From Alistipes sp. (lineage in GTDB: Bacteria; Bacteroidota; Bacteroidia; Bacteroidales; Rikenellaceae): a stretch of DNA of 64,000 nt. Below the pieces are notes generated by a model. It saw only the letters and a program-made list of their open reading frames with translations. It did no database searches and was not told the origin of the DNA. The stretch lies in NCBI GenBank assembly GCA_017465055.1, contig JAFTWZ010000018.1, positions 1-64,000 on the forward strand, read 5' to 3'. Below, one piece after another: positions 1 to 64,000 of the stretch. The first letter of the stretch is position 1. Each line of letters begins with the position of its first letter. The position numbers and the translations under genes were made by a program.

Positions 1-118
1 GGCTGAATAAAAAGTGTATTTTGTCGTTATGCTCGCCCTCAAAATGCTCATTTACGCTCAGTAAACTCCGCTTTTTCGGGCATCGCAGGCCTAAAACTAC
101 ATCTTTTTATTCAACCTC
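1..118. repeat. Structured palindromic repeat, copy 1 (cut by window edge)
   Basis: This is the inverted counterpart of the element at 3701-3820. Read on the minus strand it starts gaggttgaataaaaag and runs to cttttattcagcc at the window edge. The ends are near-complementary to each other, so the element folds on itself. An internal stem TTTAC/GTAAA (51-55 with 61-65) encloses a 5-nt loop that differs from the other copy, while the stem is kept. The last few bases of the terminal repeat probably lie outside the window. Confidence 0.85.
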
Positions 119-122
119 ATAA

Positions 123-166
123 CATATAGGGGATGACAAATTTACTTTTTAGTCATCCCCTATATG
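123..166. terminator. Perfect 15-bp hairpin after the small lipoprotein gene
   Basis: The arms catataggggatgac (123-137) and their exact complement (152-166) enclose a 14-nt AT-rich loop. The hairpin lies 10 nt past the stop of the minus-strand lipoprotein gene. No T-run follows on the minus strand, so it may be a terminator or part of the repeat element: a matching, less perfect hairpin sits beside repeat copy 2 at 3659-3690. Confidence 0.6.
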
Positions 167-175
167 TGATTGTAG

Positions 176-559
176 CTACTCCTCAGCATCACCATCGGAG
201 AAGGCCTCTGAGAAGCCCTCGATGAATGATGGTATAGACTCAAAGGCCTCCTTCACGCCTTTAGCCGCACTCTCTATGCCGCGCTTAGTCTGCAGACCAT
301 AATATCTGCCAAGCGTCTTCGACACCTCATCCCTCTCCTCCTCGGTCATATCCGAATAGTTCTCCTCCAACTTAGCCGAGAGCTCAACAAACTCAGCATC
401 GGCGCTCTCCCAATCTGACTCGGTGTAACTATCTGACTCGGCCTCAACCTTATCGATAAAGCTATCCATATCCTCTACGGCCTTAGCCTTTGGATCAACA
501 CAACCTACCGCTACAAGACCTGCAAGTAGCATCATAAGGGGAAATAATCTTCTCTTCAT
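176..559 (-). CDS. Small acidic lipoprotein of unknown function
   Basis: A 127-residue protein with a lipoprotein signal: basic MKRR, a hydrophobic stretch, then LVAVGC with the lipidated cysteine at residue 20. The mature part is strongly acidic and predicted helical, rich in D, E and S, ending in DGDAEE. No family is recognised. It stands alone on the minus strand between repeat copy 1 and a divergent three-gene operon. The hairpin at 123-166 would end its transcript. It is probably anchored in a membrane facing the periplasm or the surface; its role is unknown. Confidence 0.7.
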   Translation of the reverse strand: MKRRLFPLMMLLAGLVAVGCVDPKAKAVEDMDSFIDKVEAESDSYTESDWESADAEFVELSAKLEENYSDMTEEERDEVSKTLGRYYGLQTKRGIESAAKGVKEAFESIPSFIEGFSEAFSDGDAEE

Positions 560-964
560 ACGGTTTCTAATTATTAGTTTTGATATGTTATACGTTGCAA
601 CACGCTAAAATGTTTCATACGGAGTGATAATTTTAGGCGATGTAAAAATCCGCAAGAATCGGATGTGTTCTAAAATACAGTCTATAATCATCTGTCATCG
701 CCCACCATAGAAAATGACTGTCGATTTATATCAACGCCATCAAAATCAATATTCAACTCACTGATATTAAACACCTTGCACCAATACAAATACACGTTTC
801 TGTAACTACCTGATAATCAGCAAGATGAAAAACTTGCAAAATCGCCATTTTCAATACATTGATAGTCAACGCTTTACAATCGCATCGCTGAAAAGTTTTC
901 AACCATTATTTTTGGCAGAAAGCATCGCATAGCATATCTTTGCACTAAGAAAAATCAAGCGACT
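560..964. other. Intergenic region, AT-rich, divergent
   Basis: A 405-bp gap between the divergent small lipoprotein and the beta-barrel operon. The only signal seen is the plus-strand promoter at 911-942. No open frame, RNA gene or repeat was recognised in the rest. Confidence 0.5.
911..942 (+). promoter_or_regulatory. Bacteroidetes sigma-ABfr-type promoter
   Basis: TTTG at 911-914, a 20-nt spacer, and TATCTTTG at 935-942 match the Bacteroidetes -33/-7 consensus (TTTG, TAnnTTTG). The -7 box lies 23 nt before the start codon of the first beta-barrel gene and would drive the three-gene operon. Confidence 0.8.
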
Positions 965-1672
965 ATGAGACATTTATACACAACGCTAACCTGCCTGCTT
1001 GTTGCGGCAATGGTACTACTTCCCGACGTGGCGAAAGGGCAGTATCGTTTCAACTTTAGTGACTCACTCGGCACCTACAAAGTAGCGTTCCGCCCACACA
1101 ACCCCGAGCAATTTAGCAGCCGCTCGCTCAACATCCCCGTAAAGGCTGGCGTACACGAGATACGCTTAGGCGCAGCCTACTGCGCATACACCCCATCGGA
1201 CTACACTACATCGAACTACTGGTATCCAGTGGACTATTGGCAGCAGCTTGGCGAGAACTACTCAACGGGCGACGAACGTTGGTTTACCATAGGCTTCGAG
1301 GGCGGACGCTGGTTTCGCGAATGGTTCTACCTCGGAGGGTCGCTCATATGGAGCGGAGGCTTTATTCCCGTACGCTACACACCGACGCATCAGCGCGTAT
1401 CGACCTTCACAAGCACCAATATCTCTATAATGCCCATAGTGCGCTTTGCGTGGCTCAGACGAGGCATAGTGCAGCTATACTCGGGCGTAGGCCTCGGATT
1501 TGCCGTAGGCTACAACGAGAAGATAGACTATAACGACACACTCGTAGACGTAGCCTTCGACGTGACGTTCATAGGCCTAAGCATCGGACGCGACATATTT
1601 GGTTATATAGATATAGGTGCTGGAAATCGTGGTGTCATAAGCGCTGGCATAGGCTACCGTTTCAATAACTAA
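965..1672 (+). CDS. Outer-membrane beta-barrel-like protein, paralogue 1
   Basis: 235 residues with a signal peptide (MRHLYTTLTCLLVAAMVLLP, likely cleaved after AKG or nearby). The rest alternates hydrophobic and polar residues, is rich in Y, W and G, and ends in GIGYRFNN; an aromatic terminal strand of this kind is typical of outer-membrane barrels. Its C-terminal third is clearly related to that of the next gene (FIGLSIGRDIFGYIDIG against WVGITVGRRLYGYAEFG), so the two are tandem paralogues. It is the first gene of a three-gene operon with a 12-bp gap to the next gene. No named family is recognised and the function is unknown. Confidence 0.7.
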   Translation: MRHLYTTLTCLLVAAMVLLPDVAKGQYRFNFSDSLGTYKVAFRPHNPEQFSSRSLNIPVKAGVHEIRLGAAYCAYTPSDYTTSNYWYPVDYWQQLGENYSTGDERWFTIGFEGGRWFREWFYLGGSLIWSGGFIPVRYTPTHQRVSTFTSTNISIMPIVRFAWLRRGIVQLYSGVGLGFAVGYNEKIDYNDTLVDVAFDVTFIGLSIGRDIFGYIDIGAGNRGVISAGIGYRFNN

Positions 1673-1684
1673 CCGACAGAGAGT

Positions 1685-2422
1685 ATGAGAGAGTTTAGAG
1701 TTACCATAACACTGCTTCTTGCCTTAGCGCTCCACATAGATGCCGAGGCGCAGGAGATAGTGGTAAAGGATGCCGCACAGCAGAGCGTATCGAGCTACGT
1801 GGCAAGCAACTATGCGGCGATAGTAAGCCAGACACCTACGCAAGAGGCCAAACATAGCTTAGAGCAGGCACAGATACCATCGCTAAGGTATAAGAACACA
1901 CTATCGGTAGGCTACGGCCTACTATTCGGGGCGGTGTATATTCCGCTATTCGATATGTACACCAAAGAGTATAACGATATAGCGTATAACACCTCGCTTA
2001 GCAGTCAGCTGGCCGATAGTCGCTACTACTGGAGTACAGAGAGGGCTTTTACGGGTATTACCATAGAGTACAGCCACCGCATAAAGAGTTGGTTTGCCAT
2101 AGGCGCTAAGGGGGTAGTATCGTTTAAAACCAGAGCCAAGCGACACATAAGTACCAACGAGCTACTCTACCGCGATAACACGCTACTGGCAGCAGCGCTA
2201 CTAAATATGCGCTTCGACTGGTTCTGCCGCAAGACGGTGACGATGTACACCTCTTTAGGCATAGGACTAATGACGCATACGGATTACTACGAGACCTACG
2301 TACTGCCGATGTACGATGCCGCGTGGGTAGGTATCACCGTCGGGCGACGCCTCTATGGCTACGCAGAGTTTGGCGGCGGCATAGGCGGACTATTCAGAGT
2401 AGGTATGGGATATAGATTCTAA
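1685..2422 (+). CDS. Outer-membrane beta-barrel-like protein, paralogue 2
   Basis: 245 residues with a signal peptide ending near DAEAQ. The extra N-terminal segment (residues about 22-60) is helical and Q/A-rich and may be a periplasmic plug or linker. The remainder is beta-rich and ends in a barrel-like terminal strand with the aromatic last residue F (GMGYRF). It aligns with the preceding gene over the C-terminal 60 residues or so, which points to a gene duplication. It sits in the middle of the operon and is followed after 20 bp by a lipoprotein gene. Function unknown; an outer-membrane location is inferred from the fold signature only. Confidence 0.7.
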   Translation: MREFRVTITLLLALALHIDAEAQEIVVKDAAQQSVSSYVASNYAAIVSQTPTQEAKHSLEQAQIPSLRYKNTLSVGYGLLFGAVYIPLFDMYTKEYNDIAYNTSLSSQLADSRYYWSTERAFTGITIEYSHRIKSWFAIGAKGVVSFKTRAKRHISTNELLYRDNTLLAAALLNMRFDWFCRKTVTMYTSLGIGLMTHTDYYETYVLPMYDAAWVGITVGRRLYGYAEFGGGIGGLFRVGMGYRF

Positions 2423-2442
2423 ACATCGACAACAGACTAACT

Positions 2443-3249
2443 ATGAGAGCATTATCACGATATATAGTACGTTTTGCGGCTATCGCTGCCATAGTCACGG
2501 CATCTGTAGCCTGCACACTTTCAGAGGGCTATCGCCACTCACCTGTGAGCTTGTGTAGGAGGATATGGAACGACGTAAACTACGACCTTAGCTATATAAA
2601 CATCATACTCAAAAAGGTAATCCTCTTTGACCATATGTTCGATATCGAGGATGAGGCCGAGCGCGAGGCATACATCGACACTATGCTTCACGCAGCAAGC
2701 ATAGAGCAGAGTGGCGACACCTACACCATACGATACATAAACGAGTATAACACCTACCACACTCAGGTTATTAAGACCTCGGGCGGCCGCTTTAGTCAGG
2801 GCGACAAGTGGGAGGTATCGTACGATGGAGGACTTGGATATTTAGCCACGATAACGGCCTCAGGAAGTGGTTACAAAGTGACCTTCAGTCGTCTGTACGA
2901 CGATAAGTCTAACACTACGGCCGAGCTCGAGATGAGTTACGAACTTACGACCTACTCGGAGAATAGCGATACGCTGGTAGATATCGAGTATAGTGGCCAT
3001 TTGGCGATGACCGACTACACCGAGAGCATAAGCCGACCTCTTACGATAGCAACAACCATCACACGACCAGTGAAGTACAACGGCAACTATGGTATGACTG
3101 GCGGCGCGTTCGACATCGTTTGCCGCGATGCACTCTACAACTCAACCGACCACATTAAGGCCGATATCAACAGCTCTACAGGCTTAGTGACGATAGAGTA
3201 CTACGGCTCGCGCTGGACTGAGGATGTAAAAAACAGAGTAAACTTATAG
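2443..3249 (+). CDS. Lipoprotein of unknown function
   Basis: 268 residues. The signal peptide ends in a lipobox TASVAC with cysteine 24. The mature protein is rich in T, S and Y and alternates hydrophobic and polar residues, suggesting an all-beta exposed protein. It is the last gene of the beta-barrel operon, so it may be the partner lipoprotein of the two barrels. No family is recognised. A 645-bp repeat-rich intergenic region follows. Confidence 0.65.
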   Translation: MRALSRYIVRFAAIAAIVTASVACTLSEGYRHSPVSLCRRIWNDVNYDLSYINIILKKVILFDHMFDIEDEAEREAYIDTMLHAASIEQSGDTYTIRYINEYNTYHTQVIKTSGGRFSQGDKWEVSYDGGLGYLATITASGSGYKVTFSRLYDDKSNTTAELEMSYELTTYSENSDTLVDIEYSGHLAMTDYTESISRPLTIATTITRPVKYNGNYGMTGGAFDIVCRDALYNSTDHIKADINSSTGLVTIEYYGSRWTEDVKNRVNL

Positions 3250-3339
3250 GTGCGGGCGCGTGGGATTTAGTTTGCGCGTGGAGCGTTGGGGGGTAGAGCG
3301 CGCCTAAAGGCATTAAAGGGAGCTTAAGCAGTTTAGAGC

Positions 3340-3550
3340 GGTAGGAAGTTTTGGGAAATTAGTGAGATTAAGGAACTTAAGGAGTTTAGCTACAACGGCT
3401 CGAACGCACTGACCTTGCTGTCATAGCGACTTATCAAAACCCATAGTAACGCATTGAAACCCACTCACACGCCAGCAATACCACCACACCCACCCAATCC
3501 TCCTTAAATTCTCTAAACTCACTAATCTCCCTACAAAATCTTACCAAAAA
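3340..3550. repeat. Degenerate inverted low-complexity repeat
   Basis: The segment at about 3340-3395 carries gaaattagtgagattaagg and related units. The reverse complement of 3505-3550 reads almost the same (gggagattagtgagtttag, then aatttaaggagg). The two arms are about 110 nt apart. A similar pair of arms lies at 17868-17990. Confidence 0.6.
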
Positions 3551-3640
3551 GCCCCCCGTCACCGAGCTACGTCCGAACCTCATATAAATCTTTTGCACCC
3601 ATTTTCGGCCATAGCGCTGTAGTGAATCAAATATTTTTTG

Positions 3641-3648
3641 TATCTTTG
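3641..3648 (+). promoter_or_regulatory. Promoter -7 box reading into the palindromic repeat
   Basis: A perfect TATCTTTG lies just upstream of the hairpin at 3659 and repeat copy 2, with no open frame behind it. No good -33 TTTG is seen 19-20 nt upstream. It could transcribe the repeat as a short structured RNA. Confidence 0.4.
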
Positions 3649-3700
3649 AGGGTTATAAGGGAATGACTAAAAAGTAAACTTGTCATCCCCGTTCTGCCAG

Positions 3701-3820
3701 GAGGTTGAATAAAAAGATGTAGTTTTAGGCTTGCGAAGCCTGAAAAAGCGGAGTTTACATTACGTAAATGAGCATTTTGAGGGCGAGCGTAACGACAAAA
3801 TACACTTTTTATTCAGCCTC
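3701..3820. repeat. Structured palindromic repeat, copy 2
   Basis: A 120-bp element whose ends are inverted repeats: gaggttgaataaaaag at the left and ctttttattcagcctc at the right. Inside are short stems, including GGCTtgcgAAGCC and TTTACattacGTAAA (3754-3768), followed by tgagcattttgagggcgag. It is an inverted copy of 1-118. The loops differ between copies while the stems are preserved. The similarity continues outward through the hairpin at 3659-3690, giving about 165 bp in all. Confidence 0.85.
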
Positions 3821-3867
3821 ACGTAAAATATTTTCCGTTCAAATGATACAAAGTATGCACTTTTGTG

Positions 3868-3875
3868 TATCTTTG
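3868..3875 (+). promoter_or_regulatory. Promoter -7 box of the flavoprotein gene
   Basis: A perfect TATCTTTG, 19 nt before the ATG at 3895. It lies inside the longer open frame that begins with GTG at 3865, which is why the start at 3895 is preferred. The -33 element is not obvious. Confidence 0.65.
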
Positions 3876-3894
3876 TTGTAGTAAACAGATTTAT

Positions 3895-5145
3895 ATGGGT
3901 TACGACGTAATAGTTATAGGCGCAGGTGCTGCGGGACTTATGGCCGCAGGTACAGCCGCGATGAGTGGTCGCTCGGTGCTCCTTATGGAGAAGATGGAGA
4001 AGGCCGGAAGAAAGATACGTATCACGGGTAAAGGGCGCTGCAACCTAACCAACGCACGCCCTGCCGAGGAGTTTATCGAAAAGGTACGCACCAACCAGGA
4101 CTTCTTCTCGGTAGCCTTTGCCGAGTTTAACAACCGCGCAACGATACGCTTCTTTGAGCGTCAGGGCGTGAAGCTCGACATCGAGCGCGGCGAGCGCGTA
4201 TTCCCCAAGAGCGGCAAGGCCTGGGATATAGCCAACGCCTTAGTCGACTTCTGCGAGGATAAGGGCGTCAAGATTGTATACAAGAGCGAAGTAACGGCCA
4301 TAGAGACCCTCGACGGCAAGGTTACAGGCGTGCGCTACCGCAATGCCCGAGGCTTCGAACGTCGGGAGGAGGCTCAGTACGTCATCATCGCCACGGGAGG
4401 CGTCAGCTACCCCTCGACAGGCTCTACGGGCGACGGCTACGACTTCGCTGCATCCGTAGGCCACAACATCGAGCCGGTGCGTCCATCGCTTACGCCACTT
4501 GTCACGTCGCACCCCCAGAAGGAGTACCTCAACGGCCTATTGCTTAAGAACGTAGGAGCGAAGCTATATGTCGACGGCGAGTTGGTGCAGGAGGAGTTTG
4601 GCGAGCTCGGATTCTCGGAGCGCGGCATCGAGGGTGCTGTGGCACTGAGGATGAGCCGCGATGCCGTAGATGCCATCATCGACGAGAAGCGTGTGAAGAT
4701 TGTCGTAGACCTCAAGCCTGCCCTCGACGAGGAGACCTTGCTGGCACGTATCGAGCGCGAGATTGCGGAGATGCAACCCTCGGAATTCTTCTCGGAGCTT
4801 TTGCGTAAGTTAGTGCCCAAGCAGATGGTCGTGCCCCTGGCCAAAGAGGTAGACTTCCACTCTAAGACCTACGTGAGCAAGCTCACAGAGGCCGAGAAGC
4901 TACGCTTAGTGAAGATATTGAAGGGTATGGTATTCCCCATCTCGGACTACGCGCCATTCCAATATGCTATAGTCACGGCTGGCGGCGTAGATTGCAGCCA
5001 AGTCAACAAGTACACTATGGAGTCGCTCCTAATCAAGGGTCTCTACTTCGCTGGCGAGGTGCTCGACATCGACGCCAACACCGGAGGTTACAATATGCAG
5101 ATAGCCTTCTCGACAGGCCGCCTTGCAGGGCAACTCAAGAAGTAA
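3895..5145 (+). CDS. HI0933/YhiN-type FAD-dependent oxidoreductase
   Basis: 416 residues from the chosen ATG. The N terminus has an FAD dinucleotide-binding motif (VIGAGAAGLMAA), followed by GRKIRITGKGRCNLTNA, the hallmark of the HI0933/BaiN-like flavoprotein family. The C terminus has GLYFAGEVLDIDANTGGYN, the second FAD contact of the family. The true substrate of most members is not established; annotations such as aminoacetone oxidase are by transfer. Expected to be cytoplasmic. A start at GTG 3865 would place the promoter -7 box inside the coding sequence, so the ATG is taken. It is followed after 29 bp by a degenerate methyltransferase-like gene and then the cobalamin adenosyltransferase gene, possibly one transcript. 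Confidence 0.88.
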   Translation: MGYDVIVIGAGAAGLMAAGTAAMSGRSVLLMEKMEKAGRKIRITGKGRCNLTNARPAEEFIEKVRTNQDFFSVAFAEFNNRATIRFFERQGVKLDIERGERVFPKSGKAWDIANALVDFCEDKGVKIVYKSEVTAIETLDGKVTGVRYRNARGFERREEAQYVIIATGGVSYPSTGSTGDGYDFAASVGHNIEPVRPSLTPLVTSHPQKEYLNGLLLKNVGAKLYVDGELVQEEFGELGFSERGIEGAVALRMSRDAVDAIIDEKRVKIVVDLKPALDEETLLARIEREIAEMQPSEFFSELLRKLVPKQMVVPLAKEVDFHSKTYVSKLTEAEKLRLVKILKGMVFPISDYAPFQYAIVTAGGVDCSQVNKYTMESLLIKGLYFAGEVLDIDANTGGYNMQIAFSTGRLAGQLKK

Positions 5146-5174
5146 CACAACGAACAGCTAACCAAAAGAGAGGT

Positions 5175-5687
5175 ATGAAACGCTCAGGAAGAACACTAAA
5201 GCAGCGACTACAGGATATCTCCTACCTGCCGTCGTACCTCAGCCGCGCGCGCCACTTCCGTGGCCACGGCGTGCACTCGCCCTACGTCTACGACATCGTG
5301 CGCAAGGTATTTATGCAGCGCAGGTTGCAGCCCGAAGGTCAGGCGCTGCACGACCAGCTCATAGCCAAAGATGTTGCGCCGCGCCGCGCCGTGGAGATTG
5401 CTAACCTCGCCGTGCACTGCAACTACCCGACGTGGAGCATCGACGTTATGGGCTCTGGCGAGCTTATAATCGCCACGTTGGATACGCGCTTCCCACACCT
5501 TAAGGCCTATGCCGACTACGCACGTGAGCACCACGCCACACTCTGCATAATGAATCCGTATAACAATCGCGATCGCTGGCTGGTATGTAGCGAGATTATC
5601 GAGGCGCACACCTCGACGACGATAGACAACCGCGCATACCTACTCGTGATGAACAACCACCTGCCCAAGCAGCGCTTCAGACTGTAG
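5175..5687 (+). CDS. Shortened SAM-methyltransferase-like protein
   Basis: 170 residues. The start is the ATG that follows the stop of the flavoprotein by 29 bp. The N terminus (HFRGHGVHSPYVYDIVRKVF) is the leader typical of a Bacteroidetes class I SAM-dependent methyltransferase family. The C terminus (TTIDNRAYLLVMNNHLPKQRF) resembles the end of the same family. The central glycine-rich SAM-binding motif expected between them is not visible, and the protein is clearly shorter than the roughly 230-260 residues I would expect. It is probably an internally reduced, non-catalytic relative. Moderate confidence in the relationship, low in any function. Confidence 0.6.
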   Translation: MKRSGRTLKQRLQDISYLPSYLSRARHFRGHGVHSPYVYDIVRKVFMQRRLQPEGQALHDQLIAKDVAPRRAVEIANLAVHCNYPTWSIDVMGSGELIIATLDTRFPHLKAYADYAREHHATLCIMNPYNNRDRWLVCSEIIEAHTSTTIDNRAYLLVMNNHLPKQRFRL

Positions 5688-5747
5688 CGAGCAGGCTAAA
5701 TAGCATAACACCGAGTATCAACCATATAAAAGAGAATAGAAAAGAGT

Positions 5748-6299
5748 ATGAAAATATATACCAAGACGGGAGATAATGGCACGACGTCGCTTATCGGAGG
5801 CGAGAGGGTTAGCAAGTGTGACCTAAGGGTCGAGGCCTATGGCACTGTCGACGAGCTTACGGCCTACGTAGCACTACTTGCCGACACCATTGCCGATGAT
5901 GAGCGCTTTACAGAGCGTGTCGCGGAACTTCGACACATAGAGTCACAGCTTATGAGCGTCGCAGCACTCTTAGCCGTGGGCCAGGGTGGCGAGGGTAGAA
6001 TTGCGCCTATCCCAGAGGAGCGCATCGCCTACTTAGAGCAGGCCATAGACGCTATGCAGGAGCATCTTACACCTATCACGAAGTTTACAATCCCTGGTGG
6101 CCACCGCTACGTGTCGCTTGCGCACGTATGCCGCACCATCTGCCGCCGTGCTGAGCGTGCAGCACTACGCGCCTCGGAGATTACAAAGGTTGACAGCTCG
6201 GCCACGCGCTACCTTAACCGCCTCTCGGACTACCTCTATACACTGTGCCGATGCCTTACGGAGCAGACTCACACCGAAGAGATATTGTGGATACCATAG
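5748..6299 (+). CDS. Cob(I)alamin adenosyltransferase, PduO type
   Basis: 183 residues, the usual length for PduO-type ATP:cob(I)alamin adenosyltransferase. The N terminus MKIYTKTGDNGTTSLIGGER is the ATP-binding signature of the family. Later come EAYGTVDELTAY and CRTICRRAERAA, which holds the conserved arginines of the active site between subunits. It makes adenosylcobalamin from reduced cobalamin and ATP in the cytoplasm. The gene follows the methyltransferase-like gene after 60 bp. No cobalamin riboswitch was recognised upstream. Confidence 0.93.
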   Translation: MKIYTKTGDNGTTSLIGGERVSKCDLRVEAYGTVDELTAYVALLADTIADDERFTERVAELRHIESQLMSVAALLAVGQGGEGRIAPIPEERIAYLEQAIDAMQEHLTPITKFTIPGGHRYVSLAHVCRTICRRAERAALRASEITKVDSSATRYLNRLSDYLYTLCRCLTEQTHTEEILWIP

Positions 6300-6341
6300 G
6301 TTGGGCAAAACGTTTGAGACCCAAATATTTTGCACATATTG

Positions 6342-6371
6342 TTGGATATATAAAATTTATTTATACATTTG
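6342..6371 (+). promoter_or_regulatory. Promoter of the small acidic protein gene
   Basis: TTG at 6342-6344, a 19-nt spacer, and TACATTTG at 6364-6371 fit the Bacteroidetes consensus. The -7 box ends 66 nt before the ATG of the downstream gene. Confidence 0.65.
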
Positions 6372-6437
6372 CACGCTAAAAGTAGCAATGGCGACGTTTG
6401 TCGAGCAGTAATATTCGAACATTAAAAGATTTATACT

Positions 6438-6659
6438 ATGTATTGGACATTAGAGCTTGCATCGAAGTTGGAGGATGCTCCCTGGCCAGCAACCAAGGAG
6501 GAGCTGATTGATTATGCCGTACGCTCAGGCGCACCACTTGAGGTTTTGGAGAATCTACAGGAGATAGAGGACGAGGGCGACATCTACGAGTCTATCGAGG
6601 ACATCTGGCCCGACTACCCCTCGAAGGACGATTTCTTCTTCGACGAGGAGGAGTATTAA
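6438..6659 (+). CDS. Conserved small acidic protein, DUF2795-like
   Basis: 73 residues beginning MYWTLELASKLEDAPWPATK and ending in a run of acidic and aromatic residues (FFFDEEEY). This is a strongly conserved small protein of Bacteroidetes, matching my memory of the DUF2795 family; the biochemical role is not known. It has its own promoter and a clear terminator (6693-6730). Its last codons (6643-6659) recur as a diverged copy at 8848-8864, on the other side of the restriction-like gene, which suggests insertion at its 3' end. Confidence 0.85.
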   Translation: MYWTLELASKLEDAPWPATKEELIDYAVRSGAPLEVLENLQEIEDEGDIYESIEDIWPDYPSKDDFFFDEEEY

Positions 6660-6692
6660 AAGATTTTATCAGTCAATATGCTGATAATCAAG

Positions 6693-6730
6693 AGAGAAGC
6701 AAGGGATATAAACTTGTTTCTCTTTTTTTT
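6693..6730 (+). terminator. Intrinsic terminator after the small acidic gene
   Basis: agagaagcaag (6693-6703) pairs with cttgtttctct (6713-6723), with one G-T pair, and is followed directly by a run of T. Confidence 0.85.
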
Positions 6731-6787
6731 GTTTTTATCATTTCCCATCTGAAACCATCGTTATACACCATTCTTAGCGGGATACTA

Positions 6788-6818
6788 TTGGTTTTCTTGT
6801 ATATTATTCTTAACTTTG
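6788..6818 (+). promoter_or_regulatory. Promoter of the DUF262 gene
   Basis: TTG at 6788-6790, a 20-nt spacer, and TAACTTTG at 6811-6818. A small palindrome, atcact-aa-agtgat (6833-6846), lies just downstream and could be an operator near the transcription start. Confidence 0.6.
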
Positions 6819-6894
6819 TGTTATCCTCTTACATCACTAAAGTGATATACAATCAAGCAACGAGCGAAAAATTTTAATAATAAATGTTTAATAT

Positions 6895-8724
6895 ATGATA
6901 AAGTCTATTGATACACCCATTGCCGACATACTTAAAGGGATAGATAACGGTACAATACAGCTTCCAGACTTTCAGCGTGGCTGGGTATGGGAGGATAATC
7001 GAATCCGAGCACTAATTGCAAGTATAAGCAATGCATATCCCGTTGGTGCTGCAATGTTCTTGGATGCTACGGGAGACAATGTGCATTTCAAGAGCAGACT
7101 ATTCGAGGGTGTTGACGCATCTCATTCGTCAGTCTCGCCTAAAACGCTCGTACTCGATGGACAGCAACGCACAACATCCATCTATCGTTCTATGTACTGT
7201 AAGTCTGCAGTAAAAACAATGGACTCAAAGAAGAAACCCATTTCGAGATATTACTACTTGAACATTCCATTGTGCTTGGATACATTAACAGATAGAATTG
7301 ATGCTGTGGTCTCTGTACCTGAAGATAGAGTTATTAGAGAGAACATCGGCAGGGATATAAAGTTGGATTTATCTACCCCTGAGAAGGAGTATGAACAGCA
7401 TTATTTTCCTCTGAACATAGTTTTCGACCCTAATAGCACGATGAATTGGATGTTTGGCTATTTGAATTTTCATAGTCATTCACAGGATATTCAAAGCCAA
7501 TGGACCAACTTTTGGAAAGAGATACTCTCACCAATGTCGCAATATCAAATTCCTGTAATCGAATTGGGCAGCGATGTTCCGAAAGAGGCGGTTTGTCAAG
7601 TGTTTGAAAATGTCAATCAGGGAGGTGTATCATTAACAGTATTTGAATTAGTAACAGCAACTTTTGCAGCAGATAACTTCGAACTTCGTAAAGATTGGGA
7701 CTCTATATGGAGCGAGTTGAAGAATGATAAAGTAATGCAGTACAAAAACAACCAACCTGCATTTACAGGAACAGATTTCCTTACTGCTATCACCTTACTA
7801 AATAACTATAAACTATGGCAAGCGGGAAAAAGAGGTGGTGTTAGCTGCAAAAAGAAGGATGTTCTAAGACTACAATATGAGGAATATAAAGAGCACAAGG
7901 ATGCATTGATAGAAGGTCTTAATGAAGCCATCAAATTCATCAAGGAGCAGTGTATCTACACATCAGTGGACTTGCCATATACCTCACAAATTATTCCATT
8001 GGCTGTTACTTTTGCAATAGATAAGAACTTGTGGTTTAACGCCAAAAACAAAGCTAAACTGACACAATGGTATTGGTGTGGTGTATTTGGTGAATTGTAT
8101 GGAGGTGCAAATGAAACTCGATATGTTACCGATGTGCAAGGATTGGCAAGATGGGCTCAGGATGATAATGACCTACCTGACACAGTACAGCGCTCAAATT
8201 TCTTTGCATCTCGTCTAAACCAACTTACAACACGAAATAGTGCCGCATACAAGGGTGTGATGGCTTTAATATTGAAGAATCACTGCAAAGACTTCATATC
8301 GGGTTCAGAGATGGACTTCGCTTCATATGTAGGCGAAGCCACCGACATTCATCATATATTCCCTGCTAACTACTGTGTGCAGCAAAAGATTGATATTAAG
8401 CGATGGAATAGTGTGATTAATAAAACTCCTATATACGCTCGCACAAACAGAATAATAGGTGGATATGCTCCGACCAAATATCTTAGTAGCATTGAAAGAA
8501 ATCACGGTGTAGACACTGCGGATTTGAACAATTATTTAGAGTCTCATTTAATAGATGTTGAGGCGATAAGAAGAGATGATTTCGATACTTACTTTCAGAA
8601 CAGGGCTAACGCAATATACGACTTGATTGAGAAGGCTACAGGCAAGACAGTTGCAGGTCGTGAAAATAATGATACCGATTTAAATGACGAGGTTGTTACT
8701 GAAGAACAAGAAATCTTTTTATAG
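6895..8724 (+). CDS. DUF262/HNH restriction-like protein (GmrSD type)
   Basis: 609 residues. The N-terminal DUF262 domain has LPDFQRGWVWEDNRIRAL and the family motif DGQQR at residues 88-92. The C-terminal region has DIHHIFP with histidines 486-487, the HNH-type nuclease motif of the DUF1524/GmrD half. It thus resembles a single-chain GmrSD, a family of type IV restriction enzymes that cut modified phage DNA; the nucleotide chemistry of the N-terminal half and the target here are inferred. Base composition is clearly more AT-rich than its neighbours, a sign of transfer. It has its own promoter and stands alone between two copies of the 3' end of the small acidic gene. No methylase or integrase is beside it. 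Confidence 0.85.
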   Translation: MIKSIDTPIADILKGIDNGTIQLPDFQRGWVWEDNRIRALIASISNAYPVGAAMFLDATGDNVHFKSRLFEGVDASHSSVSPKTLVLDGQQRTTSIYRSMYCKSAVKTMDSKKKPISRYYYLNIPLCLDTLTDRIDAVVSVPEDRVIRENIGRDIKLDLSTPEKEYEQHYFPLNIVFDPNSTMNWMFGYLNFHSHSQDIQSQWTNFWKEILSPMSQYQIPVIELGSDVPKEAVCQVFENVNQGGVSLTVFELVTATFAADNFELRKDWDSIWSELKNDKVMQYKNNQPAFTGTDFLTAITLLNNYKLWQAGKRGGVSCKKKDVLRLQYEEYKEHKDALIEGLNEAIKFIKEQCIYTSVDLPYTSQIIPLAVTFAIDKNLWFNAKNKAKLTQWYWCGVFGELYGGANETRYVTDVQGLARWAQDDNDLPDTVQRSNFFASRLNQLTTRNSAAYKGVMALILKNHCKDFISGSEMDFASYVGEATDIHHIFPANYCVQQKIDIKRWNSVINKTPIYARTNRIIGGYAPTKYLSSIERNHGVDTADLNNYLESHLIDVEAIRRDDFDTYFQNRANAIYDLIEKATGKTVAGRENNDTDLNDEVVTEEQEIFL

Positions 8725-8828
8725 TTAAAAAAATGTATCAATTCAAGTAAATGCCTTAAAAACAACCAAATAAACTTGTATATAAACTTATACGAAACAA
8801 AATAGATACTAATACTCAACGACTTACA

Positions 8829-8864
8829 AGTTCCGAATACTCCTTTAACGAGGAGGAATATTAA
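8829..8864 (+). pseudogene. Remnant 3' end of the small acidic protein gene
   Basis: In one frame this stretch reads S-S-E-Y-S-F-N-E-E-E-Y-stop, matching the C terminus of the intact gene at 6438-6659 (F-F-D-E-E-E-Y-stop). The DNA acgaggagga(a/g)tattaa is shared with one mismatch over 17 bases. No start or body of the gene is present. It is followed by its own terminator. It most likely marks the displaced original gene tail at the far edge of an insertion. Confidence 0.6.
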
Positions 8865-8901
8865 CAAGGTATTGGACAGATAATCAACCTATTAAGTTTT
8901 T

Positions 8902-8941
8902 AGGGTGTAGCAACTTTTGGTTGTTACACCCTACTTTTTTC
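8902..8941 (+). terminator. Intrinsic terminator after the gene remnant
   Basis: agggtgtagcaac (8902-8914) pairs with gttgttacaccct (8920-8932), followed by actttttt. From here to about 9150 I see nothing else in the gap before the purA terminator. Confidence 0.85.
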
Positions 8942-9151
8942 TGCTTATTTCTTTGGAACTAACATATTTTTATAGCAAATATATTTTGAATTTCTACGTC
9001 AGCAGGGAGTTTAATTTGGAGGTGTACTATCTCCCGAATAACGATAGAAAGGCAATTTGGTTGTTTGGAAAGATTTTTTGCTGTAAATAAGGCAGGGAGG
9101 TTGGTGCAATTAGAGTATTGTCACTTAACAGCGAAACGAAGATAATGGCAA

Positions 9152-9190
9152 AATATAGGAGCAAGACACCGAGGTGCTTGCTCCTATATT
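9152..9190. terminator. Bidirectional hairpin downstream of purA
   Basis: aatataggagcaagacacc pairs with its complement ggtgcttgctcctatatt around a tiny loop. It lies 26 nt past the purA stop and is flanked by AT-rich DNA on both sides. Confidence 0.75.
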
Positions 9191-9215
9191 ATCATATATC
9201 TCCCTCGAGGGGCGA

Positions 9216-10583
<1,368 letters not shown>

Positions 10584-10631
10584 CTAAGCGCGGAAAGTTA
10601 TCAACAGGTTGTGAAATTTTGATTTTCTCAC

Positions 10632-11897
10632 CTACTTCGCCTCCTTAGCGCTACGGTTTACGATATGCTCCATAACAATGACGACGACAACGCCCATAGC
10701 AAAGCCATTGCTCACCAGTGGCTCGATGACCGAGGGGACTATGCCGCGAGGCATAAGCTGAAAGAGCATAGCCACCATAAGTGGCAGGCCTACGGTCATA
10801 CCATCGGCAAAGCTACGCACCGACGAGGTAGAGTGCAGCATCTCGAAGCTGGCGGCAAGCTGCGTACCCATCAGGAAGAGGAGGATGACTCCGATAACCT
10901 GATTGGGGATGTTCGTAAGCACCCATATAAGCTCGGGCGAGAGGGCGCAGAGCGTAAGCAGCACCGTAGCAGGAACCAACGTCCAGCGCGAGGCGCACCC
11001 CGTAGAGGCCACGACTCCAGGACTCATAGAATAGTTCACAGGGCCGAGGACACCCATTGCGCCAGCAACGACGTTCATAATGCCCGTAATGCGCACGCCA
11101 CGCTTAAGGCGTCGGGGCATATCATCGAGCGAGAGCATAGCACCGAGCGACTCGATAGAGCCTATGTCGTTAATCAGCAGCGCGATGTAGCATATCACAA
11201 AGGCGACGATAAGGCCCACGTCGAGGCTTATGCCATCGATAAGCAGGGTATCTAACGAGGCAGCTGTTGTAGCCACCTCTCCAGCGTCGAAGAGCATATA
11301 GTAAGCCGCGCTACCTGCGACCAGCGCAATAGGTATCACGAGGCTCTTGGCCACGCCACGAAGCGTGCGGTTAAGGATAACCATACCAAAGCATCCGACA
11401 AGCGCGAAGCATAGGCCAAAGGTATGCTCCGAGGCCGAGGCCGCAGCAGGGAAGACCAAGTTCTTGATTACGGGGGCAAGGGTAAAGGCTATGAGCATCA
11501 GTATCACCACCACGATGCGTGGCGTGAATAGTCGCTGCACATATTGCATAGCACCGCCAAACGTCAGCAGCGCGATGATAACACCGCCGAGAGCTATCGA
11601 GCTATATATCGCCGTAGTCGGAGCTCCTGCGCCGAGCGACGAGATAACGCCCACGAGCAACACCGCAGCAGGGCCTACGACTATCGGCATACGGTGTCCC
11701 CACAGCACCTGCACAAGGCCCGCGATGCCCATAACGGCAAACATCTTCTGAGCGTAGAAGAGTCGCTCGCCAGGGCCTCCCTGTGCGACAAAGACGCTGG
11801 TAGCGACCACCGCCACAGCGAGGATAAACCACTGCAGTGCGTAGATCATCATCTGACCAAAGGGTAGCCTGTCATCGATATTATACTTCAGTTTCAT
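10632..11897 (-). CDS. Nucleobase:cation symporter-2 family purine permease
   Basis: 421 residues with about 12-14 hydrophobic segments throughout, beginning LQWFILAVAVVATSVFVAQG. It matches the NCS2 (uracil/xanthine permease) family in length and layout, and the middle has SIESLGAMLSLDD, close to the family signature loop. It would import a purine or pyrimidine base with a cation through the inner membrane. The gene upstream on the same strand encodes a guanine deaminase, so guanine or xanthine is the likeliest substrate. The 75-bp palindromic repeat (11928-12002) lies between the two genes. Confidence 0.85.
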   Translation of the reverse strand: MKLKYNIDDRLPFGQMMIYALQWFILAVAVVATSVFVAQGGPGERLFYAQKMFAVMGIAGLVQVLWGHRMPIVVGPAAVLLVGVISSLGAGAPTTAIYSSIALGGVIIALLTFGGAMQYVQRLFTPRIVVVILMLIAFTLAPVIKNLVFPAAASASEHTFGLCFALVGCFGMVILNRTLRGVAKSLVIPIALVAGSAAYYMLFDAGEVATTAASLDTLLIDGISLDVGLIVAFVICYIALLINDIGSIESLGAMLSLDDMPRRLKRGVRITGIMNVVAGAMGVLGPVNYSMSPGVVASTGCASRWTLVPATVLLTLCALSPELIWVLTNIPNQVIGVILLFLMGTQLAASFEMLHSTSSVRSFADGMTVGLPLMVAMLFQLMPRGIVPSVIEPLVSNGFAMGVVVVIVMEHIVNRSAKEAK

Positions 11898-11927
11898 ACA
11901 TCTATTCTTTTAAAAGGTTACTTACTA

Positions 11928-12002
11928 AGAAGCTGTTTTGAATTTTATTAAAAGAGTTTGTTCGTTGCAGCAAAAGCTCGAAATAAAATTCAAACAGCTT
12001 CT
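11928..12002. repeat. 75-bp palindromic repeat, copy A
   Basis: The ends agaagctgttttgaatttta and its complement form a long stem; the centre reads gagtttgttcgttgcagcaaaag. The same element, 80 bp long, is at 26558-26637 with a 5-nt length difference in the centre. It is placed directly downstream of the guanine deaminase gene, so it can act as a terminator or processing site. Confidence 0.85.
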
Positions 12003-12026
12003 AAGTGTCGCCACAACGTATGGCCG

Positions 12027-12554
12027 CTAATACTCCACCTTGTCAGCCTTATCGCTCCACATACGGAATGCCTCGAGTGCCTCGTTGCGCATAAAGTGCT
12101 CGCAGCGTATCGAGCGGCGGTCGTAGTCCAACCTTAGCTGGTCGTAGATAAACGAGTCGTCGAAGTCGATGGCCGCAGCGTCGCGCTTGGTGTTGGCATA
12201 GCATATACGCTCGATACCTGCCCAGTACAAGGCGCTCAGGCACATCGGGCAGGGCTCACACGAGGTGTAGACCGTGCACCCCGTAAGGTCGAACGTGCCG
12301 AGCTGGCGGCAAGCGTTGCGTATGGCCATCACCTCGGCGTGTGCCGTAGGGTCGTTATTGGGCACTACGCGGTTAGCGCCGCGGCTTATGAGCTTACCAT
12401 CGCGCACGATGACAGCGCCAAAGGGTCCACCACCCGACTCTATATTCTCCTTAGACAGCTCTATGGCCATCTGCATAAAGGCTCTATCCTCGGCACTGTA
12501 GTTATCGGTCTCGGGAAGGCCATTCTGTCTATCCTGATTCTCTATCATAATCAC
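12027..12554 (-). CDS. guaD: Guanine deaminase
   Basis: 175 residues of the cytidine-deaminase fold. The zinc site is complete: HAEV (His and catalytic Glu) and SCEPCPMC. GGPFGAVIVRDG, NDPTAHAEVMAIRNAC, FDDSFIY and the C-terminal KVEY ending match Bacillus-type guanine deaminase (GuaD) rather than the tRNA adenosine deaminase TadA. It converts guanine to xanthine plus ammonia in the cytoplasm. A purine permease follows on the same strand, which supports a purine-scavenging pair. The start could also be six bases downstream (MIENQD). Confidence 0.85.
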   Translation of the reverse strand: MIMIENQDRQNGLPETDNYSAEDRAFMQMAIELSKENIESGGGPFGAVIVRDGKLISRGANRVVPNNDPTAHAEVMAIRNACRQLGTFDLTGCTVYTSCEPCPMCLSALYWAGIERICYANTKRDAAAIDFDDSFIYDQLRLDYDRRSIRCEHFMRNEALEAFRMWSDKADKVEY

Positions 12555-12587
12555 TAATAATCAATCTGTTACACTTTTACGCATCAA

Positions 12588-14138
12588 CTACTCGAAGATA
12601 CTCATACGCTCGTCATAGACCTCACTCTCGACATCCAAGAAGTCCATAACGCTATGGAAGATGTGGTAGTGGCCCACCTTGTCGAGGCTACGTAGCTCAG
12701 AGTCCGAGCCGCTACGCCATACGATAAACGGTATCTCGGTCTGCTCCTTAGGTGCCATCGCCGCCGAGACCATACCGTGCATATAGACGTTACCCTCGCC
12801 GAGGCTCTCGCCGTGATCCGAGATGTATATCATCGCCGACTTGCGGTCGTCGACACTGCGCAGCAGCTCGATTACCGAGTGGAGCAGGTAGTCGGTGTAG
12901 AGTATCGTATTGTCGTAGGCATTTATCAGCTCTTCCCTATCGGCCTTAGCCATCTCGACCGTTGTGCACACAGGCGCGAAACGCTCAAACTCCTCGGGAT
13001 ACTTCTTGAAGTATGTCGGGCCGTGGCTGGTGCTGGTGTGCAGCACCACGAGGAGCTTATCGCTCTGCGAGGCGGCAATCTCATCGGCCAACCCCTCGAG
13101 CAATATGGCGTCGTACCTGCCATCGGCCTCGGGATACTGAGCCTTAAGCTCCGAGAGCGTATGGTGCTTGGCTATATGCAACGGAGGCTCACCCCAGTTT
13201 GTCGTGCGCCACACCACATCTACGCCGTTACGGTAGAGGTAGTTTGGCAGTATCTCGTATAGCTCGCCCGTAGGCTTATGGTCGACTATCGCCTTGACGG
13301 CTGCCGTTGTCGATGTTGCCGAGGCCTCGGCGACGTAGATCACCACGCTATCGGCCTCGAGCAGTGGGTTTGTACGACGCTCGTAGCCATATAGCGAGAA
13401 GTTCTCGCGACGTGCCGACTCGCCTATTACCAACACACACAGCGCCCTATCATCCGAAGCGATCGTGGCATCGGGCAGGAGTATCTCCTGGCGGTTAATC
13501 ATACGCTGGTGGTTGAAGTGTCGCACCGTATTTGCCACATACGACCAGGGCATAAAGAGGCTACCTATGCGCGGTGCGTTATGGTCTATCCATAGTATGT
13601 TACCCATATTTGCCACCGCCACGACAACAATTAGGCCAATGGCCGCCCCGACGCTCACAAGCATACGCCGTAACGAGCCAAGCTCGTAGCGACGCACGAA
13701 GAGATAGAGGCAGGGTGGCAGGCCGAGAAGCAGCAGGTAGACCACAGGCGTCAGCGAGAAGAATCCCGAGGCCTCCGAGAGACGCGTATTGAAGAGGTTG
13801 CCCATCATATCGCGCGTCATAAGCACCTCGTAGGTATTGACAAAGTATAGCGCCACGGCGTTGCACACAAAGGTCAGCGCCACCAGCACCTTGCCCACCA
13901 TACGCAGGGTGTAGACAAGCAGGTAGTAGACCATAAAGTTTGCCGCAAGGATAAGCACCACGAAGCTGCAGACGATAAGCCAGGCGTTAGCCCCAGGCTC
14001 TACGCACCCCACTACCAACTCGAAGAGCGGAAGGTGGAAGGCCACGAGGTTAAAGAGGCTGAGCACAGCCATTACAGCCACAAGGCTTGCAGGCTGCCGA
14101 AATCTCTTCGTAGCAGCCTCTATGAGTCGTTTCATCAT
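12588..14138 (-). CDS. Lipid A-type phosphoethanolamine transferase
   Basis: 516 residues. The first 190 or so hold about five transmembrane segments; the rest is a sulfatase-fold periplasmic domain. Metal and catalytic motifs of the EptA family are present: VIGESARRENFSLYGY, SATSTTAAVKAI (region of the nucleophilic Thr), HTSTSHGPTY and ISDHGESLGE. It would move phosphoethanolamine from phosphatidylethanolamine to lipid A or another envelope glycolipid, which often lowers sensitivity to cationic peptides. The start codon overlaps the stop of the upstream PHP-domain gene (ATGA), so the two are translationally coupled. The exact acceptor is unknown. Confidence 0.87.
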   Translation of the reverse strand: MMKRLIEAATKRFRQPASLVAVMAVLSLFNLVAFHLPLFELVVGCVEPGANAWLIVCSFVVLILAANFMVYYLLVYTLRMVGKVLVALTFVCNAVALYFVNTYEVLMTRDMMGNLFNTRLSEASGFFSLTPVVYLLLLGLPPCLYLFVRRYELGSLRRMLVSVGAAIGLIVVVAVANMGNILWIDHNAPRIGSLFMPWSYVANTVRHFNHQRMINRQEILLPDATIASDDRALCVLVIGESARRENFSLYGYERRTNPLLEADSVVIYVAEASATSTTAAVKAIVDHKPTGELYEILPNYLYRNGVDVVWRTTNWGEPPLHIAKHHTLSELKAQYPEADGRYDAILLEGLADEIAASQSDKLLVVLHTSTSHGPTYFKKYPEEFERFAPVCTTVEMAKADREELINAYDNTILYTDYLLHSVIELLRSVDDRKSAMIYISDHGESLGEGNVYMHGMVSAAMAPKEQTEIPFIVWRSGSDSELRSLDKVGHYHIFHSVMDFLDVESEVYDERMSIFE

Positions 14139-15343
14139 CTCTTTCTCCAGATTAGTTTCACGTATAACATAACTATGCCCACACCGACTACCAGCAATGC
14201 CGCGTTAAGGAGCAGCGTGTAGAGCCAATTTACGCTATGTCCAGACTCCCTGCGTGGCGACTCTGCGGTGGCACTGTCGTAGCGAGCAAAGGGGTTGGTA
14301 TATATCACCTCGCCCGCGGGGAGGTAGGCCGTTATGCGCACATATGGCTCATCCTCGGCAAGCACCATCGAGGCTCGGTCGCTGTCGAGCGACAAGTGTA
14401 GAGTACTGTGGTTCTGGCCAATAAACTTTATCGAGTCGGCCTTAGAGGATAGCTCGATATATACCTCATCGCCACGTAGGCCTATGGCCGTAACCTCCGT
14501 AAGCGCGTTGTTGCGACAGACCTTCTCCTGCCAATCGCCACCACCATAGTCTGGCGTGCGCATAGCGTAGAACGAGCCCCTGCGCAGCGTGCTAACGATA
14601 TCGTCGTAGGAGAGCGTTGGCGTAGCGAGGAAGTTCGAGCGGATGGCTATGCAGCGCGAGCGGTCAGGATAGTGCAGGTCGTCGTTGGCCACGCCCAGAA
14701 CATAGTGTCCTGCACTTAGCGCCACATCCCAATACTTATTCTCGGTGCTGCGGCCGCTGTCAAGCTCTAAGAGCGTATATCCATCCAAGAGGCGCATATG
14801 CTCATCTGTCGTAGCCACCGTACGTAGCGGATGGTTTATCTGCACCATATCGGCATCGCGACCGAGCATATCGAGCATAAACTGACGTTGCGAGACGCCT
14901 AAAGGCAGGAGCATATCGTAGCGACACACCTCGTCGGCGCCAAAGACTAAGTTGTGGTTCTTAAATAGGTTGTAGCCGTGCTCGTAGAGCGACACCACCT
15001 CGCCCGAGAGCGTGGGGTGCTCGGTAATCTCGTTGTGGTTGGAGAAGGTTACTATGTCGTAGCCATACTTCGCATACTCGGCCGCCACCTCCTCGGGCCA
15101 ATATTCACACTCGTTAAGTGGCCCTTCGACACGCGTGTGGGTGTGGAAGTTGGCTCGGCTCCACACCACTGTGCTATCGATATCGGCGTAGGGGTTATAG
15201 ATATCGGGGCCACAGAATGGTCGTGGCTCAGGGAAGTTATATATGGGGCTAAGCGATGTAGCCAAAATGGCGAGCGTGGCCACAAGCAGACAAGTGGCCA
15301 ACGCACGCACAATCCATATAGCTACGCCTCTAACTATTCTCAT
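14135..15343 (-). CDS. Membrane-anchored PHP-domain phosphoesterase
   Basis: 402 residues. An N-terminal membrane anchor (residues about 8-30) and a C-terminal transmembrane helix (LLLNAALLVVGVGIVMLYV) enclose a PHP domain. Metal-binding motifs are NFHTHTRVEG, TFSNHNEI, QINHPLRT and VANDDLHYPD. PHP domains hydrolyse phosphoesters; the substrate here is unknown. The topology places the domain in the periplasm if the first helix is an ordinary signal anchor. The gene overlaps the phosphoethanolamine transferase by four bases, so a role in removing or trimming lipid head groups is an inference worth testing. A promoter box lies 26 nt upstream. Confidence 0.82.
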   Translation of the reverse strand: MRIVRGVAIWIVRALATCLLVATLAILATSLSPIYNFPEPRPFCGPDIYNPYADIDSTVVWSRANFHTHTRVEGPLNECEYWPEEVAAEYAKYGYDIVTFSNHNEITEHPTLSGEVVSLYEHGYNLFKNHNLVFGADEVCRYDMLLPLGVSQRQFMLDMLGRDADMVQINHPLRTVATTDEHMRLLDGYTLLELDSGRSTENKYWDVALSAGHYVLGVANDDLHYPDRSRCIAIRSNFLATPTLSYDDIVSTLRRGSFYAMRTPDYGGGDWQEKVCRNNALTEVTAIGLRGDEVYIELSSKADSIKFIGQNHSTLHLSLDSDRASMVLAEDEPYVRITAYLPAGEVIYTNPFARYDSATAESPRRESGHSVNWLYTLLLNAALLVVGVGIVMLYVKLIWRKR

Positions 15344-15368
15344 CCTTAAGTTTTCGTTTCACACCCGA

Positions 15369-15376
15369 CAAAGATA
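15369..15376 (-). promoter_or_regulatory. Promoter -7 box of the PHP-transferase operon
   Basis: CAAAGATA on the plus strand, read as TATCTTTG on the minus strand, 26 nt before the ATG. A second identical box lies at 15457-15464. No strong -33 is seen for either. Confidence 0.55.
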
Positions 15377-15565
15377 CTAAAAAGTATGGTATCTCCATCA
15401 CTTGTAGCATCCTTAGCTGTAAAAACCTTACTGTAGAGGATGCGTCATTATGACGCCAAAGATACGAAATTAAACTTAAAAATGAAAAAATTAGTCTCTA
15501 CCTATTACCAACAAGCTCGATTCTCGCGCCATAGTTATTGGCTCGTCATAGCACGGTCAGAGCCT

Positions 15566-17023
15566 CTACTTCTCCCACTCGAACTTCTCGAAATCGGCAT
15601 CTGCGGCCTTCCACTCGGGCTTACGCATAGCGTATATTATAAATGGTATACCGACAAATATTATAGCACCTACGATAAGCACGCTGTACCATACCGCCGA
15701 GCTACCTACTGCAATCTGCGAAGGGGGTATAAAGCTAAGGACAAAGGCTAAGAGCGAGCCACAGAAGCCTAAGCCTCCGAGCACCCACATCAGCGCATTG
15801 CCACGCGCTCCGAGACGGAACGGACGCTCGAGCTTTGGATACTTATATCGTAGGGTTATCGCTGCCGAGAACATCAACATATACATAATAAGGTATAGCA
15901 GCACGGTCAGCTGCGAGAGTATCTGATAAAAACTCTGCACCGAGGGCATCACCACAAACAGCATACCGAGTATGGTGACTATGACACCCTGAATGAGGAG
16001 GATGTTGCGCTGCACACCACGGCTGTTTGTCCTCTGGAAGAACGGAGGCAGGTAGCCAGCACGTCCCACAGCGAAGATACCCTTCGAGGGGCCCGATACC
16101 CACGTAAGCACGCCAGCCAGCACGCCAAAGACCAGAGCAATGGCGATGATAGGGCCCATCCACGACATACGCAGGTAGTGGAAGTAGTTATCGAAGCCTA
16201 TTAGCAGCGTCTGCGTCAGGCTTATATCCTTTGCGGGCACTACGATGCCGAGCGAGAAGGTGCCGAGGATGAAGATAAGCACCGTTACGAGCGAGCCGAT
16301 GATTATCGCACGCGGGTAGTTACGCTTGGGGTTGTCTACCTCCATAACGTGGATACCCATCATCTCCATACCTGCGTAGAAGAGGAATATCGAGCTTGCC
16401 AGAACGATGTTGTTGAAGTTCGACAGGTCGGGCAGGAAGCTCTCCTGCATATTGAGGTTGTTGTGACCTCCCGTAGCGAGGTATATCACCGCCAAGATTA
16501 TTAGCAGCGCCGCAGGGATGATAGTGCCGATGATACCACCCCACTTACTCACCTTTCCGACCCAACCGAGGCCACGCAGCGAGATAAACGTTGCAATCCA
16601 ATATATCGCCAATACCACCACGAGGGTGAAGAGACGATTCGAGGCCAGCGCCGCATCGGCCGTAGGGTTAAAGCCGATAAAGGCTATGCTCACAGCACCG
16701 AACGTCAACACCGTAGGGTACCATATCGTCGACTGAATCCACTGTAGCCATATGGCCAAAAAGCCAGCTTTAGCGCCAAAGGCCTCGCCTACCCAGCGAA
16801 ACACACCTCCCTGCTTATTGGCAAACATCGCTGCCAACTCGGCTGCAACCATCGACGTAGGTATGAGAAATACCACCGCTGCGAAGAGGTAGTAGAACGC
16901 CGACGCTAAGCCATAGATAGCCTCGGTTGCCAATCCACGCAGACTCACCACCGCCGTAATGTTCATTATCGCCAGCGTCATAACGCTGAGCTTAAAGCTC
17001 TTACTCTTGTTATCCGTACTCAT
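15566..17023 (-). CDS. APC-superfamily amino-acid antiporter (GadC-like)
   Basis: 485 residues from MSTDNKSKSFKL. About 12 transmembrane segments. The start of the membrane domain (MNITAVVSLRGLATEAIYG) and LIPTSMVAAELAAMF resemble the glutamate:GABA antiporter group of the APC superfamily. It would exchange or import an amino acid across the inner membrane; the substrate is not certain. The C terminus is hydrophilic (about 30 residues). An upstream in-frame ATG at 17062 would add 13 residues; these look unrelated to the family and were left out. It is not clearly linked to a decarboxylase or glutaminase gene here. Confidence 0.85.
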   Translation of the reverse strand: MSTDNKSKSFKLSVMTLAIMNITAVVSLRGLATEAIYGLASAFYYLFAAVVFLIPTSMVAAELAAMFANKQGGVFRWVGEAFGAKAGFLAIWLQWIQSTIWYPTVLTFGAVSIAFIGFNPTADAALASNRLFTLVVVLAIYWIATFISLRGLGWVGKVSKWGGIIGTIIPAALLIILAVIYLATGGHNNLNMQESFLPDLSNFNNIVLASSIFLFYAGMEMMGIHVMEVDNPKRNYPRAIIIGSLVTVLIFILGTFSLGIVVPAKDISLTQTLLIGFDNYFHYLRMSWMGPIIAIALVFGVLAGVLTWVSGPSKGIFAVGRAGYLPPFFQRTNSRGVQRNILLIQGVIVTILGMLFVVMPSVQSFYQILSQLTVLLYLIMYMLMFSAAITLRYKYPKLERPFRLGARGNALMWVLGGLGFCGSLLAFVLSFIPPSQIAVGSSAVWYSVLIVGAIIFVGIPFIIYAMRKPEWKAADADFEKFEWEK

Positions 17024-17174
17024 AAGCATATAATGTTTGATTGTTTCCGAATCTCTATACAATTATAGTGCTAAGAGTAACGACAACGGCTATTGTGGCC
17101 CGTTTAAACTATCGAATACGCAGATATTATAAGCAAATCTTATATCTAAATAAAAACAAAGAATCGAAAAACTA

Positions 17175-17204
17175 TTGCAGAAAAAGAAATTAATATTATC
17201 TTTG
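17175..17204 (+). promoter_or_regulatory. Promoter of the rubrerythrin gene
   Basis: TTG at 17175-17177, a 19-nt spacer, and a perfect TATCTTTG at 17197-17204. The start codon is 59 nt further on. Confidence 0.75.
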
Positions 17205-17262
17205 CAACAGCTAAAGGATAAAAAAATTAGTAAACACTTAAACCTATAAAACTTGAAAGATT

Positions 17263-17799
17263 ATGAAAGATTTGAAAGGAACTAAGACCGAGAAGAACTT
17301 GTGGGAGGCATTTGCTGGTGAGTCACAGGCACGTAATAAGTACACCTACTTCGCATCGAAGGCTAAGAAGGATGGCTATGTTCAGATAGCTAAGATTTTC
17401 GAGGAGACAGCTGCTAACGAGAAGGAGCACGCTGAGATCTGGTTCAAGCTGCTCCAGGGCATTGGCTCAACAGCCGAGAACCTTAAGTCTGCTGCCGAGG
17501 GCGAGAACTACGAGTGGACAGATATGTATGCTCAGATGGCTGTCGACGCACGCGAGGAGGGCTTCGAGCACATCGCATTCCTCTTCGACCAGGTAGCTAA
17601 GATCGAGCGCGAGCACGAGGAGCGCTACCGTAAGCTCTTGGCTAACGTAGAGGGCGGCTTGGTATTCTCACGCGACGGCGATATGATCTGGCAGTGCTCT
17701 AACTGTGGCCATATCCACGTAGGCCAGAAGGCTCCTGAGGTGTGCCCAGTATGCGTTCACCCACAGGCATACTTCCAGATTAAGGCCGAGAACTATTAA
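17263..17799 (+). CDS. rbr: Rubrerythrin
   Basis: 178 residues. The N-terminal ferritin-like di-iron domain carries the [13 protein letters not shown] and [10 protein letters not shown] ligand motifs and a second pair in [14 protein letters not shown] and [10 protein letters not shown]. The C-terminal rubredoxin domain has CSNCGH and CPVC, binding one iron. It reduces hydrogen peroxide in the cytoplasm of anaerobes using electrons from a rubredoxin or NADH-dependent reductase. It has its own strong promoter. Codon choice is biased toward the commonest codons, as expected for a highly expressed gene. Confidence 0.96.
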
Positions 17800-17867
17800 T
17801 AGATAGGCAACCCTACGTAGCAAGGTTTTTGCTGCTTGAGCGCAAAAGCGTTGGCTTGCGCGTAGAA

Positions 17868-17990
17868 GGATTTTAGGGAGTTTAGGGAAGTTAGGGAGAT
17901 TAGAGAACAGACTTGTCCGTGCGTTAAGTCGTCGTCTCTAAAATCCCTAATCTCTCTAAACTCTTTTAACTCTATAAACTCATTATAATC
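17868..17990. repeat. Degenerate inverted ttagggag-type repeat
   Basis: The left arm has four to five loose copies of a 9-base unit (ttttagggag, tttagggaag, ttagggaga, ttagagaac). The right arm (about 17932-17990) is the same on the opposite strand (tctctaaaatccctaatctc). The arms are about 30 nt apart, so the transcript could form a long imperfect hairpin downstream of rubrerythrin. A related pair is at 3340-3550. Confidence 0.6.
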
Positions 17991-18004
17991 TCTGTGGTAG
18001 CTCT

Positions 18005-18781
18005 ATGAACATACTACTCACTCTGGCCATTCCATTTGTTGGCACAGCCATAGGCGCGGCGACGGTGCTCTTAGCCCGACGTAGCGTCTCTGCCAGAATA
18101 CACAATGCCCTACTTGGCTTCGCTGCAGGCGTTATGGTGGCAGCCTCTGTATGGTCGCTCATCATACCCTCGATAGAGCTCTCCGAGGCGTTGGGACGTA
18201 TGAGCTGGATGCCTGCCGCCGTGGGCATAATACTCGGTATGCTCTTCCTGCTGGCGCTCGACAGCTTAGTACCGCATATGCACCCTGGCACCGACACTCG
18301 CGAGGGACTAAGCTCATCGCTGGGCAAGCGCCAGATGTTACTACTCGCCGTCACGCTACACAACATCCCCGAGGGTATGGCCGTGGGTGCTGTGGTAGCA
18401 GGAGCTATGGCGGGCGATGCTGGGATAACGATGGCTGCGGCGATGGCCTTAGCACTCGGTATGGCGATACAGAACATCCCCGAGGGCGCTATCATCTCGC
18501 TGCCCCTCCGCGCCGACGGCATAAGTCGCTCCAAAGCCTTTGGCTACGGCACCTTGTCGGGCATCGTAGAGCCCATATCGGCCCTGATAATGGTACTTCT
18601 TTACGAGCACATCGCTCCAATGCTACCCTACCTCCTTAGCTTCTCGGCTGGTGCTATGCTCTACGTCGTAGTCGAGGAGCTCATCCCCGAAACACAGCAG
18701 GGCAAGCACTCCGACATCGGCACTATAGCCTTCGCCATAGGCTTCGTGATAATGATGATTCTCGACGTTGCACTGGGGTAA
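18005..18781 (+). CDS. ZIP-family divalent metal transporter
   Basis: 258 residues, about eight hydrophobic segments. The metal-binding helices carry HNIPEGMAVG and QNIPEGAIISLP, the paired signature of the ZIP family (ZupT/GufA group). A short histidine-containing loop (PHMHPGTDT) lies between the third and fourth segments. It would bring zinc or a related divalent ion into the cytoplasm. The gene is single and ends at a strong hairpin. No metal-regulator site was recognised. Confidence 0.9.
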   Translation: MNILLTLAIPFVGTAIGAATVLLARRSVSARIHNALLGFAAGVMVAASVWSLIIPSIELSEALGRMSWMPAAVGIILGMLFLLALDSLVPHMHPGTDTREGLSSSLGKRQMLLLAVTLHNIPEGMAVGAVVAGAMAGDAGITMAAAMALALGMAIQNIPEGAIISLPLRADGISRSKAFGYGTLSGIVEPISALIMVLLYEHIAPMLPYLLSFSAGAMLYVVVEELIPETQQGKHSDIGTIAFAIGFVIMMILDVALG

Positions 18782-18822
18782 TGAGCAATGAATGTTGGCC
18801 TTACGGCCAGCGCTTAAAAAGA

Positions 18823-18862
18823 TTAGGGGTTGACTTAGACATCGCGTCTAAATCAACCCCTA
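18823..18862. terminator. Bidirectional hairpin between convergent genes
   Basis: ttaggggttgacttagac pairs with gtctaaatcaacccctaa with a single mismatch around a 5-nt loop, between the convergent ZIP transporter and FKBP genes. Confidence 0.85.
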
Positions 18863-18882
18863 ACCTATAAATAACCTGAGAC

Positions 18883-19905
18883 CTACTCCTCAGGGTTAAC
18901 CTTGAGAAGCTCAACCTTGAAAGTCAACGCCTCGTTAGGGCCAATATCTGCACCAGCGCCACGCTCGCCATAAGCAAGCTCCGAAGGAATCCAGAGCGTA
19001 ATCTGGCCACCCTCGCCAACGAGTTTCATACCCTCGGTCCAACCCTTGATAACCTGGTTAAGACCAAACGAGATTGGCTCATTGCGCTCGTAGCTTGAGT
19101 CGAAGATATTGCCGTTGCGAGTCTTACCCTCGTAGTGTACCAATACCACATCCTCATCCTTTGTAGCCTTAACCTCTGAGCCCTGGCGGTCGATGCGATA
19201 CAAAAGACCCGACTCGGTCTTCTGAACGCCCTCCTCCTTAGCAACCTCCTCGAGCCACTTAGCCGAGAGCTCCGTATTCTCCTTCATAGTCTTCTCGCGC
19301 TCCTTCATAGCCTTCTCGCGCTCCTCCTGAGCCTTGCGCTGCTGCTCGGCAACATAGCGCTGAGTAAAGTCGCGCATCTGAGCCTCAGAGAGACGAAGAA
19401 GAGTATCAGCCTGCTCTACGCTCTCGAGAGCCTGGCAGTCGTCGATAGCCATAACCAATGTCTTGATATCTACCTTCTCATTGAGACCCTTAGCCATAGC
19501 ACCGAAGTCAAGGCCTATCATCTCCGATACTGACTCACGTGTAAAGACGTCATCGTACAACGCTGGCAGTGGCTCGAGAGTATCTGGGCGGTCAGTCTCT
19601 ACCATATCCTGCATACGCTTAGCGTGGAGATACTGCATATAACGGCCATACTGGAACTCCATCATCTTCTGACGATTCTCCATAACCTTTGGATCCTCGA
19701 GGCTACCATTCTTGTAGAAATCCTCCATAGTGTTTACAACGATATCTCTGTCGACATCCATACCCTCCATACCGAAGCGCATAGACATACCGACGTTGAC
19801 ACCTACACAGTAAGAGAGCGTATCGATCCCTCTCGAGAAGCTGCTACCACACGAGGTAGCAAGCGTAGCAGCAGCTACTGCTGCAAGTAGAAATACTCTT
19901 TTCAT
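18883..19905 (-). CDS. FKBP-type peptidyl-prolyl isomerase lipoprotein
   Basis: 340 residues. The lipobox is LATSC with Cys 19. Residues about 25-215 form the helical dimerisation part typical of Mip/FkpA proteins, ending in a charged coiled coil (AQEEREKAMKEREK). Residues about 240-338 are the FKBP domain, with VLVHYEGKTRNGNIFDSS, GWTEGMKLVGEGG and IPSELAYGERGAG. It helps folding of exported proteins at prolyl bonds in the periplasm. It lies 56 bp after the AsmA-like gene on the same strand. Confidence 0.92.
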   Translation of the reverse strand: MKRVFLLAAVAAATLATSCGSSFSRGIDTLSYCVGVNVGMSMRFGMEGMDVDRDIVVNTMEDFYKNGSLEDPKVMENRQKMMEFQYGRYMQYLHAKRMQDMVETDRPDTLEPLPALYDDVFTRESVSEMIGLDFGAMAKGLNEKVDIKTLVMAIDDCQALESVEQADTLLRLSEAQMRDFTQRYVAEQQRKAQEEREKAMKEREKTMKENTELSAKWLEEVAKEEGVQKTESGLLYRIDRQGSEVKATKDEDVVLVHYEGKTRNGNIFDSSYERNEPISFGLNQVIKGWTEGMKLVGEGGQITLWIPSELAYGERGAGADIGPNEALTFKVELLKVNPEE

Positions 19906-19961
19906 CTTTAAAAATATTAATAAAATTATAAATAAAACCTATATATCAAACTATTACGTCA

Positions 19962-22448
19962 CTACTCCGAAGCAGCCTCCGAGACTCCATCCGAATCTAT
20001 CGCCGCCTCTTGCTCCTCGGGCTCTGTTGTAGCATCCTCGACGTCGGTAAAGAGTGTCTCACTCTCCTCCGCAGCCGACTCTTCATCCTCTGCCGTAACC
20101 TCCACCTCATTGCCATCGATGACCAGCGACACGACATATCTGTCCTTGCCACCGTAGCCCTTAATATCATCCAACGTTACATCCTGAACTACAAAGGCAC
20201 TATCGGCAAGCTCCTTATGCTGGAACTCTACGTAGCGCGACACTATGCGGTTATAGTGACCGAGCATCTGCGCGAGCTGCTGATCAGCCAAATCGCCGTA
20301 GAGCAGCTTGGCCTTAGCCTGCGTCGACATACCTGCAGGCGAAATGCCACGATTTATGAGCACCGAGTCGGCATAAGCACGTATATCGCTACCAGAGAGT
20401 TTCATATCCTTGATGCGCACAAAATCAAGCATATCCAGATATGCACTATCGCGATCTTTCGAGGCGTTGTAGCAGGCCATCTTAAGGTTAAGCTCCGAGA
20501 TGCGCTGCACGGCACGCTTGTAGTTAACCTTAGGCGTCAGCCTTACGCGCAGTGCAGTATCGCTCTTAAGCGTCATAGCCATAGTGTCGATACGGGCGTA
20601 GTGCTCCGAGTCGAGTCCCGTGGCCAAGATATCGATGTCGATATGCCTGAAGGCATCCTGCTTATCATCAGTCATCCACTCGAAGGGCGAGGCTGCAACC
20701 TTGAGTAACAGATTACCAATAGCACGCCATATAACCTTGCGTAGCGAGAACTCGGGCGATGCGATGTTTCCAGAGATAGGTAGCTCGACGTCGATATGTT
20801 TATTGCGGTCGGTAAGCACGTAGATGCCGAGTTTCATAGGCACGTCGTACTCGACGTCTATATCACGATTCTTCTTGCCCACAGCGAGGTTATAGGTGCC
20901 GAGTTGGTTTACGCCGCTAAGCTCGCCATTGGCAATGACATTCTGCGAGCGGAAGGTCATATTTCCCGACGTCACAGGGAAGGCCGTAAAGTGCTCGATA
21001 TAGGTCGATAAGCCCTGCATATCGACATTCGAGAGCGTAGCCAATATATTCTGGTTGTAGAAGTCTGCAAGCGACCCCTCCCAGACCACCATCGCCGAGC
21101 CCTGCTTGGGCAGCTGAGCACGAAGCGATATTTGGTTTTTACCCATCAGCTCAAAGTTGGTGCTGCGTATAGATATATCGCTCAGCGAGTAGTCGAAGGG
21201 GCGGTGCATCGTATTATCTACGTAGCGCAGCTCGCCACCCGTAAGGCGCAGCGTATCGATGGTGAGCACCATATCGCTCATCGGAGCTACCTCTTCGGAG
21301 GTGGTCACGGTCACACGCTCGCGAACATCGTAGATATCGTCACCAATCAAGTCGCTTGACGTCTCAACCGAGAGCTCTGGCTCGCCGTAGAAGAGCGTGT
21401 CGAAGTTAGTGCCGCCGTCGGAATTAAAGCATATCTGCGTAGCGTAGCCATCAGCCTTCACCGCCCTAAAGTCGTATACCTGCTGCTCGATATTTAGCCT
21501 ATCGAACGCTAAGGTTAGGCTCTCGGCACTAAATATGTTGCCGCCATCGGGGCCCAGTACCGCAATATTCTCGCCATCGACCTCTCCGACGATATCCATA
21601 GCCAAGATATCCGAGAGATTACCACGTAGCGAGCAGTCGGCAGTGACCACACCCTCGAGGCTCTCGAGGTTGACCGCCTCAACTACATATTTATATATAT
21701 CCTCGAGCACAAAGCCTCGCACCTGACCCTCGAAACAGAAGTCGAGCGTCGATAGCGATAATCCAAGCGCACCGCACAACGCCGCCCTATCGTTTACCAT
21801 CATCGAGGTCTCTATATCCATAGGCTCATCCTCGAGAATAAGGCGTGGCGTGGCAAGATTTACGCCCGTAAGCCTCCAATATTGGTCAAGCACTGTATCG
21901 TAATAGACCAGCGAGCTATTCTCTGCGGCAATATTCTCTATATCTATGCGCCAGCTACTCTCGTCGCTCTCCTCCTCGACATCATCACTCGAGTATGTCT
22001 CCGCAATAAAGCCTATGAGCGAGTCGAAGTTAAAGGCCTCGGGACTCTGCACGATGTTGGCACTAAGCTCTCCGAGCCACACACGCGGAATAGCCACGTG
22101 GCTATCGAGAAGCGCCCATACATCGACCTCGGTCTCTAACTTGCCGACAGATGCAAAAATATCGGCATCGTCCGCCTCATATAGCGTAAGATTCTCCACC
22201 GATACTTCGCCAGTGAACAGCTTGACACGAAGGTTATCCATCGTAAGCTCACGGCCAAGAAGCTCTCTATCGTGCTTCTCGACATATGCTTCGACAATAG
22301 GGCCGAGCATAGCTACAACAACACCAATGGCCAAGACCAGTACAGCAATAAGGCCAAGAAGCACATAGAGGCATATCCTCCACACGCTTCGACCAGAATT
22401 CTGCGGCGTCGGTTTATTAGTATCTTGTTCTACACTCTTGCCACTCAT
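19962..22448 (-). CDS. AsmA-like / DUF748 envelope protein
   Basis: 828 residues. One N-terminal transmembrane helix (residues about 27-52) is followed by a long periplasmic region. The first part (LGRELTMDNLRVKLFTGEVS, LENL-type repeats) and the middle part match AsmA/DUF748 proteins, which are long beta-groove proteins connected with lipid transfer between membranes. The C terminus is an acidic low-complexity tail (EESETLFTDVEDATTEPEEQ). It follows the short-chain dehydrogenase gene of the steroid cluster by 51 bp and could be co-transcribed, but a shared function is not shown. Confidence 0.8.
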   Translation of the reverse strand: MSGKSVEQDTNKPTPQNSGRSVWRICLYVLLGLIAVLVLAIGVVVAMLGPIVEAYVEKHDRELLGRELTMDNLRVKLFTGEVSVENLTLYEADDADIFASVGKLETEVDVWALLDSHVAIPRVWLGELSANIVQSPEAFNFDSLIGFIAETYSSDDVEEESDESSWRIDIENIAAENSSLVYYDTVLDQYWRLTGVNLATPRLILEDEPMDIETSMMVNDRAALCGALGLSLSTLDFCFEGQVRGFVLEDIYKYVVEAVNLESLEGVVTADCSLRGNLSDILAMDIVGEVDGENIAVLGPDGGNIFSAESLTLAFDRLNIEQQVYDFRAVKADGYATQICFNSDGGTNFDTLFYGEPELSVETSSDLIGDDIYDVRERVTVTTSEEVAPMSDMVLTIDTLRLTGGELRYVDNTMHRPFDYSLSDISIRSTNFELMGKNQISLRAQLPKQGSAMVVWEGSLADFYNQNILATLSNVDMQGLSTYIEHFTAFPVTSGNMTFRSQNVIANGELSGVNQLGTYNLAVGKKNRDIDVEYDVPMKLGIYVLTDRNKHIDVELPISGNIASPEFSLRKVIWRAIGNLLLKVAASPFEWMTDDKQDAFRHIDIDILATGLDSEHYARIDTMAMTLKSDTALRVRLTPKVNYKRAVQRISELNLKMACYNASKDRDSAYLDMLDFVRIKDMKLSGSDIRAYADSVLINRGISPAGMSTQAKAKLLYGDLADQQLAQMLGHYNRIVSRYVEFQHKELADSAFVVQDVTLDDIKGYGGKDRYVVSLVIDGNEVEVTAEDEESAAEESETLFTDVEDATTEPEEQEAAIDSDGVSEAASE

Positions 22449-22499
22449 ATGCTATATATTATATGTTAAGTATTAATTAGTTAGCCAACTCTATAAATA

Positions 22500-23318
22500 T
22501 CACTTCTGCCACCTCATAGTAAACGACCTAAGCGGACGAATCAGGAAGCCAGGCAGATAGTTACATACGGGTATCAGCAAGCGGAACCACCAGTCGGGGA
22601 CAACCACCCTACGACCCTTGAACATAGCATTCAGAGCGCGACGAGCACAGCTACGCGGCGACATCAATATACCCCACTTGACGCCGAAGCGCTGCAGGCT
22701 CTTAGAGAGTCCGTAGAGATCGGTGGCTATGCCTGCAGGACATATCGCCGTAGCCGTCACTCCCGTGCCACGTAGCTCCTTGGCAAAGGCCTCGGTAAAG
22801 CTCTTGACGTAGGCCTTGCTGGCGCTATATGCCGCCAAGCCTGGGAAGGGCATCCATATCGAGTATGATGACATATTGAGCAGGTGGCCCTTGCCACGCT
22901 TGCGCATATCCTCGCCATAGAGACGGCAGATGGACGTAAGCGTGAAGTCGTGCAGCAGGAGCATCCTCTCGAGGCGCTCTAACGGTGTATTTAGTATGTC
23001 GCAAAACGAGAAGATACCGGCGTTGTTAACCACCACGTCGAAGCTGTAACCCTCAGACGTAGTCCACGCGTACAGCTCTCGTGCTGCTCCCTGCGAGGCC
23101 AAATCCATAACCTTCGTATTGCACTTAACCTTGTAGTGCTGCTCGATAATCATCGCCTCGCTCTTAACCTCCTCTAAGATGTCGACCATAAGCAGATTAT
23201 ATCCAAGCTCGGCAAGACGCTCAGCATACTGACGACCTATGCCTAAAGCCGCGCCAGTAACCATAGCCCACGCCTTGCCACGAGCAACCTCGCCCCTATT
23301 TTTCTTGCACCAAAACAT
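22500..23318 (-). CDS. Short-chain dehydrogenase, probable hydroxysteroid dehydrogenase
   Basis: 272 residues. The Rossmann motif VTGAALGIGRQYAE, the NAG motif (VVNNAGIF) and the catalytic Ser (NMSSYS) and YSASK are intact, so it should be an active NAD(P)-dependent dehydrogenase. The C terminus is hydrophobic and basic (residues about 240-272), suggesting membrane association. It is the third gene after a 5-alpha-reductase-like and an old-yellow-enzyme-like gene, the order known for bile-acid 5AR-5BR-3beta-HSDH clusters of gut Bacteroidales. By that context it would interconvert a 3-keto and a 3-hydroxy steroid. The substrate is inferred from context only. Confidence 0.85.
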   Translation of the reverse strand: MFWCKKNRGEVARGKAWAMVTGAALGIGRQYAERLAELGYNLLMVDILEEVKSEAMIIEQHYKVKCNTKVMDLASQGAARELYAWTTSEGYSFDVVVNNAGIFSFCDILNTPLERLERMLLLHDFTLTSICRLYGEDMRKRGKGHLLNMSSYSIWMPFPGLAAYSASKAYVKSFTEAFAKELRGTGVTATAICPAGIATDLYGLSKSLQRFGVKWGILMSPRSCARRALNAMFKGRRVVVPDWWFRLLIPVCNYLPGFLIRPLRSFTMRWQK

Positions 23319-23335
23319 AGCGATGTCGTTCCCTG

Positions 23336-24583
23336 CTACTTAATCTTATTTATCTCCTTCCACAGACGCTCGGGGATATGCTCCTTGCAGTTGTGGCAAC
23401 ACTGCATATCTACCGAGTACATACGCGCCATACAGTAGTCGCGATGGTCGCAACCGCTACGTGTCGACATATCGCCCGCCTTAAGTTTATTGACAAACGC
23501 AGGGTCGTTAACCAGTGCTCGGGCCATCTGTACAAGCTCGAAGCCCTCGTCGAGCACGCGCTCAATGCCCTCGCGCGATACCAGACCGCCGACATATACC
23601 AACGGGCCCTTCAAAGCGGCGCGGAACTTCTTCGCATTCTCCAAGAAGTAGCACTCCTCGAAGTCGTACTGCTTGATGAGCCACTGGCCGAAGAGCGAAA
23701 CCACAATCTTCTGCAGCCACTCGTTCCAGCCCATATAGTAGCCCATAGTCTTTGTAGGGATACGGCCACGCATTACGGCCATAGGTGCCTTAGACACAAA
23801 ACCCGATGAGAGCACGATGCCGTCGACACCGAATGTCTCAATCTGCTTAGCTATCTCGATAGACTCGGGCACCTGGATACCACTCTTAAAGCCATCCTCC
23901 ATATTATGCTTAACAAGCACACCCATACCGCGCTTGCGGGCCGCCTCCATAACCTCCTCGAGGCACATATTCATAAAGCGCATACGATTCTCGAGCGAGC
24001 CTCCATACTCATCGCGGCGATGGTTGGTATATGGCGATAGGAACTGCGAGATAAGGTAACCGTGTCCTGCGTGCACCTCCACAGAGTCGAAACCAGCGTT
24101 GTAGGCCACTTCTACAGCCTTACCAAAATCCTTAGCGAACTCCACAATTTCGGTCTTACGCATACGGCGGTGGAAGGTTGGCGAGTAGAGGTTAAAGCCG
24201 TTAGAAGCCGACACAGGGAAGCTACCAGCCGTAGACCAATGGGTCATATTTCCGCAATGGCCGAGTTGGATACCCACAGCCGCACCCTCGTTGTGCACAG
24301 CATCGGTAAGGTCGCGCAACGCAGGGACAATCTCGTCGCGCAGCCACAGCTGCTTGTTGAACGATATGCCGCTACGATTTATCGAGGCATAGGCTACGGT
24401 AGTCATACCCACGCCACCCTTAGCCACGCTTACGTGGTAATCCTTGAGTGCCTGGGTAGGCGAGAAATCCTTGCCCATAGATTCGAAGGCTGCCGAGCGT
24501 ATCACTCGGTTGCGAAGCGTCACGCTTCCCAGTTTGTAAGGAGTAAATAGCTTTGACTCCTCCAGTCTCTTCTTACTGTCCAT
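23336..24583 (-). CDS. Old-yellow-enzyme-type reductase, probable steroid 5-beta-reductase
   Basis: 415 residues, the single TIM-barrel FMN domain of the OYE family: TPYKLGSVTLRNRVIRS at the start, HCGNMTHWS, and the active-site HAGHGYLISQFLSPYTNHR with YGGSLENRMRF. The C terminus has several cysteines (SGCDHRDYC, CCHNC) that may bind an iron-sulfur cluster, as in the related BaiCD/BaiH enzymes, though it lacks their extra FAD/NADH domain. It would reduce an enone such as the delta-4 bond of 3-oxo-steroids. It sits 10 bp after the 5-alpha-reductase-like gene and 17 bp before the dehydrogenase gene. Confidence 0.85.
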   Translation of the reverse strand: MDSKKRLEESKLFTPYKLGSVTLRNRVIRSAAFESMGKDFSPTQALKDYHVSVAKGGVGMTTVAYASINRSGISFNKQLWLRDEIVPALRDLTDAVHNEGAAVGIQLGHCGNMTHWSTAGSFPVSASNGFNLYSPTFHRRMRKTEIVEFAKDFGKAVEVAYNAGFDSVEVHAGHGYLISQFLSPYTNHRRDEYGGSLENRMRFMNMCLEEVMEAARKRGMGVLVKHNMEDGFKSGIQVPESIEIAKQIETFGVDGIVLSSGFVSKAPMAVMRGRIPTKTMGYYMGWNEWLQKIVVSLFGQWLIKQYDFEECYFLENAKKFRAALKGPLVYVGGLVSREGIERVLDEGFELVQMARALVNDPAFVNKLKAGDMSTRSGCDHRDYCMARMYSVDMQCCHNCKEHIPERLWKEINKIK

Positions 24584-24593
24584 ATATGGTGAT

Positions 24594-25376
24594 TTAGTAG
24601 ATAAACGGTATTATACGCTTGCGCTTCAGGCTGGTAAACTCCTCGCCAAACTCACGCTCATAGCGCTTATAGAGCGATGCTGAGCGAGGGCCGAGGTTGG
24701 CAAATGTCCACCACGCAAAGACCACACCTGCCCACGACCACGAGGCGATGGCGAAGCCCACCCACTCCATAAACTCGCCGAAGTAGTTCGCCGACGAGAC
24801 GAAGCGGAACATACCTCCCTTTGGAATGTAATGTTTCGTATCTCCTGGTTTGCGCAGATTACGTATCACATAGTCCGAATGAATATTTGTAATCATACCG
24901 AAGAGGAAGACTACAGCGCCGATGTAGATATATGGCTTCGACATCCAGTCGTCGTAGTAGCCCATCTCGGGGGCATAGTAGAATATCCACCCGCCCTGCA
25001 TAACGGCATTTAACGTATTGAATATCATACCCATAAGCACGATACCTATAGGCATCTTCGATTTTCCGCGCATAAGCATTGGGAAGATAAACGACCTCTG
25101 GAAGTAGTGCAGTTCGAACATAAGGAAGAGCACGAGTGGAGCTGTCTGGTAGGCGTAGTCCGACATCGACCACAACGCCGCCATAGCGAAGAATACGGGT
25201 GACTCCATAAGTACCCAGCCGAGTTTATTAGGCACCGGGAAGCCGAACTTTGGGTTAAATAGGTAGCCATAGCCAGCCTCCACGAAGTAGAGCGCCACGA
25301 AGACCACAAGAGCCACTGCCGCCATAACCACGAGGAACGTATTGTAACACTCCAATGATATCAGTTCTGAAAACAT
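24594..25376 (-). CDS. Steroid 5-alpha-reductase-like membrane protein
   Basis: 260 residues, about six to seven transmembrane segments. The C-terminal part (FRFVSSANYFGEFMEWVGFA, LGPRSASLYKRYEREFGEEF, KRIIPFIY) is the diagnostic region of the 3-oxo-5-alpha-steroid 4-dehydrogenase family, which binds NADPH and reduces the delta-4 bond of 3-keto steroids. It is the first gene of the three-gene set and has a good promoter 107 nt upstream. In gut Bacteroidales such a gene with a 5-beta-reductase and a 3-beta-dehydrogenase converts 3-oxo-delta-4 bile acids to allo- and iso-forms. Confidence 0.87.
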   Translation of the reverse strand: MFSELISLECYNTFLVVMAAVALVVFVALYFVEAGYGYLFNPKFGFPVPNKLGWVLMESPVFFAMAALWSMSDYAYQTAPLVLFLMFELHYFQRSFIFPMLMRGKSKMPIGIVLMGMIFNTLNAVMQGGWIFYYAPEMGYYDDWMSKPYIYIGAVVFLFGMITNIHSDYVIRNLRKPGDTKHYIPKGGMFRFVSSANYFGEFMEWVGFAIASWSWAGVVFAWWTFANLGPRSASLYKRYEREFGEEFTSLKRKRIIPFIY

Positions 25377-25482
25377 TATTTAGTCTTTAAAAATTAGTAT
25401 CTTAGCTTATTATGTCCAGCCACGACATAGATGCCTATTTAGCAGACTTCGTATCGTGTCAAGAGGGCAACAAATAATCGTG

Positions 25483-25512
25483 CAAAGATACTAAAAAAAG
25501 TTAGAAAGGCAA
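25483..25512 (-). promoter_or_regulatory. Promoter of the steroid reductase operon
   Basis: On the minus strand TTG (25512-25510), a 19-nt spacer and a perfect TATCTTTG (25490-25483). The start codon of the 5-alpha-reductase-like gene is 107 nt downstream, leaving a long 5' leader. Confidence 0.75.
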
Positions 25513-25620
25513 TATGTTATAGACAAAAAGCAGGTCTTATAGAAGTTAAGACAAGGCGATAGGGAGAATTGGCGCACGGAGCGAAGATCTGTTGTGGCAA
25601 GTAGCGATGCGTGGAGACAA

Positions 25621-25710
25621 GTCAAGATGAGGTAAGATGGGGTAAGATGGGGTAATATGGGATAATATGAGTTAATATGGGTTAATATGGGTTACAATAA
25701 GTTAATATAT
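25621..25710. repeat. 10-bp-period tandem repeat, locus 1
   Basis: Nine consecutive 10-base units, from gtcaagatga through ggtaagatgg to gttaatatgg and gttaatatat, keep exact 10-base phase while the bases drift. A reverse-complement version of the same unit family occupies 33281-33500. Confidence 0.85.
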
Positions 25711-25812
25711 CAGAAAGAATGCGGTTACGTCTATACCGCTCGTCGTCGTCACTATTCTAATCTAAAAGACTTCGACACGTGCGCCGTAACCCACAGAAAC
25801 ACACCTCAGCCT

Positions 25813-25861
25813 CACAAAAAAAAAAGACTACCATAGGCTGCAGTGCAAACCTATGGTAGTC
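25813..25861 (-). terminator. Terminator of the nitroreductase gene
   Basis: gactaccatagg (25826-25837) pairs perfectly with cctatggtagtc (25850-25861). The run of A at 25815-25825 becomes a T-run on the minus strand. Confidence 0.9.
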
Positions 25862-25901
25862 AATCTATGGTAGGCGGCAGGCACCACCCCATAAACGATG
25901 A

Positions 25902-26540
25902 CTACTCGACGTAGTAAGCCTTCGAGGCATCTCTTGCAGGAGCCTCAGGCACGTCGCCTGCGGGATAGCCAAAGGCGATAGCAACGAGGAGTTTGTAGCC
26001 CTCGGGAAGAGCCAAACGCTCCATATATGGCTTAGCCGCCTCGCTATTCATAACTGGCACTACGCTACCCAAGCAGCACGAGCCGATGCCCATACTCCAC
26101 GCCGAGAGCATCATATTCTCCGACAACAGACCACTGTCGTACTCACCGCTATAGCTCTCCTCAGGGCAGGCAATAAAGGCCACCGTGGGGGCATTACGGA
26201 AGAAGTTGCGGAAGCCAGGCTGCTCCTTGAGCGCAGGGTTCTGCTCTACGGCAATAGCCGTAACACCATCGAGGAACGCCTTGTCGTCGACAACCCTAAC
26301 GGCCCAGGGCTGCATATTCATAGCACTGGGAGCGTAGATACCACACTCGATAATCGTAGCCATCTGCTCGCGACATACTGGCTCTTCCTTATAGTCGCGC
26401 ACCGAGCGGCGCGTCATAATCGTCTCGATGACTGCATCTACACTACTAACCTCCGTATCGCTATTGCAGCAAGTACCACAACATCCCGAAAAAGCAACTG
26501 TCGCAGCGAGGAGCGCGCCGAGTTTAAAGAACTTATTCAT
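25902..26540 (-). CDS. Nitroreductase-family lipoprotein
   Basis: 212 residues. An unusual feature is the lipoprotein signal (VAFSGC, Cys 20, followed by more cysteines) in front of a nitroreductase fold. The FMN contacts are visible: TRRSVRDYKEEPV, APSAMNMQPWAV and the C-terminal IAFGYPAGDVPEAP. The enzyme would reduce a nitro, quinone or similar compound with NAD(P)H, but outside the cytoplasm NAD(P)H is not expected, so a different electron donor or a non-standard role is likely. A start two codons further upstream (26546) is equally possible. Confidence 0.85.
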   Translation of the reverse strand: MNKFFKLGALLAATVAFSGCCGTCCNSDTEVSSVDAVIETIMTRRSVRDYKEEPVCREQMATIIECGIYAPSAMNMQPWAVRVVDDKAFLDGVTAIAVEQNPALKEQPGFRNFFRNAPTVAFIACPEESYSGEYDSGLLSENMMLSAWSMGIGSCCLGSVVPVMNSEAAKPYMERLALPEGYKLLVAIAFGYPAGDVPEAPARDASKAYYVE

Positions 26541-26557
26541 AGGCAATCTGTTATATT

Positions 26558-26637
26558 AGAAGCTGTTTTGAATTTTATTGAAAGAGTTTGTTCGTTGCTG
26601 CAAAAGATAATCTCGAAATAAAATTCAAACAGCTTCT
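26558..26637. repeat. 80-bp palindromic repeat, copy B
   Basis: The ends agaagctgttttgaatttta and its complement fold together; the centre gagtttgttcgttgctgcaaaag is shared with copy A (11928-12002), with five extra bases. It starts 4 bp past the hutI stop, where it can terminate or protect the hut transcript. Confidence 0.85.
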
Positions 26638-26640
26638 TAG

Positions 26641-27885
26641 TTATTTATAAATCTTACCAGCCAACACAATCTGACGAATCACTGGCGTCTGATGAGCATA
26701 TGGCAGGTAGGCAAGCGATGGCAGAGGCTTCGTAACGAAGAAGTTAGCCACCTTACCGCGAGTGATTGAGCCATAGTCGCGACTCTCGCCCATAGCACAC
26801 GCCGAGTTAAGCGTTGCGGCGTTGAGTGCCTCGGCAGGCGTCATCTTCATCTTGATAGAGCCGAGCGACACCACAAAACGCATATTGCCCGAAGGTGCTG
26901 TGCCAGGGTTAAAGTCCGAGGCCAGAGCCACGGCCAAGCCAGCGTCAATCATCTTACGTGCTGGAGGGTATGTGATACCGAGGAAGAAGGCACAACCTGG
27001 CAACATCGTAGGCATAGTATCCGAGCCACGCAGCGCCTCGATCTGCTCATCGCCCATAGACTCGAGGTGGTCGACCGAGAGAGCCTTATGCTCAACGCCT
27101 ACCTCCACGCCACCAGAGATAGCCAGCTCGTTGGCGTGAATCTTCGCTCTGAGGCCATACTTAGCACCCGTCTCGATAATTTTTGATGTCTCCTCGACCG
27201 TAAAGAATCCCTTGTCGCAGAATACGTCGACAAACTCTGCCAAGCCCTCCTTAGCCACCGCAGGAATCATATCGCGACACACGTGGTCAACGTAGTCTGC
27301 CTGGCGACCCTTATAGGCACGACCTACGGCATGAGCTCCGAGGAACGTGGCACGCACGGCGATAGGCGACGTCTGGCGGATACGACGTATGACGCGCAAA
27401 ATCTTAAGCTCGTCCTCGAGCGTAAGGCCATAGCCCGACTTTATCTCCACAAGGCCCGTTCCCATACGTATAATCTCATCGACACGCTCCATAGCCTGAC
27501 GGTAGAGCTCATCCTCCGACGTCTCGTGAAGGCGATCTGCCGAGTTTAGGATGCCACCACCGCGCTTAGCTATCTCCTCATACGAGAGGCCGTTAATCTT
27601 ATCTAAGAACTCCTGTTCGCGGCTACCAGCATAGACGATATGTGTGTGAGAGTCGCAAAACGAGGGGAAGAGCCAGCCGCCCTCGGCATCGAGGACTTCG
27701 CAACCCTCGACCGAGGGAAGCGAGTCCATAGTGCCATAATCCTTAATACGCTCGCCATCGGTCAAGAGCCACGCACTCTCCAAAGTCGCAATCTCTGCCA
27801 TAGCACGACCTTCGACCTTGAGGCGATGACTCTCATCGATACCAACAAGCGTACCTATGTTTTTAACAAGTAGGCTCATAGTCAT
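26641..27885 (-). CDS. hutI: Imidazolonepropionase
   Basis: 414 residues of the amidohydrolase superfamily. FCDSHTHIVYAG holds metal ligands His 80 and His 82; further motifs are EIKSGYGL, KIHANELA and LASDFNPGTAPS. It opens imidazolone-propionate to N-formimino-glutamate, the third step of histidine degradation. The start overlaps the end of hutH by about 20 bases, pointing to coupled translation. ATG codons at 27885 and 27879 are both possible. It is the last gene of the hut operon, followed at once by the 80-bp palindrome. Confidence 0.96.
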   Translation of the reverse strand: MTMSLLVKNIGTLVGIDESHRLKVEGRAMAEIATLESAWLLTDGERIKDYGTMDSLPSVEGCEVLDAEGGWLFPSFCDSHTHIVYAGSREQEFLDKINGLSYEEIAKRGGGILNSADRLHETSEDELYRQAMERVDEIIRMGTGLVEIKSGYGLTLEDELKILRVIRRIRQTSPIAVRATFLGAHAVGRAYKGRQADYVDHVCRDMIPAVAKEGLAEFVDVFCDKGFFTVEETSKIIETGAKYGLRAKIHANELAISGGVEVGVEHKALSVDHLESMGDEQIEALRGSDTMPTMLPGCAFFLGITYPPARKMIDAGLAVALASDFNPGTAPSGNMRFVVSLGSIKMKMTPAEALNAATLNSACAMGESRDYGSITRGKVANFFVTKPLPSLAYLPYAHQTPVIRQIVLAGKIYK

Positions 27886-29362
27886 TGAGGAATTGTACCG
27901 ACGTGGCGATGTGTGGATACATCACCGTATCGTTATCGACAAATGGCACAACCTTGCGGTATGCCTCGAACATAGCCTCAACAGCTGCCGACGACTTAAG
28001 CGATGTCATCTGGTGGCGGAACTCGAGCGCCTGAGCCGAGTTCATAAGCTCGATAGCCAAAACACGCTCGGTATTCTGCACCACCTTCCATAGCTTGGTA
28101 GCGGCATTCGAGCCCATACTTACGTGATCCTCCTGACCCTGCGACGATGGTATAGAGTCGCACGATGCTGGCCAGCACAAGCCCTTAGACTGGCTGACAA
28201 TAGAGGCTGCTGTGTACTGAGGAATCATAAAGCCTGAGTTAAGGCCTGGGTTGGCAACGAGGAAGTTAGGGAGGTTGCGAGCACCAGAGATGAGCTTATA
28301 TGTACGACGCTCCGAGATGTTACCAAGCTCCGCAACGGCGATAGCCAAGAAGTCCATAGCTACGGCGATAGGCTGGCCGTGGAAGTTACCTGCCGAGATT
28401 ACCTCGTCGCTGTCGGGGAATACCGTTGGGTTATCGGTAGCAGAGTTAATCTCTGTCTCCAAAACCGATGCTACGTAGGCGATAGTATCCTTCGATGCGC
28501 CGTGTACCTGAGGTATGCAACGGAACGAGTATGGATCCTGAACGTGCTGCTTAGGCTGCTGACCTATCTGGCTGCCTGCCAAGATTGTGCGGAAGTTACG
28601 CGCCGTCTCAATCTGGCCATTGTGGGGACGAATGGCGTGTACGTTATGCTCGAATGGCTCCATACGGCCATCGAAGGCGTCGAGCGACATAGCTCCGATG
28701 TGGTCAGCGAGGCGGCTGAGGCGCTGTGCGTTAATCAACGAGTAAACGCCGTAGGCCGACATAAACTGCGTGCCGTTAAGCAGCGCAAGGCCCTCCTTCG
28801 AGCAGAGCGTGATAGGCTCCCAGCCCATCTTCTCCATCATCACGCTACCCTCGACAACCTCGCCGTCGATCTCCACGTGGCCGAGGCCCAGCAATGGCAA
28901 GCACATATGCGCCAGAGGCGAGAGGTCGCCCGAAGCACCGAGCGAGCCCTGCTCATATACCACAGGGATGATGTTGTTGTTGAACATCTCGATAAGACGC
29001 TCTACGGTGATAAGCTGCACGCCCGAGTGGCCGTACGATAGCGACTGCACCTTGAGCAGAATCATCAAACGAGCTATCTCCTTTGGCACGCGCTGGCCCG
29101 TACCACAAGCGTGCGACATCATAAGGTTCTTCTGAAGCTGCGACAAACCCTCCTTCTCTACCGAGATATTGCACAACGAGCCAAAGCCCGTAGTGACGCC
29201 ATAGATAGGACGACCAGCATCCTCCATCTTCTTATCGAGATAGGCGCGGCACTTCTCGATGCGAGCCTTAGCATCGTCGCTAAGAGCGAGCTTGTAGCCC
29301 TTCGTTAAAATCTCCTCTACACGAGCAATAGTGAGACGCTCGGCACTGATATAATGAATCAT
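27863..29362 (-). CDS. hutH: Histidine ammonia-lyase
   Basis: 499 residues. The tripeptide that forms the electrophilic MIO cofactor, Ala143-Ser144-Gly145, is present in GSLGASGDLSPLAH. The catalytic Tyr is in YGVTTGFG at residues 54-61. It removes ammonia from L-histidine to give urocanate, the first step of the pathway. Its position between hutU (25 bp upstream) and hutI (overlap) fits an operon. Cytoplasmic homotetramer in the family. Confidence 0.97.
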   Translation of the reverse strand: MIHYISAERLTIARVEEILTKGYKLALSDDAKARIEKCRAYLDKKMEDAGRPIYGVTTGFGSLCNISVEKEGLSQLQKNLMMSHACGTGQRVPKEIARLMILLKVQSLSYGHSGVQLITVERLIEMFNNNIIPVVYEQGSLGASGDLSPLAHMCLPLLGLGHVEIDGEVVEGSVMMEKMGWEPITLCSKEGLALLNGTQFMSAYGVYSLINAQRLSRLADHIGAMSLDAFDGRMEPFEHNVHAIRPHNGQIETARNFRTILAGSQIGQQPKQHVQDPYSFRCIPQVHGASKDTIAYVASVLETEINSATDNPTVFPDSDEVISAGNFHGQPIAVAMDFLAIAVAELGNISERRTYKLISGARNLPNFLVANPGLNSGFMIPQYTAASIVSQSKGLCWPASCDSIPSSQGQEDHVSMGSNAATKLWKVVQNTERVLAIELMNSAQALEFRHQMTSLKSSAAVEAMFEAYRKVVPFVDNDTVMYPHIATSVQFLNDYEPTC

Positions 29363-29387
29363 AACTATTTCGTTTTATGCTATTAGA

Positions 29388-31403
29388 CTATTTATTCTCG
29401 TTATACACCTTCTCGATAAGCTCCATATCGGCCAAGTTAGGCATCGTAACTCGAAGCAGCGGCGTGCGCTCCATCTGACGCTTAATGGCAAACATAGCGC
29501 CCTCGTTGCGTGCCCAGCTACGACGTGCGATACCGTTGTTTACGTCCCAGAGCAACATCTCCTCGATATGGCGAGCCGAGTCCTCCGAGCCATCGATAAC
29601 CATACCAAAGCCACCGTTGATAACCTCGCCCCAGCCTACGCCACCACCGTTGTGGATAGATACCCACGTAGCACCGCGGAACGAATCGCCGATAACGTTA
29701 TGTACAGCCATATCGGCGCAGAACTGCGAGCCGTCGTAAATATTCGAGGTCTCGCGGTATGGCGAGTCTGTACCCGACACGTCGTGGTGGTCACGACCGA
29801 GAACTACAGGAGCCGATATCTCACCACGCTTGATAGCCTCGTTGAAGGCCAGAGCTATGCGTGTACGGCCCTCAGAGTCGGCATAGAGGATACGAGCCTG
29901 CGAGCCTACAACGAGCTTATTCTGCTTAGCCTCGCGAATCCAGTGGAGGTTATCCTCGAGCTGACCCTGAATCTCGGCAGGCGACTCCTTGAGCATCTCG
30001 GCAAGCACCTCGGCAGCCAAGCGGTCAGTAACCTCGAGATCCTCCTCCTTGCCCGAGGTACATACCCATCGGAAAGGACCGAAGCCATAGTCGAAGAACA
30101 TAGGGCCCATAATATCCTGAACGTACGATGGGTAGCGGAACTTGCCATCGGCTGTCATAATATCGGCACCTGCACGCGACGACTCCAAGAGGAAGGCGTT
30201 ACCATAGTCGAAGAAGTACATACCACGAGCCGTGAGCTTGTTGACTGCTGCCACGTGGCGGCGCAACGACTCGCGCACACACTCGTGGAAGCGCTCAGGC
30301 TCCTCGGCCATCATACGGTTAGACTCCTCGTATGAGTATCCCACAGGGTAGTAACCACCAGCCCAGGGGTTATGAAGCGATGTCTGATCCGAGCCGAGGT
30401 CTACGTTAATCTCCTCGTCAGCAAGGCGCTCCCAGAGGTCTACGACGTTGCCCACATAGGCAAACGACACCACCTCCTTGTTAGCTACCGCCTGCTTAAC
30501 GCGTGGCATAAGCTCGTCGAGCGACGAGTAGAGCTCATCTACCCAGCCCTGCTTGTGGCGCTTCTCCGCTGCGGCAATGTTAACCTCGGCGGTGATGCTC
30601 ACCACGCCCGAGATATTACCAGCCTTAGGCTGAGCACCCGACATACCACCGAGACCTGCCGTTACGAACAACATACCGCGCAAATCCTTCTGGCCAGGCT
30701 TCATACGCTTACGCGCAGCATTCATCACCGTGATGGTCGTACCGTGAACGATACCCTGAGGGCCGATGTACATATACGAACCTGCCGTCATCTGACCATA
30801 CTGCGACACACCCATAGCATTAAACCTCTCCCAGTCATCCTGCGACGAGTGGTTAGGGATAACCATACCGTTGGTAACGATAACACGTGGAGCATCCTTG
30901 TGCGATGGGAATAGGCCGAGAGGGTGACCAGAGTACATAACTAAGGTCTGCTCGTCGGTCATCTCGGCAAGGTACTTCATAGCGAGGCGATACTGCGCCC
31001 AGTTCTGGAACACCGCACCATTACCACCATAGGTGATAAGTTCGTGAGGATGCTGAGCTACGGCCTTATCGAGATTATTCTGTATCATCAGCATAATGGC
31101 TGCCGCCTGGCGTGAGCGTGCTGGATAGTCGTCTATCGAGCGAGCATACATCTCATACTCGGGGCGCAGGCGATACATATAGATACGGCCATAGGTCTTA
31201 AGCTCCTCGAGGAACTCTGGAGCAAGCTCGGCGTGATACTTCTCGGGGAAGTAACGCAGGGCATTGGCCAGGGCGAGCTTCTTCTGCTCGTCGGTAAGGA
31301 TATCCTTACGCTTAGGAGCGTGGTTGGCCTGTGGGTCATAGGCACGCTTTGCGGGTAGTGGGTCGGGGATACCAGCCAATATATCTTTCTGAAAATCTGT
31401 CAT
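29388..31403 (-). CDS. hutU: Urocanate hydratase
   Basis: 671 residues, the longer form found in Bacteroidetes (bacterial proteobacterial forms are about 550). NAD-binding and active-site motifs are YGGNGAVFQNWAQY, MYIGPQGIVHGT, GGMSGAQPKAG, FRWVCTSGKEEDLEVTD (the catalytic Cys lies here) and GRDHHDVSGTDSPYR. It adds water to urocanate to give imidazolone-propionate, using tightly bound NAD. It is the second gene of the operon, 40 bp after ftcD. Confidence 0.97.
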   Translation of the reverse strand: MTDFQKDILAGIPDPLPAKRAYDPQANHAPKRKDILTDEQKKLALANALRYFPEKYHAELAPEFLEELKTYGRIYMYRLRPEYEMYARSIDDYPARSRQAAAIMLMIQNNLDKAVAQHPHELITYGGNGAVFQNWAQYRLAMKYLAEMTDEQTLVMYSGHPLGLFPSHKDAPRVIVTNGMVIPNHSSQDDWERFNAMGVSQYGQMTAGSYMYIGPQGIVHGTTITVMNAARKRMKPGQKDLRGMLFVTAGLGGMSGAQPKAGNISGVVSITAEVNIAAAEKRHKQGWVDELYSSLDELMPRVKQAVANKEVVSFAYVGNVVDLWERLADEEINVDLGSDQTSLHNPWAGGYYPVGYSYEESNRMMAEEPERFHECVRESLRRHVAAVNKLTARGMYFFDYGNAFLLESSRAGADIMTADGKFRYPSYVQDIMGPMFFDYGFGPFRWVCTSGKEEDLEVTDRLAAEVLAEMLKESPAEIQGQLEDNLHWIREAKQNKLVVGSQARILYADSEGRTRIALAFNEAIKRGEISAPVVLGRDHHDVSGTDSPYRETSNIYDGSQFCADMAVHNVIGDSFRGATWVSIHNGGGVGWGEVINGGFGMVIDGSEDSARHIEEMLLWDVNNGIARRSWARNEGAMFAIKRQMERTPLLRVTMPNLADMELIEKVYNENK

Positions 31404-31443
31404 ATTGTGTAGTTTTAAGGTGTTAATCGTCTATATCTGCAGG

Positions 31444-33150
31444 TTACTTTATCTTGCTCTCCACGACAGCCAATATCTCGGCCTCGGCCTTCTGAGCTGC
31501 TGCCTGAATCTCCTCAGCCTCCTTAACCAAAGCCTCGGCTACGGCACGATCCTTAAGGCCTGCGGCGTTAATCTTAACGTTAAGGCAAGCACCCATAACT
31601 GCCGAGCGAGCAGCCAAAGCGCCCACGCCAGCATCCGACACCGAGTTAGGGTTACCCTCCTCGGCCATAGCGCGCACCACGTCGAAGGCCTTGTATGCAG
31701 CCTTCATAGTGCGCAGTGGCACCTGCGTAGCGTAGAGCGTAGCCACTTCCATAGCCTCGGCACGCGCAGCCTTCTCCTCGTCAGTACTCTTAGGCATACC
31801 GAATACGTCCATAATCTTGTTAAAGGCGGCAGTATCCTCGTCTACCAAGTAGAGAAGCTCGTTCATCACAGCCATACCGTTATCTGCCCAGTCCGAGAAG
31901 TACTCCCAGCGGTCGTCCCAGCCCGCCTTGTGCGACGAGAGGTTGGCAACCATAGTACCGAGCGCAGCGGCCAACGCGCCCATATATGCTGATATAGAGC
32001 CACCACCAGGTGCTGGAGACTCGCTTGCTGTCTCCTCGGCAAAACCCTTGCAGGTCATATCTATAAGTCTCTTAACGCCCTTCTGCTCCTCAGCCTCGAG
32101 GATATACTCCACGACCTTCTCATCGGGGTTAAATGGCTTGAGGTTGCCAAGACCCATAGACTCTATGGCGATGCGCACAAGCTCTCTCTCGGGAAGACCT
32201 GTCGAGCGATTCTGCTTGCGGAGGAAGTGGCGTCCAGCATCTACCAGTGCGCTCTTAGGCACAAGACCTACGATCTCGGCACCCGTAACGCGCACACCAC
32301 GAGCCTCGGCCGCACGGCACACCTCGTCGAACGCTACGTGGAGAGGCGTAACCGAGAGGTTTGTCATATTCATCGACACCTGAGCAATGCCATACTCCTC
32401 GATAAACCAGCCGATAGCCTTACAAGCCTTCAGCGTACCAGGCTTCATAACAGGGTTACCCTTCTCGTCCTTGATAATCTTACCTACGATAGGGTTACCC
32501 TCGCGCATAGGACGACCCTTCTCGCGCACATCGAAAGCGATAGCGTTCGCACGACGTGTAGAGGTGGTATTGAGGTTGTAGTTTACCGCTACAAGGAAGT
32601 CGCGAGCACCTACGGCCGTAGCACCAGTCTTAGCCACACCCTCGTCATAGGGGCGAGCGCCGAAGTCGGGCTTACACTCAGCGTTCATCATCTTCTCGGG
32701 CAGCGCCTCGTACTCACCAGCACGACATACGGCCAAGTTGCGACGCTCGGGCTTGAAGGCTGCAGCCTCGTAGCAGTACGTAGGCACGTTAGTCTCCTCC
32801 GAGATACGCTTAGCAAGCGCACGCGCAAGCTCGGCACACTCCTCCAACGTGATGCCCGACACTGGGATAAGAGGACATACGTCGCAAGCACCCATACGTG
32901 GATGAGCACCCTTATGCTGGCGCATATCGATAAGCTCGGTAGCGCGCTTAATGGCTGCCACAGCGGCATCGCACACAGCCTCAGGCTCGCCTACGAAGGT
33001 TACCACCGTGCGGTTGGTAGCCTCACCTGGATCAACATCTAAGAGCTTTACGCCCTTAGCTGCCTCGATAACATCGGTAATCTGCTTGATTGTTTCAAGG
33101 TTGCGGCCCTCAGAGAAGTTAGGCACGCACTCAATAATTCTCTTCTGCAT
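31444..33150 (-). CDS. ftcD: Glutamate formimidoyltransferase / cyclodeaminase fusion
   Basis: 568 residues in two parts. Residues 1 to about 330 are the formimidoyltransferase, with CVPNFSEGRN, DVDPGEATNRTV and HKGAHPRMGA (His 82 region). Residues about 360-568 are the formimidotetrahydrofolate cyclodeaminase, with SESPAPGGGSISAYMGALA. It moves the formimino group of formiminoglutamate to tetrahydrofolate and then releases ammonia, making methenyl-THF, so histidine ends as glutamate plus a one-carbon unit. The same two-domain fusion is known from animals and some bacteria. It is the first gene of the hut operon; no clear TAnnTTTG promoter was found in the 130 bp before it. Confidence 0.96.
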   Translation of the reverse strand: MQKRIIECVPNFSEGRNLETIKQITDVIEAAKGVKLLDVDPGEATNRTVVTFVGEPEAVCDAAVAAIKRATELIDMRQHKGAHPRMGACDVCPLIPVSGITLEECAELARALAKRISEETNVPTYCYEAAAFKPERRNLAVCRAGEYEALPEKMMNAECKPDFGARPYDEGVAKTGATAVGARDFLVAVNYNLNTTSTRRANAIAFDVREKGRPMREGNPIVGKIIKDEKGNPVMKPGTLKACKAIGWFIEEYGIAQVSMNMTNLSVTPLHVAFDEVCRAAEARGVRVTGAEIVGLVPKSALVDAGRHFLRKQNRSTGLPERELVRIAIESMGLGNLKPFNPDEKVVEYILEAEEQKGVKRLIDMTCKGFAEETASESPAPGGGSISAYMGALAAALGTMVANLSSHKAGWDDRWEYFSDWADNGMAVMNELLYLVDEDTAAFNKIMDVFGMPKSTDEEKAARAEAMEVATLYATQVPLRTMKAAYKAFDVVRAMAEEGNPNSVSDAGVGALAARSAVMGACLNVKINAAGLKDRAVAEALVKEAEEIQAAAQKAEAEILAVVESKIK

Positions 33151-33280
33151 AGTAGTTTTATTTTAGTTTTGTTTGATTTTCTGATTTAACTTTGCGTTAT
33201 GGGGTGAGGTTTACGGGTCTTTGTGGGTTTATATGGGTTTCTATGACTCTGAGGTATATGCGCTAACCTCATTTTCTCTT

Positions 33281-33500
33281 ACATTTTAACTCATCGCATC
33301 CCATTTTAACCCATCGTAACTCACAATTCATTTTAACTCATCATACCCCATTTTAACCCATCGTAACTCACAATTCATTTTAACTCATCATACCCCATTT
33401 TAACTCATCGTAACTCACAACTCATTTTAACTCATCTTAACCCATTTTAACCCATCGCATCCCATTTTAACCCATCGTACCCTATCGTAACTCACAACGT
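33281..33500. repeat. 10-bp-period tandem repeat, locus 2
   Basis: Units such as ccattttaac, ccatcgtaac, tcatcttaac and ccatcgcatc follow one another at about 10-base spacing, mostly CCATNNTAAC, the reverse complement of the gttaNNatgg unit at locus 1. A higher-order 47-bp repeat is also present (starts at 33310 and 33357). There are no spacers of the CRISPR kind. Confidence 0.85.
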
Positions 33501-33522
33501 CACTCTGAAGTTGACACCACAA

Positions 33523-33575
33523 GCATTTTATTCAGCTTCATTCGGGGCAAAGAGCCAGATGCCACAGATGATGCC
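33523..33575. repeat. Partial copy of the structured palindromic repeat
   Basis: The sequence gccagatgccacagatgat at 33554-33575 is repeated at 33683-33704 in the full element next to it. Upstream of it, attttattcagcttcat resembles the terminal sequence of copies 1 and 2. It looks like the right end of a decayed copy. Confidence 0.5.
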
Positions 33576-33592
33576 CTAAACCCCTGTAGCCC

Positions 33593-33719
33593 ATTTTATC
33601 GTTAGAAGGCTTTAGATGTGGTAGCTGGTCGCAGGACTTCAAAGCGGAGCATACTTAACGTATGTGAGCATTTGAAGGACAAGCCAGATGCCACAGATGA
33701 TGCCTTATCACGATAAAAT
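33593..33719. repeat. Structured palindromic repeat, diverged copy 3
   Basis: A 127-bp element with terminal inverted repeats attttatcg and cgataaaat. Its centre aaagcggag-CATAC-ttaac-GTATG-tgagcattt corresponds to aaagcggag-TTTAC-attac-GTAAA-tgagcattt in copy 2. Two stem base pairs differ on both sides, so the stem is kept. Its right end supplies the last four codons and stop of the Dabb gene. Confidence 0.75.
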
Positions 33720-34013
33720 TTCGTAGTCGACATCCACTCTCTCTAGGCGACGCTCCTTGCAGTAGTCGCCGATAACGACGTGCAAGGGGTGCACCTTATA
33801 TGCCTCCATCTTCTCCCACGACTCGAAGTCGGCAGTGAGCACAGCATCGAACGACGAGGCTGTCTCCTTAATATTCACACCCACCTCGGCACGCAATAGA
33901 CCATCAATCTTGCCATTAAGAGCCTCGAGACGAGACTTCATCTCCATTGCTACCTGCTGAGGGGTTTCCTCCAAATCGCGGCGGAACTTCCACATAACGA
34001 TGTGACGTATCAT
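33708..34013 (-). CDS. Dabb-domain (stress-responsive alpha/beta barrel) protein
   Basis: 101 residues beginning MIRHIVMWKFRRDL, with the dimeric alpha/beta-barrel (Dabb) pattern: GLLRAEVGVNI, the DFESWEKMEAYKVHPLH motif with its central His pair, and a short C-terminal strand. Such proteins form small dimers; most have no known reaction. It is single, transcribed away from the MORN gene. Its last codons lie within a palindromic repeat, so the end of the gene was probably reshaped by that element. Confidence 0.85.
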   Translation of the reverse strand: MIRHIVMWKFRRDLEETPQQVAMEMKSRLEALNGKIDGLLRAEVGVNIKETASSFDAVLTADFESWEKMEAYKVHPLHVVIGDYCKERRLERVDVDYEILS

Positions 34014-34157
34014 ATACTTAAATTTAAGTTAAAAGGTTACATTAATCTTTAATCGAACAAATATACGAATAATTTCGGGAATATAGACACTTTAAGCCCG
34101 AAAAATATTTTTCGTTTACAACCACTCCCAAGTAGAGAAAATTAGATACTTTTTTTG

Positions 34158-34165
34158 TATCTTTG
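34158..34165 (+). promoter_or_regulatory. Promoter -7 box of the MORN gene
   Basis: A perfect TATCTTTG, 54 nt before the ATG at 34220. It falls at the very start of the longer open frame (34163), supporting the downstream start. No -33 TTTG is seen at the expected distance. Confidence 0.6.
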
Positions 34166-34219
34166 TATTGCTCTACTACATCTATTTCAAAATACGATAT
34201 ATTAATTAAATACAGAGCT

Positions 34220-35503
34220 ATGAAACAGAGTGTAAAATATTATGGCGAGTGGTCCGAGGCGAGCACCATTAGTCAGAAGCTCGCTGGCCCCATTGGCCAG
34301 GGCGTGGCGGAGTGGGAGACAGGCGACAGATTCGAGGGTTACTTCCACCTCAACTATGCGTATATAAATGGTCCTTGCTATGTTGCTAATGGCAAGTATA
34401 CTTTTGCCGATGGCAAATATATCGACAAGGCGTGGATACGAACTTTAGACAAGCTTGATGGATTCGGTCTTGAGGGTCTCTTCGAGATTTTTGATAGCAA
34501 CGGTGAGCGCTACTCCATAACCCCATTTCACCATAACGTTCGCCACGGCGTGGAGTATCTGGCCTCGGGCAAGGCTATCGAGTGGTACAAGGGTGAGAAG
34601 CTTGCCGAGTATGAGGTCGAGTCATTTAGCTTCGAGACTTTTAGCAACAAGACTACAGAACTAAGTATTGATTTAGTTGGGGGCATAAATGTGACGATGT
34701 ATGGCGGAATGATAAGGAGCAACGGCTACGGCTATGTCTACGACGTACGCCTCGAAGGAGCTATCAAATACACAGATGGCACTACTTTCAGCAGCATTGG
34801 CTACGACATTCGAAACCTTCGTCCATACAACGACAAATATGGCAAGCGTTGCTACCCCAATGGCAGGGTTGTCACCGAAAGATACAACGGCTACGAGCTT
34901 GTAAGCCAAGAGTTTTGCGAATGGATGGAGAGCTACGCCATATTACTCCCGAACGTACCATATCCCACAGACCCCCAAAGGTGCGAGTCGGCAAGGGTGT
35001 GGGATGGCCATATTCGCTATTACGATGGCGCGACGTACGACGGAGAGATGGAGGACTCTGTGCCGCACGGCAAGGGTATCTTCCGCACCAACAACCACGA
35101 GGGCGTATGCTACGAGGGCACATTCTCCGAGGGCCGCTGCCACGGCAAGATTATCAAGACCTCGAGCAATCCTGCAGAGACTACCGAGAGCGAGTGGGAA
35201 AGTGGTAAGATACTGGGTGGAGTGCAGAGCATCACACTGCGCTACGAGTGGCGCTACGTAGACCGTAAAACAGAGGAGGCGAGCGGAGAGATAGAGCTAA
35301 ATCTATACACTAAGATAGACCTCGATGGTTTCAGGCATATATACCCTCGAGAGATTACCGATGAGGTCGTGCGCTTTAGTACTAATCAAGAGCTTCACAA
35401 AGGTAGCTCTCTACGTATATATAACGAGATAGAGCACGAGATTGGCGAGGTAGTATCTCACACTGAGAATTACACATTGACGCTCCACTGGGATGAGGCT
35501 TAA
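34220..35503 (+). CDS. MORN-repeat protein
   Basis: 427 residues from MKQSVKYYGEWSE. MORN-type units (about 22 residues, YEG/YDG-x-G-x-G-H/G-x-G) are visible, for example GDRFEGYFHLNYA near residue 35, DGATYDGEMEDSVPHGKGIF in the middle and VCYEGTFSEGRCHGKI near the end, with degenerate units between. There is no signal peptide. MORN proteins usually tie to membranes or other proteins; no enzymatic domain was seen. The C-terminal 120 residues are unlike MORN units and rich in charged beta-type sequence. Function unknown. Confidence 0.75.
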   Translation: MKQSVKYYGEWSEASTISQKLAGPIGQGVAEWETGDRFEGYFHLNYAYINGPCYVANGKYTFADGKYIDKAWIRTLDKLDGFGLEGLFEIFDSNGERYSITPFHHNVRHGVEYLASGKAIEWYKGEKLAEYEVESFSFETFSNKTTELSIDLVGGINVTMYGGMIRSNGYGYVYDVRLEGAIKYTDGTTFSSIGYDIRNLRPYNDKYGKRCYPNGRVVTERYNGYELVSQEFCEWMESYAILLPNVPYPTDPQRCESARVWDGHIRYYDGATYDGEMEDSVPHGKGIFRTNNHEGVCYEGTFSEGRCHGKIIKTSSNPAETTESEWESGKILGGVQSITLRYEWRYVDRKTEEASGEIELNLYTKIDLDGFRHIYPREITDEVVRFSTNQELHKGSSLRIYNEIEHEIGEVVSHTENYTLTLHWDEA

Positions 35504-35728
35504 GGAGCAAAAAAGAGCATAAGTAAAAAAAAATTACTCACATTGATAGATTTCAACTTGCATCTCTATCTATTAGGATAGATAGAACAAAACAGACAGT
35601 AAAACGTAGAAATACTTAAAGAAAAATGAGAAAGATACCTCAATAAACTCAAAAGCGACCGAAAAAGAATCTGCCGAAAGCGAATAACATATTTACTAAT
35701 TTATAGAACATACCTAAACTCAAAGACT

Positions 35729-36163
35729 ATGGATATTTGGCTAATATGGGTTATCATCGCCCTCGTACTCTTCATCATCGAGCTCTTCACCGCCGGTTTC
35801 GCAATCATCTGCCTATCGATAGGCGCTGGCGGCGCGGCTATTGCTGCGGCTATGGAGGCATCTATAGAGGTTCAGCTGCTCACCTTCGCAGTGGTATCTC
35901 TCCTCGCCATCATCGCCGTACGACCACTGCTTAAACGCCTCATATATCGCGGTGGCGAGAAGGTGGCGACAAACTCGTCGGCTATGGTCGGCAAGCACGG
36001 CGTGGTGTGTAGCGACGTCGATGGCGACGACGAGTCGGGCCGCGTAATCATCGAGGGCATAGATTGGCGTGCCCGAAGCCTCGATGGCGATCTAATACCC
36101 AAAGGTACAAAGGTGGTCGTGGTGGCCATCGATAGCGTAGTACTAACCATTAAAAAACTATAA
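35729..36163 (+). CDS. NfeD-family membrane protein
   Basis: 144 residues, a short NfeD1b-type protein: two to three transmembrane segments (residues about 3-75), then a beta-rich OB-fold domain (MVGKHGVVCSDVDGDDESG, GIDWRARSLDG, GTKVVVVAIDS). NfeD partners with SPFH/stomatin proteins in the membrane, and here the SPFH gene starts 2 bp after it. The pair is thought to help organise membrane microdomains or quality control. Confidence 0.9.
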   Translation: MDIWLIWVIIALVLFIIELFTAGFAIICLSIGAGGAAIAAAMEASIEVQLLTFAVVSLLAIIAVRPLLKRLIYRGGEKVATNSSAMVGKHGVVCSDVDGDDESGRVIIEGIDWRARSLDGDLIPKGTKVVVVAIDSVVLTIKKL

Positions 36164-36165
36164 CT

Positions 36166-37158
36166 ATGTCACTAAACGTTTTGATTTTCGTTATCATCGC
36201 CATAATTGCGGTGATATACGTACTCAAGGGCTTTAAGATTGTGCCACAATCCGAGACCCGTGTTGTTGAACGTCTCGGTCGCTACGACCGCACACTGCAG
36301 TCGGGAATCAACTATCTGCTACCGATTATCGACCGCGCCCGCGAGGTGGTAGTGCGCGATGAGATTAAGTATGCCGATGGCTCGAAGAGCGTGATTATGC
36401 GCACCACTTCGCGTATAGACCTCCGCGAACAGGTCTACGACTTCGACAAGCAGAGCGTCATCACCAAGGATAATGTGACCACAACGATTAACGCCCTCTT
36501 GTATTTCCAGATTGTCGACCCAGTAAAGTCGGTATACGAGATTGACAACCTCCCGAACGCCATCGAGAAGCTCACGCAGACCACTCTACGTAACGTGATC
36601 GGCGAGTTGGAGCTTGACGAAACCCTTACCTCGCGCGACACTATCAACTCGAAGCTACGCATCGTCCTCGACGAGGCTACCAACAAGTGGGGCGTGAAGG
36701 TTAACCGTGTAGAGCTTCAGGATATCACACCACCCGAGTCGGTACGCCGCGCTATGGAGCAGCAGATGCAGGCCGAGCGTGAGCGTCGTGCTAAGGTTCT
36801 CGAGGCACGAGGCCAGAAGGAGGCTATGATTCTCGAGTCGGAGGGTGTGAAGGAGTCGCAGATAAACCAGGCCGAGGCCGAGCGTCAGACACAGATTCTC
36901 AAGGCTCAGGGCGAGGCCGACGCTAAGGTATTGCAGGCCACGGCCGAGGCTGAGGCTATACGCAAGGTTGCCGAGGCTATCGCCGAGTCGAAGACCGATC
37001 CTGCGACATATATGCTCCTTATGAAGTATGTCGAAACGCTCAAGGAGATAGGCTCGGGCGAGCAGGCCAAGACCATCTTCCTGCCCTTCGAGGCATCGAA
37101 CCTTGTGGGCGCCTTAGGCTCGCTTACCGAGCTACTTCCGAAGAGAGATAAGGAGTAG
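36166..37158 (+). CDS. SPFH/Band 7 (stomatin-like) protein
   Basis: 330 residues. An N-terminal membrane anchor (residues about 3-22) is followed by the SPFH domain (VPQSETRVVERLGRYDRTL, RIDLREQVYDF, LYFQIVDPVKSVY). Then comes a coiled coil (residues about 195-270, rich in E, A, Q, K, with EAERQTQILKAQGEADAK) that drives oligomerisation, and a short C-terminal tail. It resembles QmcA-type stomatin proteins. The 2-bp gap to nfeD is the known NfeD-SPFH pairing. An unrecognised membrane protein gene follows 69 bp later. Confidence 0.93.
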   Translation: MSLNVLIFVIIAIIAVIYVLKGFKIVPQSETRVVERLGRYDRTLQSGINYLLPIIDRAREVVVRDEIKYADGSKSVIMRTTSRIDLREQVYDFDKQSVITKDNVTTTINALLYFQIVDPVKSVYEIDNLPNAIEKLTQTTLRNVIGELELDETLTSRDTINSKLRIVLDEATNKWGVKVNRVELQDITPPESVRRAMEQQMQAERERRAKVLEARGQKEAMILESEGVKESQINQAEAERQTQILKAQGEADAKVLQATAEAEAIRKVAEAIAESKTDPATYMLLMKYVETLKEIGSGEQAKTIFLPFEASNLVGALGSLTELLPKRDKE

Positions 37159-37227
37159 GCTCAACAGCCATCCCCTACCACCACAACCTTAACACACTAT
37201 TTATTAACCCTTTAAACCTACACAGCT

Positions 37228-38835
37228 ATGGCCCAGACGAAAAAGATTTCACTTGCCAGGTGGTATGGACGCTTGATCAATACCGCACTGCTCATAACCT
37301 ACAGGCATCCAGAGCTAAACAGCTCGGTAAAGCGTACCACCATCGCAGAGATACTGTCTGCGGCATTTAGCGTCGCCACCGACCTGGAGCGCGACGTGCT
37401 AACATTCCTGACAAGGAAACTCGAGGGCAAGGATCAGATGTTGCGATGGCTAACGACCAACGACACTGAGGTGCGTAGGGGTATGGCAGAGAGTAACCAT
37501 CTCATTAACAACGGAGAGATACTACGTCTCAAGGAGGACTACGATTTTTATTACGATTTAAACAAGGCCGAAATGGAGGTAAAGAGAAAGGCGCGCCGAC
37601 GTCGCTCACTAATATATGCCGCCATAGCAGTAATCATAGCGGCTCTGGTAGTCTACAACCTGCCATACTTCAAGGAGCTACGCCTATGGAACAAGATCAA
37701 CGAAACCCGCAACCTCGAGCTTGTACAGGAGTACTACTCCGAGTTTCCCGATGGTGGCCACTACGAGGAGGTACTATACATCGACATATGCGACAATAGC
37801 AACCCTCGCTACGCCATCGAGGAGTACCACTGGAAGTATATCGACGGCAAGTACTACGAGGAGGTACTATACCTCTATGCTAAGGCTACGTCTGCCCCTG
37901 GCGACGCCATCAACGAGTACATCCAGAAGTATCCCGATGGTCAGTACATCGCCGAGATTCGAGACCTTCAGGATGACTACCTGTATGAGTGCGTCGTGAA
38001 CAATGGTAACAACCTGCGCGACATAAACAACTACTTCAACACCTTCCCCGAGGGCAAGCATATCGCCGAGGTCGAGGCGGCGTACAACTCGCGCTGGGAC
38101 AATATCGACACTCAGTATAACGCCGTTGCCAAGACCAATGCCAACAGCAACGACGTTAAGTTTATACGCGATATGCTACGATATATGCGCGAGAATCGTG
38201 TTCACGAGATAGCCATAAACGTCGATGTAAACATCAACGTCAAGGACTATAGTAGCTACCCCAAGAAGGTTAAAGATTTTGTGGATCACCCCTTATTTGG
38301 ATATAGATATAATGGTCATAGCATAGAGAGCAATATAGCATCAGTGACCTCAGCCTTCTCGCCCCTATATGCACAACAAATCAAGTCGAAGATTATTGAC
38401 GGCGTGGAGTCTAAGCTGAGCACCATTGTGTTCGACGAGTTTATCAAGGTGCGCACCGTAGATAGCTCCTCGGCACCATCTAATGCCCCTGTGCTCAACG
38501 TCACGTGCAAGATTGTCAACCAGCAAGAGTATGAGTCGTTATTGGAGGCATATATACCCAAGATCTGGACACACGTTAGAAAAAGCAATTTTTACGTGCA
38601 CCCAACCAATTTTGATACCTTCCTCGGATATTTGCTTGGCATAGCCGTAGATTTCGAGGCTAAGTTCTCGATACCGGAGCAGAATAAGAGCCGAACCTAT
38701 AAGTTCAGCGGCTCACCAGGCTCGGCTGACATATCTAATGTCAACTCATCGCAGGATGCCTACAAGGTTATGGCAAGCAGATGTGTCAATGATTTTGCCG
38801 AAAAGTACTCTCGCAGAATTGGTATGAGCCAATAA
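37228..38835 (+). CDS. Unrecognised membrane protein with YPDG repeats
   Basis: 535 residues, no family recognised. Residues 1-125 are a soluble helical part, followed by a basic stretch (KRKARRRR) and one transmembrane helix (about 128-144, AAIAVIIAALVVYNLPYF). Four repeats of the type EYYxxFPDGxxYEEV occur at about 168-184, 199-215, 230-246 and 269-285, similar to TPR-like or Sel1-like helical repeats. Residues about 290-535 are a mixed domain with no known motif. The basic residues before the helix suggest the N-terminal part is in the cytoplasm and the repeats outside. It follows the NfeD-SPFH pair closely, so it may work with that membrane scaffold. The 3' end meets a bidirectional terminator. 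Confidence 0.65.
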   Translation: MAQTKKISLARWYGRLINTALLITYRHPELNSSVKRTTIAEILSAAFSVATDLERDVLTFLTRKLEGKDQMLRWLTTNDTEVRRGMAESNHLINNGEILRLKEDYDFYYDLNKAEMEVKRKARRRRSLIYAAIAVIIAALVVYNLPYFKELRLWNKINETRNLELVQEYYSEFPDGGHYEEVLYIDICDNSNPRYAIEEYHWKYIDGKYYEEVLYLYAKATSAPGDAINEYIQKYPDGQYIAEIRDLQDDYLYECVVNNGNNLRDINNYFNTFPEGKHIAEVEAAYNSRWDNIDTQYNAVAKTNANSNDVKFIRDMLRYMRENRVHEIAINVDVNINVKDYSSYPKKVKDFVDHPLFGYRYNGHSIESNIASVTSAFSPLYAQQIKSKIIDGVESKLSTIVFDEFIKVRTVDSSSAPSNAPVLNVTCKIVNQQEYESLLEAYIPKIWTHVRKSNFYVHPTNFDTFLGYLLGIAVDFEAKFSIPEQNKSRTYKFSGSPGSADISNVNSSQDAYKVMASRCVNDFAEKYSRRIGMSQ

Positions 38836-38856
38836 TAACTGCGCTCAATCAAACAG

Positions 38857-38900
38857 GCGAGGCTGACTCTTTCTCCTTATGGATTCCGAGTCAGCCTCGC
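38857..38900. terminator. Bidirectional hairpin between convergent genes
   Basis: gcgaggctgactc (38857-38869) pairs perfectly with gagtcagcctcgc (38888-38900), between the convergent membrane protein and the secreted protein genes. Confidence 0.9.
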
Positions 38901-38920
38901 TGCTTCTTTCGCGTAGGAGA

Positions 38921-39421
38921 CTACTCCTCGTCGATATCATCCAAGTAGCGCGCCATCAGCTCTATGGAGTAGTTACACTCATCCTGCGGCAAACTATCGC
39001 AGAAGGCGATATAACCCTCGAACCACTCGTCGGCCTCGCTCTCAGTGGTCAACTCTGAGAAACTATCTTTCCACATCTGAATCTCATCGTACAACTCTTC
39101 GAAACGCTCCATCGTAAAACCGCGCTCGGGAATATTCTCCTCAAGGGCAACGTAAAAGTATGTCAAGATAATCTCATAGGTCTCCGTATCTTCAATTTTG
39201 GAGAGAGTAGACGACATATCCTCGATAGCTTCGTTAAGTCTCTTTCCTCTCTTCTTCTTAATAGTCTCAATGTAGTCGTCTATTAATACACACAGCTCCT
39301 CGACAACATCTTCATCGCTATCGCTGATGCACACGGCTACTGCCGACGTGCCAGTTGCAGCCTCTGCCACAGTAGTAAAACCGACCATAGTGGCAGCCAA
39401 AATAATGAAAAATCTCCTCAT
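38921..39421 (-). CDS. Secreted hypothetical protein
   Basis: 166 residues with a signal peptide (MRRFFIILAATMVGFTTVAEA, likely cleaved after AEA or AA). The mature part is helical and acidic with two cysteines that could pair. No family is recognised. It is the second gene on the minus strand after the O-methyltransferase (38 bp away), with a tandem 15-bp duplication between the two genes. Confidence 0.65.
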   Translation of the reverse strand: MRRFFIILAATMVGFTTVAEAATGTSAVAVCISDSDEDVVEELCVLIDDYIETIKKKRGKRLNEAIEDMSSTLSKIEDTETYEIILTYFYVALEENIPERGFTMERFEELYDEIQMWKDSFSELTTESEADEWFEGYIAFCDSLPQDECNYSIELMARYLDDIDEE

Positions 39422-39450
39422 AGTTAAGCAATTATTAGTTAAGCAATTAT
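39421..39450. repeat. Perfect tandem duplication of 15 bp
   Basis: tagttaagcaattat occurs twice back to back, directly upstream of the start codon of the secreted hypothetical gene. It may affect translation or transcript spacing. A recent slippage event is likely because the copies are identical. Confidence 0.9.
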
Positions 39451-39458
39451 CGTCGTGT

Positions 39459-40094
39459 TTACTTTACACGTATAAGGTTTATGCCATCACGTATGGGGAC
39501 AATGACGTTATCGACACGCTCATCCTCGACCACCCTACGGTTAAACTCCACGATGGCCTCGGTATGCTTATCGTTATGTGCAATCTTCTCGGCAACCTTA
39601 CCATACCAGAGGATATTATCGGCCATAAGTATCGAGCCACGATGCACATAGCCTCCATCGATGAGCATATCGTAGTAGGCAGGGTACTCGCGCTTATCGC
39701 CATCGATAAAGACCATATCGTATACCTCGCCGAGCTGTGGCACCACGTCCAGTGCCGAGCCTATATGTTGGCGTATGCGGTGACCATACTCCGAGGCCTC
39801 GAAGTACTTTGCCGCGATATCCTCTAATTCGTCATCTACCTCTATGGTATCCAGCAGCGCTCCATCCTCTAAGCCTCGGGCTATGGAGAGTGCCGAGTAG
39901 CCCGTAAACGTGCCTATCTCGAGTACGCGTCGTGGGCGCATCATACGCACGAGCATCTCGAGAAACTTGCCTTGCAGATGTCCCGAAATCATACGAGGGT
40001 TAATCACACGCAGATATGTTTCCCTCTCGAGGCGGTGCATAAGCTCCTCCTCGGGTTTAGTGTTGTTGAGAATATACTGTTCTAAGTTATCCAT
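39459..40094 (-). CDS. O-methyltransferase, class I
   Basis: 211 residues. The SAM-binding motif is VLEIGTFTGYSALSIARG (residues about 58-75), followed by the acidic strand TIEVDDE and MVFIDGDKREYPAYYD, which holds the metal-binding aspartate of the CCoAOMT/COMT-like group. It would methylate a catechol or similar hydroxyl group in a metal-dependent manner; the substrate is unknown. The upstream side is the tandem repeat region. Confidence 0.9.
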   Translation of the reverse strand: MDNLEQYILNNTKPEEELMHRLERETYLRVINPRMISGHLQGKFLEMLVRMMRPRRVLEIGTFTGYSALSIARGLEDGALLDTIEVDDELEDIAAKYFEASEYGHRIRQHIGSALDVVPQLGEVYDMVFIDGDKREYPAYYDMLIDGGYVHRGSILMADNILWYGKVAEKIAHNDKHTEAIVEFNRRVVEDERVDNVIVPIRDGINLIRVK

Positions 40095-40118
40095 TTTTAG
40101 AATATTATATCTTTAAAA

Positions 40119-40704
40119 GTGAACTCTGCAATTATTAAACATCGTCATTGCGATAGTCATAGGCTCGCGGCAACCATTAAACATCGTCATTGCGAGAAAT
40201 TGCATCATACAGCGGCAATGATACCATATCGGGTCTATGCAATTTCGTGGCAATCTTCCATTTTTTATACCCCCTCTCTGATACTGATGCACAATGTATT
40301 AATCACACTTAGCACCGACCTATTAACAGCGGAAGATTCCCACGTCGGAGCATAGAGGCTTTATCACGCTTTGCACGCTCCTACTTGCTCCTCCTCGGAA
40401 TGACTAATTCAATATCAGTTCCTCCTCGGAGCAACGATTTTAAAACATCGTCATTGCGAGAAATTGCATCATACTGCGGCAATGATACCATATCGGGTCT
40501 ATGCAATTTCGTGGCAATCCTCCTTTGTTTATACTTCCGAACTGATACTGATGCACAATGTATCAATCACACTTAGCACCGCACTACAAACAGCGGAAGA
40601 TTCCCACGTCGGAGCATAGAGGCTTTATCACACCTTGCACGCTCCTACTTGCTCCTCCTCGGAATGACGAATTTAATTACACTCCTCCTCGAGGCGACGC
40701 TTCA
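40119..40704. repeat. REP-like tandem 264-bp repeat
   Basis: Two adjacent copies (40181-40444 and 40445-about 40704) share most bases. Each carries acatcgtcattgcgagaaat near its start and ctcctcctcggaatgac near its end, with a palindrome ttgcatcata/accatatcgg/gcaatttcgtggcaat and a second stem with ttcccacgtcggagcatag. Two further short partial copies of attaaacatcgtcattgcga precede them (about 40134 and 40176). The layout resembles repetitive extragenic palindromes with gtcattgcgag cores. The GIY-YIG gene ends exactly at their edge. Confidence 0.8.
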
Positions 40705-40986
40705 TTACTCCATAGGCATTAACTCTCGCCATAGAGGGTTAACACTATTAATAAGATCAACCTTTCGTTGACGCGACCAACTCTTAATCTGCTTTTCTCG
40801 CGCTATAGCAGATAGCATCGTCGGATGCCGTTCAATAAAAACAACCTTTCTAAGCTGATATTTACGCGTAAATATCGACCCTACGCCATTTCTATGCTGC
40901 TCAATACGCTGGCAAACATCAGACGTCACTCCAGTATATAAGATGGAGCCACTCTCATTTGTCAATATGTATACACAATCACCCAC
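40705..40986 (-). CDS. Small GIY-YIG endonuclease-domain protein
   Basis: 93 residues. A GIY-YIG domain with VYILTNESGSILYTGVTSD at the N terminus and the catalytic Arg in QRIEQHRNG, then FTRKYQLRKVVFIE, and a basic C terminus. This is the small stand-alone group (YhbQ-like and relatives), of uncertain role, probably DNA cleavage or repair. It starts with GTG whose last base is the first of the M16 peptidase stop codon. The 3' end borders the tandem REP-like repeat, so the gene may be linked to that repeat. Confidence 0.8.
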   Translation of the reverse strand: MGDCVYILTNESGSILYTGVTSDVCQRIEQHRNGVGSIFTRKYQLRKVVFIERHPTMLSAIAREKQIKSWSRQRKVDLINSVNPLWRELMPME

Positions 40987-42203
40987 TACTTATATATAAG
41001 TCGTGATAGCGAGCCGAAGCACTCGGCAGCGACATCGCGTATCTGCTCGGCAGTGATAGCCATAACCTTCTTATAGGCCTCTTCGAGCGTATCGATATCC
41101 TTATAGAGCAGGAAGCTCTTGCCAGCACCGAGCATATAACCCTCGTTAGACTCCATAGATATGGCCATCTGGGCCACAAACTGACGCTTAGCGACGGCCA
41201 AGCGGCGTGGCGAGACCACCTCGCGCGACAGCGTCGCCACGCTCTCCTCGATAAGTTCGACGCACTGCGCCATATTATCGTGATCCGAAGAGAAGTATAT
41301 ACCCACGATACCACAATCCGAATAGGGCGTATAGGTTGCCTCAACGTTGTACGACAAGCCACGTTTCTCGCGCAGTTCGATATTTAGCAGCGAGTTAGCC
41401 GAAGGGCCTCCGAGGATGTTTACCAGCAGAGCAAGAGGCAGTCGCCGCTCATCGGCGATGCTATACCCTCGCGTTCCGATGATGCCGTGTGCCTGGTGCG
41501 TATGGCGCGTAAGTCGTACATCGAAGGGGAGATACTCCGTAGGCACTGCGCGACTAAAATTGCGCGACGTAGCACCATACCCACCCAAATAGCGCTCGGC
41601 AACAGCACGCGCCGTGGCCACCGAGAAGTTTCCGATAGAGGAGAAGACCATCTGGTCGGTGCTGTAGCATCTATCGACAAAGCGGTGAAGGGCGGCACTA
41701 TCGAAGCGCGCGATAGAGGCCTTAGAGCCGAGGATGTTGTGACCCAGCTCCGAGCCTTGAAATATAAGATCCTCGTAGTCGTCATATATGCGCTCCGAGG
41801 GCGAATCTTTATATGAGTTTATCTCGTCGGCGATAACCTCACGCTCCTTACGTAGCTCCTTATCGGGAAACGTCGATGAGAAGATGACGTCCGAGATAAG
41901 CTCTACGGCACGCTGGAAATCGCGGCGTAGCACCGTAGCGTGGAGCGTGGTATCCTCCTTTGTGGTGTAGGCATTAAGCTCGCCACCGAGATTCTCGAGG
42001 CGACAGTTCACCTGATAAGCCTTGCGGCGCGCCGTACCCTTGAACAGTGCGTGCTCCACGAAGTGGGCGATGCCATACTCGCCGCGAAGCTCATCGCGCG
42101 AGCCAGCGTTTACCACCAGGGCGCAGTGAGCCACACCGCTACGCACCTGTCGATGTATGCCCCTAATTCCGTTGGGCAGTATATATGTTTCAAACTCTTT
42201 CAC
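40986..42203 (-). CDS. M16-family zinc peptidase
   Basis: 405 residues, one two-lobe half of the pitrilysin family. The zinc motif HFVEH (His 47, Glu 50, His 51) is intact, with the downstream Glu in KEREVIADEI. The end resembles the non-catalytic partner lobe. A signal peptide is not evident, so it probably works in the cytoplasm on peptides, or at processing sites. It lies 22 bp after uvrA on the same strand. Confidence 0.9.
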   Translation of the reverse strand: MKEFETYILPNGIRGIHRQVRSGVAHCALVVNAGSRDELRGEYGIAHFVEHALFKGTARRKAYQVNCRLENLGGELNAYTTKEDTTLHATVLRRDFQRAVELISDVIFSSTFPDKELRKEREVIADEINSYKDSPSERIYDDYEDLIFQGSELGHNILGSKASIARFDSAALHRFVDRCYSTDQMVFSSIGNFSVATARAVAERYLGGYGATSRNFSRAVPTEYLPFDVRLTRHTHQAHGIIGTRGYSIADERRLPLALLVNILGGPSANSLLNIELREKRGLSYNVEATYTPYSDCGIVGIYFSSDHDNMAQCVELIEESVATLSREVVSPRRLAVAKRQFVAQMAISMESNEGYMLGAGKSFLLYKDIDTLEEAYKKVMAITAEQIRDVAAECFGSLSRLIYK

Positions 42204-42225
42204 CTCAAATATCTATTTACTCCTC

Positions 42226-45021
42226 CTACTCCTCGCCACTGCGATGCTCGATATGTCTCTTCAGATATGTTCCCGTATAGCTCTCCTTACACTCCATAAC
42301 CATCTCGGGCGTACCTGCCACAACGACATAACCACCCTCCTTGCCAGCCTCGGGGCCGAGGTCAATGACCCAGTCGGCACACTTGATAACGTCCATATTA
42401 TGCTCTACGACAACAACCGTATGGCCACGCTGAATAAGCGCATCGAAAGCACCAAGTAGGCGTCCTATATCGTGAAAATGGAGGCCCGTAGTAGGCTCGT
42501 CGAAGATAAACATCACACGCTCGTCGCCACGCTCCTTCGTAAGGAACGATGCGAGCTTGACGCGCTGCGACTCGCCTCCCGAGAGTGTCGACGACGACTG
42601 TCCGAGTTTTACATATCCCAATCCCACCTGCTCCAGCGGGCGGATACGCTCGACAATGCGGCGACACGTGGCATTAGTGCTATCCTCGGCGAAGAAGGCC
42701 AAAGCCTCGCTAACCGACATCTCAAGGATGTCGTATATATTCTTACCGCGATACTTTACCTCCAGAATCTCGGGCTTGAAGCGCATACCGCCACACGCCT
42801 CGCACTGAAGCTCGACGTCGGCCATAAACTGCATACTCACCTTGATGACACCCTCGCCCTCGCACTCCTCGCACCTACCACCAGGCATATTAAACGAGAA
42901 GGCTGCAGCCTGCACACCCGTATGCTTCGAGTATGGCTGGTCGGCAAAGAGCTTGCGAATCTCATCATAGGCCTTGATATAGGTCACAGGATTCGAGCGT
43001 GTAGACTTACCTATAGGCGACTGCGACACCATCTCGACACCCTGCAACTGGTGGCTATCGACATCGATGCCATCGTGGTCGCCAGGTGTCAGCGTAGTCT
43101 CCGCAATACGGCGCTTCAGCGCTGGGAAGAGCACATCGTCGGCCAGCGACGACTTGCCCGAGCCCGAGACTCCCGTTATACACGTAAGCACACCTAAAGG
43201 TATCTCGACATCGATGTTTTTGAGGTTGTGATGCCTTACTCCTCGCAACTTCACCACGCCCGAAGCAGCGCGGCGACGCTCCGGAATCTTTATAGCCTTG
43301 CGCCCCGTGAGGTAGTCGGCCGTCAGCGACCCCTCTGCACTCTCGATATCCGCCGCAGGGCCGTTATACACCACCTCGCCGCCACCTATGCCCGCCTCGG
43401 GGCCCATATCGACAATCCAGTCAGCCGCACGCATTACCTCCTCCTCGTGCTCGACGACAATGACCGTATTATCTAAGTCGCGCAGCTGCTTAAGCACCCC
43501 GATAAGGCGGTTGGTATCCCTCGGATGGAGACCTATGCTCGGCTCATCGAGGATATACATCGAGCCTACGAGGTTTGAACCTAACGACGTAGATAGGTTT
43601 ATGCGCTGCGACTCGCCGCCCGAGAGCGACGATGAGAGGCGATCCAATGTCAGATAGTGAAGACCTACGTCTACCAAATATTTAAGGCGGCTACGTATCT
43701 CGATAAGCACACGTTCGGCGCTCTTTGCCTCGAACTCATCGAGTGTTAGCCTATCGAAGAAGTCGACTAGTTCGCCTATGGTCATCGAGACCACCTCGGC
43801 GATATTCTTGCCGCCGACCTTGACCAACAACACCTCTTTGCGTAGTCGCGCGCCCTGGCACTCGGGGCAGAGCGTCTTGCCCATATAGCGCGACTTAAGA
43901 ACACGATACTGCACCTTATGTCGCTGCGAATCAACATAGTTAAAGAAGTCGTCGATACCTCCGAAGTACTCGTTGCCGTGCCACAACAACGCCTTATGCT
44001 CGTCGCTGAGGGCGTAGTATGGCGTATGTATCGGAAAGCCGAACTTCGACGAGGCGTTGACTAAATCGCTCTTCCAGCGGCTCATCGACGCTCCGTTCCA
44101 GCAAGCGACAGCGCCGTCATAGACGCTCTTAGACTTATTCGGTATCACCAAGTCCTCGTCGATGCCCACCACTTTGCCATAGCCCTCGCATACGGGGCAG
44201 GCACCCAAAGGGTTGTTAAACGAGAAGAGGTGCTCGGTGGGGCGCTCATACGATATGCCATCCTCGTCGTAGTGCGACGAGAAACTCTCCACCCTATCGG
44301 TGATGATGTGTACTACTCCCGAGCCGTAGCCCATAGCGCGCGCCACAGAGTCCGTAAGACGCGATACGGTGTCGGCCTGATGATCAACGCTTATGCGGTC
44401 GACGACAATCATAACATCGTCGATATTTGTGGCATCATCAATCAACGGCATAAACTCCTCGACAAGCATCACCTCGTCGCGATAGCGCACCCTCACAACA
44501 CCATCCTCCATAAGCGTAAGAATACGCTCGATGATGCCCTCCGACTGTTTGAGGAGCATCGGCGCAGCGACAACGACACGCACACCTTCGTCCTTGCGCA
44601 ACACGTGGTCGACAACATCGTCGACCTCGTAGCAACGTATCTCGAGGCCCGTGACTGGCGAATATGTGCGACCTATACGCGCGAAGAGCAACTTTAGGTA
44701 GTCGTATATCTCGGTCGTAGTGCCTACGGTCGAGCGTGGGTTACGCGAGATAACCTTCTGCTCTATGGCTATTGCAGGGGCGATACCCTCGATAAGGTCG
44801 ACGTCGGGTTTCTCTACACGCCCTAAAAACTGGCGTGCGTAGGCCGAAAGGCTCTCGACATAACGACGCTGACCCTCGGCAAAGATGGTGTCGAAGGCCA
44901 AAGTAGACTTTCCCGAGCCCGAGAGTCCTGTGACCACAACGAGCCGAGAGTGCGGAATCTCGACATCCACACTCTTAAGATTATGCACCCTCGCACCCTT
45001 TATCTTAATCTTATTATCCAA
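42226..45021 (-). CDS. uvrA: Excinuclease ABC subunit A
   Basis: 931 residues, the usual size. Two ABC ATPase modules with Walker [10 protein letters not shown] (residues 32-40) and [10 protein letters not shown] (about 640). Zinc-finger pairs [17 protein letters not shown] and [14 protein letters not shown], and signature LSGGESQR twice. It recognises bulky DNA damage and loads UvrB for nucleotide excision repair. It starts 12 bp after the yigZ stop. The small GIY-YIG gene downstream is not UvrC. Confidence 0.98.
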
Positions 45022-45033
45022 TGAATTACTCCT

Positions 45034-45636
45034 TTATAATCTCTCTACTGTAGCGCCCTCAACCTTCTCGAGGCGTGCGATAAGCTGCTCAGAGTCGCCC
45101 TCGCGAATCGATAGGGTCATAGTGCATAGGTTGTCAAACTCCTGACCTAAGACCTTCGGCTGCATATCCTTAACCACGCGCATAACATCGTTCATAGCTA
45201 TATACGAGAAGCTCACCGAGATCTTTACATCTACCGTACGCTCGACAATCTCGCACTCTGCAAGCACCAGCGCCGTAGACTCCTTATAGGCCGCAATAAG
45301 GCCCGGTACGCCGAGCTTCGTGCCGCCGAAGTAGCGCACCACGACGACAAGGCAGTTGGTAAGCTCCTGCGACAACAGCTGTCCGAGGATAGGCTTACCT
45401 GCCGTAGAGGATGGCTCGCCATCGTCGTTGGCACGAAAGTGCTCACCGTGAGGGCCTAAGCGCCAGGCGTAGCAGTGGTGTGTGGCATCGAACCACCTCT
45501 TGCGCAGAGCATCGAGGTGTGTCTTAATCTCCTCCTCGCTCTCCACAGGGTAGGCATATACCAAGAACTTGCTGCTAAGCTGTCGATAGGTGGTCTCTGC
45601 CGCGCGGGCAATGGTTTTATAGCTGTCGTTGGCCAC
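45034..45636 (-). CDS. yigZ: YigZ/IMPACT-family protein
   Basis: 200 residues. The N-terminal IMPACT domain has [18 protein letters not shown] and [14 protein letters not shown]; residues about 135-200 form the C-terminal ferredoxin-like domain. The family is widespread in bacteria but its reaction is not established. It sits between lepB and uvrA in an apparent operon (18 bp and 12 bp gaps). Confidence 0.93.
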
Positions 45637-45654
45637 TACGTCTACTTTTTAAGG

Positions 45655-47148
45655 TTACTCTATCGATGTGAAAATACGATCCCAGCGTATGCCGCCCTTC
45701 GCAGGGTCTACCGAGAACCATACATACGAGGCCTTACCCACGATATGATCCTCGGGAACAAAGCCCCAGAAGCGCGAGTCGAGCGAGCCGTGACGGTTGT
45801 CGCCCATCATAAAGTAGTAGTCCTGAGCAAAGGTATAGTGCGTTGCCTCTCGGCCATCGATATATATCTTACCATCGCGCTGCTCGACGCTGTGACCTTC
45901 GTAAACCTCTATGCAGCGGCCATACATAGCCATAGTCTCGGCATTAAGCTCTATCTGAGCACCTGCCTGTGGTACCCAAATAGGGCCCATATCGTCGATA
46001 GTCCAGCGACTGTTGCTCTTCGATGCGGTGTGAGGGATAAGGCTACTACCCGAGATAGCACCTCCAATCTTACGCAGGCGGTAGCGCGTAGTATCGGCAT
46101 ACTGCGCAAGCTGGTCGTCGGTAACGGGCAATTCGATATACCCTCCAGTAGCGGCATCGATACCCACCTTCAGAGGCTTCGAGGTGTACTCGTTGTAGTA
46201 GATATATTGGCGCTTAGGAACGAAATCCTCCTTAGTGCCGTTGTGATATACCGCGCCATCGACGATTAGAAGGCTATCGCCCGGCACGCCCACACAACGC
46301 TTGATATAGTTCTCCTTCTTATCCAACGGACGCACCGCAAGGGTAAGGTTTTCGGCGATATTCTTGCGACGTTCGGCCTCGGTAGCACCTATCTGCCTAT
46401 CGCGCAACAGCTCGTAGTAGCTCATCGAGGCCATCTCCAAAGCTACGGTATCGCCCTCGGGGAAGTTGAAGACCACAACGTCACCACGCTCGACACTGCC
46501 CATACCCTTAAGACGACGATACTCACGCTCCCAGCACGTAGAGAAGGAGTTCTTCGTAGGGTTCAGGGGCATAGTGTTGTGCACAAACGGAAACGATAGC
46601 GGAGTCATAGGCACACGTGGGCCATAAGAGACCTTATTAACAAGGATGTAGTCACCAGCCATAAGCGTGCTCTCCATCGAGCCAGTAGGTATGACGAACA
46701 TCTGAAACCAGTAGAGCTGGATGAGCGTAGCCACCACCGTAGCGAAGAGTATGGCGTGCACCCAGCCATATATCCACTCGTAGACCTTCGACTGACTTCG
46801 CATCTCGCACCATAGCGCTATGGCCATAACCACAGCGAAGGTGATAAGGAAGGGCCTCTCCCACTTAAATAGGAGCATATGCACGATTATGCCTACGACC
46901 AATGCAAAGACCGCAGCACACCACACAGCCCAGAGCACCTGCCACCAGCGGTAACGCTCGCACATACGCCTATGCCACGTAGCGATGTGGTGGCCGATAT
47001 AGTAGTCGTAGATAATTGGTAGTGCTACGGGTAGCGACCACCACGCCCCGTACCAGAAGGCAAAGAGCGAAACGATGATAGCTACGACGATGGCCATAGT
47101 CCAGGGACTTGTTAACACGGCCGCTATAGTTGATAAAAACTTTTTCAT
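45655..47148 (-). CDS. lepB: Signal peptidase I
   Basis: 497 residues, the long Bacteroidetes form. Four or five hydrophobic segments in the first 150 residues, then the catalytic Ser in PTGSMESTLMAGDYI (Ser 157) and the catalytic Lys in NYIKRCVGVPGD (Lys 283), separated by a long insertion, and MGDNRHGSLDSRFWG near the end. It removes signal peptides from exported proteins at the outer face of the inner membrane. It follows dapB after 43 bp. Confidence 0.96.
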   Translation of the reverse strand: MKKFLSTIAAVLTSPWTMAIVVAIIVSLFAFWYGAWWSLPVALPIIYDYYIGHHIATWHRRMCERYRWWQVLWAVWCAAVFALVVGIIVHMLLFKWERPFLITFAVVMAIALWCEMRSQSKVYEWIYGWVHAILFATVVATLIQLYWFQMFVIPTGSMESTLMAGDYILVNKVSYGPRVPMTPLSFPFVHNTMPLNPTKNSFSTCWEREYRRLKGMGSVERGDVVVFNFPEGDTVALEMASMSYYELLRDRQIGATEAERRKNIAENLTLAVRPLDKKENYIKRCVGVPGDSLLIVDGAVYHNGTKEDFVPKRQYIYYNEYTSKPLKVGIDAATGGYIELPVTDDQLAQYADTTRYRLRKIGGAISGSSLIPHTASKSNSRWTIDDMGPIWVPQAGAQIELNAETMAMYGRCIEVYEGHSVEQRDGKIYIDGREATHYTFAQDYYFMMGDNRHGSLDSRFWGFVPEDHIVGKASYVWFSVDPAKGGIRWDRIFTSIE

Positions 47149-47191
47149 TACTTACGAAGTTTTAAACGGAGAATATCCTGCAAATACAAGG

Positions 47192-47905
47192 TTAACGCAA
47201 AAGGTCATCCATACCGTATACGCCAGCCTTGCCCGCTAAGAACTCGCCAGCCAGTACCGCGCCAAAGGCCAGTGCTCGGCGATTGGTTATCGAGTGCTTA
47301 AGCTCGAGGACATCGTCGGGCGAGGTGTAGGTTACGGTATGGATACCTGGAACCATACCCTCGCGTAGCGACTCTATCTCTATGACCGAAGCGTCGCTCG
47401 TGGCTGAGTTTACCCACGACGTCTTACGCTCCATATTCTCGATGATACCCTCGGCTAAGGTGATTGCCGTGCCGCTCGGAGCATCCTTCTTCCACATATG
47501 GTGCGTCTCCTCGATGCGCACATCGTACTGCGAATAGGGGTTCATAAGTTCGGCTAAGCGGCGATTAAGGCGGAACATCATATTGACGCCTATCGAGAAG
47601 TTCGAGGCGTAGAATAGTGCGCCACCACGCTCCTCGGCCAGCCTCTCCATAGCCTTGAGGCTCTTGAGCCATCCTGTCGTGCCGCACACCACGCGGCCAC
47701 CAGCACGCAATACGCGCTCGACATTCTGGGCCGCCGTATCGGGCGTGGTAAACTCGAAGGCTACATCTACCTTTTTAACACTCTCTGCCGTCAGCTCGTC
47801 GGCATTAGCCTCGTCTATGATAAGCTCTACGCTGTGGCCACGCTCGGCAAGGATACGCTCAATCTCGCGACCCATCTTACCGTGGCCTATAATTGCACAT
47901 TTCAT
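47192..47905 (-). CDS. dapB: 4-hydroxy-tetrahydrodipicolinate reductase
   Basis: 237 residues. The N-terminal Rossmann motif is AIIGHGKMGREIE; the substrate-binding motif is EETHHMWKKDAPSGTA, with the His pair and Lys of the active site. It reduces the precursor of diaminopimelate with NAD(P)H, feeding lysine and peptidoglycan synthesis. The first gene of the dapB-lepB-yigZ-uvrA run; the start faces the divergent amidase gene at 115 bp. Confidence 0.96.
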   Translation of the reverse strand: MKCAIIGHGKMGREIERILAERGHSVELIIDEANADELTAESVKKVDVAFEFTTPDTAAQNVERVLRAGGRVVCGTTGWLKSLKAMERLAEERGGALFYASNFSIGVNMMFRLNRRLAELMNPYSQYDVRIEETHHMWKKDAPSGTAITLAEGIIENMERKTSWVNSATSDASVIEIESLREGMVPGIHTVTYTSPDDVLELKHSITNRRALAFGAVLAGEFLAGKAGVYGMDDLLR

Positions 47906-47985
47906 ATATACGTTTCATTTAGATAAACAACGGCGTAAAGGTAATAAAAATTTCGAAATCGTCGAGCCATTATCCCATTTTTAAC

Positions 47986-47993
47986 TATCTTTG
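47986..47993 (+). promoter_or_regulatory. Promoter -7 box of the amidase-like gene
   Basis: A perfect TATCTTTG, 27 nt before the ATG. The -33 element is not clear. Confidence 0.6.
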
Positions 47994-48020
47994 AAGCCCA
48001 ATTAGTAACACAACAGGAGT

Positions 48021-51008
48021 ATGAAGAGATTTATAATATTAGCCATAGCTACAATCGTTGCAACAGCCACAGCCATAACGCCACTCTCGGCGCAGAGCAC
48101 ACTCCGAGCCAGCGAGCGCGACTCGGTAACTGCCGTGCTACGCCGCATAACGCTCGATGAGGTGGCAGGCAGCTACGTCAAGGTCGAGAGCGCGCGTATT
48201 AAGAGTCGCGGCAAGAGCCAATCCATAGAGATACGCACCTCGGCCGAGATGGCATACTACCCTATGCGCCCCGAGAGCGTCGAGCAGATATACAGCGCCG
48301 TACGCAAGGCGCTCCCTGCCAAGTACCGAGGCTATACCCTACTAATATACACTGGCGGCAGGCTTATCGACGACCTGATACCACAATACTACCTCTCGCA
48401 CGAGGGGCAGCGCAGCTTCACGCATAGCGTCGAGACTCCGCTAATCACGCGTCAAAGCAACCTTTCGCAACCATCGAAGGGACTACGCTCAAGACATATA
48501 GCCCTATGGCAGAGCCACGGCCGCTACTTTAAGCAGGAGCGCGATATGTGGTCGTGGCAGCGACCACGACTGTGGGAGAGCGTCGAGGATCTATACACCC
48601 AGAGCTACGTGCTCCCATTCCTTGTGCCTATGCTCGAGAGGGCAGGTGCCAACGTACTCTTGCCACGCGAGCGTAGCACACAGAGGGTCGAGATTATTGT
48701 CGACAACGATAAGGGCATAGACGACACGCGCTACGACGAGCAGAACGGCGCCAAGCGCTGGCAGGAGGGGGGCGTAGGCTTTGCACACCTCTACGAGAGC
48801 TACGCCTCGGGGCACAACCCCTTCAGAGATGGTACGGCGCGTATTGTTGAGAGTGTGACTAAAGGTGAGAAGAGCTCTTCAGCCTCGTGGGGCGCGACAA
48901 TCAAGAAGGCTGGCATATATAGCGTTTACGTCTCATACACAACCACAAAACGCTCCATTCCCGATGCTCACTACACCGTACACGCCTCGGGTGGCGACCG
49001 CGAGTTTTTGGTTAACCAGCAGATGGGCGACCGTATGTGGATATGTCTCGGCGACTTCTACTTCGAGGCTGGTGACCACAAAGCTATCGTCTCGCTAAGC
49101 AACGTCTCGGAGCACAAGGGCACAGTCTCGGCCGATGCTGTGAAGATAGGTGGCGGAATGGGCAACATACGCCGCAGCGTACACAGCCAGCTGCGCGACG
49201 AAGAGGAGGAGTACGAGGAGAGGACAAGCTCCTATCCACGCTTTACCGAGGGTGCACGCTACTGGCTACAGTGGTCGGGATTCGAGACCGACGTATATGC
49301 CGCTAAGGAGGGTAAGGATGACTACAAGGAGGACTATATGTCGCGCGCACACTGGGTTAACGCATTGATGGGCGGCAGCCAGCGCCTCAAGGGCGAGGAT
49401 GGCAAGAGCATCCCCGTAGACCTCGCCTTCGCCTTTCACTCCGACGCTGGCGTAAGGCTCAACGACGACATCATTGGCACGTTGGGCATATACTCGACAA
49501 AGGAGAACAAAGCCAAGTTTGAGGGGGGCGTATCGCGTCTACGCTCGCGCGACCTAACGGACATAGTGATGACACAGATAGTCAGCGACCTACGCCACTC
49601 CTACGAGCCCGAGTGGACGCGTCGCGGAATGTGGGACAGAGCATACTACGAGGCACGCATACCAGCCTGCCCAACGATGCTTCTGGAGCTACTTTCGCAC
49701 CAAAACTTTGCAGATATGCGCTACGGCCTCGACCCCAAGTTCCGCTTCGACGTCAGCCGAGCAGTATACAAGGGTATGCTACGCTATCTATCGAGTCAAT
49801 ATGGCACCGACTATGTAGTGCAGCCACTCCCCGTAAACAGCTTTGCCATAGAGCTTTGCGGCAGCGAAGCGCACCTTAGCTGGCTACCTACAGCCGACCC
49901 CTTAGAACCTACGGCGATGCCCGACTACTACATCCTCTACACGCGCATAGACGACGGAGGTTTCGACTGCGGCAGGCGCATAGATAGCACCTCGACCGTA
50001 GTAGCCCAGGAGCAGGGGCGTAGGTACAGCTACCGCATAACAGCGGTAAACGAGGGTGGCGAGAGCTTCGATTCGGAGACCCTGTCGGCCTACGCGGCCA
50101 AGCGTAGTAAGGGGTGCGTGATGATAGTCAACGGCTTCGACCGCGTGGCAGCCCCCATAAGTATGCAGTCGGATTCGATAGCAGGCTTCTTCAACCGCTA
50201 CGACAGCGGCGTGGCCTACATCGAGGATATATCGTTTACGGGCGAACAAGTCATCTTCGACCGCTCGCTGGCCTACTCCGAGAACGACAGCCATGCGCTC
50301 GGCACCTCGTACAGCGACTACGAGACTCGAGTAATAGCTGGCAACACCTTCGACTATCCCGCCATTCACGGCGAGGCGATAGCCCAGAGCGGATACTCCT
50401 ACACCTCGGCATCGCACAAGGCCGTAGCCGAGGGCCGCATATCGCTCGGCGACTACCCCATTGTCGACCTTATAGTCGGCAAGCAGCGCACGACGACCAT
50501 AGGACGTGGCGTCTCGGGATACCACTACGAGGCGATATCAGACAAGCTACAAGAGGCATTAAGCCTCTACACCGCCGAGGGCGGCAACCTTCTACTAAGT
50601 GGCAGCTACATACTCGACGACCTATGGCACGGCCCAATGTCGACAGACGAGGATAAGGAGTTCGCAAAAAACACCCTGCACAGCTCGTTTGGCGGAGGTA
50701 TGGCCTCGCGTAGTGGCGAGGTTTACGCCCCATCGACAAAGTTCTCGCGAAAGAGGCTCACGCTGACATTCAACACTACGCCCTCGGAGGAGGTATACTC
50801 TGTAGAGTCACCCGAGGTGGTGACTCCTGTGGGTAAGAAGAGCTACACCATACTACGCTATGCCCACTCCGATAGTTCGGCAGCCATAGCCCACAACGGG
50901 CCAGACAACCGCACGGTACACCTCGGATTCCCATTCGAGACAATTACCGACGACGAGGAGCGCGCAAAGCTGATGACAGCAATACTTAAGTTCCTATCTA
51001 AAAATTAG
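48021..51008 (+). CDS. Secreted Amidase_3-like protein with golvesin-like insertion
   Basis: 995 residues with a signal peptide (cleavage near PLSAQ). The pattern of an N-acetylmuramoyl-L-alanine amidase (Amidase_3) is visible though split: His 166 in LWQSHGRYF, Glu 186 in LWESVEDLY, RAGANVLLPRER, then His 473 in AFHSDAG and Glu 556 in TMLLELLSHQN. Between them, at about 230-380, lies an inserted beta domain with the golvesin-like pattern (GIYSVYVSY, YFEAGDHKAIVSLSN). A fibronectin III-like part follows (about 605-695), then a C-terminal domain of about 300 residues. Relatives are often labelled xanthan lyase; the sequence argues for a peptidoglycan amidase fold. The BASS transporter gene follows 7 bp later. 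Confidence 0.8.
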   Translation: MKRFIILAIATIVATATAITPLSAQSTLRASERDSVTAVLRRITLDEVAGSYVKVESARIKSRGKSQSIEIRTSAEMAYYPMRPESVEQIYSAVRKALPAKYRGYTLLIYTGGRLIDDLIPQYYLSHEGQRSFTHSVETPLITRQSNLSQPSKGLRSRHIALWQSHGRYFKQERDMWSWQRPRLWESVEDLYTQSYVLPFLVPMLERAGANVLLPRERSTQRVEIIVDNDKGIDDTRYDEQNGAKRWQEGGVGFAHLYESYASGHNPFRDGTARIVESVTKGEKSSSASWGATIKKAGIYSVYVSYTTTKRSIPDAHYTVHASGGDREFLVNQQMGDRMWICLGDFYFEAGDHKAIVSLSNVSEHKGTVSADAVKIGGGMGNIRRSVHSQLRDEEEEYEERTSSYPRFTEGARYWLQWSGFETDVYAAKEGKDDYKEDYMSRAHWVNALMGGSQRLKGEDGKSIPVDLAFAFHSDAGVRLNDDIIGTLGIYSTKENKAKFEGGVSRLRSRDLTDIVMTQIVSDLRHSYEPEWTRRGMWDRAYYEARIPACPTMLLELLSHQNFADMRYGLDPKFRFDVSRAVYKGMLRYLSSQYGTDYVVQPLPVNSFAIELCGSEAHLSWLPTADPLEPTAMPDYYILYTRIDDGGFDCGRRIDSTSTVVAQEQGRRYSYRITAVNEGGESFDSETLSAYAAKRSKGCVMIVNGFDRVAAPISMQSDSIAGFFNRYDSGVAYIEDISFTGEQVIFDRSLAYSENDSHALGTSYSDYETRVIAGNTFDYPAIHGEAIAQSGYSYTSASHKAVAEGRISLGDYPIVDLIVGKQRTTTIGRGVSGYHYEAISDKLQEALSLYTAEGGNLLLSGSYILDDLWHGPMSTDEDKEFAKNTLHSSFGGGMASRSGEVYAPSTKFSRKRLTLTFNTTPSEEVYSVESPEVVTPVGKKSYTILRYAHSDSSAAIAHNGPDNRTVHLGFPFETITDDEERAKLMTAILKFLSKN

Positions 51009-51015
51009 GCATATT

Positions 51016-51915
51016 ATGGCACTATCGAAACAGAACATACGCAGCATAGTGATGCCCATTGCTATGGTAACAGGGGCACTCCTATGTCGCCCACTGGGCG
51101 TCATAGAGGAGGCCACAGGACATATGCTCACGCCGCTACTCATCGCGGCGATGCTCTTTGTCACCTTCTGTCGTGTCGACATCAAGGCGATGCGTCCTCG
51201 ACTGATACACCTATGGATGCTTTTAGTGCAGTTTCTCGGCTCGATTATCGTATACTACGCCACCCTACCACTCTTGGGCGAGTGCGTAGCCCAGGGAGCT
51301 ATGATATGCGTTATGGCACCGATAGCTATGGCCGCAGTGGTCATTGGTGGTATGCTCGGCGCCGACATAAACACTATGGCGACATATAGCCTCATATGCA
51401 ACATCGTTACCGCCATAATCGCACCCTTCCTGCTCCACGCCTTCGGCAATGGTAGCTGCACATTTGCCGAGATTGCGGGGCGCGTAGTGCCTACGCTCGT
51501 TGCACCATTTGTCGCAGCACAGCTACTGCGCTGGGCGTGGCCCAAAGGCGCGGGATTTATCGCGGCACGCTCATCGCTATCGTTCTACCTATGGATAATC
51601 TCACTTGTCTTGGTCTTGGGGCGTACCACCGCCTTTATTCTCGACACGGAGGCCGACCCATTTATCGAGGTAGAGCTTGCCATTGTGGCTCTCGTGCTCT
51701 GTCTTCTGCAGTTTAGCATAGGCCGTCTGCTCGGCTCGATGTATGGCGACAGGGTTGCTGGTGGTCAGAGCGTAGGTCAGAAGAACACCATCTTAGCGGT
51801 ATGGATGTCGCTCAACTTCCTCAACCCAATTAGCTCCGTAGCGCCCACAGCCTACATCGTATGGCAGAACTTAGTAAATAGCTATCAGATATACAGGGCC
51901 GGAAAGCGAGGATAG
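51016..51915 (+). CDS. BASS-family (bile acid:Na+ symporter-like) transporter
   Basis: 299 residues, about nine to ten hydrophobic segments. The C-terminal GQKNTILAVWMSLNFLNPIS and the repeated helix pattern fit the BASS superfamily in Bacteroidetes. Substrates in this superfamily include bile acids, pantoate and other organic anions; the one used here is not known. It is probably co-transcribed with the amidase-like gene (7-bp gap) and ends at the hairpin 51951-51988. Confidence 0.75.
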   Translation: MALSKQNIRSIVMPIAMVTGALLCRPLGVIEEATGHMLTPLLIAAMLFVTFCRVDIKAMRPRLIHLWMLLVQFLGSIIVYYATLPLLGECVAQGAMICVMAPIAMAAVVIGGMLGADINTMATYSLICNIVTAIIAPFLLHAFGNGSCTFAEIAGRVVPTLVAPFVAAQLLRWAWPKGAGFIAARSSLSFYLWIISLVLVLGRTTAFILDTEADPFIEVELAIVALVLCLLQFSIGRLLGSMYGDRVAGGQSVGQKNTILAVWMSLNFLNPISSVAPTAYIVWQNLVNSYQIYRAGKRG

Positions 51916-51950
51916 AGGGTGTTGTTACATAGTGATATGTTATATATACG

Positions 51951-51988
51951 ACGAGAGTGGCCAACAGTTGCGACCACTCTCGTTTCTC
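51951..51988 (+). terminator. Terminator after the BASS transporter
   Basis: acgagagtgg (51951-51960) pairs with ccactctcgt (51974-51983), followed by ttctcta on the plus strand. Confidence 0.75.
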
Positions 51989-52007
51989 TATAGCGAAACG
52001 CTCAATC

Positions 52008-52463
52008 CTACTTCTCGCGCTTCTTCTCGTGCTCGTAGGCCTTGACACGAGCAATCTCGGCCTTAGCCGCAGCCATAGCACTCTTATACTCCGACTCGAC
52101 GGCCTTAGTCTTAGCCTTAGCCGCAGCAATCTCCTGCTTGGTACGCGTAACCTCCTGCTTATATGTCAAGTTAGCGTTGTCATACTTGCTCTTTGCCTCA
52201 CGGACCTTACGTTTCTGCTCCTCAAGAACGAGTTTATACTCATCCTTGATATTATCGAACTTGAGCTTAGCCTCCTCAAGGCGGTCGTTGGCAGCGTTGG
52301 TTATACGGCGCTCCTCGGTGCGTGCCATCTCCAACGAGCTCTTATACTCAGCCACTATACGGTCATACTCTATCTGCACCTCAGCGAGGCTCTTCTCTGG
52401 CTCCTGAGCCGAGAGAGTGGCGGCAGCAGCGACACCCGCCAGAATTAAAAACAATCTCTTCAT
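52008..52463 (-). CDS. Secreted coiled-coil protein
   Basis: 151 residues with a signal peptide (MKRLFLILAGVAAAATLSAQ). The mature part is one long charged coiled coil from about residue 25 to the end (EYDRIVAEYKSSLEMARTEE, AAAKAKTKAVESEYK), rich in E, K, A and R with heptad spacing. No family is recognised; a periplasmic, Skp-like shape is possible but no Skp signature was seen. It is monocistronic. Confidence 0.7.
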   Translation of the reverse strand: MKRLFLILAGVAAAATLSAQEPEKSLAEVQIEYDRIVAEYKSSLEMARTEERRITNAANDRLEEAKLKFDNIKDEYKLVLEEQKRKVREAKSKYDNANLTYKQEVTRTKQEIAAAKAKTKAVESEYKSAMAAAKAEIARVKAYEHEKKREK

Positions 52464-52513
52464 AACCTAAATTAGTTTAGTTGTAATAGCACAAATATAC
52501 AAAAACATTCCGA

Positions 52514-52560
52514 AAAATCAAAAAAAACGGGGTCAACCTATCACAATTAGGCCAACCCCA
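52514..52560 (-). terminator. Terminator of the amylase locus
   Basis: On the minus strand ggggttggcctaa pairs imperfectly with ttaggttgacccc. The A-run at 52515-52527 gives a T-run after the stem. It lies 25 bp past the SusA-like stop. Confidence 0.75.
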
Positions 52561-52584
52561 TATACCATTGGGATATAACTGACG

Positions 52585-54447
52585 TTATCGAGCAAACTCT
52601 ACAACCAATGCCGACATAGGCGCGACTTTAAGACCGCTCATCGCAACACTCTCGCCAGTGATGACGTTGCGACCCTCGTCGAGGCCCTCGCTAATCTCGC
52701 TGTAGCGCTCCCAGGGCACCACGCGCTCGTTGTTCGTATTGTTGATATAGACGAAGACAACCTCGTCATCGTTATAGCGGAAGTAGGCATAGGTATTATC
52801 ACGATCGATAAAGTGGAGCGTCTTACCGTTGTGAATAACATCCTTAGATTTACGCCAGTTCATAATCTGACGAGTGTAGTCGTAGACCTCCTTGGCCGCG
52901 CCCGTATGCTGCGCCCTATCGAAGAGGTTGATTCTATCGCCTGGCCAGCCTCCTGGGAAGTCGACACGTAACGTGGGGTGTCCCTTAGAGCGATCCGTTG
53001 AGCGGAACATCAACTCGTCGCCATAGAGCATCTGGGGCATACCACGAAGCGTAGCGAGAAGCGTATGTACAATCTTCATACGACGAGCATCGCCCTCGCA
53101 GACATCGCCAATACGATCAGTATCGTGGTTGGCCGCCATAATCATCATATTGCTAAGGTCGTGATAGACGAAATCGTGCGACAGAACGTCATAGACACGC
53201 GTCATACCCTGACCCCAACCACAGTTGCCACTCTCGGTCATAGCGGCACGTATAGCGTCGTGGAGCGGGAAGTCCATAATGGACTTTAGATGCGAGTCGA
53301 AACCATCCTTATTGGCGTTGCCACCCTGCCAGTAGGCTAGCTGTGGTATTGACGAGGTCCACACCTCTCCTACGATATTGAAGTTTGGATACTCATCCAT
53401 AACAGCCTTACACCACTGGCTCATAGGCATCTTCTCGTTATAGGGGTATGTGTCGACACGGAAGCCGTCAAGGCCTGAGTACTCGATCCACCATACGGCC
53501 CACTGCTTAAAGTAGTGAAGCAGGTAGGGGTTGTCTAAGTTCATATCGGCCATCGAACGGTCGAACCAGCCACTCTCCATCTGGTAGAGATCCGACTTCG
53601 AGGCGTTGAAATCCATATTTGTCGAGAAGGTCCAGTTCGACTGCGTGTACTTATCCCACTGGTGCGTCCAATCCTCAAAAGGCTGGTCGGCATACCACCA
53701 GTGCGACGTAGAGCTATGGTTTGGCACGATATCCATAATAACCTTAAGGCCACGCTCGTGACACTGGTCGACATACTCCTTAAATAGCTCGTTGCTACCG
53801 TAGCGTGAGTCTATAAGGTAGTAGTCGCTACACGAGTAGCCGTGATACGACGCACCATTCTCGTTGTCGAGCAACAGTGGCGTTGACCAGATGGCCGTAG
53901 CACCGAGGTCGGCAATATAGTCGAGGTGGTCGATCATACCCTGAAGGTCGCCACCGTGGCGGCGGCCAGGATTTGAGCGCATAACCTTCTCTACGGTGTC
54001 ATCCGTAGAGTCATTCTCGGGGTCGCCATTAGCAAAGCGGTCGGGCATAATAAGATATACGAAGTCGGCCGTAGTGAAGCTCTCTCTAAGGTGCGAGCCC
54101 TCCGCGCGCTCGGCGATAACGTAGCTACGATCGTAGCGACGCTTGCCATCGCTAAAGCGCAGCGTATACTCGCCAGCCACAGCATCGTCGCTAATAGTAA
54201 CGTCGACAAAGAGGTAGTTGGGGCTATCGGCCTTATGTACCTCGGCCACAGCAACACCCTGACCCTCGGGGAGGATTGTAACGTCGAAGGCGGAGATACC
54301 CTCGCCATTAATCATAAGCTGCAACGGCGTGTTCATACCCACCCACCACGAGAGTGGCTCGACGTGCTTAATATCGAATTTTGGTTTTGCCGCCGTAGCA
54401 CTAACGGCTATGGCCACAAACATCAGAATGGAAAGTACTCTTTTCAT
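52585..54447 (-). CDS. SusA-like GH13 neopullulanase
   Basis: 620 residues, close to the length of Bacteroides SusA. Signal peptide MKRVLSILMFVAIAVSATAA, then an N-terminal beta domain (about 25-120) of the cyclomaltodextrinase/neopullulanase type. The GH13 barrel has the nucleophile in DGFRVDTYPY, the acid/base in NIVGEVWTSS and the third acid in NHDTDRIGD. The C-terminal beta domain follows from about 540. It would cut oligosaccharides released from starch in the periplasm. It is the last gene of the locus, 45 bp after a cytoplasmic GH13. Confidence 0.9.
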   Translation of the reverse strand: MKRVLSILMFVAIAVSATAAKPKFDIKHVEPLSWWVGMNTPLQLMINGEGISAFDVTILPEGQGVAVAEVHKADSPNYLFVDVTISDDAVAGEYTLRFSDGKRRYDRSYVIAERAEGSHLRESFTTADFVYLIMPDRFANGDPENDSTDDTVEKVMRSNPGRRHGGDLQGMIDHLDYIADLGATAIWSTPLLLDNENGASYHGYSCSDYYLIDSRYGSNELFKEYVDQCHERGLKVIMDIVPNHSSTSHWWYADQPFEDWTHQWDKYTQSNWTFSTNMDFNASKSDLYQMESGWFDRSMADMNLDNPYLLHYFKQWAVWWIEYSGLDGFRVDTYPYNEKMPMSQWCKAVMDEYPNFNIVGEVWTSSIPQLAYWQGGNANKDGFDSHLKSIMDFPLHDAIRAAMTESGNCGWGQGMTRVYDVLSHDFVYHDLSNMMIMAANHDTDRIGDVCEGDARRMKIVHTLLATLRGMPQMLYGDELMFRSTDRSKGHPTLRVDFPGGWPGDRINLFDRAQHTGAAKEVYDYTRQIMNWRKSKDVIHNGKTLHFIDRDNTYAYFRYNDDEVVFVYINNTNNERVVPWERYSEISEGLDEGRNVITGESVAMSGLKVAPMSALVVEFAR

Positions 54448-54492
54448 ATCTTAGTAATCACTTGCGGGGTGCTTCACAGTGTAGAACCGCCC

Positions 54493-55779
54493 CTATTTTA
54501 CCAATATTTTATAGCTCCAGGGCATTAAATCGCGCTCTACGTGCGACTCGAGCACAAAAGGCTCGCCCGTTATAGCATCGCGGTAGCTACCTGCGTAGAT
54601 ACCAGTGTTAAAGTCGGCGTGGATGGTGTATGGCGAGAGGTTAACGATGGCCACAACACGACTACCGCGCACCTCGCGTACGAAGGTAATAATGCAGTCC
54701 TTAGCGTTATTCTCAATCTCGATAAACTCGCCACCACGCTCGCCAGCATCCAACGCTCGCTCGCTATGCTTCAATGCGCAGAGCCTACGATATAGCTCCG
54801 TAGCTGCACACTCTACATATTGCGATGCGGGGATAGGGTCACGCTCGAAGAACTCGAAAGAGTGGTCGTAGCCGACCTCCTGACCTGTATATATCAGCGG
54901 CATAGTCGAGGGCATAAGGAAGGTCATAGCAGTCATTACGTCCAACGCTCGGCCGAAACGCTCTTGGTGCGAGCCGCTCCACGAGTTTTCGTCGTGGTTC
55001 GAGGTAAAGCTCATACGCATAGCCTCTCGCGGATACTTCGCCCTCTCCGCATATATAGCGTTACGCATATCCCACACTCGGCGCTGACCTTTGGCAATAT
55101 CGCACATTATGTGGTGTATGTTCCACTGATAGCTCATATTAAAGGCTCTATCGAAGAGGTTATCCTCCTCGGCCTCGGCCAGCATAAAGATATCGGGGCG
55201 TAGGCGATGAAGCTCCGAGGCAGCCTCCTGCCAGAACTCGATAGGCACCAACATAGCCATATCGCACCTAAAGCCATCTATGTCGAACTCCTCGACCCAG
55301 TAGCGCATAGCGTCGATATGTCCGCGCCACACGTCGTGATTGGCATAGTTTAGCTTAGCGGTATCGCTCCAGTCCCAGGGCACCTTAGCTACGCCATTGT
55401 CATCGCGCTCGTACCAATCGGCAGGGCGCTCCGTAATCCAGCGTGCATCGCGCGCCGTATGGTTAGCCACCCAATCTAATAGCACCCGCATACCGAGAGC
55501 CTTTGCCGTGGTGATAAAGTGGCGCAAATCCTCCTCCGTGCCGAACTCCTCGCTGACGGCCTTGTAGTCGCGGATAGAGTAGTACGAGCCGAGGCTACCC
55601 TTACGACCCTCAACGCCTATAGGGTATATAGGCATAAGCCATATGGCATCGACACCTATAGAGCGTAGAAACGCTAATCGCTCCGCAGCGGCACGCAACG
55701 TGCCCTCCTCGGTAAACTGCCTAACGTTAAGCTCATAGAGCACAGCCGAATAGCTCCACTCGGGATTCTTATACATCAT
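54493..55779 (-). CDS. GH13 alpha-amylase without signal peptide
   Basis: 428 residues from MMYKNPEWSY. No signal peptide, so it is likely cytoplasmic. The catalytic residues are visible: nucleophile in DGFRCDMAML, acid in FMLAEAEEDN, and NHDENSW. It aligns over its length with the next upstream gene, a lipoprotein GH13. The open frame runs on to 55827, but the extra part overlaps the terminator of the preceding gene at 55797-55830, so the downstream start was chosen. It would break down imported maltodextrins. Confidence 0.88.
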   Translation of the reverse strand: MMYKNPEWSYSAVLYELNVRQFTEEGTLRAAAERLAFLRSIGVDAIWLMPIYPIGVEGRKGSLGSYYSIRDYKAVSEEFGTEEDLRHFITTAKALGMRVLLDWVANHTARDARWITERPADWYERDDNGVAKVPWDWSDTAKLNYANHDVWRGHIDAMRYWVEEFDIDGFRCDMAMLVPIEFWQEAASELHRLRPDIFMLAEAEEDNLFDRAFNMSYQWNIHHIMCDIAKGQRRVWDMRNAIYAERAKYPREAMRMSFTSNHDENSWSGSHQERFGRALDVMTAMTFLMPSTMPLIYTGQEVGYDHSFEFFERDPIPASQYVECAATELYRRLCALKHSERALDAGERGGEFIEIENNAKDCIITFVREVRGSRVVAIVNLSPYTIHADFNTGIYAGSYRDAITGEPFVLESHVERDLMPWSYKILVK

Positions 55780-55796
55780 TAACCGTCGAAAAAAAA

Positions 55797-55830
55797 TAGG
55801 GCACGCCACCATCAAAAGGTAGCGCACCCT
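55797..55830 (-). terminator. Internal terminator between the two GH13 paralogues
   Basis: tagggcacgccacc pairs with ggtagcgcaccct (with wobble pairs), and aaaaaaaa beside the left arm gives a T-run on the minus strand. It would limit expression of the last two genes relative to the first ones. Confidence 0.7.
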
Positions 55831-55840
55831 GTAGGATTAA

Positions 55841-57244
55841 CTATTTTGAAAGAAGCATAAAGCCCCACGCTGGAAGCTCTACGACGTCGCCTGGCTTGAG
55901 GCTCTTAGCCTGGCCACAAGCGCGAGTGTAGTCGCCTGCAATAGCCTCAGAGACTACAAACGAGGTAGGCTCGGCCGAGAAGTTAAAGGCACAGAGAACC
56001 GTGTTGTCGCCCTTCTCTCGCACGAAGGCCAATACGCTCTCGGGAACATCCTCAACAAACTGAGCAGGAGCCACATCGGCACCAGCAGCCAAAGCTGCAT
56101 TGTTGTGGCGGAACGAGGTGAGTCTCTTGTAGAAGTCACGGTACTCCTTGCCATACTCCGTATCGACAAGCTCTACGATAGAGTCCTTCTCGAAGAACTC
56201 GAGGCGGCGGTTAAGACCAATCTCCTGACCTGTGTAGATCAGTGGCTGACCCTTAGGCATAACGAATGTGAGTGCTGCGAAGGCCTTGTGAGCATCGCCC
56301 ATACGCTCAAACTCGGTACCAGCCCACGAGTTCTCGTCGTGGTTCGACGTAAACATAAGACGCATAGCAGGAGCAGGATATTTAACATCGTCACGCGACA
56401 TATACTCCTTAAGGTCGGCTACCGTCTTAGCCTCAGTCTTGATAGTGCCATCGCCAGCGACGTTCTTAGTCTCGCTGCCACCCTTAGCCATAGCGTTGAA
56501 GATGTGGTGTAGCTCCCAAGCATAGGTAGCCTCGAAGCCGCACTCGTGCAACCAGGTCTCCTCGCCCTCGGCCAAGAGGTATACATCGGGGTTAATCTGG
56601 CGCACCTGCTTCCAAGCCTCTGCCCAGAAGTCGGCAGGCACGTTCATCGCAACGTCGCAACGGTAGCCATCAACACCCATCTCGATCCAATACTTAAGTG
56701 CGTCGAGCATAGCAAGGCGCATATCCTGATTCTCGTAGTTGAGCTTAGCGATATCGGTCCAGTCGTACTCTACGATAGGCAGACCCGTAGCCTCGTCCAT
56801 AACGTACCAATCCTTCTTACCCTCTTTCCACCAGTTGGCATCACGCGAGGTGTGGTTAGCCACCCAGTCGATGATAACCTTAAGGCCGAGGTCGTGGGCG
56901 GTGTTGAGGAAGCGCTGGAAGTCCTCCAAAGTACCGAACTCGGGGTTGATAGCCTTATAGTCGATAATCGAGTAGTATGAGCCGAGAGTACCCTTGCGGC
57001 CATCAACGCCGATAGGGCTAATAGGCATAAGCCATACGATATCTACGCCCATCTCCTTAAGCTCGGGCAGATACTTCTCTGCAGCAGCAAATGTACCCTC
57101 CTCGGTAGCCTGACGGATGTTAAGCTCGTAGACTACGGAGTTAAACTTATCAAACTTCTGGCAGCACTGTGCCTCCTGCTTACCACAGTTGCAGCAGCCA
57201 ACAAACATTGCTACAGCAACCAAAAATGCTAAAACTCTCTTCAT
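55841..57244 (-). CDS. GH13 alpha-amylase lipoprotein
   Basis: 467 residues. Lipobox FVGC at Cys 17, followed by several further cysteines (CCNC, QCC). The GH13 barrel carries the nucleophile in DGYRCDVAMNV, the acid in YLLAEGEETW and NHDENSWAG. It is a paralogue of the following cytoplasmic gene (both have the SIR/SII-DYKA and RKG-LGSYYS patterns). The presence of one exported and one cytoplasmic version suggests the same bonds are cut on both sides of the membrane. It follows the large GH13 by 18 bp. Confidence 0.9.
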   Translation of the reverse strand: MKRVLAFLVAVAMFVGCCNCGKQEAQCCQKFDKFNSVVYELNIRQATEEGTFAAAEKYLPELKEMGVDIVWLMPISPIGVDGRKGTLGSYYSIIDYKAINPEFGTLEDFQRFLNTAHDLGLKVIIDWVANHTSRDANWWKEGKKDWYVMDEATGLPIVEYDWTDIAKLNYENQDMRLAMLDALKYWIEMGVDGYRCDVAMNVPADFWAEAWKQVRQINPDVYLLAEGEETWLHECGFEATYAWELHHIFNAMAKGGSETKNVAGDGTIKTEAKTVADLKEYMSRDDVKYPAPAMRLMFTSNHDENSWAGTEFERMGDAHKAFAALTFVMPKGQPLIYTGQEIGLNRRLEFFEKDSIVELVDTEYGKEYRDFYKRLTSFRHNNAALAAGADVAPAQFVEDVPESVLAFVREKGDNTVLCAFNFSAEPTSFVVSEAIAGDYTRACGQAKSLKPGDVVELPAWGFMLLSK

Positions 57245-57262
57245 AATATTAGTTGGTTTAAA

Positions 57263-59383
57263 TTATTTGTTTACAACAACATATCCACGTGCTGGAATAG
57301 TCACCTCGATGTTACCATCGCCGAGGCACTTAGCCTCGCCACCCTCGGTAGCTACGGCTACGCCAAGCTCGCCACACTTTGCAAACGATGGAAGCTCGAC
57401 GCAGACGTTCTTGACCTCGTCGCGAACGTTGATACCTACAACAGCCCACTGACCCATATAGTGGCGGAGGAATACCCAAGCAGCGTCGTCGACATACAAC
57501 GTGAGGTAGTCGCCATACATCAGAGGCATAGAGCCACGACGCTCTTTGAAGAGTGCACGAGTCATCTCATACTGCTTAACCTGATAGTCGTTATAGCCCT
57601 CGAAGGTCATCATATCGCGGTTATCGGGGTCGTTAGCACCTGGCACGCCATACTCATCACCCTGATATACACAAGGTACACCTGGCACGGTGGTGATAAT
57701 AGCCTTCAGGAGCTGCAGGCCTGCGTGGCCCTTGTCCATATCTCCTACCTCAACCTCGCGATGCCAACCCTCGGCCTTATCGTCTGGACACCAGAGCGAC
57801 ATATCGCCACCAGCAAGCGAGATAAAGCGTGGCTTGTCGTGGTTACCCGTAATGTTACCCATAGTGTGGTGCGAGCCATAGGCCGCCTCCGACTCCTCGA
57901 CAGTAGCTACGATGTCGCGCATCGAACGGCTCTCGTCGACAATGACGTCGCGCGAGGTGTGATAGAGGTTAAAGTCGAACTGCGAGTCGATCATACCCGA
58001 CTTAACATATGAGCCGATAAGCTCTACGTCGCCATAGGTCTCGCCAATCTGCCAAAGAGCACGATCGGGCATCTCCGACTTCATCTTGTGGGTGAGCATA
58101 CGCCAATAGTTGAGAGGAATATGCTTACAAGCGTCGTGGCGATAGCCATCGAAGTCGAAGTTACGCACCCAGTGGAGTGCCGTATCGGTCATAGGGTCGC
58201 ACACCTCCTCACGACGAGTGTCGAGCGTAGGGATATGCTCGTCGAACCACGTTGTCAAGCGTGTCTCGCCATCCCACTGGCCGATATTCTTACGACCATC
58301 GGGCAAGTAGAGCTCCGTAGTCCAGTCGGGGTGCTCCTGGAGCACTGGAGAGTTGATATGTAGGTGGTTAGCCACATAGTCTAAGATTACGTTCATCTGA
58401 CCCTCGTGTGCCGTAGCGAGCATCGTGCGAAGCTCCTCATCGGTACCGAAGCGCTCGTCGACCTTAGTGTTGTAGATAGGCCAGTAGCCGTGGTAGCCCG
58501 AGAACTTAGTGTCGGGGTTAACATTCTGACCCCAAGCGTCGTAAGGATTCTGCGTGATAGGCGAAATCCAGATTGTGGTGATACCTAAGTCGGTAAAGAA
58601 GCCATCCTCAATCTTGGCGGTGATACCTGCGATATCGCCACCCTGGTAGTCTACCTTGTCGAGTACCTCGGGAGAGTTAATCTTCCAGTCGTTTGCCGTG
58701 TTGCCGTTGTTGAAACGGTCAATCATAAGCGAGTAGAGAATCTGCGACTGGTTATCCTGACGGCGAATGTCGGCAGCATCGGTAACAACCACACCCTGCT
58801 CCAAAGGAAGCAGCACGTCATTGAAACGGCCACGCTCCGAAGCGGCAAAGAGGCGGATTACCGAGCGAGAGTAGTCCTTAGCATACTCCGGAATTGCAAC
58901 GCTGATGGTACGGCCCTCAATACGTACATCGTCGAGGCGGTTGTTCTGCCACAAGGCTATAGCCTCGGTTATGGGCTGCGTAGCCTCTACGACGATGCGG
59001 CCATCCTTGACCTCGGTAGATGACATATAGCTCTCCTTGTCGCGCTTACCACCAAGCACTACGATAGCCAGGGCCTCATCGCCGTGCCATACATCGATGG
59101 TAGATACCAGGACGTCGGCCGAGGTGGTTACATCAAACTCCGTCCAGTTGTCGGCGCGTGACGCAAGAGCGAGACGCTCATCTGCGGTTGTGACTCTATC
59201 GGCCCCCTCCCAGTGGGGATAGTAGTCGGTAAGGTAGTGTGACGTAGTGCCCGACTTGATGGTCATAGGCACGACCGCTGCGGCATTACCGCGAGCGAAC
59301 TTAGCCTCCGTCTGGGCACATCCCGCAGCAAACAGCGCAACGAGCACAGCACAGAGCATCGATAGTGAAAGAGTCTTTTTCAT
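57263..59383 (-). CDS. Large GH13 alpha-amylase lipoprotein, SusG-like role
   Basis: 706 residues. Lipobox FAAGC at Cys 22. Residues about 35-200 form a beta domain outside the barrel, which may bind glycan. The barrel has the nucleophile in DGYRHDACKH, the acid in LWQIGETYGD and NHDKPRF, with WISPITQNPYDAWG in the central part. The length is close to that of SusG, the outer-membrane amylase of Bacteroides, and the position in the operon fits that role: cutting long alpha-glucans at the cell surface. Homology to SusG itself was not tested. Confidence 0.88.
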   Translation of the reverse strand: MKKTLSLSMLCAVLVALFAAGCAQTEAKFARGNAAAVVPMTIKSGTTSHYLTDYYPHWEGADRVTTADERLALASRADNWTEFDVTTSADVLVSTIDVWHGDEALAIVVLGGKRDKESYMSSTEVKDGRIVVEATQPITEAIALWQNNRLDDVRIEGRTISVAIPEYAKDYSRSVIRLFAASERGRFNDVLLPLEQGVVVTDAADIRRQDNQSQILYSLMIDRFNNGNTANDWKINSPEVLDKVDYQGGDIAGITAKIEDGFFTDLGITTIWISPITQNPYDAWGQNVNPDTKFSGYHGYWPIYNTKVDERFGTDEELRTMLATAHEGQMNVILDYVANHLHINSPVLQEHPDWTTELYLPDGRKNIGQWDGETRLTTWFDEHIPTLDTRREEVCDPMTDTALHWVRNFDFDGYRHDACKHIPLNYWRMLTHKMKSEMPDRALWQIGETYGDVELIGSYVKSGMIDSQFDFNLYHTSRDVIVDESRSMRDIVATVEESEAAYGSHHTMGNITGNHDKPRFISLAGGDMSLWCPDDKAEGWHREVEVGDMDKGHAGLQLLKAIITTVPGVPCVYQGDEYGVPGANDPDNRDMMTFEGYNDYQVKQYEMTRALFKERRGSMPLMYGDYLTLYVDDAAWVFLRHYMGQWAVVGINVRDEVKNVCVELPSFAKCGELGVAVATEGGEAKCLGDGNIEVTIPARGYVVVNK

Positions 59384-59411
59384 ATTGTTTGTGTTTTAGT
59401 AATTTTCTCGG

Positions 59412-60704
59412 TTACTCTATATCCATCATCCAGTCGATACCCTCGTGGAGGTTATTCTGGTTGGTAAAGTCCCAATAGGAGTTATTCTCCCACGTCGAGC
59501 CGTAGCCCCACGCCGCAGGGTAGGTATACAGGCCCGTGCCGTGGCCCTGAGCCTTGCCAGAAAGGAGGTCGGGCAGCGACTCCGTGCCCCACGTGATAAC
59601 GCCTATTCCGCCACCAGCCTTAACATCCTCGGCCAGAGCCTTAAGCCACGCACGCTGATTAGCTGGGGTGTAGTTCGTGGCATTTGTGGCATCGTTCCAG
59701 TCGGGATAGTTGTACGAGTTGTCGCACCAGTCGCCCATCCACTGACCATTCACCGTTCCCGTAGTGAACGAGTGCGCAGTCTCGAGCACCATTATGCGCT
59801 TGCCATACTTCGACTGCATAGCCTTGCCCAACGCCTCGAAACTAACGTACGAGCCCATCGAGTGGCCTATGTTTGTGCCAGGATACCACGACAGAGCTAT
59901 GATGTCGTAGTTCGTGCAGCCATTCAGCGTATAAGTGTCGAGATAGCCGAGCTTTGCGGGGTTGGCGATATGCAAGGCCGAGAGGATTTCAAGGTCGTAT
60001 TTACGCGCAAAGTCGCGCACGGCCGTATGTCCATAGTTGAGCAGGCGTGCGGTGCGTGCGCCATCGTGCGAGCCGTTGAGCATAAAGCCGATGTTCACCT
60101 CGTTGCCCACGGCTACAATCTTGGGGTCGATACCCTCTGCGTGGAGCGTCTCGAGCGATTCGAGTACCCAGTTATATATGTTGCCACCGAGCGTCACCTC
60201 ATCCATCGACTTCCAATCCTCGGGAATGTTGTTGTGCGTAGCTCCCGTAGAGGAGTATTTGTCGTAGTCGGGCTTTAGCGTGAGCATAATATCCAAACCC
60301 TCGGCCAGCGCCATCTTGGCATCCTCCACCACGCGTGGCATCTGCTGCCAGTCGATCGTGACGCCATTAATCTCAGGGAAAGCCAAACGGTCGAGCTGCA
60401 GACGTACGATGTTCGCACCGTGATTTTTAATCGAGCTATATGGGTTTGTAACCTCGCCACTCTCGCGATACTCCAGACCGAAGTCGATCATATAGTTGGC
60501 AAACGACATTGTCGTACCCTTGTAGAACTTCTCCACATCGGGCTCAGGCTCTGGTTCTGGCTCAGGCTCTGGCTTATCGCTCGGGTCATCACCAGGATTC
60601 TCGGTATTGTCGCCATTATCGGGCAGTTTAAGATCCTCATCGCCGCCACAAGCCACCGCCATAAGCATCGCAAGGGGCAGCACTGCCCAAAGTAACTTTT
60701 TCAT
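59412..60704 (-). CDS. GH53 endo-galactanase-like lipoprotein
   Basis: 430 residues from MKKLLWAVLP. The lipobox is MAVAC at Cys 19, followed by acidic residues (GGDEDL), the export signal for the cell surface in Bacteroidetes. A P/E linker (residues about 45-56) leads to a GH53 barrel, with the acid/base Glu 202 in VGNEVN and the nucleophile Glu 308 in VLETAHS. GH53 enzymes cut beta-1,4-galactan. Here the loop after the fourth strand (LTLKPDYDKYSS) differs from the usual FHYSD pattern. A GH53 enzyme among GH13 genes is unusual, so its substrate may not be classical galactan. Confidence 0.85.
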   Translation of the reverse strand: MKKLLWAVLPLAMLMAVACGGDEDLKLPDNGDNTENPGDDPSDKPEPEPEPEPEPDVEKFYKGTTMSFANYMIDFGLEYRESGEVTNPYSSIKNHGANIVRLQLDRLAFPEINGVTIDWQQMPRVVEDAKMALAEGLDIMLTLKPDYDKYSSTGATHNNIPEDWKSMDEVTLGGNIYNWVLESLETLHAEGIDPKIVAVGNEVNIGFMLNGSHDGARTARLLNYGHTAVRDFARKYDLEILSALHIANPAKLGYLDTYTLNGCTNYDIIALSWYPGTNIGHSMGSYVSFEALGKAMQSKYGKRIMVLETAHSFTTGTVNGQWMGDWCDNSYNYPDWNDATNATNYTPANQRAWLKALAEDVKAGGGIGVITWGTESLPDLLSGKAQGHGTGLYTYPAAWGYGSTWENNSYWDFTNQNNLHEGIDWMMDIE

Positions 60705-60761
60705 AGTCGGTATTCGTTTGTTAGGGGTTGGGAGGCCGATCAAAGCCGCCCAACCAAAGGT

Positions 60762-60797
60762 TACAATATCGCGTACGTACGTGTACGCGATATTGTA
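60762..60797. promoter_or_regulatory. Perfect 15-bp-arm palindrome between SusE-like and GH53 genes
   Basis: tacaatatcgcgtac (60762-60776) and its exact complement (60783-60797) surround the 6-nt loop gtacgt. It begins 10 bp past the SusE-like stop codon. No T-run follows on the minus strand, so a stabilising hairpin, RNA processing site or regulator-binding site is likelier than a terminator. Confidence 0.7.
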
Positions 60798-60807
60798 TAG
60801 AGTGTGA

Positions 60808-63324
60808 TTAGATTGCAGGAGTTGCACCAGCCTCTACAACATAAACATTGAGGTTTGCACCGTCGATGTAGATGTCATAAGGAGTGTCAAGTGTAACATT
60901 CATAGTGATGTTACCACCGCCCTCAGATATTGCGATAGCAGCACCAAGCTCGTGAACGCCACCAGCTGTTGAGCCCATCCAAGCACCATTCTTAAGCACC
61001 TTGAAGTTAGCACCCTCGCCCCAAGAGTCCTGGAAAGTAACGTTCTTAGCAACGTACAAACCATCAACAAGCTCAGTAGCAATGTCTGAACCCCAAGCAG
61101 TGCCGTTTACGTCACCCTTGATAGTCCACATATCAGCTGGAGCCTCTACCTCAGGAGCAGTACCCTCAGTCATAACGTAGAGAGTAAGAGTCTCAGGGTA
61201 GAAATACAAGTCGTAAGTACCAGCAACAGCTACATACATATCAGCTGAGCCACCGCTTGTGATAAGAGTAGTAGCAGCGTTGATCTCTACAGCACCAGCC
61301 TCAGTAAGACCGTAGTTGTCTGTGTCAACCCACTGACCATAAAGACGAATCTTGAACTTATCATCTGGAGTGAGTGCCTGACCCTTAAGAGTATGGCAGC
61401 CGTTACCAGCGTCGGTGAACTTGATATCTGGATCAGTACCCCAGTTGGTCAAAGTACCAACCAAGCCGTACTCCTTAACTGCGGGAGGCTCTGGAGTTAC
61501 AGGTGCCTCACCGTTAACAGTTGCAAGCCATTTGCCTGCGCTGTCCTTCTCAGTAAGAGTGATGATTACGTCGTCGTTAAGAGCTACACCAGTGATATCT
61601 ACAGTCTGCTCAGAGCCGTTGTTGAAGATAACCGATACGGTCTTGCCAATCATCTCAGGAGCGCAGTTGAACACGTAGTAAGTCTTACCATCAACCTCAG
61701 CAGTCTCAAGAGCAAGACCTGGCCAAGCGCCACCAGTATAGTTAGCACCACCATCGTCCCATATCCAAGCGTTGCAGTTTGTCCAGCCAGTAGCCGATAC
61801 ATCGCCATAGATCTTTACGGTCTTAACCTCTACGCCACCAGGAGTCTCACCCTCGTTCATAACCCAAATCTTGAAGTCAACGATGTTGAAGTAGATATCG
61901 TAAGTGCCAGCAGGAGCAGAGAGGTTCTTACCACCTGCAGCCAAAACGAGCTCCTCACCAACGGTTACTGCGAAAGGCTCTACATCACCAGCAGCACCAT
62001 AGTTAACAGCCCAATCGTTGTTGAAACGAATCTTGAACTGATCGTCAGCAGTAACTGTAACACCATTGCGTACGAAGAGGTTCTCACCTACCTCGCTCAT
62101 ATAGAGGTCTGCCTTACCACCCCACTCGGTGATAGTACCAACAACACCCCAACGATCTGGCTCAGTTACAGGGCCCTCTGGCTCTGGAGTAGTACCAGTG
62201 CCAGCACCTGTATCCTCATCAGTACCGTAGTTCTTTGCGTTGAGCTCAAAGATACCAGCGACAGGGTTGAAGTATACACGATACTGACCAGCTGTAACCT
62301 TGATATTGCCATCTGCATCACCCTCAAGACCGAATGCGGCAGCACCCCAGTTGAGATCCCAAGCAGCATCTGCACGGAACTTCAATGTACCATCAGCAGT
62401 AATATCAACATCAGCATAGAAGCGAGTCCACTTAGGATTGTACTCCATAACGATATCGTTATCCCAATCACCGTTGAGACCGATGATACCGATCTGATCA
62501 GCACCCCAAGCCTTCTTCAATACCAAAGTGGTCTTGTCGAACTCGAAGCCGTAGAAACGCTTAGCATAACGCATTATATCCTGCGAGCCACCACCGGTGA
62601 TAAGCTGGATAGAAGCAGGCTCATCAGCCTCAGTAGCCTTAGTCTCCTCACCCCAGTTGCAAGTGTCGTCCCAACCTGCGATACCTGTGAGCTTGAAGCC
62701 TGTGTTAGCAAGCGATACGCCCTCAGCATCAGCAAAGTCGATAACACCAGAGTAAATATTACCCGAAGCGGTGTAGTCGAACAAGAACTGAGTCTTGGCG
62801 TGATCCCAACCACAGTAGTTACCGATAACCCATACCTTGTCGAACTTCTCGGTAGGAAGAACGTCAGCAACGTAAGACTTGAAGGTAGCCTTAACGACGT
62901 TCGAACGAAGGTCAGTGCCAGCAACAGCTGCACCCTTATCGGTGTTAAGGTTTGCAACAACTGCGAAGTAGAGGTCTACCTCGGTGCCAGCCTCGGCAAA
63001 ATCCAAAGCTACGACGTTAAGATCGGCCTGAGTGAATGTGATAGTAGTGTCGTCGAAGGTAGCCTTAGCCTTCTTCATATCGGCCATATCCTCAGACTTA
63101 GCGATGTAGAGGTTATGAGCCGAAGCAGTAGCTACACCAAAGTCTGCCTTGGTATACTCAACAACGATGTCGTTGCCACCCTCTGAGAGCTCGCAACCCT
63201 CGATTGTGCCCAATGTAGGAGCGACAGCATTCTCTGGGATGTACTGCACATCGATATGCTCTTGGGTACACGACGCCATCGCAAGACCCGAAAGAGCCAA
63301 AATGCTATATAATAACTTTTTCAT
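60808..63324 (-). CDS. Multi-module SusE/F-like starch-binding lipoprotein
   Basis: 838 residues, about twice the usual SusE or SusF. Lipobox AMASC at Cys 19, then an N-terminal SusE-like domain (about 30-150). Five SusE/F-type binding modules follow at about 160-270 (WVIGNYCGWD), 277-365 (IGLNGDWDND), 390-490 (GVVGTITEWGG), 618-720 (GLVGTLTNWG) and 732-832 (WTIKGDVNGTAWG). A sixth, different unit at about 503-605 (VKIYGDVSATGWTNCNAWIW, GGAWPG) looks like a CBM26-type starch-binding module. P/E linkers separate them. The protein would hold alpha-glucan chains at the cell surface beside SusC/SusD. It starts 35 bp after susD. Confidence 0.85.
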   Translation of the reverse strand: MKKLLYSILALSGLAMASCTQEHIDVQYIPENAVAPTLGTIEGCELSEGGNDIVVEYTKADFGVATASAHNLYIAKSEDMADMKKAKATFDDTTITFTQADLNVVALDFAEAGTEVDLYFAVVANLNTDKGAAVAGTDLRSNVVKATFKSYVADVLPTEKFDKVWVIGNYCGWDHAKTQFLFDYTASGNIYSGVIDFADAEGVSLANTGFKLTGIAGWDDTCNWGEETKATEADEPASIQLITGGGSQDIMRYAKRFYGFEFDKTTLVLKKAWGADQIGIIGLNGDWDNDIVMEYNPKWTRFYADVDITADGTLKFRADAAWDLNWGAAAFGLEGDADGNIKVTAGQYRVYFNPVAGIFELNAKNYGTDEDTGAGTGTTPEPEGPVTEPDRWGVVGTITEWGGKADLYMSEVGENLFVRNGVTVTADDQFKIRFNNDWAVNYGAAGDVEPFAVTVGEELVLAAGGKNLSAPAGTYDIYFNIVDFKIWVMNEGETPGGVEVKTVKIYGDVSATGWTNCNAWIWDDGGANYTGGAWPGLALETAEVDGKTYYVFNCAPEMIGKTVSVIFNNGSEQTVDITGVALNDDVIITLTEKDSAGKWLATVNGEAPVTPEPPAVKEYGLVGTLTNWGTDPDIKFTDAGNGCHTLKGQALTPDDKFKIRLYGQWVDTDNYGLTEAGAVEINAATTLITSGGSADMYVAVAGTYDLYFYPETLTLYVMTEGTAPEVEAPADMWTIKGDVNGTAWGSDIATELVDGLYVAKNVTFQDSWGEGANFKVLKNGAWMGSTAGGVHELGAAIAISEGGGNITMNVTLDTPYDIYIDGANLNVYVVEAGATPAI

Positions 63325-63359
63325 TTCTGTTAGTTTTATTCGTTTAACGTGACTAACTA

Positions 63360-64000
63360 TTAGTAACCTGCGTTCTGCTTAAGATTGCTGTTAGCGTTAA
63401 CATCGGCAGGTGGCAATGGGAAGAGGTTGCGGTGGTCAGCAACAGCTGCACCCTCCTTTACAGCACCCTTGTACTCCCACAAGTAGTCAGCAGTAGTAAA
63501 CTGACCAAAGCGGATAAGGTCCGAACGACGGCAACCCTCCCACATAAGCTCGCGTGAACGCTCGTCGAGAACATCCTGAGCAGTATAAGAGGTAAGAGTA
63601 GCAACACCAGCACGCTCACGTACAGCGTTGAGCGATGCAAGACCCTTAGCATTATCAGCTGCGCCACGTGCAGCACACTCAGCCAACATAAGGTGAGCAT
63701 CGGCAACACGGAACAATGGGAAGTCGGTATCTACGAAACCTGTACTCTGAGCTGCAGAGCCGTCGTGGTTAACGTTACGGAACTTAACAGACTTGTAACC
63801 ACCAGATGTGAAGACCTCACGATCAGGAATCTCAGTGCCATAAGCAGTGAAGAACATTGCACGAGCATCGCCATCGGTGTAGCGCTCAGATACCTGCTTG
63901 GTAACTGACAAACCACCCCAACCAGAAGAGATACCAGCCTCTGAAGAGTTCATATCGCCACCTGTACCAGCAAAGATAAGGAAGTTAGTACCACCATAAG
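63360..64000 (-). CDS. SusD-family glycan-binding protein (5' end outside window)
   Basis: Only the C-terminal 213 residues or so lie in the window; the frame stays open to the last base (TNFLIFAGTGGDMNSSEAG). The C-terminal RagB/SusD domain pattern is clear: MLAECAARGAADNAKGLASL, NAVRERAGV, ERSRELMWEGCRRSDLIRFG and the terminal NLKQNAGY. SusD proteins are surface lipoproteins that cap the SusC pore and bind the glycan. A susC gene is expected further upstream, beyond position 64000. The 35-bp gap to the SusE-like gene shows an operon. Confidence 0.93.
   Translation of the reverse strand, partial: YGGTNFLIFAGTGGDMNSSEAGISSGWGGLSVTKQVSERYTDGDARAMFFTAYGTEIPDREVFTSGGYKSVKFRNVNHDGSAAQSTGFVDTDFPLFRVADAHLMLAECAARGAADNAKGLASLNAVRERAGVATLTSYTAQDVLDERSRELMWEGCRRSDLIRFGQFTTADYLWEYKGAVKEGAAVADHRNLFPLPPADVNANSNLKQNAGY

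Follow-up and report, generated by a model that had tools for sequence, protein, structure and literature searches.

The closest described relatives of the locus analysed here are the 5AR-5BR-3-beta-HSDH clusters that gut Bacteroidota such as Parabacteroides merdae carry, as outlined in the available sections of three reviews (PMC10382948, PMC9645264, PMC12692668). According to these sections of reviews, PMC10382948 among them, flat (allo and iso-allo) bile acids affect immune cells and Gram-positive bacteria. An Alistipes 5AR is also already in print, as A. onderdonkii appears as 5AR-active and yielding 3-oxoalloLCA in the table of one review, as far as it is accessible (PMC12692668). The reaction proposed below for the membrane 5AR is likewise ascribed to BaiP and BaiJ, the bile acid 5-alpha-reductases of Firmicutes, but these are soluble flavoproteins that depend on FAD and have no relationship to membrane 5ARs (accessible part of PMC9645264). 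The view of the original prediction that the system is a known one is in line with the text seen of PMC10382948.

Organization and distribution of the locus

The window, i.e. the whole 64,000-nucleotide stretch of the Alistipes sp. contig that was analysed, holds on its minus strand a three-gene cluster in the order 5AR, OYE and SDR with gaps of 10 and 17 bp, followed 51 bp further by an AsmA-like gene, which is the layout originally predicted. The features of the region are:

25826..25861, minus strand: hairpin resembling a terminator, 14 pairs followed by T10, lying between 5AR and the nitroreductase gene upstream of it
25483..25490, minus strand: TATCTTTG, candidate Bacteroidota-type -7 element whose first base lies 114 nt 5' of the 5AR start
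24594..25376, minus strand: 5AR, SRD5A-family membrane 5-alpha-reductase, 260 aa (sequence match and motif)
23336..24583, minus strand: FMN reductase of the OYE family, 415 aa, proposed to act as 5-beta-reductase/dehydrogenase
23399..23452, minus strand: OYE cysteine tail, residues 378-395, C-x-H-x3-C-x10-C (hhalign and MAFFT with FadH)
22500..23318, minus strand: 272-aa SDR belonging to family SDR-A, with the catalytic residues S151/Y164/K168
19962..22448, minus strand: AsmA/DUF748-like membrane-anchored protein, 828 aa, probably of the same operon
18883..19905, minus strand: FKBP-type peptidyl-prolyl isomerase of 340 aa that starts like a lipoprotein, its gene probably closing the operon
18821..18865, minus strand: hairpin resembling a terminator, 20 pairs followed by a T run, just 3' of the FKBP gene

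Pfam assigned the 5AR to Steroid_dh (E-value 2.7e-45), the OYE to Oxidored_FMN (1e-57), the SDR to adh_short (3.2e-35) and the AsmA-like protein to DUF748 (8.9e-78). The OYE follows the 5AR in all 31 other same-genus loci, and the SDR comes next in 29 of them, the remaining two ending inside the OYE; the gene arrangement is thus more than chance. Cluster layouts and SDR sets were read from tblastn matches, while neighbour-family counts are lower bounds, with the 5AR overlooked by the simple gene caller in 25 of 167 loci. Counting its own genome, the 5AR is present in 32 of 37 same-genus genomes, the five lacking it being 72-86% complete, and the OYE is present in 104, as opposed to 8 listed same-genus non-matches. 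The cluster is a near-universal trait of the Alistipes group of Rikenellaceae. When the window was compared with seven relatives, pN/pS was 0.11-0.17 for the 5AR, 0.04-0.07 for the OYE, 0.20-0.29 for the SDR and 0.38-0.51 for AsmA; purifying selection on the OYE is strong.

In regard to expression, the element at 25483-25490 is the sole minus-strand occurrence of TAnnTTTG, which we take to be the Bacteroidota-type -7 element, between the terminator-like site at 25861-25826 and the 5AR start. The single promoter originally proposed for the cluster is therefore plausible, but the motif is frequent, with 41 occurrences in the window against 24 expected. The proposed long leader stood only in part: the upstream gap measures 525 bp, yet the leader itself would likely span about 100 nt, which exceeds that of other genus members. 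No conserved leader element was found among 12 close loci, and no Rfam family matched the window at gathering thresholds, so the leader holds no known riboswitch.

The 5AR and the OYE-family reductase

Over its whole length, the 5AR matches the bacterial 7c83 (1.8e-55) and human SRD5A2 (7bw1, 9.9e-44). A fatty-acid reductase identity was rejected, as the enoyl reductase art-1 (7.4e-7) lies far behind both; the protein groups with steroid 5-alpha-reductases, in agreement with the assignment first made, and the 5AR thus withstands the refuting condition set out in the original prediction. SRD5A3-type polyprenol reductases were absent from its matches, in a comparison comprising SRD5A structures and art-1. 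Glu58 and Tyr91 align with E57 and Y91 of human SRD5A2, presumably its active-site Glu and Tyr, and both are invariant in 25 sequences. Unlike 7c83 and the human enzyme, which carry Gln before the Glu, the window 5AR has Met57, a feature common to other cluster 5ARs, where the motif W-x2-M-E-x-P-x-F is found in 149 of 155 distinct sequences.

The OYE shares the FMN barrel of E. coli FadH along its length (hhalign, residues 8-409 on 2-377, 99.8%), and the barrel is also matched by the BaiCD model. In contrast to both FadH and BaiCD, this protein of 415 aa has no C-terminal FAD/NAD(P)H domain, and it stops 20 residues past the last aligned cysteine. Both hhalign and MAFFT nevertheless place its tail against the FadH Fe-S segment. 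The pattern C-x5-C-x10-C was present in all 134 distinct OYE sequences, whereas the FadH-type Fe-S motif reads C-x2-C-x3-C-x11-C; one Fe-S cysteine position is replaced, the second place being held by His in 128, Arg in 4 and Asn in 2 of these sequences.

Two SDR families behind a common 5AR-OYE pair

The window and the Parabacteroides-type cluster share the same gene order, and their 5AR and OYE look orthologous (58% identity each to P. massiliensis). They differ in the third gene, which in the window comes from another SDR family, and in AsmA and FKBP, which follow in the window's subclade. The window SDR is only 22.5% identical to that of P. massiliensis, a level comparable to generic SDRs. 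In the SDR tree, built from 134 of 166 extracted SDRs after leaving out incomplete ones and 28 near-duplicate loci, SDR-A and SDR2 fall into two clades that a very long branch sets apart. All 11 Tannerellaceae clusters carry SDR2 and none SDR-A, and SDR2, sought genome-wide, was found in none of ten near-complete genomes of the window's genus. The third gene had originally been equated with the 3-beta-HSDH of the Parabacteroides cluster, and the tree, the identities and the SDR2 distribution all speak against this; with an SDR from another family, a 3-beta-HSDH making an iso-allo product does not follow. For iso-allo clusters, the comparison of SDR types covered Tannerellaceae, the SDR type of P. 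merdae being taken from these 11 clusters, while Odoribacter laneus and Bacteroides dorei, which also make iso-allo forms, lie outside it.

The slot behind 5AR-OYE is filled, judging from these sequences, by either of two deeply separate SDR families. Among 77 loci that do not belong to the Alistipes-like set, both types occur in 29 (14/32 in the named subset) and SDR-A alone in 18 (8/32 in the named subset). SDR-A is therefore not special to Alistipes. In the tier of 50-64% identity, 45 of 48 non-genus matches were included. Barnesiella sp. An22, Sanguibacteroides and Heminiphilus have the order 5AR-OYE-SDR-A-SDR2, in which the first three genes are as in the window and SDR-A is 41-47% identical to the window SDR; these clusters add SDR2, which the window's genus lacks.

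The catalytic Tyr and Lys and the second Ser are kept in all 119 SDR-A rows. The best PDB matches of the window SDR included no HSDH, and its best 25 of 205 NCBIfam matches no named steroid dehydrogenase model. An Asp after the second strand, Asp46 in the window SDR, is of the NAD(H) type. However, of the 119 rows, 66 have Ser at this site, 22 Gly, 20 Asp, 10 Ala and one Cys, and SDR2 mostly has Arg at or beside the equivalent site (30/42). The cofactor residue was dropped as a clue to reaction direction, being uninformative for a family in which it varies.

Proposed pathway and alternative explanations

The locus as a whole is best explained, in our view with fair probability, as the Alistipes form of a gut Bacteroidales module for isomerising ring A of steroids. 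In such a module, the OYE would convert a 3-oxo-5-beta steroid to the corresponding 3-oxo-delta-4 form and back, the membrane 5AR would reduce the delta-4 bond to give the flat 5-alpha (allo) form, and the SDR would act on a steroid hydroxyl or ketone, most likely at C3. With less certainty, a 3-oxo-allo or allo rather than an iso-allo bile acid could be expected as the product, because the SDR differs from that of the iso-allo-making Parabacteroides clusters.

It could also be that the same module makes iso-allo bile acids after all, its SDR being a 3-beta-HSDH by convergence. The window SDR does occupy the slot of the Parabacteroides-cluster SDR, its catalytic residues are kept throughout the family, and one reaction can arise from unrelated SDRs. 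We nevertheless consider this improbable given the identity at generic-SDR level and the long branch between the clades, while the 29 loci with both types side by side suggest different jobs. The published activity table, where accessible, would also fit better with a 3-oxo-allo or allo product, as its 3-beta-HSDH taxa include P. merdae but not A. onderdonkii, which is weak evidence (PMC12692668). Rather doubtful is the possibility that the natural substrate is a steroid hormone or a 3-oxo-delta-4 sterol derived from cholesterol or from plants, with bile acids as secondary substrates. The 5AR is nearest to SRD5A enzymes acting on hormones, and many carriers come, by their record titles, from the hindgut of ruminants, horses and birds; in the portions available, one paper names "bile or steroid hormones" (PMC6069880) and another describes related Firmicutes OYE reductases acting on hormones (PMC12238238). 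On the other hand, the Bacteroidota assays cited in the accessible review text, A. onderdonkii included, used 3-oxo-delta-4-LCA (PMC10382948, PMC12692668), and a bile acid appears the likely substrate. The genome also encodes a protein of the bile-salt-hydrolase/penicillin-acylase family (PF02275, which covers penicillin acylases as well), and in the rumen, alloCA and Alistipes rose with added bile acids, though this is a correlation only (available part of PMC11193847).

The AsmA neighbour pointed out in the original prediction is real and recurrent, lying directly or one gene downstream of the cluster in 16 distinct loci, with FKBP also present in 12. The arrangement 5AR-OYE-SDR-AsmA-FKBP looks like a five-gene operon, and in the window's subclade transcription of the first three genes probably extends through the last two, whose role might be in the handling of lipid-like substrates or in the envelope. 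There is about an even chance that AsmA and FKBP are instead hitch-hikers with an envelope function of their own and no role in steroid conversion. Of the 24 family genomes searched, 17 have no AsmA; 15 of these 17 belong to the genus and are recorded with either the steroid cluster or the 5AR. In three genomes AsmA is located elsewhere; it also evolves fast, as its pN/pS indicates, and FKBP serves as a folding factor in general. Against hitch-hiking stand the recurrent position of AsmA and the close same-strand spacing (-14 to 102 bp) in all 14 loci examined, none of which holds a terminator-like site or TAnnTTTG, although the missing terminators say little because only three of 26 further loci have one after the SDR. 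AsmA is an accessory gene in part of the genus.

The SDR family split, the OYE cysteine tail and the AsmA/FKBP recurrence go beyond what was originally predicted. A literature search, with subscription papers mostly outside its scope, returned no report of the two SDR families, no description of the cysteine tail and, without AsmA as a search name, no report of AsmA beside this cluster.

A more speculative reading, unlikely when its two parts are taken jointly, is that the SDR swap behind a constant 5AR-OYE pair sets the C3 stereochemistry of the flat bile acids made and that the OYE is half of an Fe-S flavoenzyme working with a partner protein. Alistipes, with SDR-A only, would then produce 3-oxo-allo or allo forms and Parabacteroides, with SDR2, iso-allo forms, while the OYE may exchange electrons with the partner through its cysteine tail rather than by direct use of NAD(P)H, which could permit the dehydrogenase direction. 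If the SDR type predicts the product, the product profiles of species could be read from their genomes, and the blanket annotation "5AR-5BR-3-beta-HSDH" would place too many taxa, the common genus Alistipes included, among the iso-allo producers.

Gene layout and host

As originally predicted, the window holds a cluster of a steroid 5-alpha-reductase (5AR), an OYE-family reductase (OYE) and a short-chain dehydrogenase (SDR), with the expected coordinates, gaps of 10 and 17 bp and an AsmA/DUF748 gene 51 bp further on, and its status as a known system was sustained. New here is a defined variant: the SDR is swapped, OYE is half a flavoenzyme with a cysteine tail, and AsmA recurs as a partner.

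Features of the locus
25861-25826, minus strand: terminator-like hairpin between the nitroreductase gene and 5AR
24594-25376, minus strand: 5AR, 260 aa
23336-24583, minus strand: OYE, 415 aa, 10-bp gap to 5AR
22500-23318, minus strand: SDR, 272 aa, 17-bp gap to OYE
19962-22448, minus strand: AsmA/DUF748 protein, 828 aa, 51 bp past SDR
18883-19905, minus strand: FKBP isomerase, 340 aa, 56 bp past AsmA
18865-18821, minus strand: next strong hairpin, after FKBP

The organism belongs to the Alistipes group of the Rikenellaceae, known mostly from animals; its assembly (window on contig C9) comprises 2.13 Mb and is 84% complete. The closest named relatives of the 5AR, at 85-88% identity, come from "Alistipes sp." MAGs of yak, goat, water buffalo and sheep hindgut. 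Upstream of the cluster lie a nitroreductase-family protein with a lipoprotein-like N-terminus (25902-26546) and, at 26641-31403, genes that we take, from their sequence, to be hutI, hutH and hutU of histidine degradation; such neighbours recur in three other cluster loci (L033, L110, L111). The gap upstream of 5AR also contains a tandem array of ~10-bp units (AAGATGGGGT-like, 25624-25708). A second array of similar look is found at 33282-33491, and a 264-bp unit in about two copies, 91% matching, at 40179-40691. Elsewhere in this genome, contig C31 encodes a secreted-looking PF02275 protein of the bile salt hydrolase or penicillin acylase family (155849-156769; L200).

Occurrence of the cluster

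Among 37 genomes of the window's genus, its own counted, 32 gave a 5AR match, and the remaining five are 72-86% complete. OYE matches at 1e-100 occurred in 135 of 200 family genomes, 104 of them same-genus (own included), with at least eight same-genus genomes lacking a match among those listed. OYE followed 5AR in all 31 other same-genus loci and SDR came next in 29, the remaining two ending within OYE. Order-wide, 5AR was detected at 1e-20 in 90 of 393 genomes, in two tiers: 48 non-own matches of 50-64% identity, and a lower tier not exceeding 42% over the full length. Neighbours were examined for 45 of the 48 upper-tier loci, and in 38 of them OYE lay no more than ~3 kb downstream, on the same strand. 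Because of these counts, we regard the cluster as a normal feature of the genus that is also widespread among gut Bacteroidales.

The two reductases

Assignment of the first membrane protein to the steroid 5-alpha-reductase family is supported, since matches to 7c83 (1.8e-55) and human SRD5A2 (7bw1, 9.9e-44) are far ahead of the enoyl reductase art-1 (7.4e-7). E58 and Y91 align with the catalytic Glu and Tyr of SRD5A2, while Met57 stands in place of its Gln, as in cluster 5ARs generally; W-x2-M-E-x-P-x-F fits 149 of 155 distinct cluster sequences. The presence of 5AR in Alistipes is already known: passages of PMC6069880 state that chicken Bacteroidetes isolates all encode it, bar two Odoribacter and P. 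distasonis, and its table includes five Alistipes isolates, while a table in PMC12692668 lists A. onderdonkii for conversion of 3-oxo-delta-4-LCA into 3-oxoalloLCA. A remote second match (26% identity, 2.1e-4) on contig C31 of the window's genome, 96153-96758, is perhaps a DUF1295-type membrane protein.

OYE is the most conserved cluster gene, with the lowest pN/pS (0.04-0.07, window against seven relatives) and 93-97% identity within the nearest group. Of 134 distinct sequences, 131 carry the substrate-site motif H-x-G-H-x-Y-L. The top single PDB matches are YqjM-like, the aligned part being mainly the barrel. All 134 distinct full-length OYEs end in C-x5-C-x10-C, the position two past the first Cys being His in 128, Arg in four and Asn in two. 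By hhalign, OYE 8-409 aligned onto FadH 2-377 (99.8%), with the tail on the Fe-S segment of FadH. In the MAFFT alignment, the first two tail cysteines pair with Cys338 and Cys342 of FadH. The third falls on Cys361 rather than Cys354, and Cys335 has no OYE counterpart; we take Cys335 and Cys354 to be the first and the usual fourth Fe-S ligand of FadH. OYE is devoid of the FAD half of FadH. Because of this alignment of barrel and tail, OYE likely derives from an Fe-S flavoenzyme truncated ahead of its FAD half, and may possibly have kept the Fe-S cluster.

AsmA partner and leader

The predicted AsmA neighbour is real and recurs after the cluster in 16 distinct loci, window included (with one intervening gene in L142 and L150); in 12 distinct loci with cluster and AsmA, FKBP also follows. 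The SDR-AsmA gap ranged from -14 to 102 bp in all 14 loci examined, and none of the 14 gaps held a terminator-like site or the TAnnTTTG promoter motif, although lack of a terminator means little, as the scan found one in only 3 of 26 cases after SDRs without AsmA. Among 24 family genomes, seven carry AsmA, four beside the cluster and three elsewhere; it is an accessory gene. Single terminator-like sites in the window are likewise weak evidence, because seven were found against 5.9 expected.

The window 5AR is closely preceded by one TAnnTTTG. The motif stands 71-141 nt upstream of 5AR in 12/12 close loci. Of 22 further loci in the Alistipes group, 15 have it at 13-46 nt and in the other seven it was not seen, so the leader, predicted to be long, is indeed longer in the window's subclade; it shows no conserved sequence.

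Two SDR families and the product

Two families occupy the third slot: SDR-A, to which the window SDR belongs, and SDR2, that of Tannerellaceae clusters. They formed separate, fully supported clades on very long stems in a quickly built, midpoint-rooted tree of 134 rows.

Cluster loci by third-slot content
Same-genus loci (n=32): SDR-A only 30; cut off 2
Other loci outside the genus (n=45): both 15; SDR-A 10; SDR2 8; OYE alone 5; no OYE or SDR 7
Named loci L158-L189 (n=32): both 14; SDR-A 8; SDR2 3; OYE alone 4; without OYE 3

5AR was present in 11 of 59 Tannerellaceae genomes searched, accompanied by SDR2 in 11/11 and by SDR-A in 0/11; elsewhere in these 11 genomes, the search for SDR-A gave one match of 36%, two of 31%, and otherwise generic ones or none. 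In three Tannerellaceae loci (L204, L205, L209), SDR2 directly follows 5AR and OYE is missing there. At 1e-10, an SDR2 relative was found in 0/10 same-genus genomes (97-99% complete), in 2/2 of the sister genus g214 and in 0/1 of genus g26. In the g214 genomes (G499, G537), SDR-A adjoins SDR2. One simple interpretation is that the ancestor had both SDR-A and SDR2 and that Alistipes lost SDR2.

According to passages of PMC10382948, P. merdae makes isoalloLCA and its cluster has a predicted 3-beta-HSDH. Judged by family, that enzyme should be SDR2, so the 3-beta-HSDH label originally given to the third gene is not transferable by homology to the window SDR, which shares 22.5% identity with the P. 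massiliensis SDR2. Our leading guess is that SDR-A would be a dehydrogenase acting at C3, but with a different stereochemistry or direction; everything said of function in the window's copy we infer. The SDR swap unseats the product assumed for the cluster.
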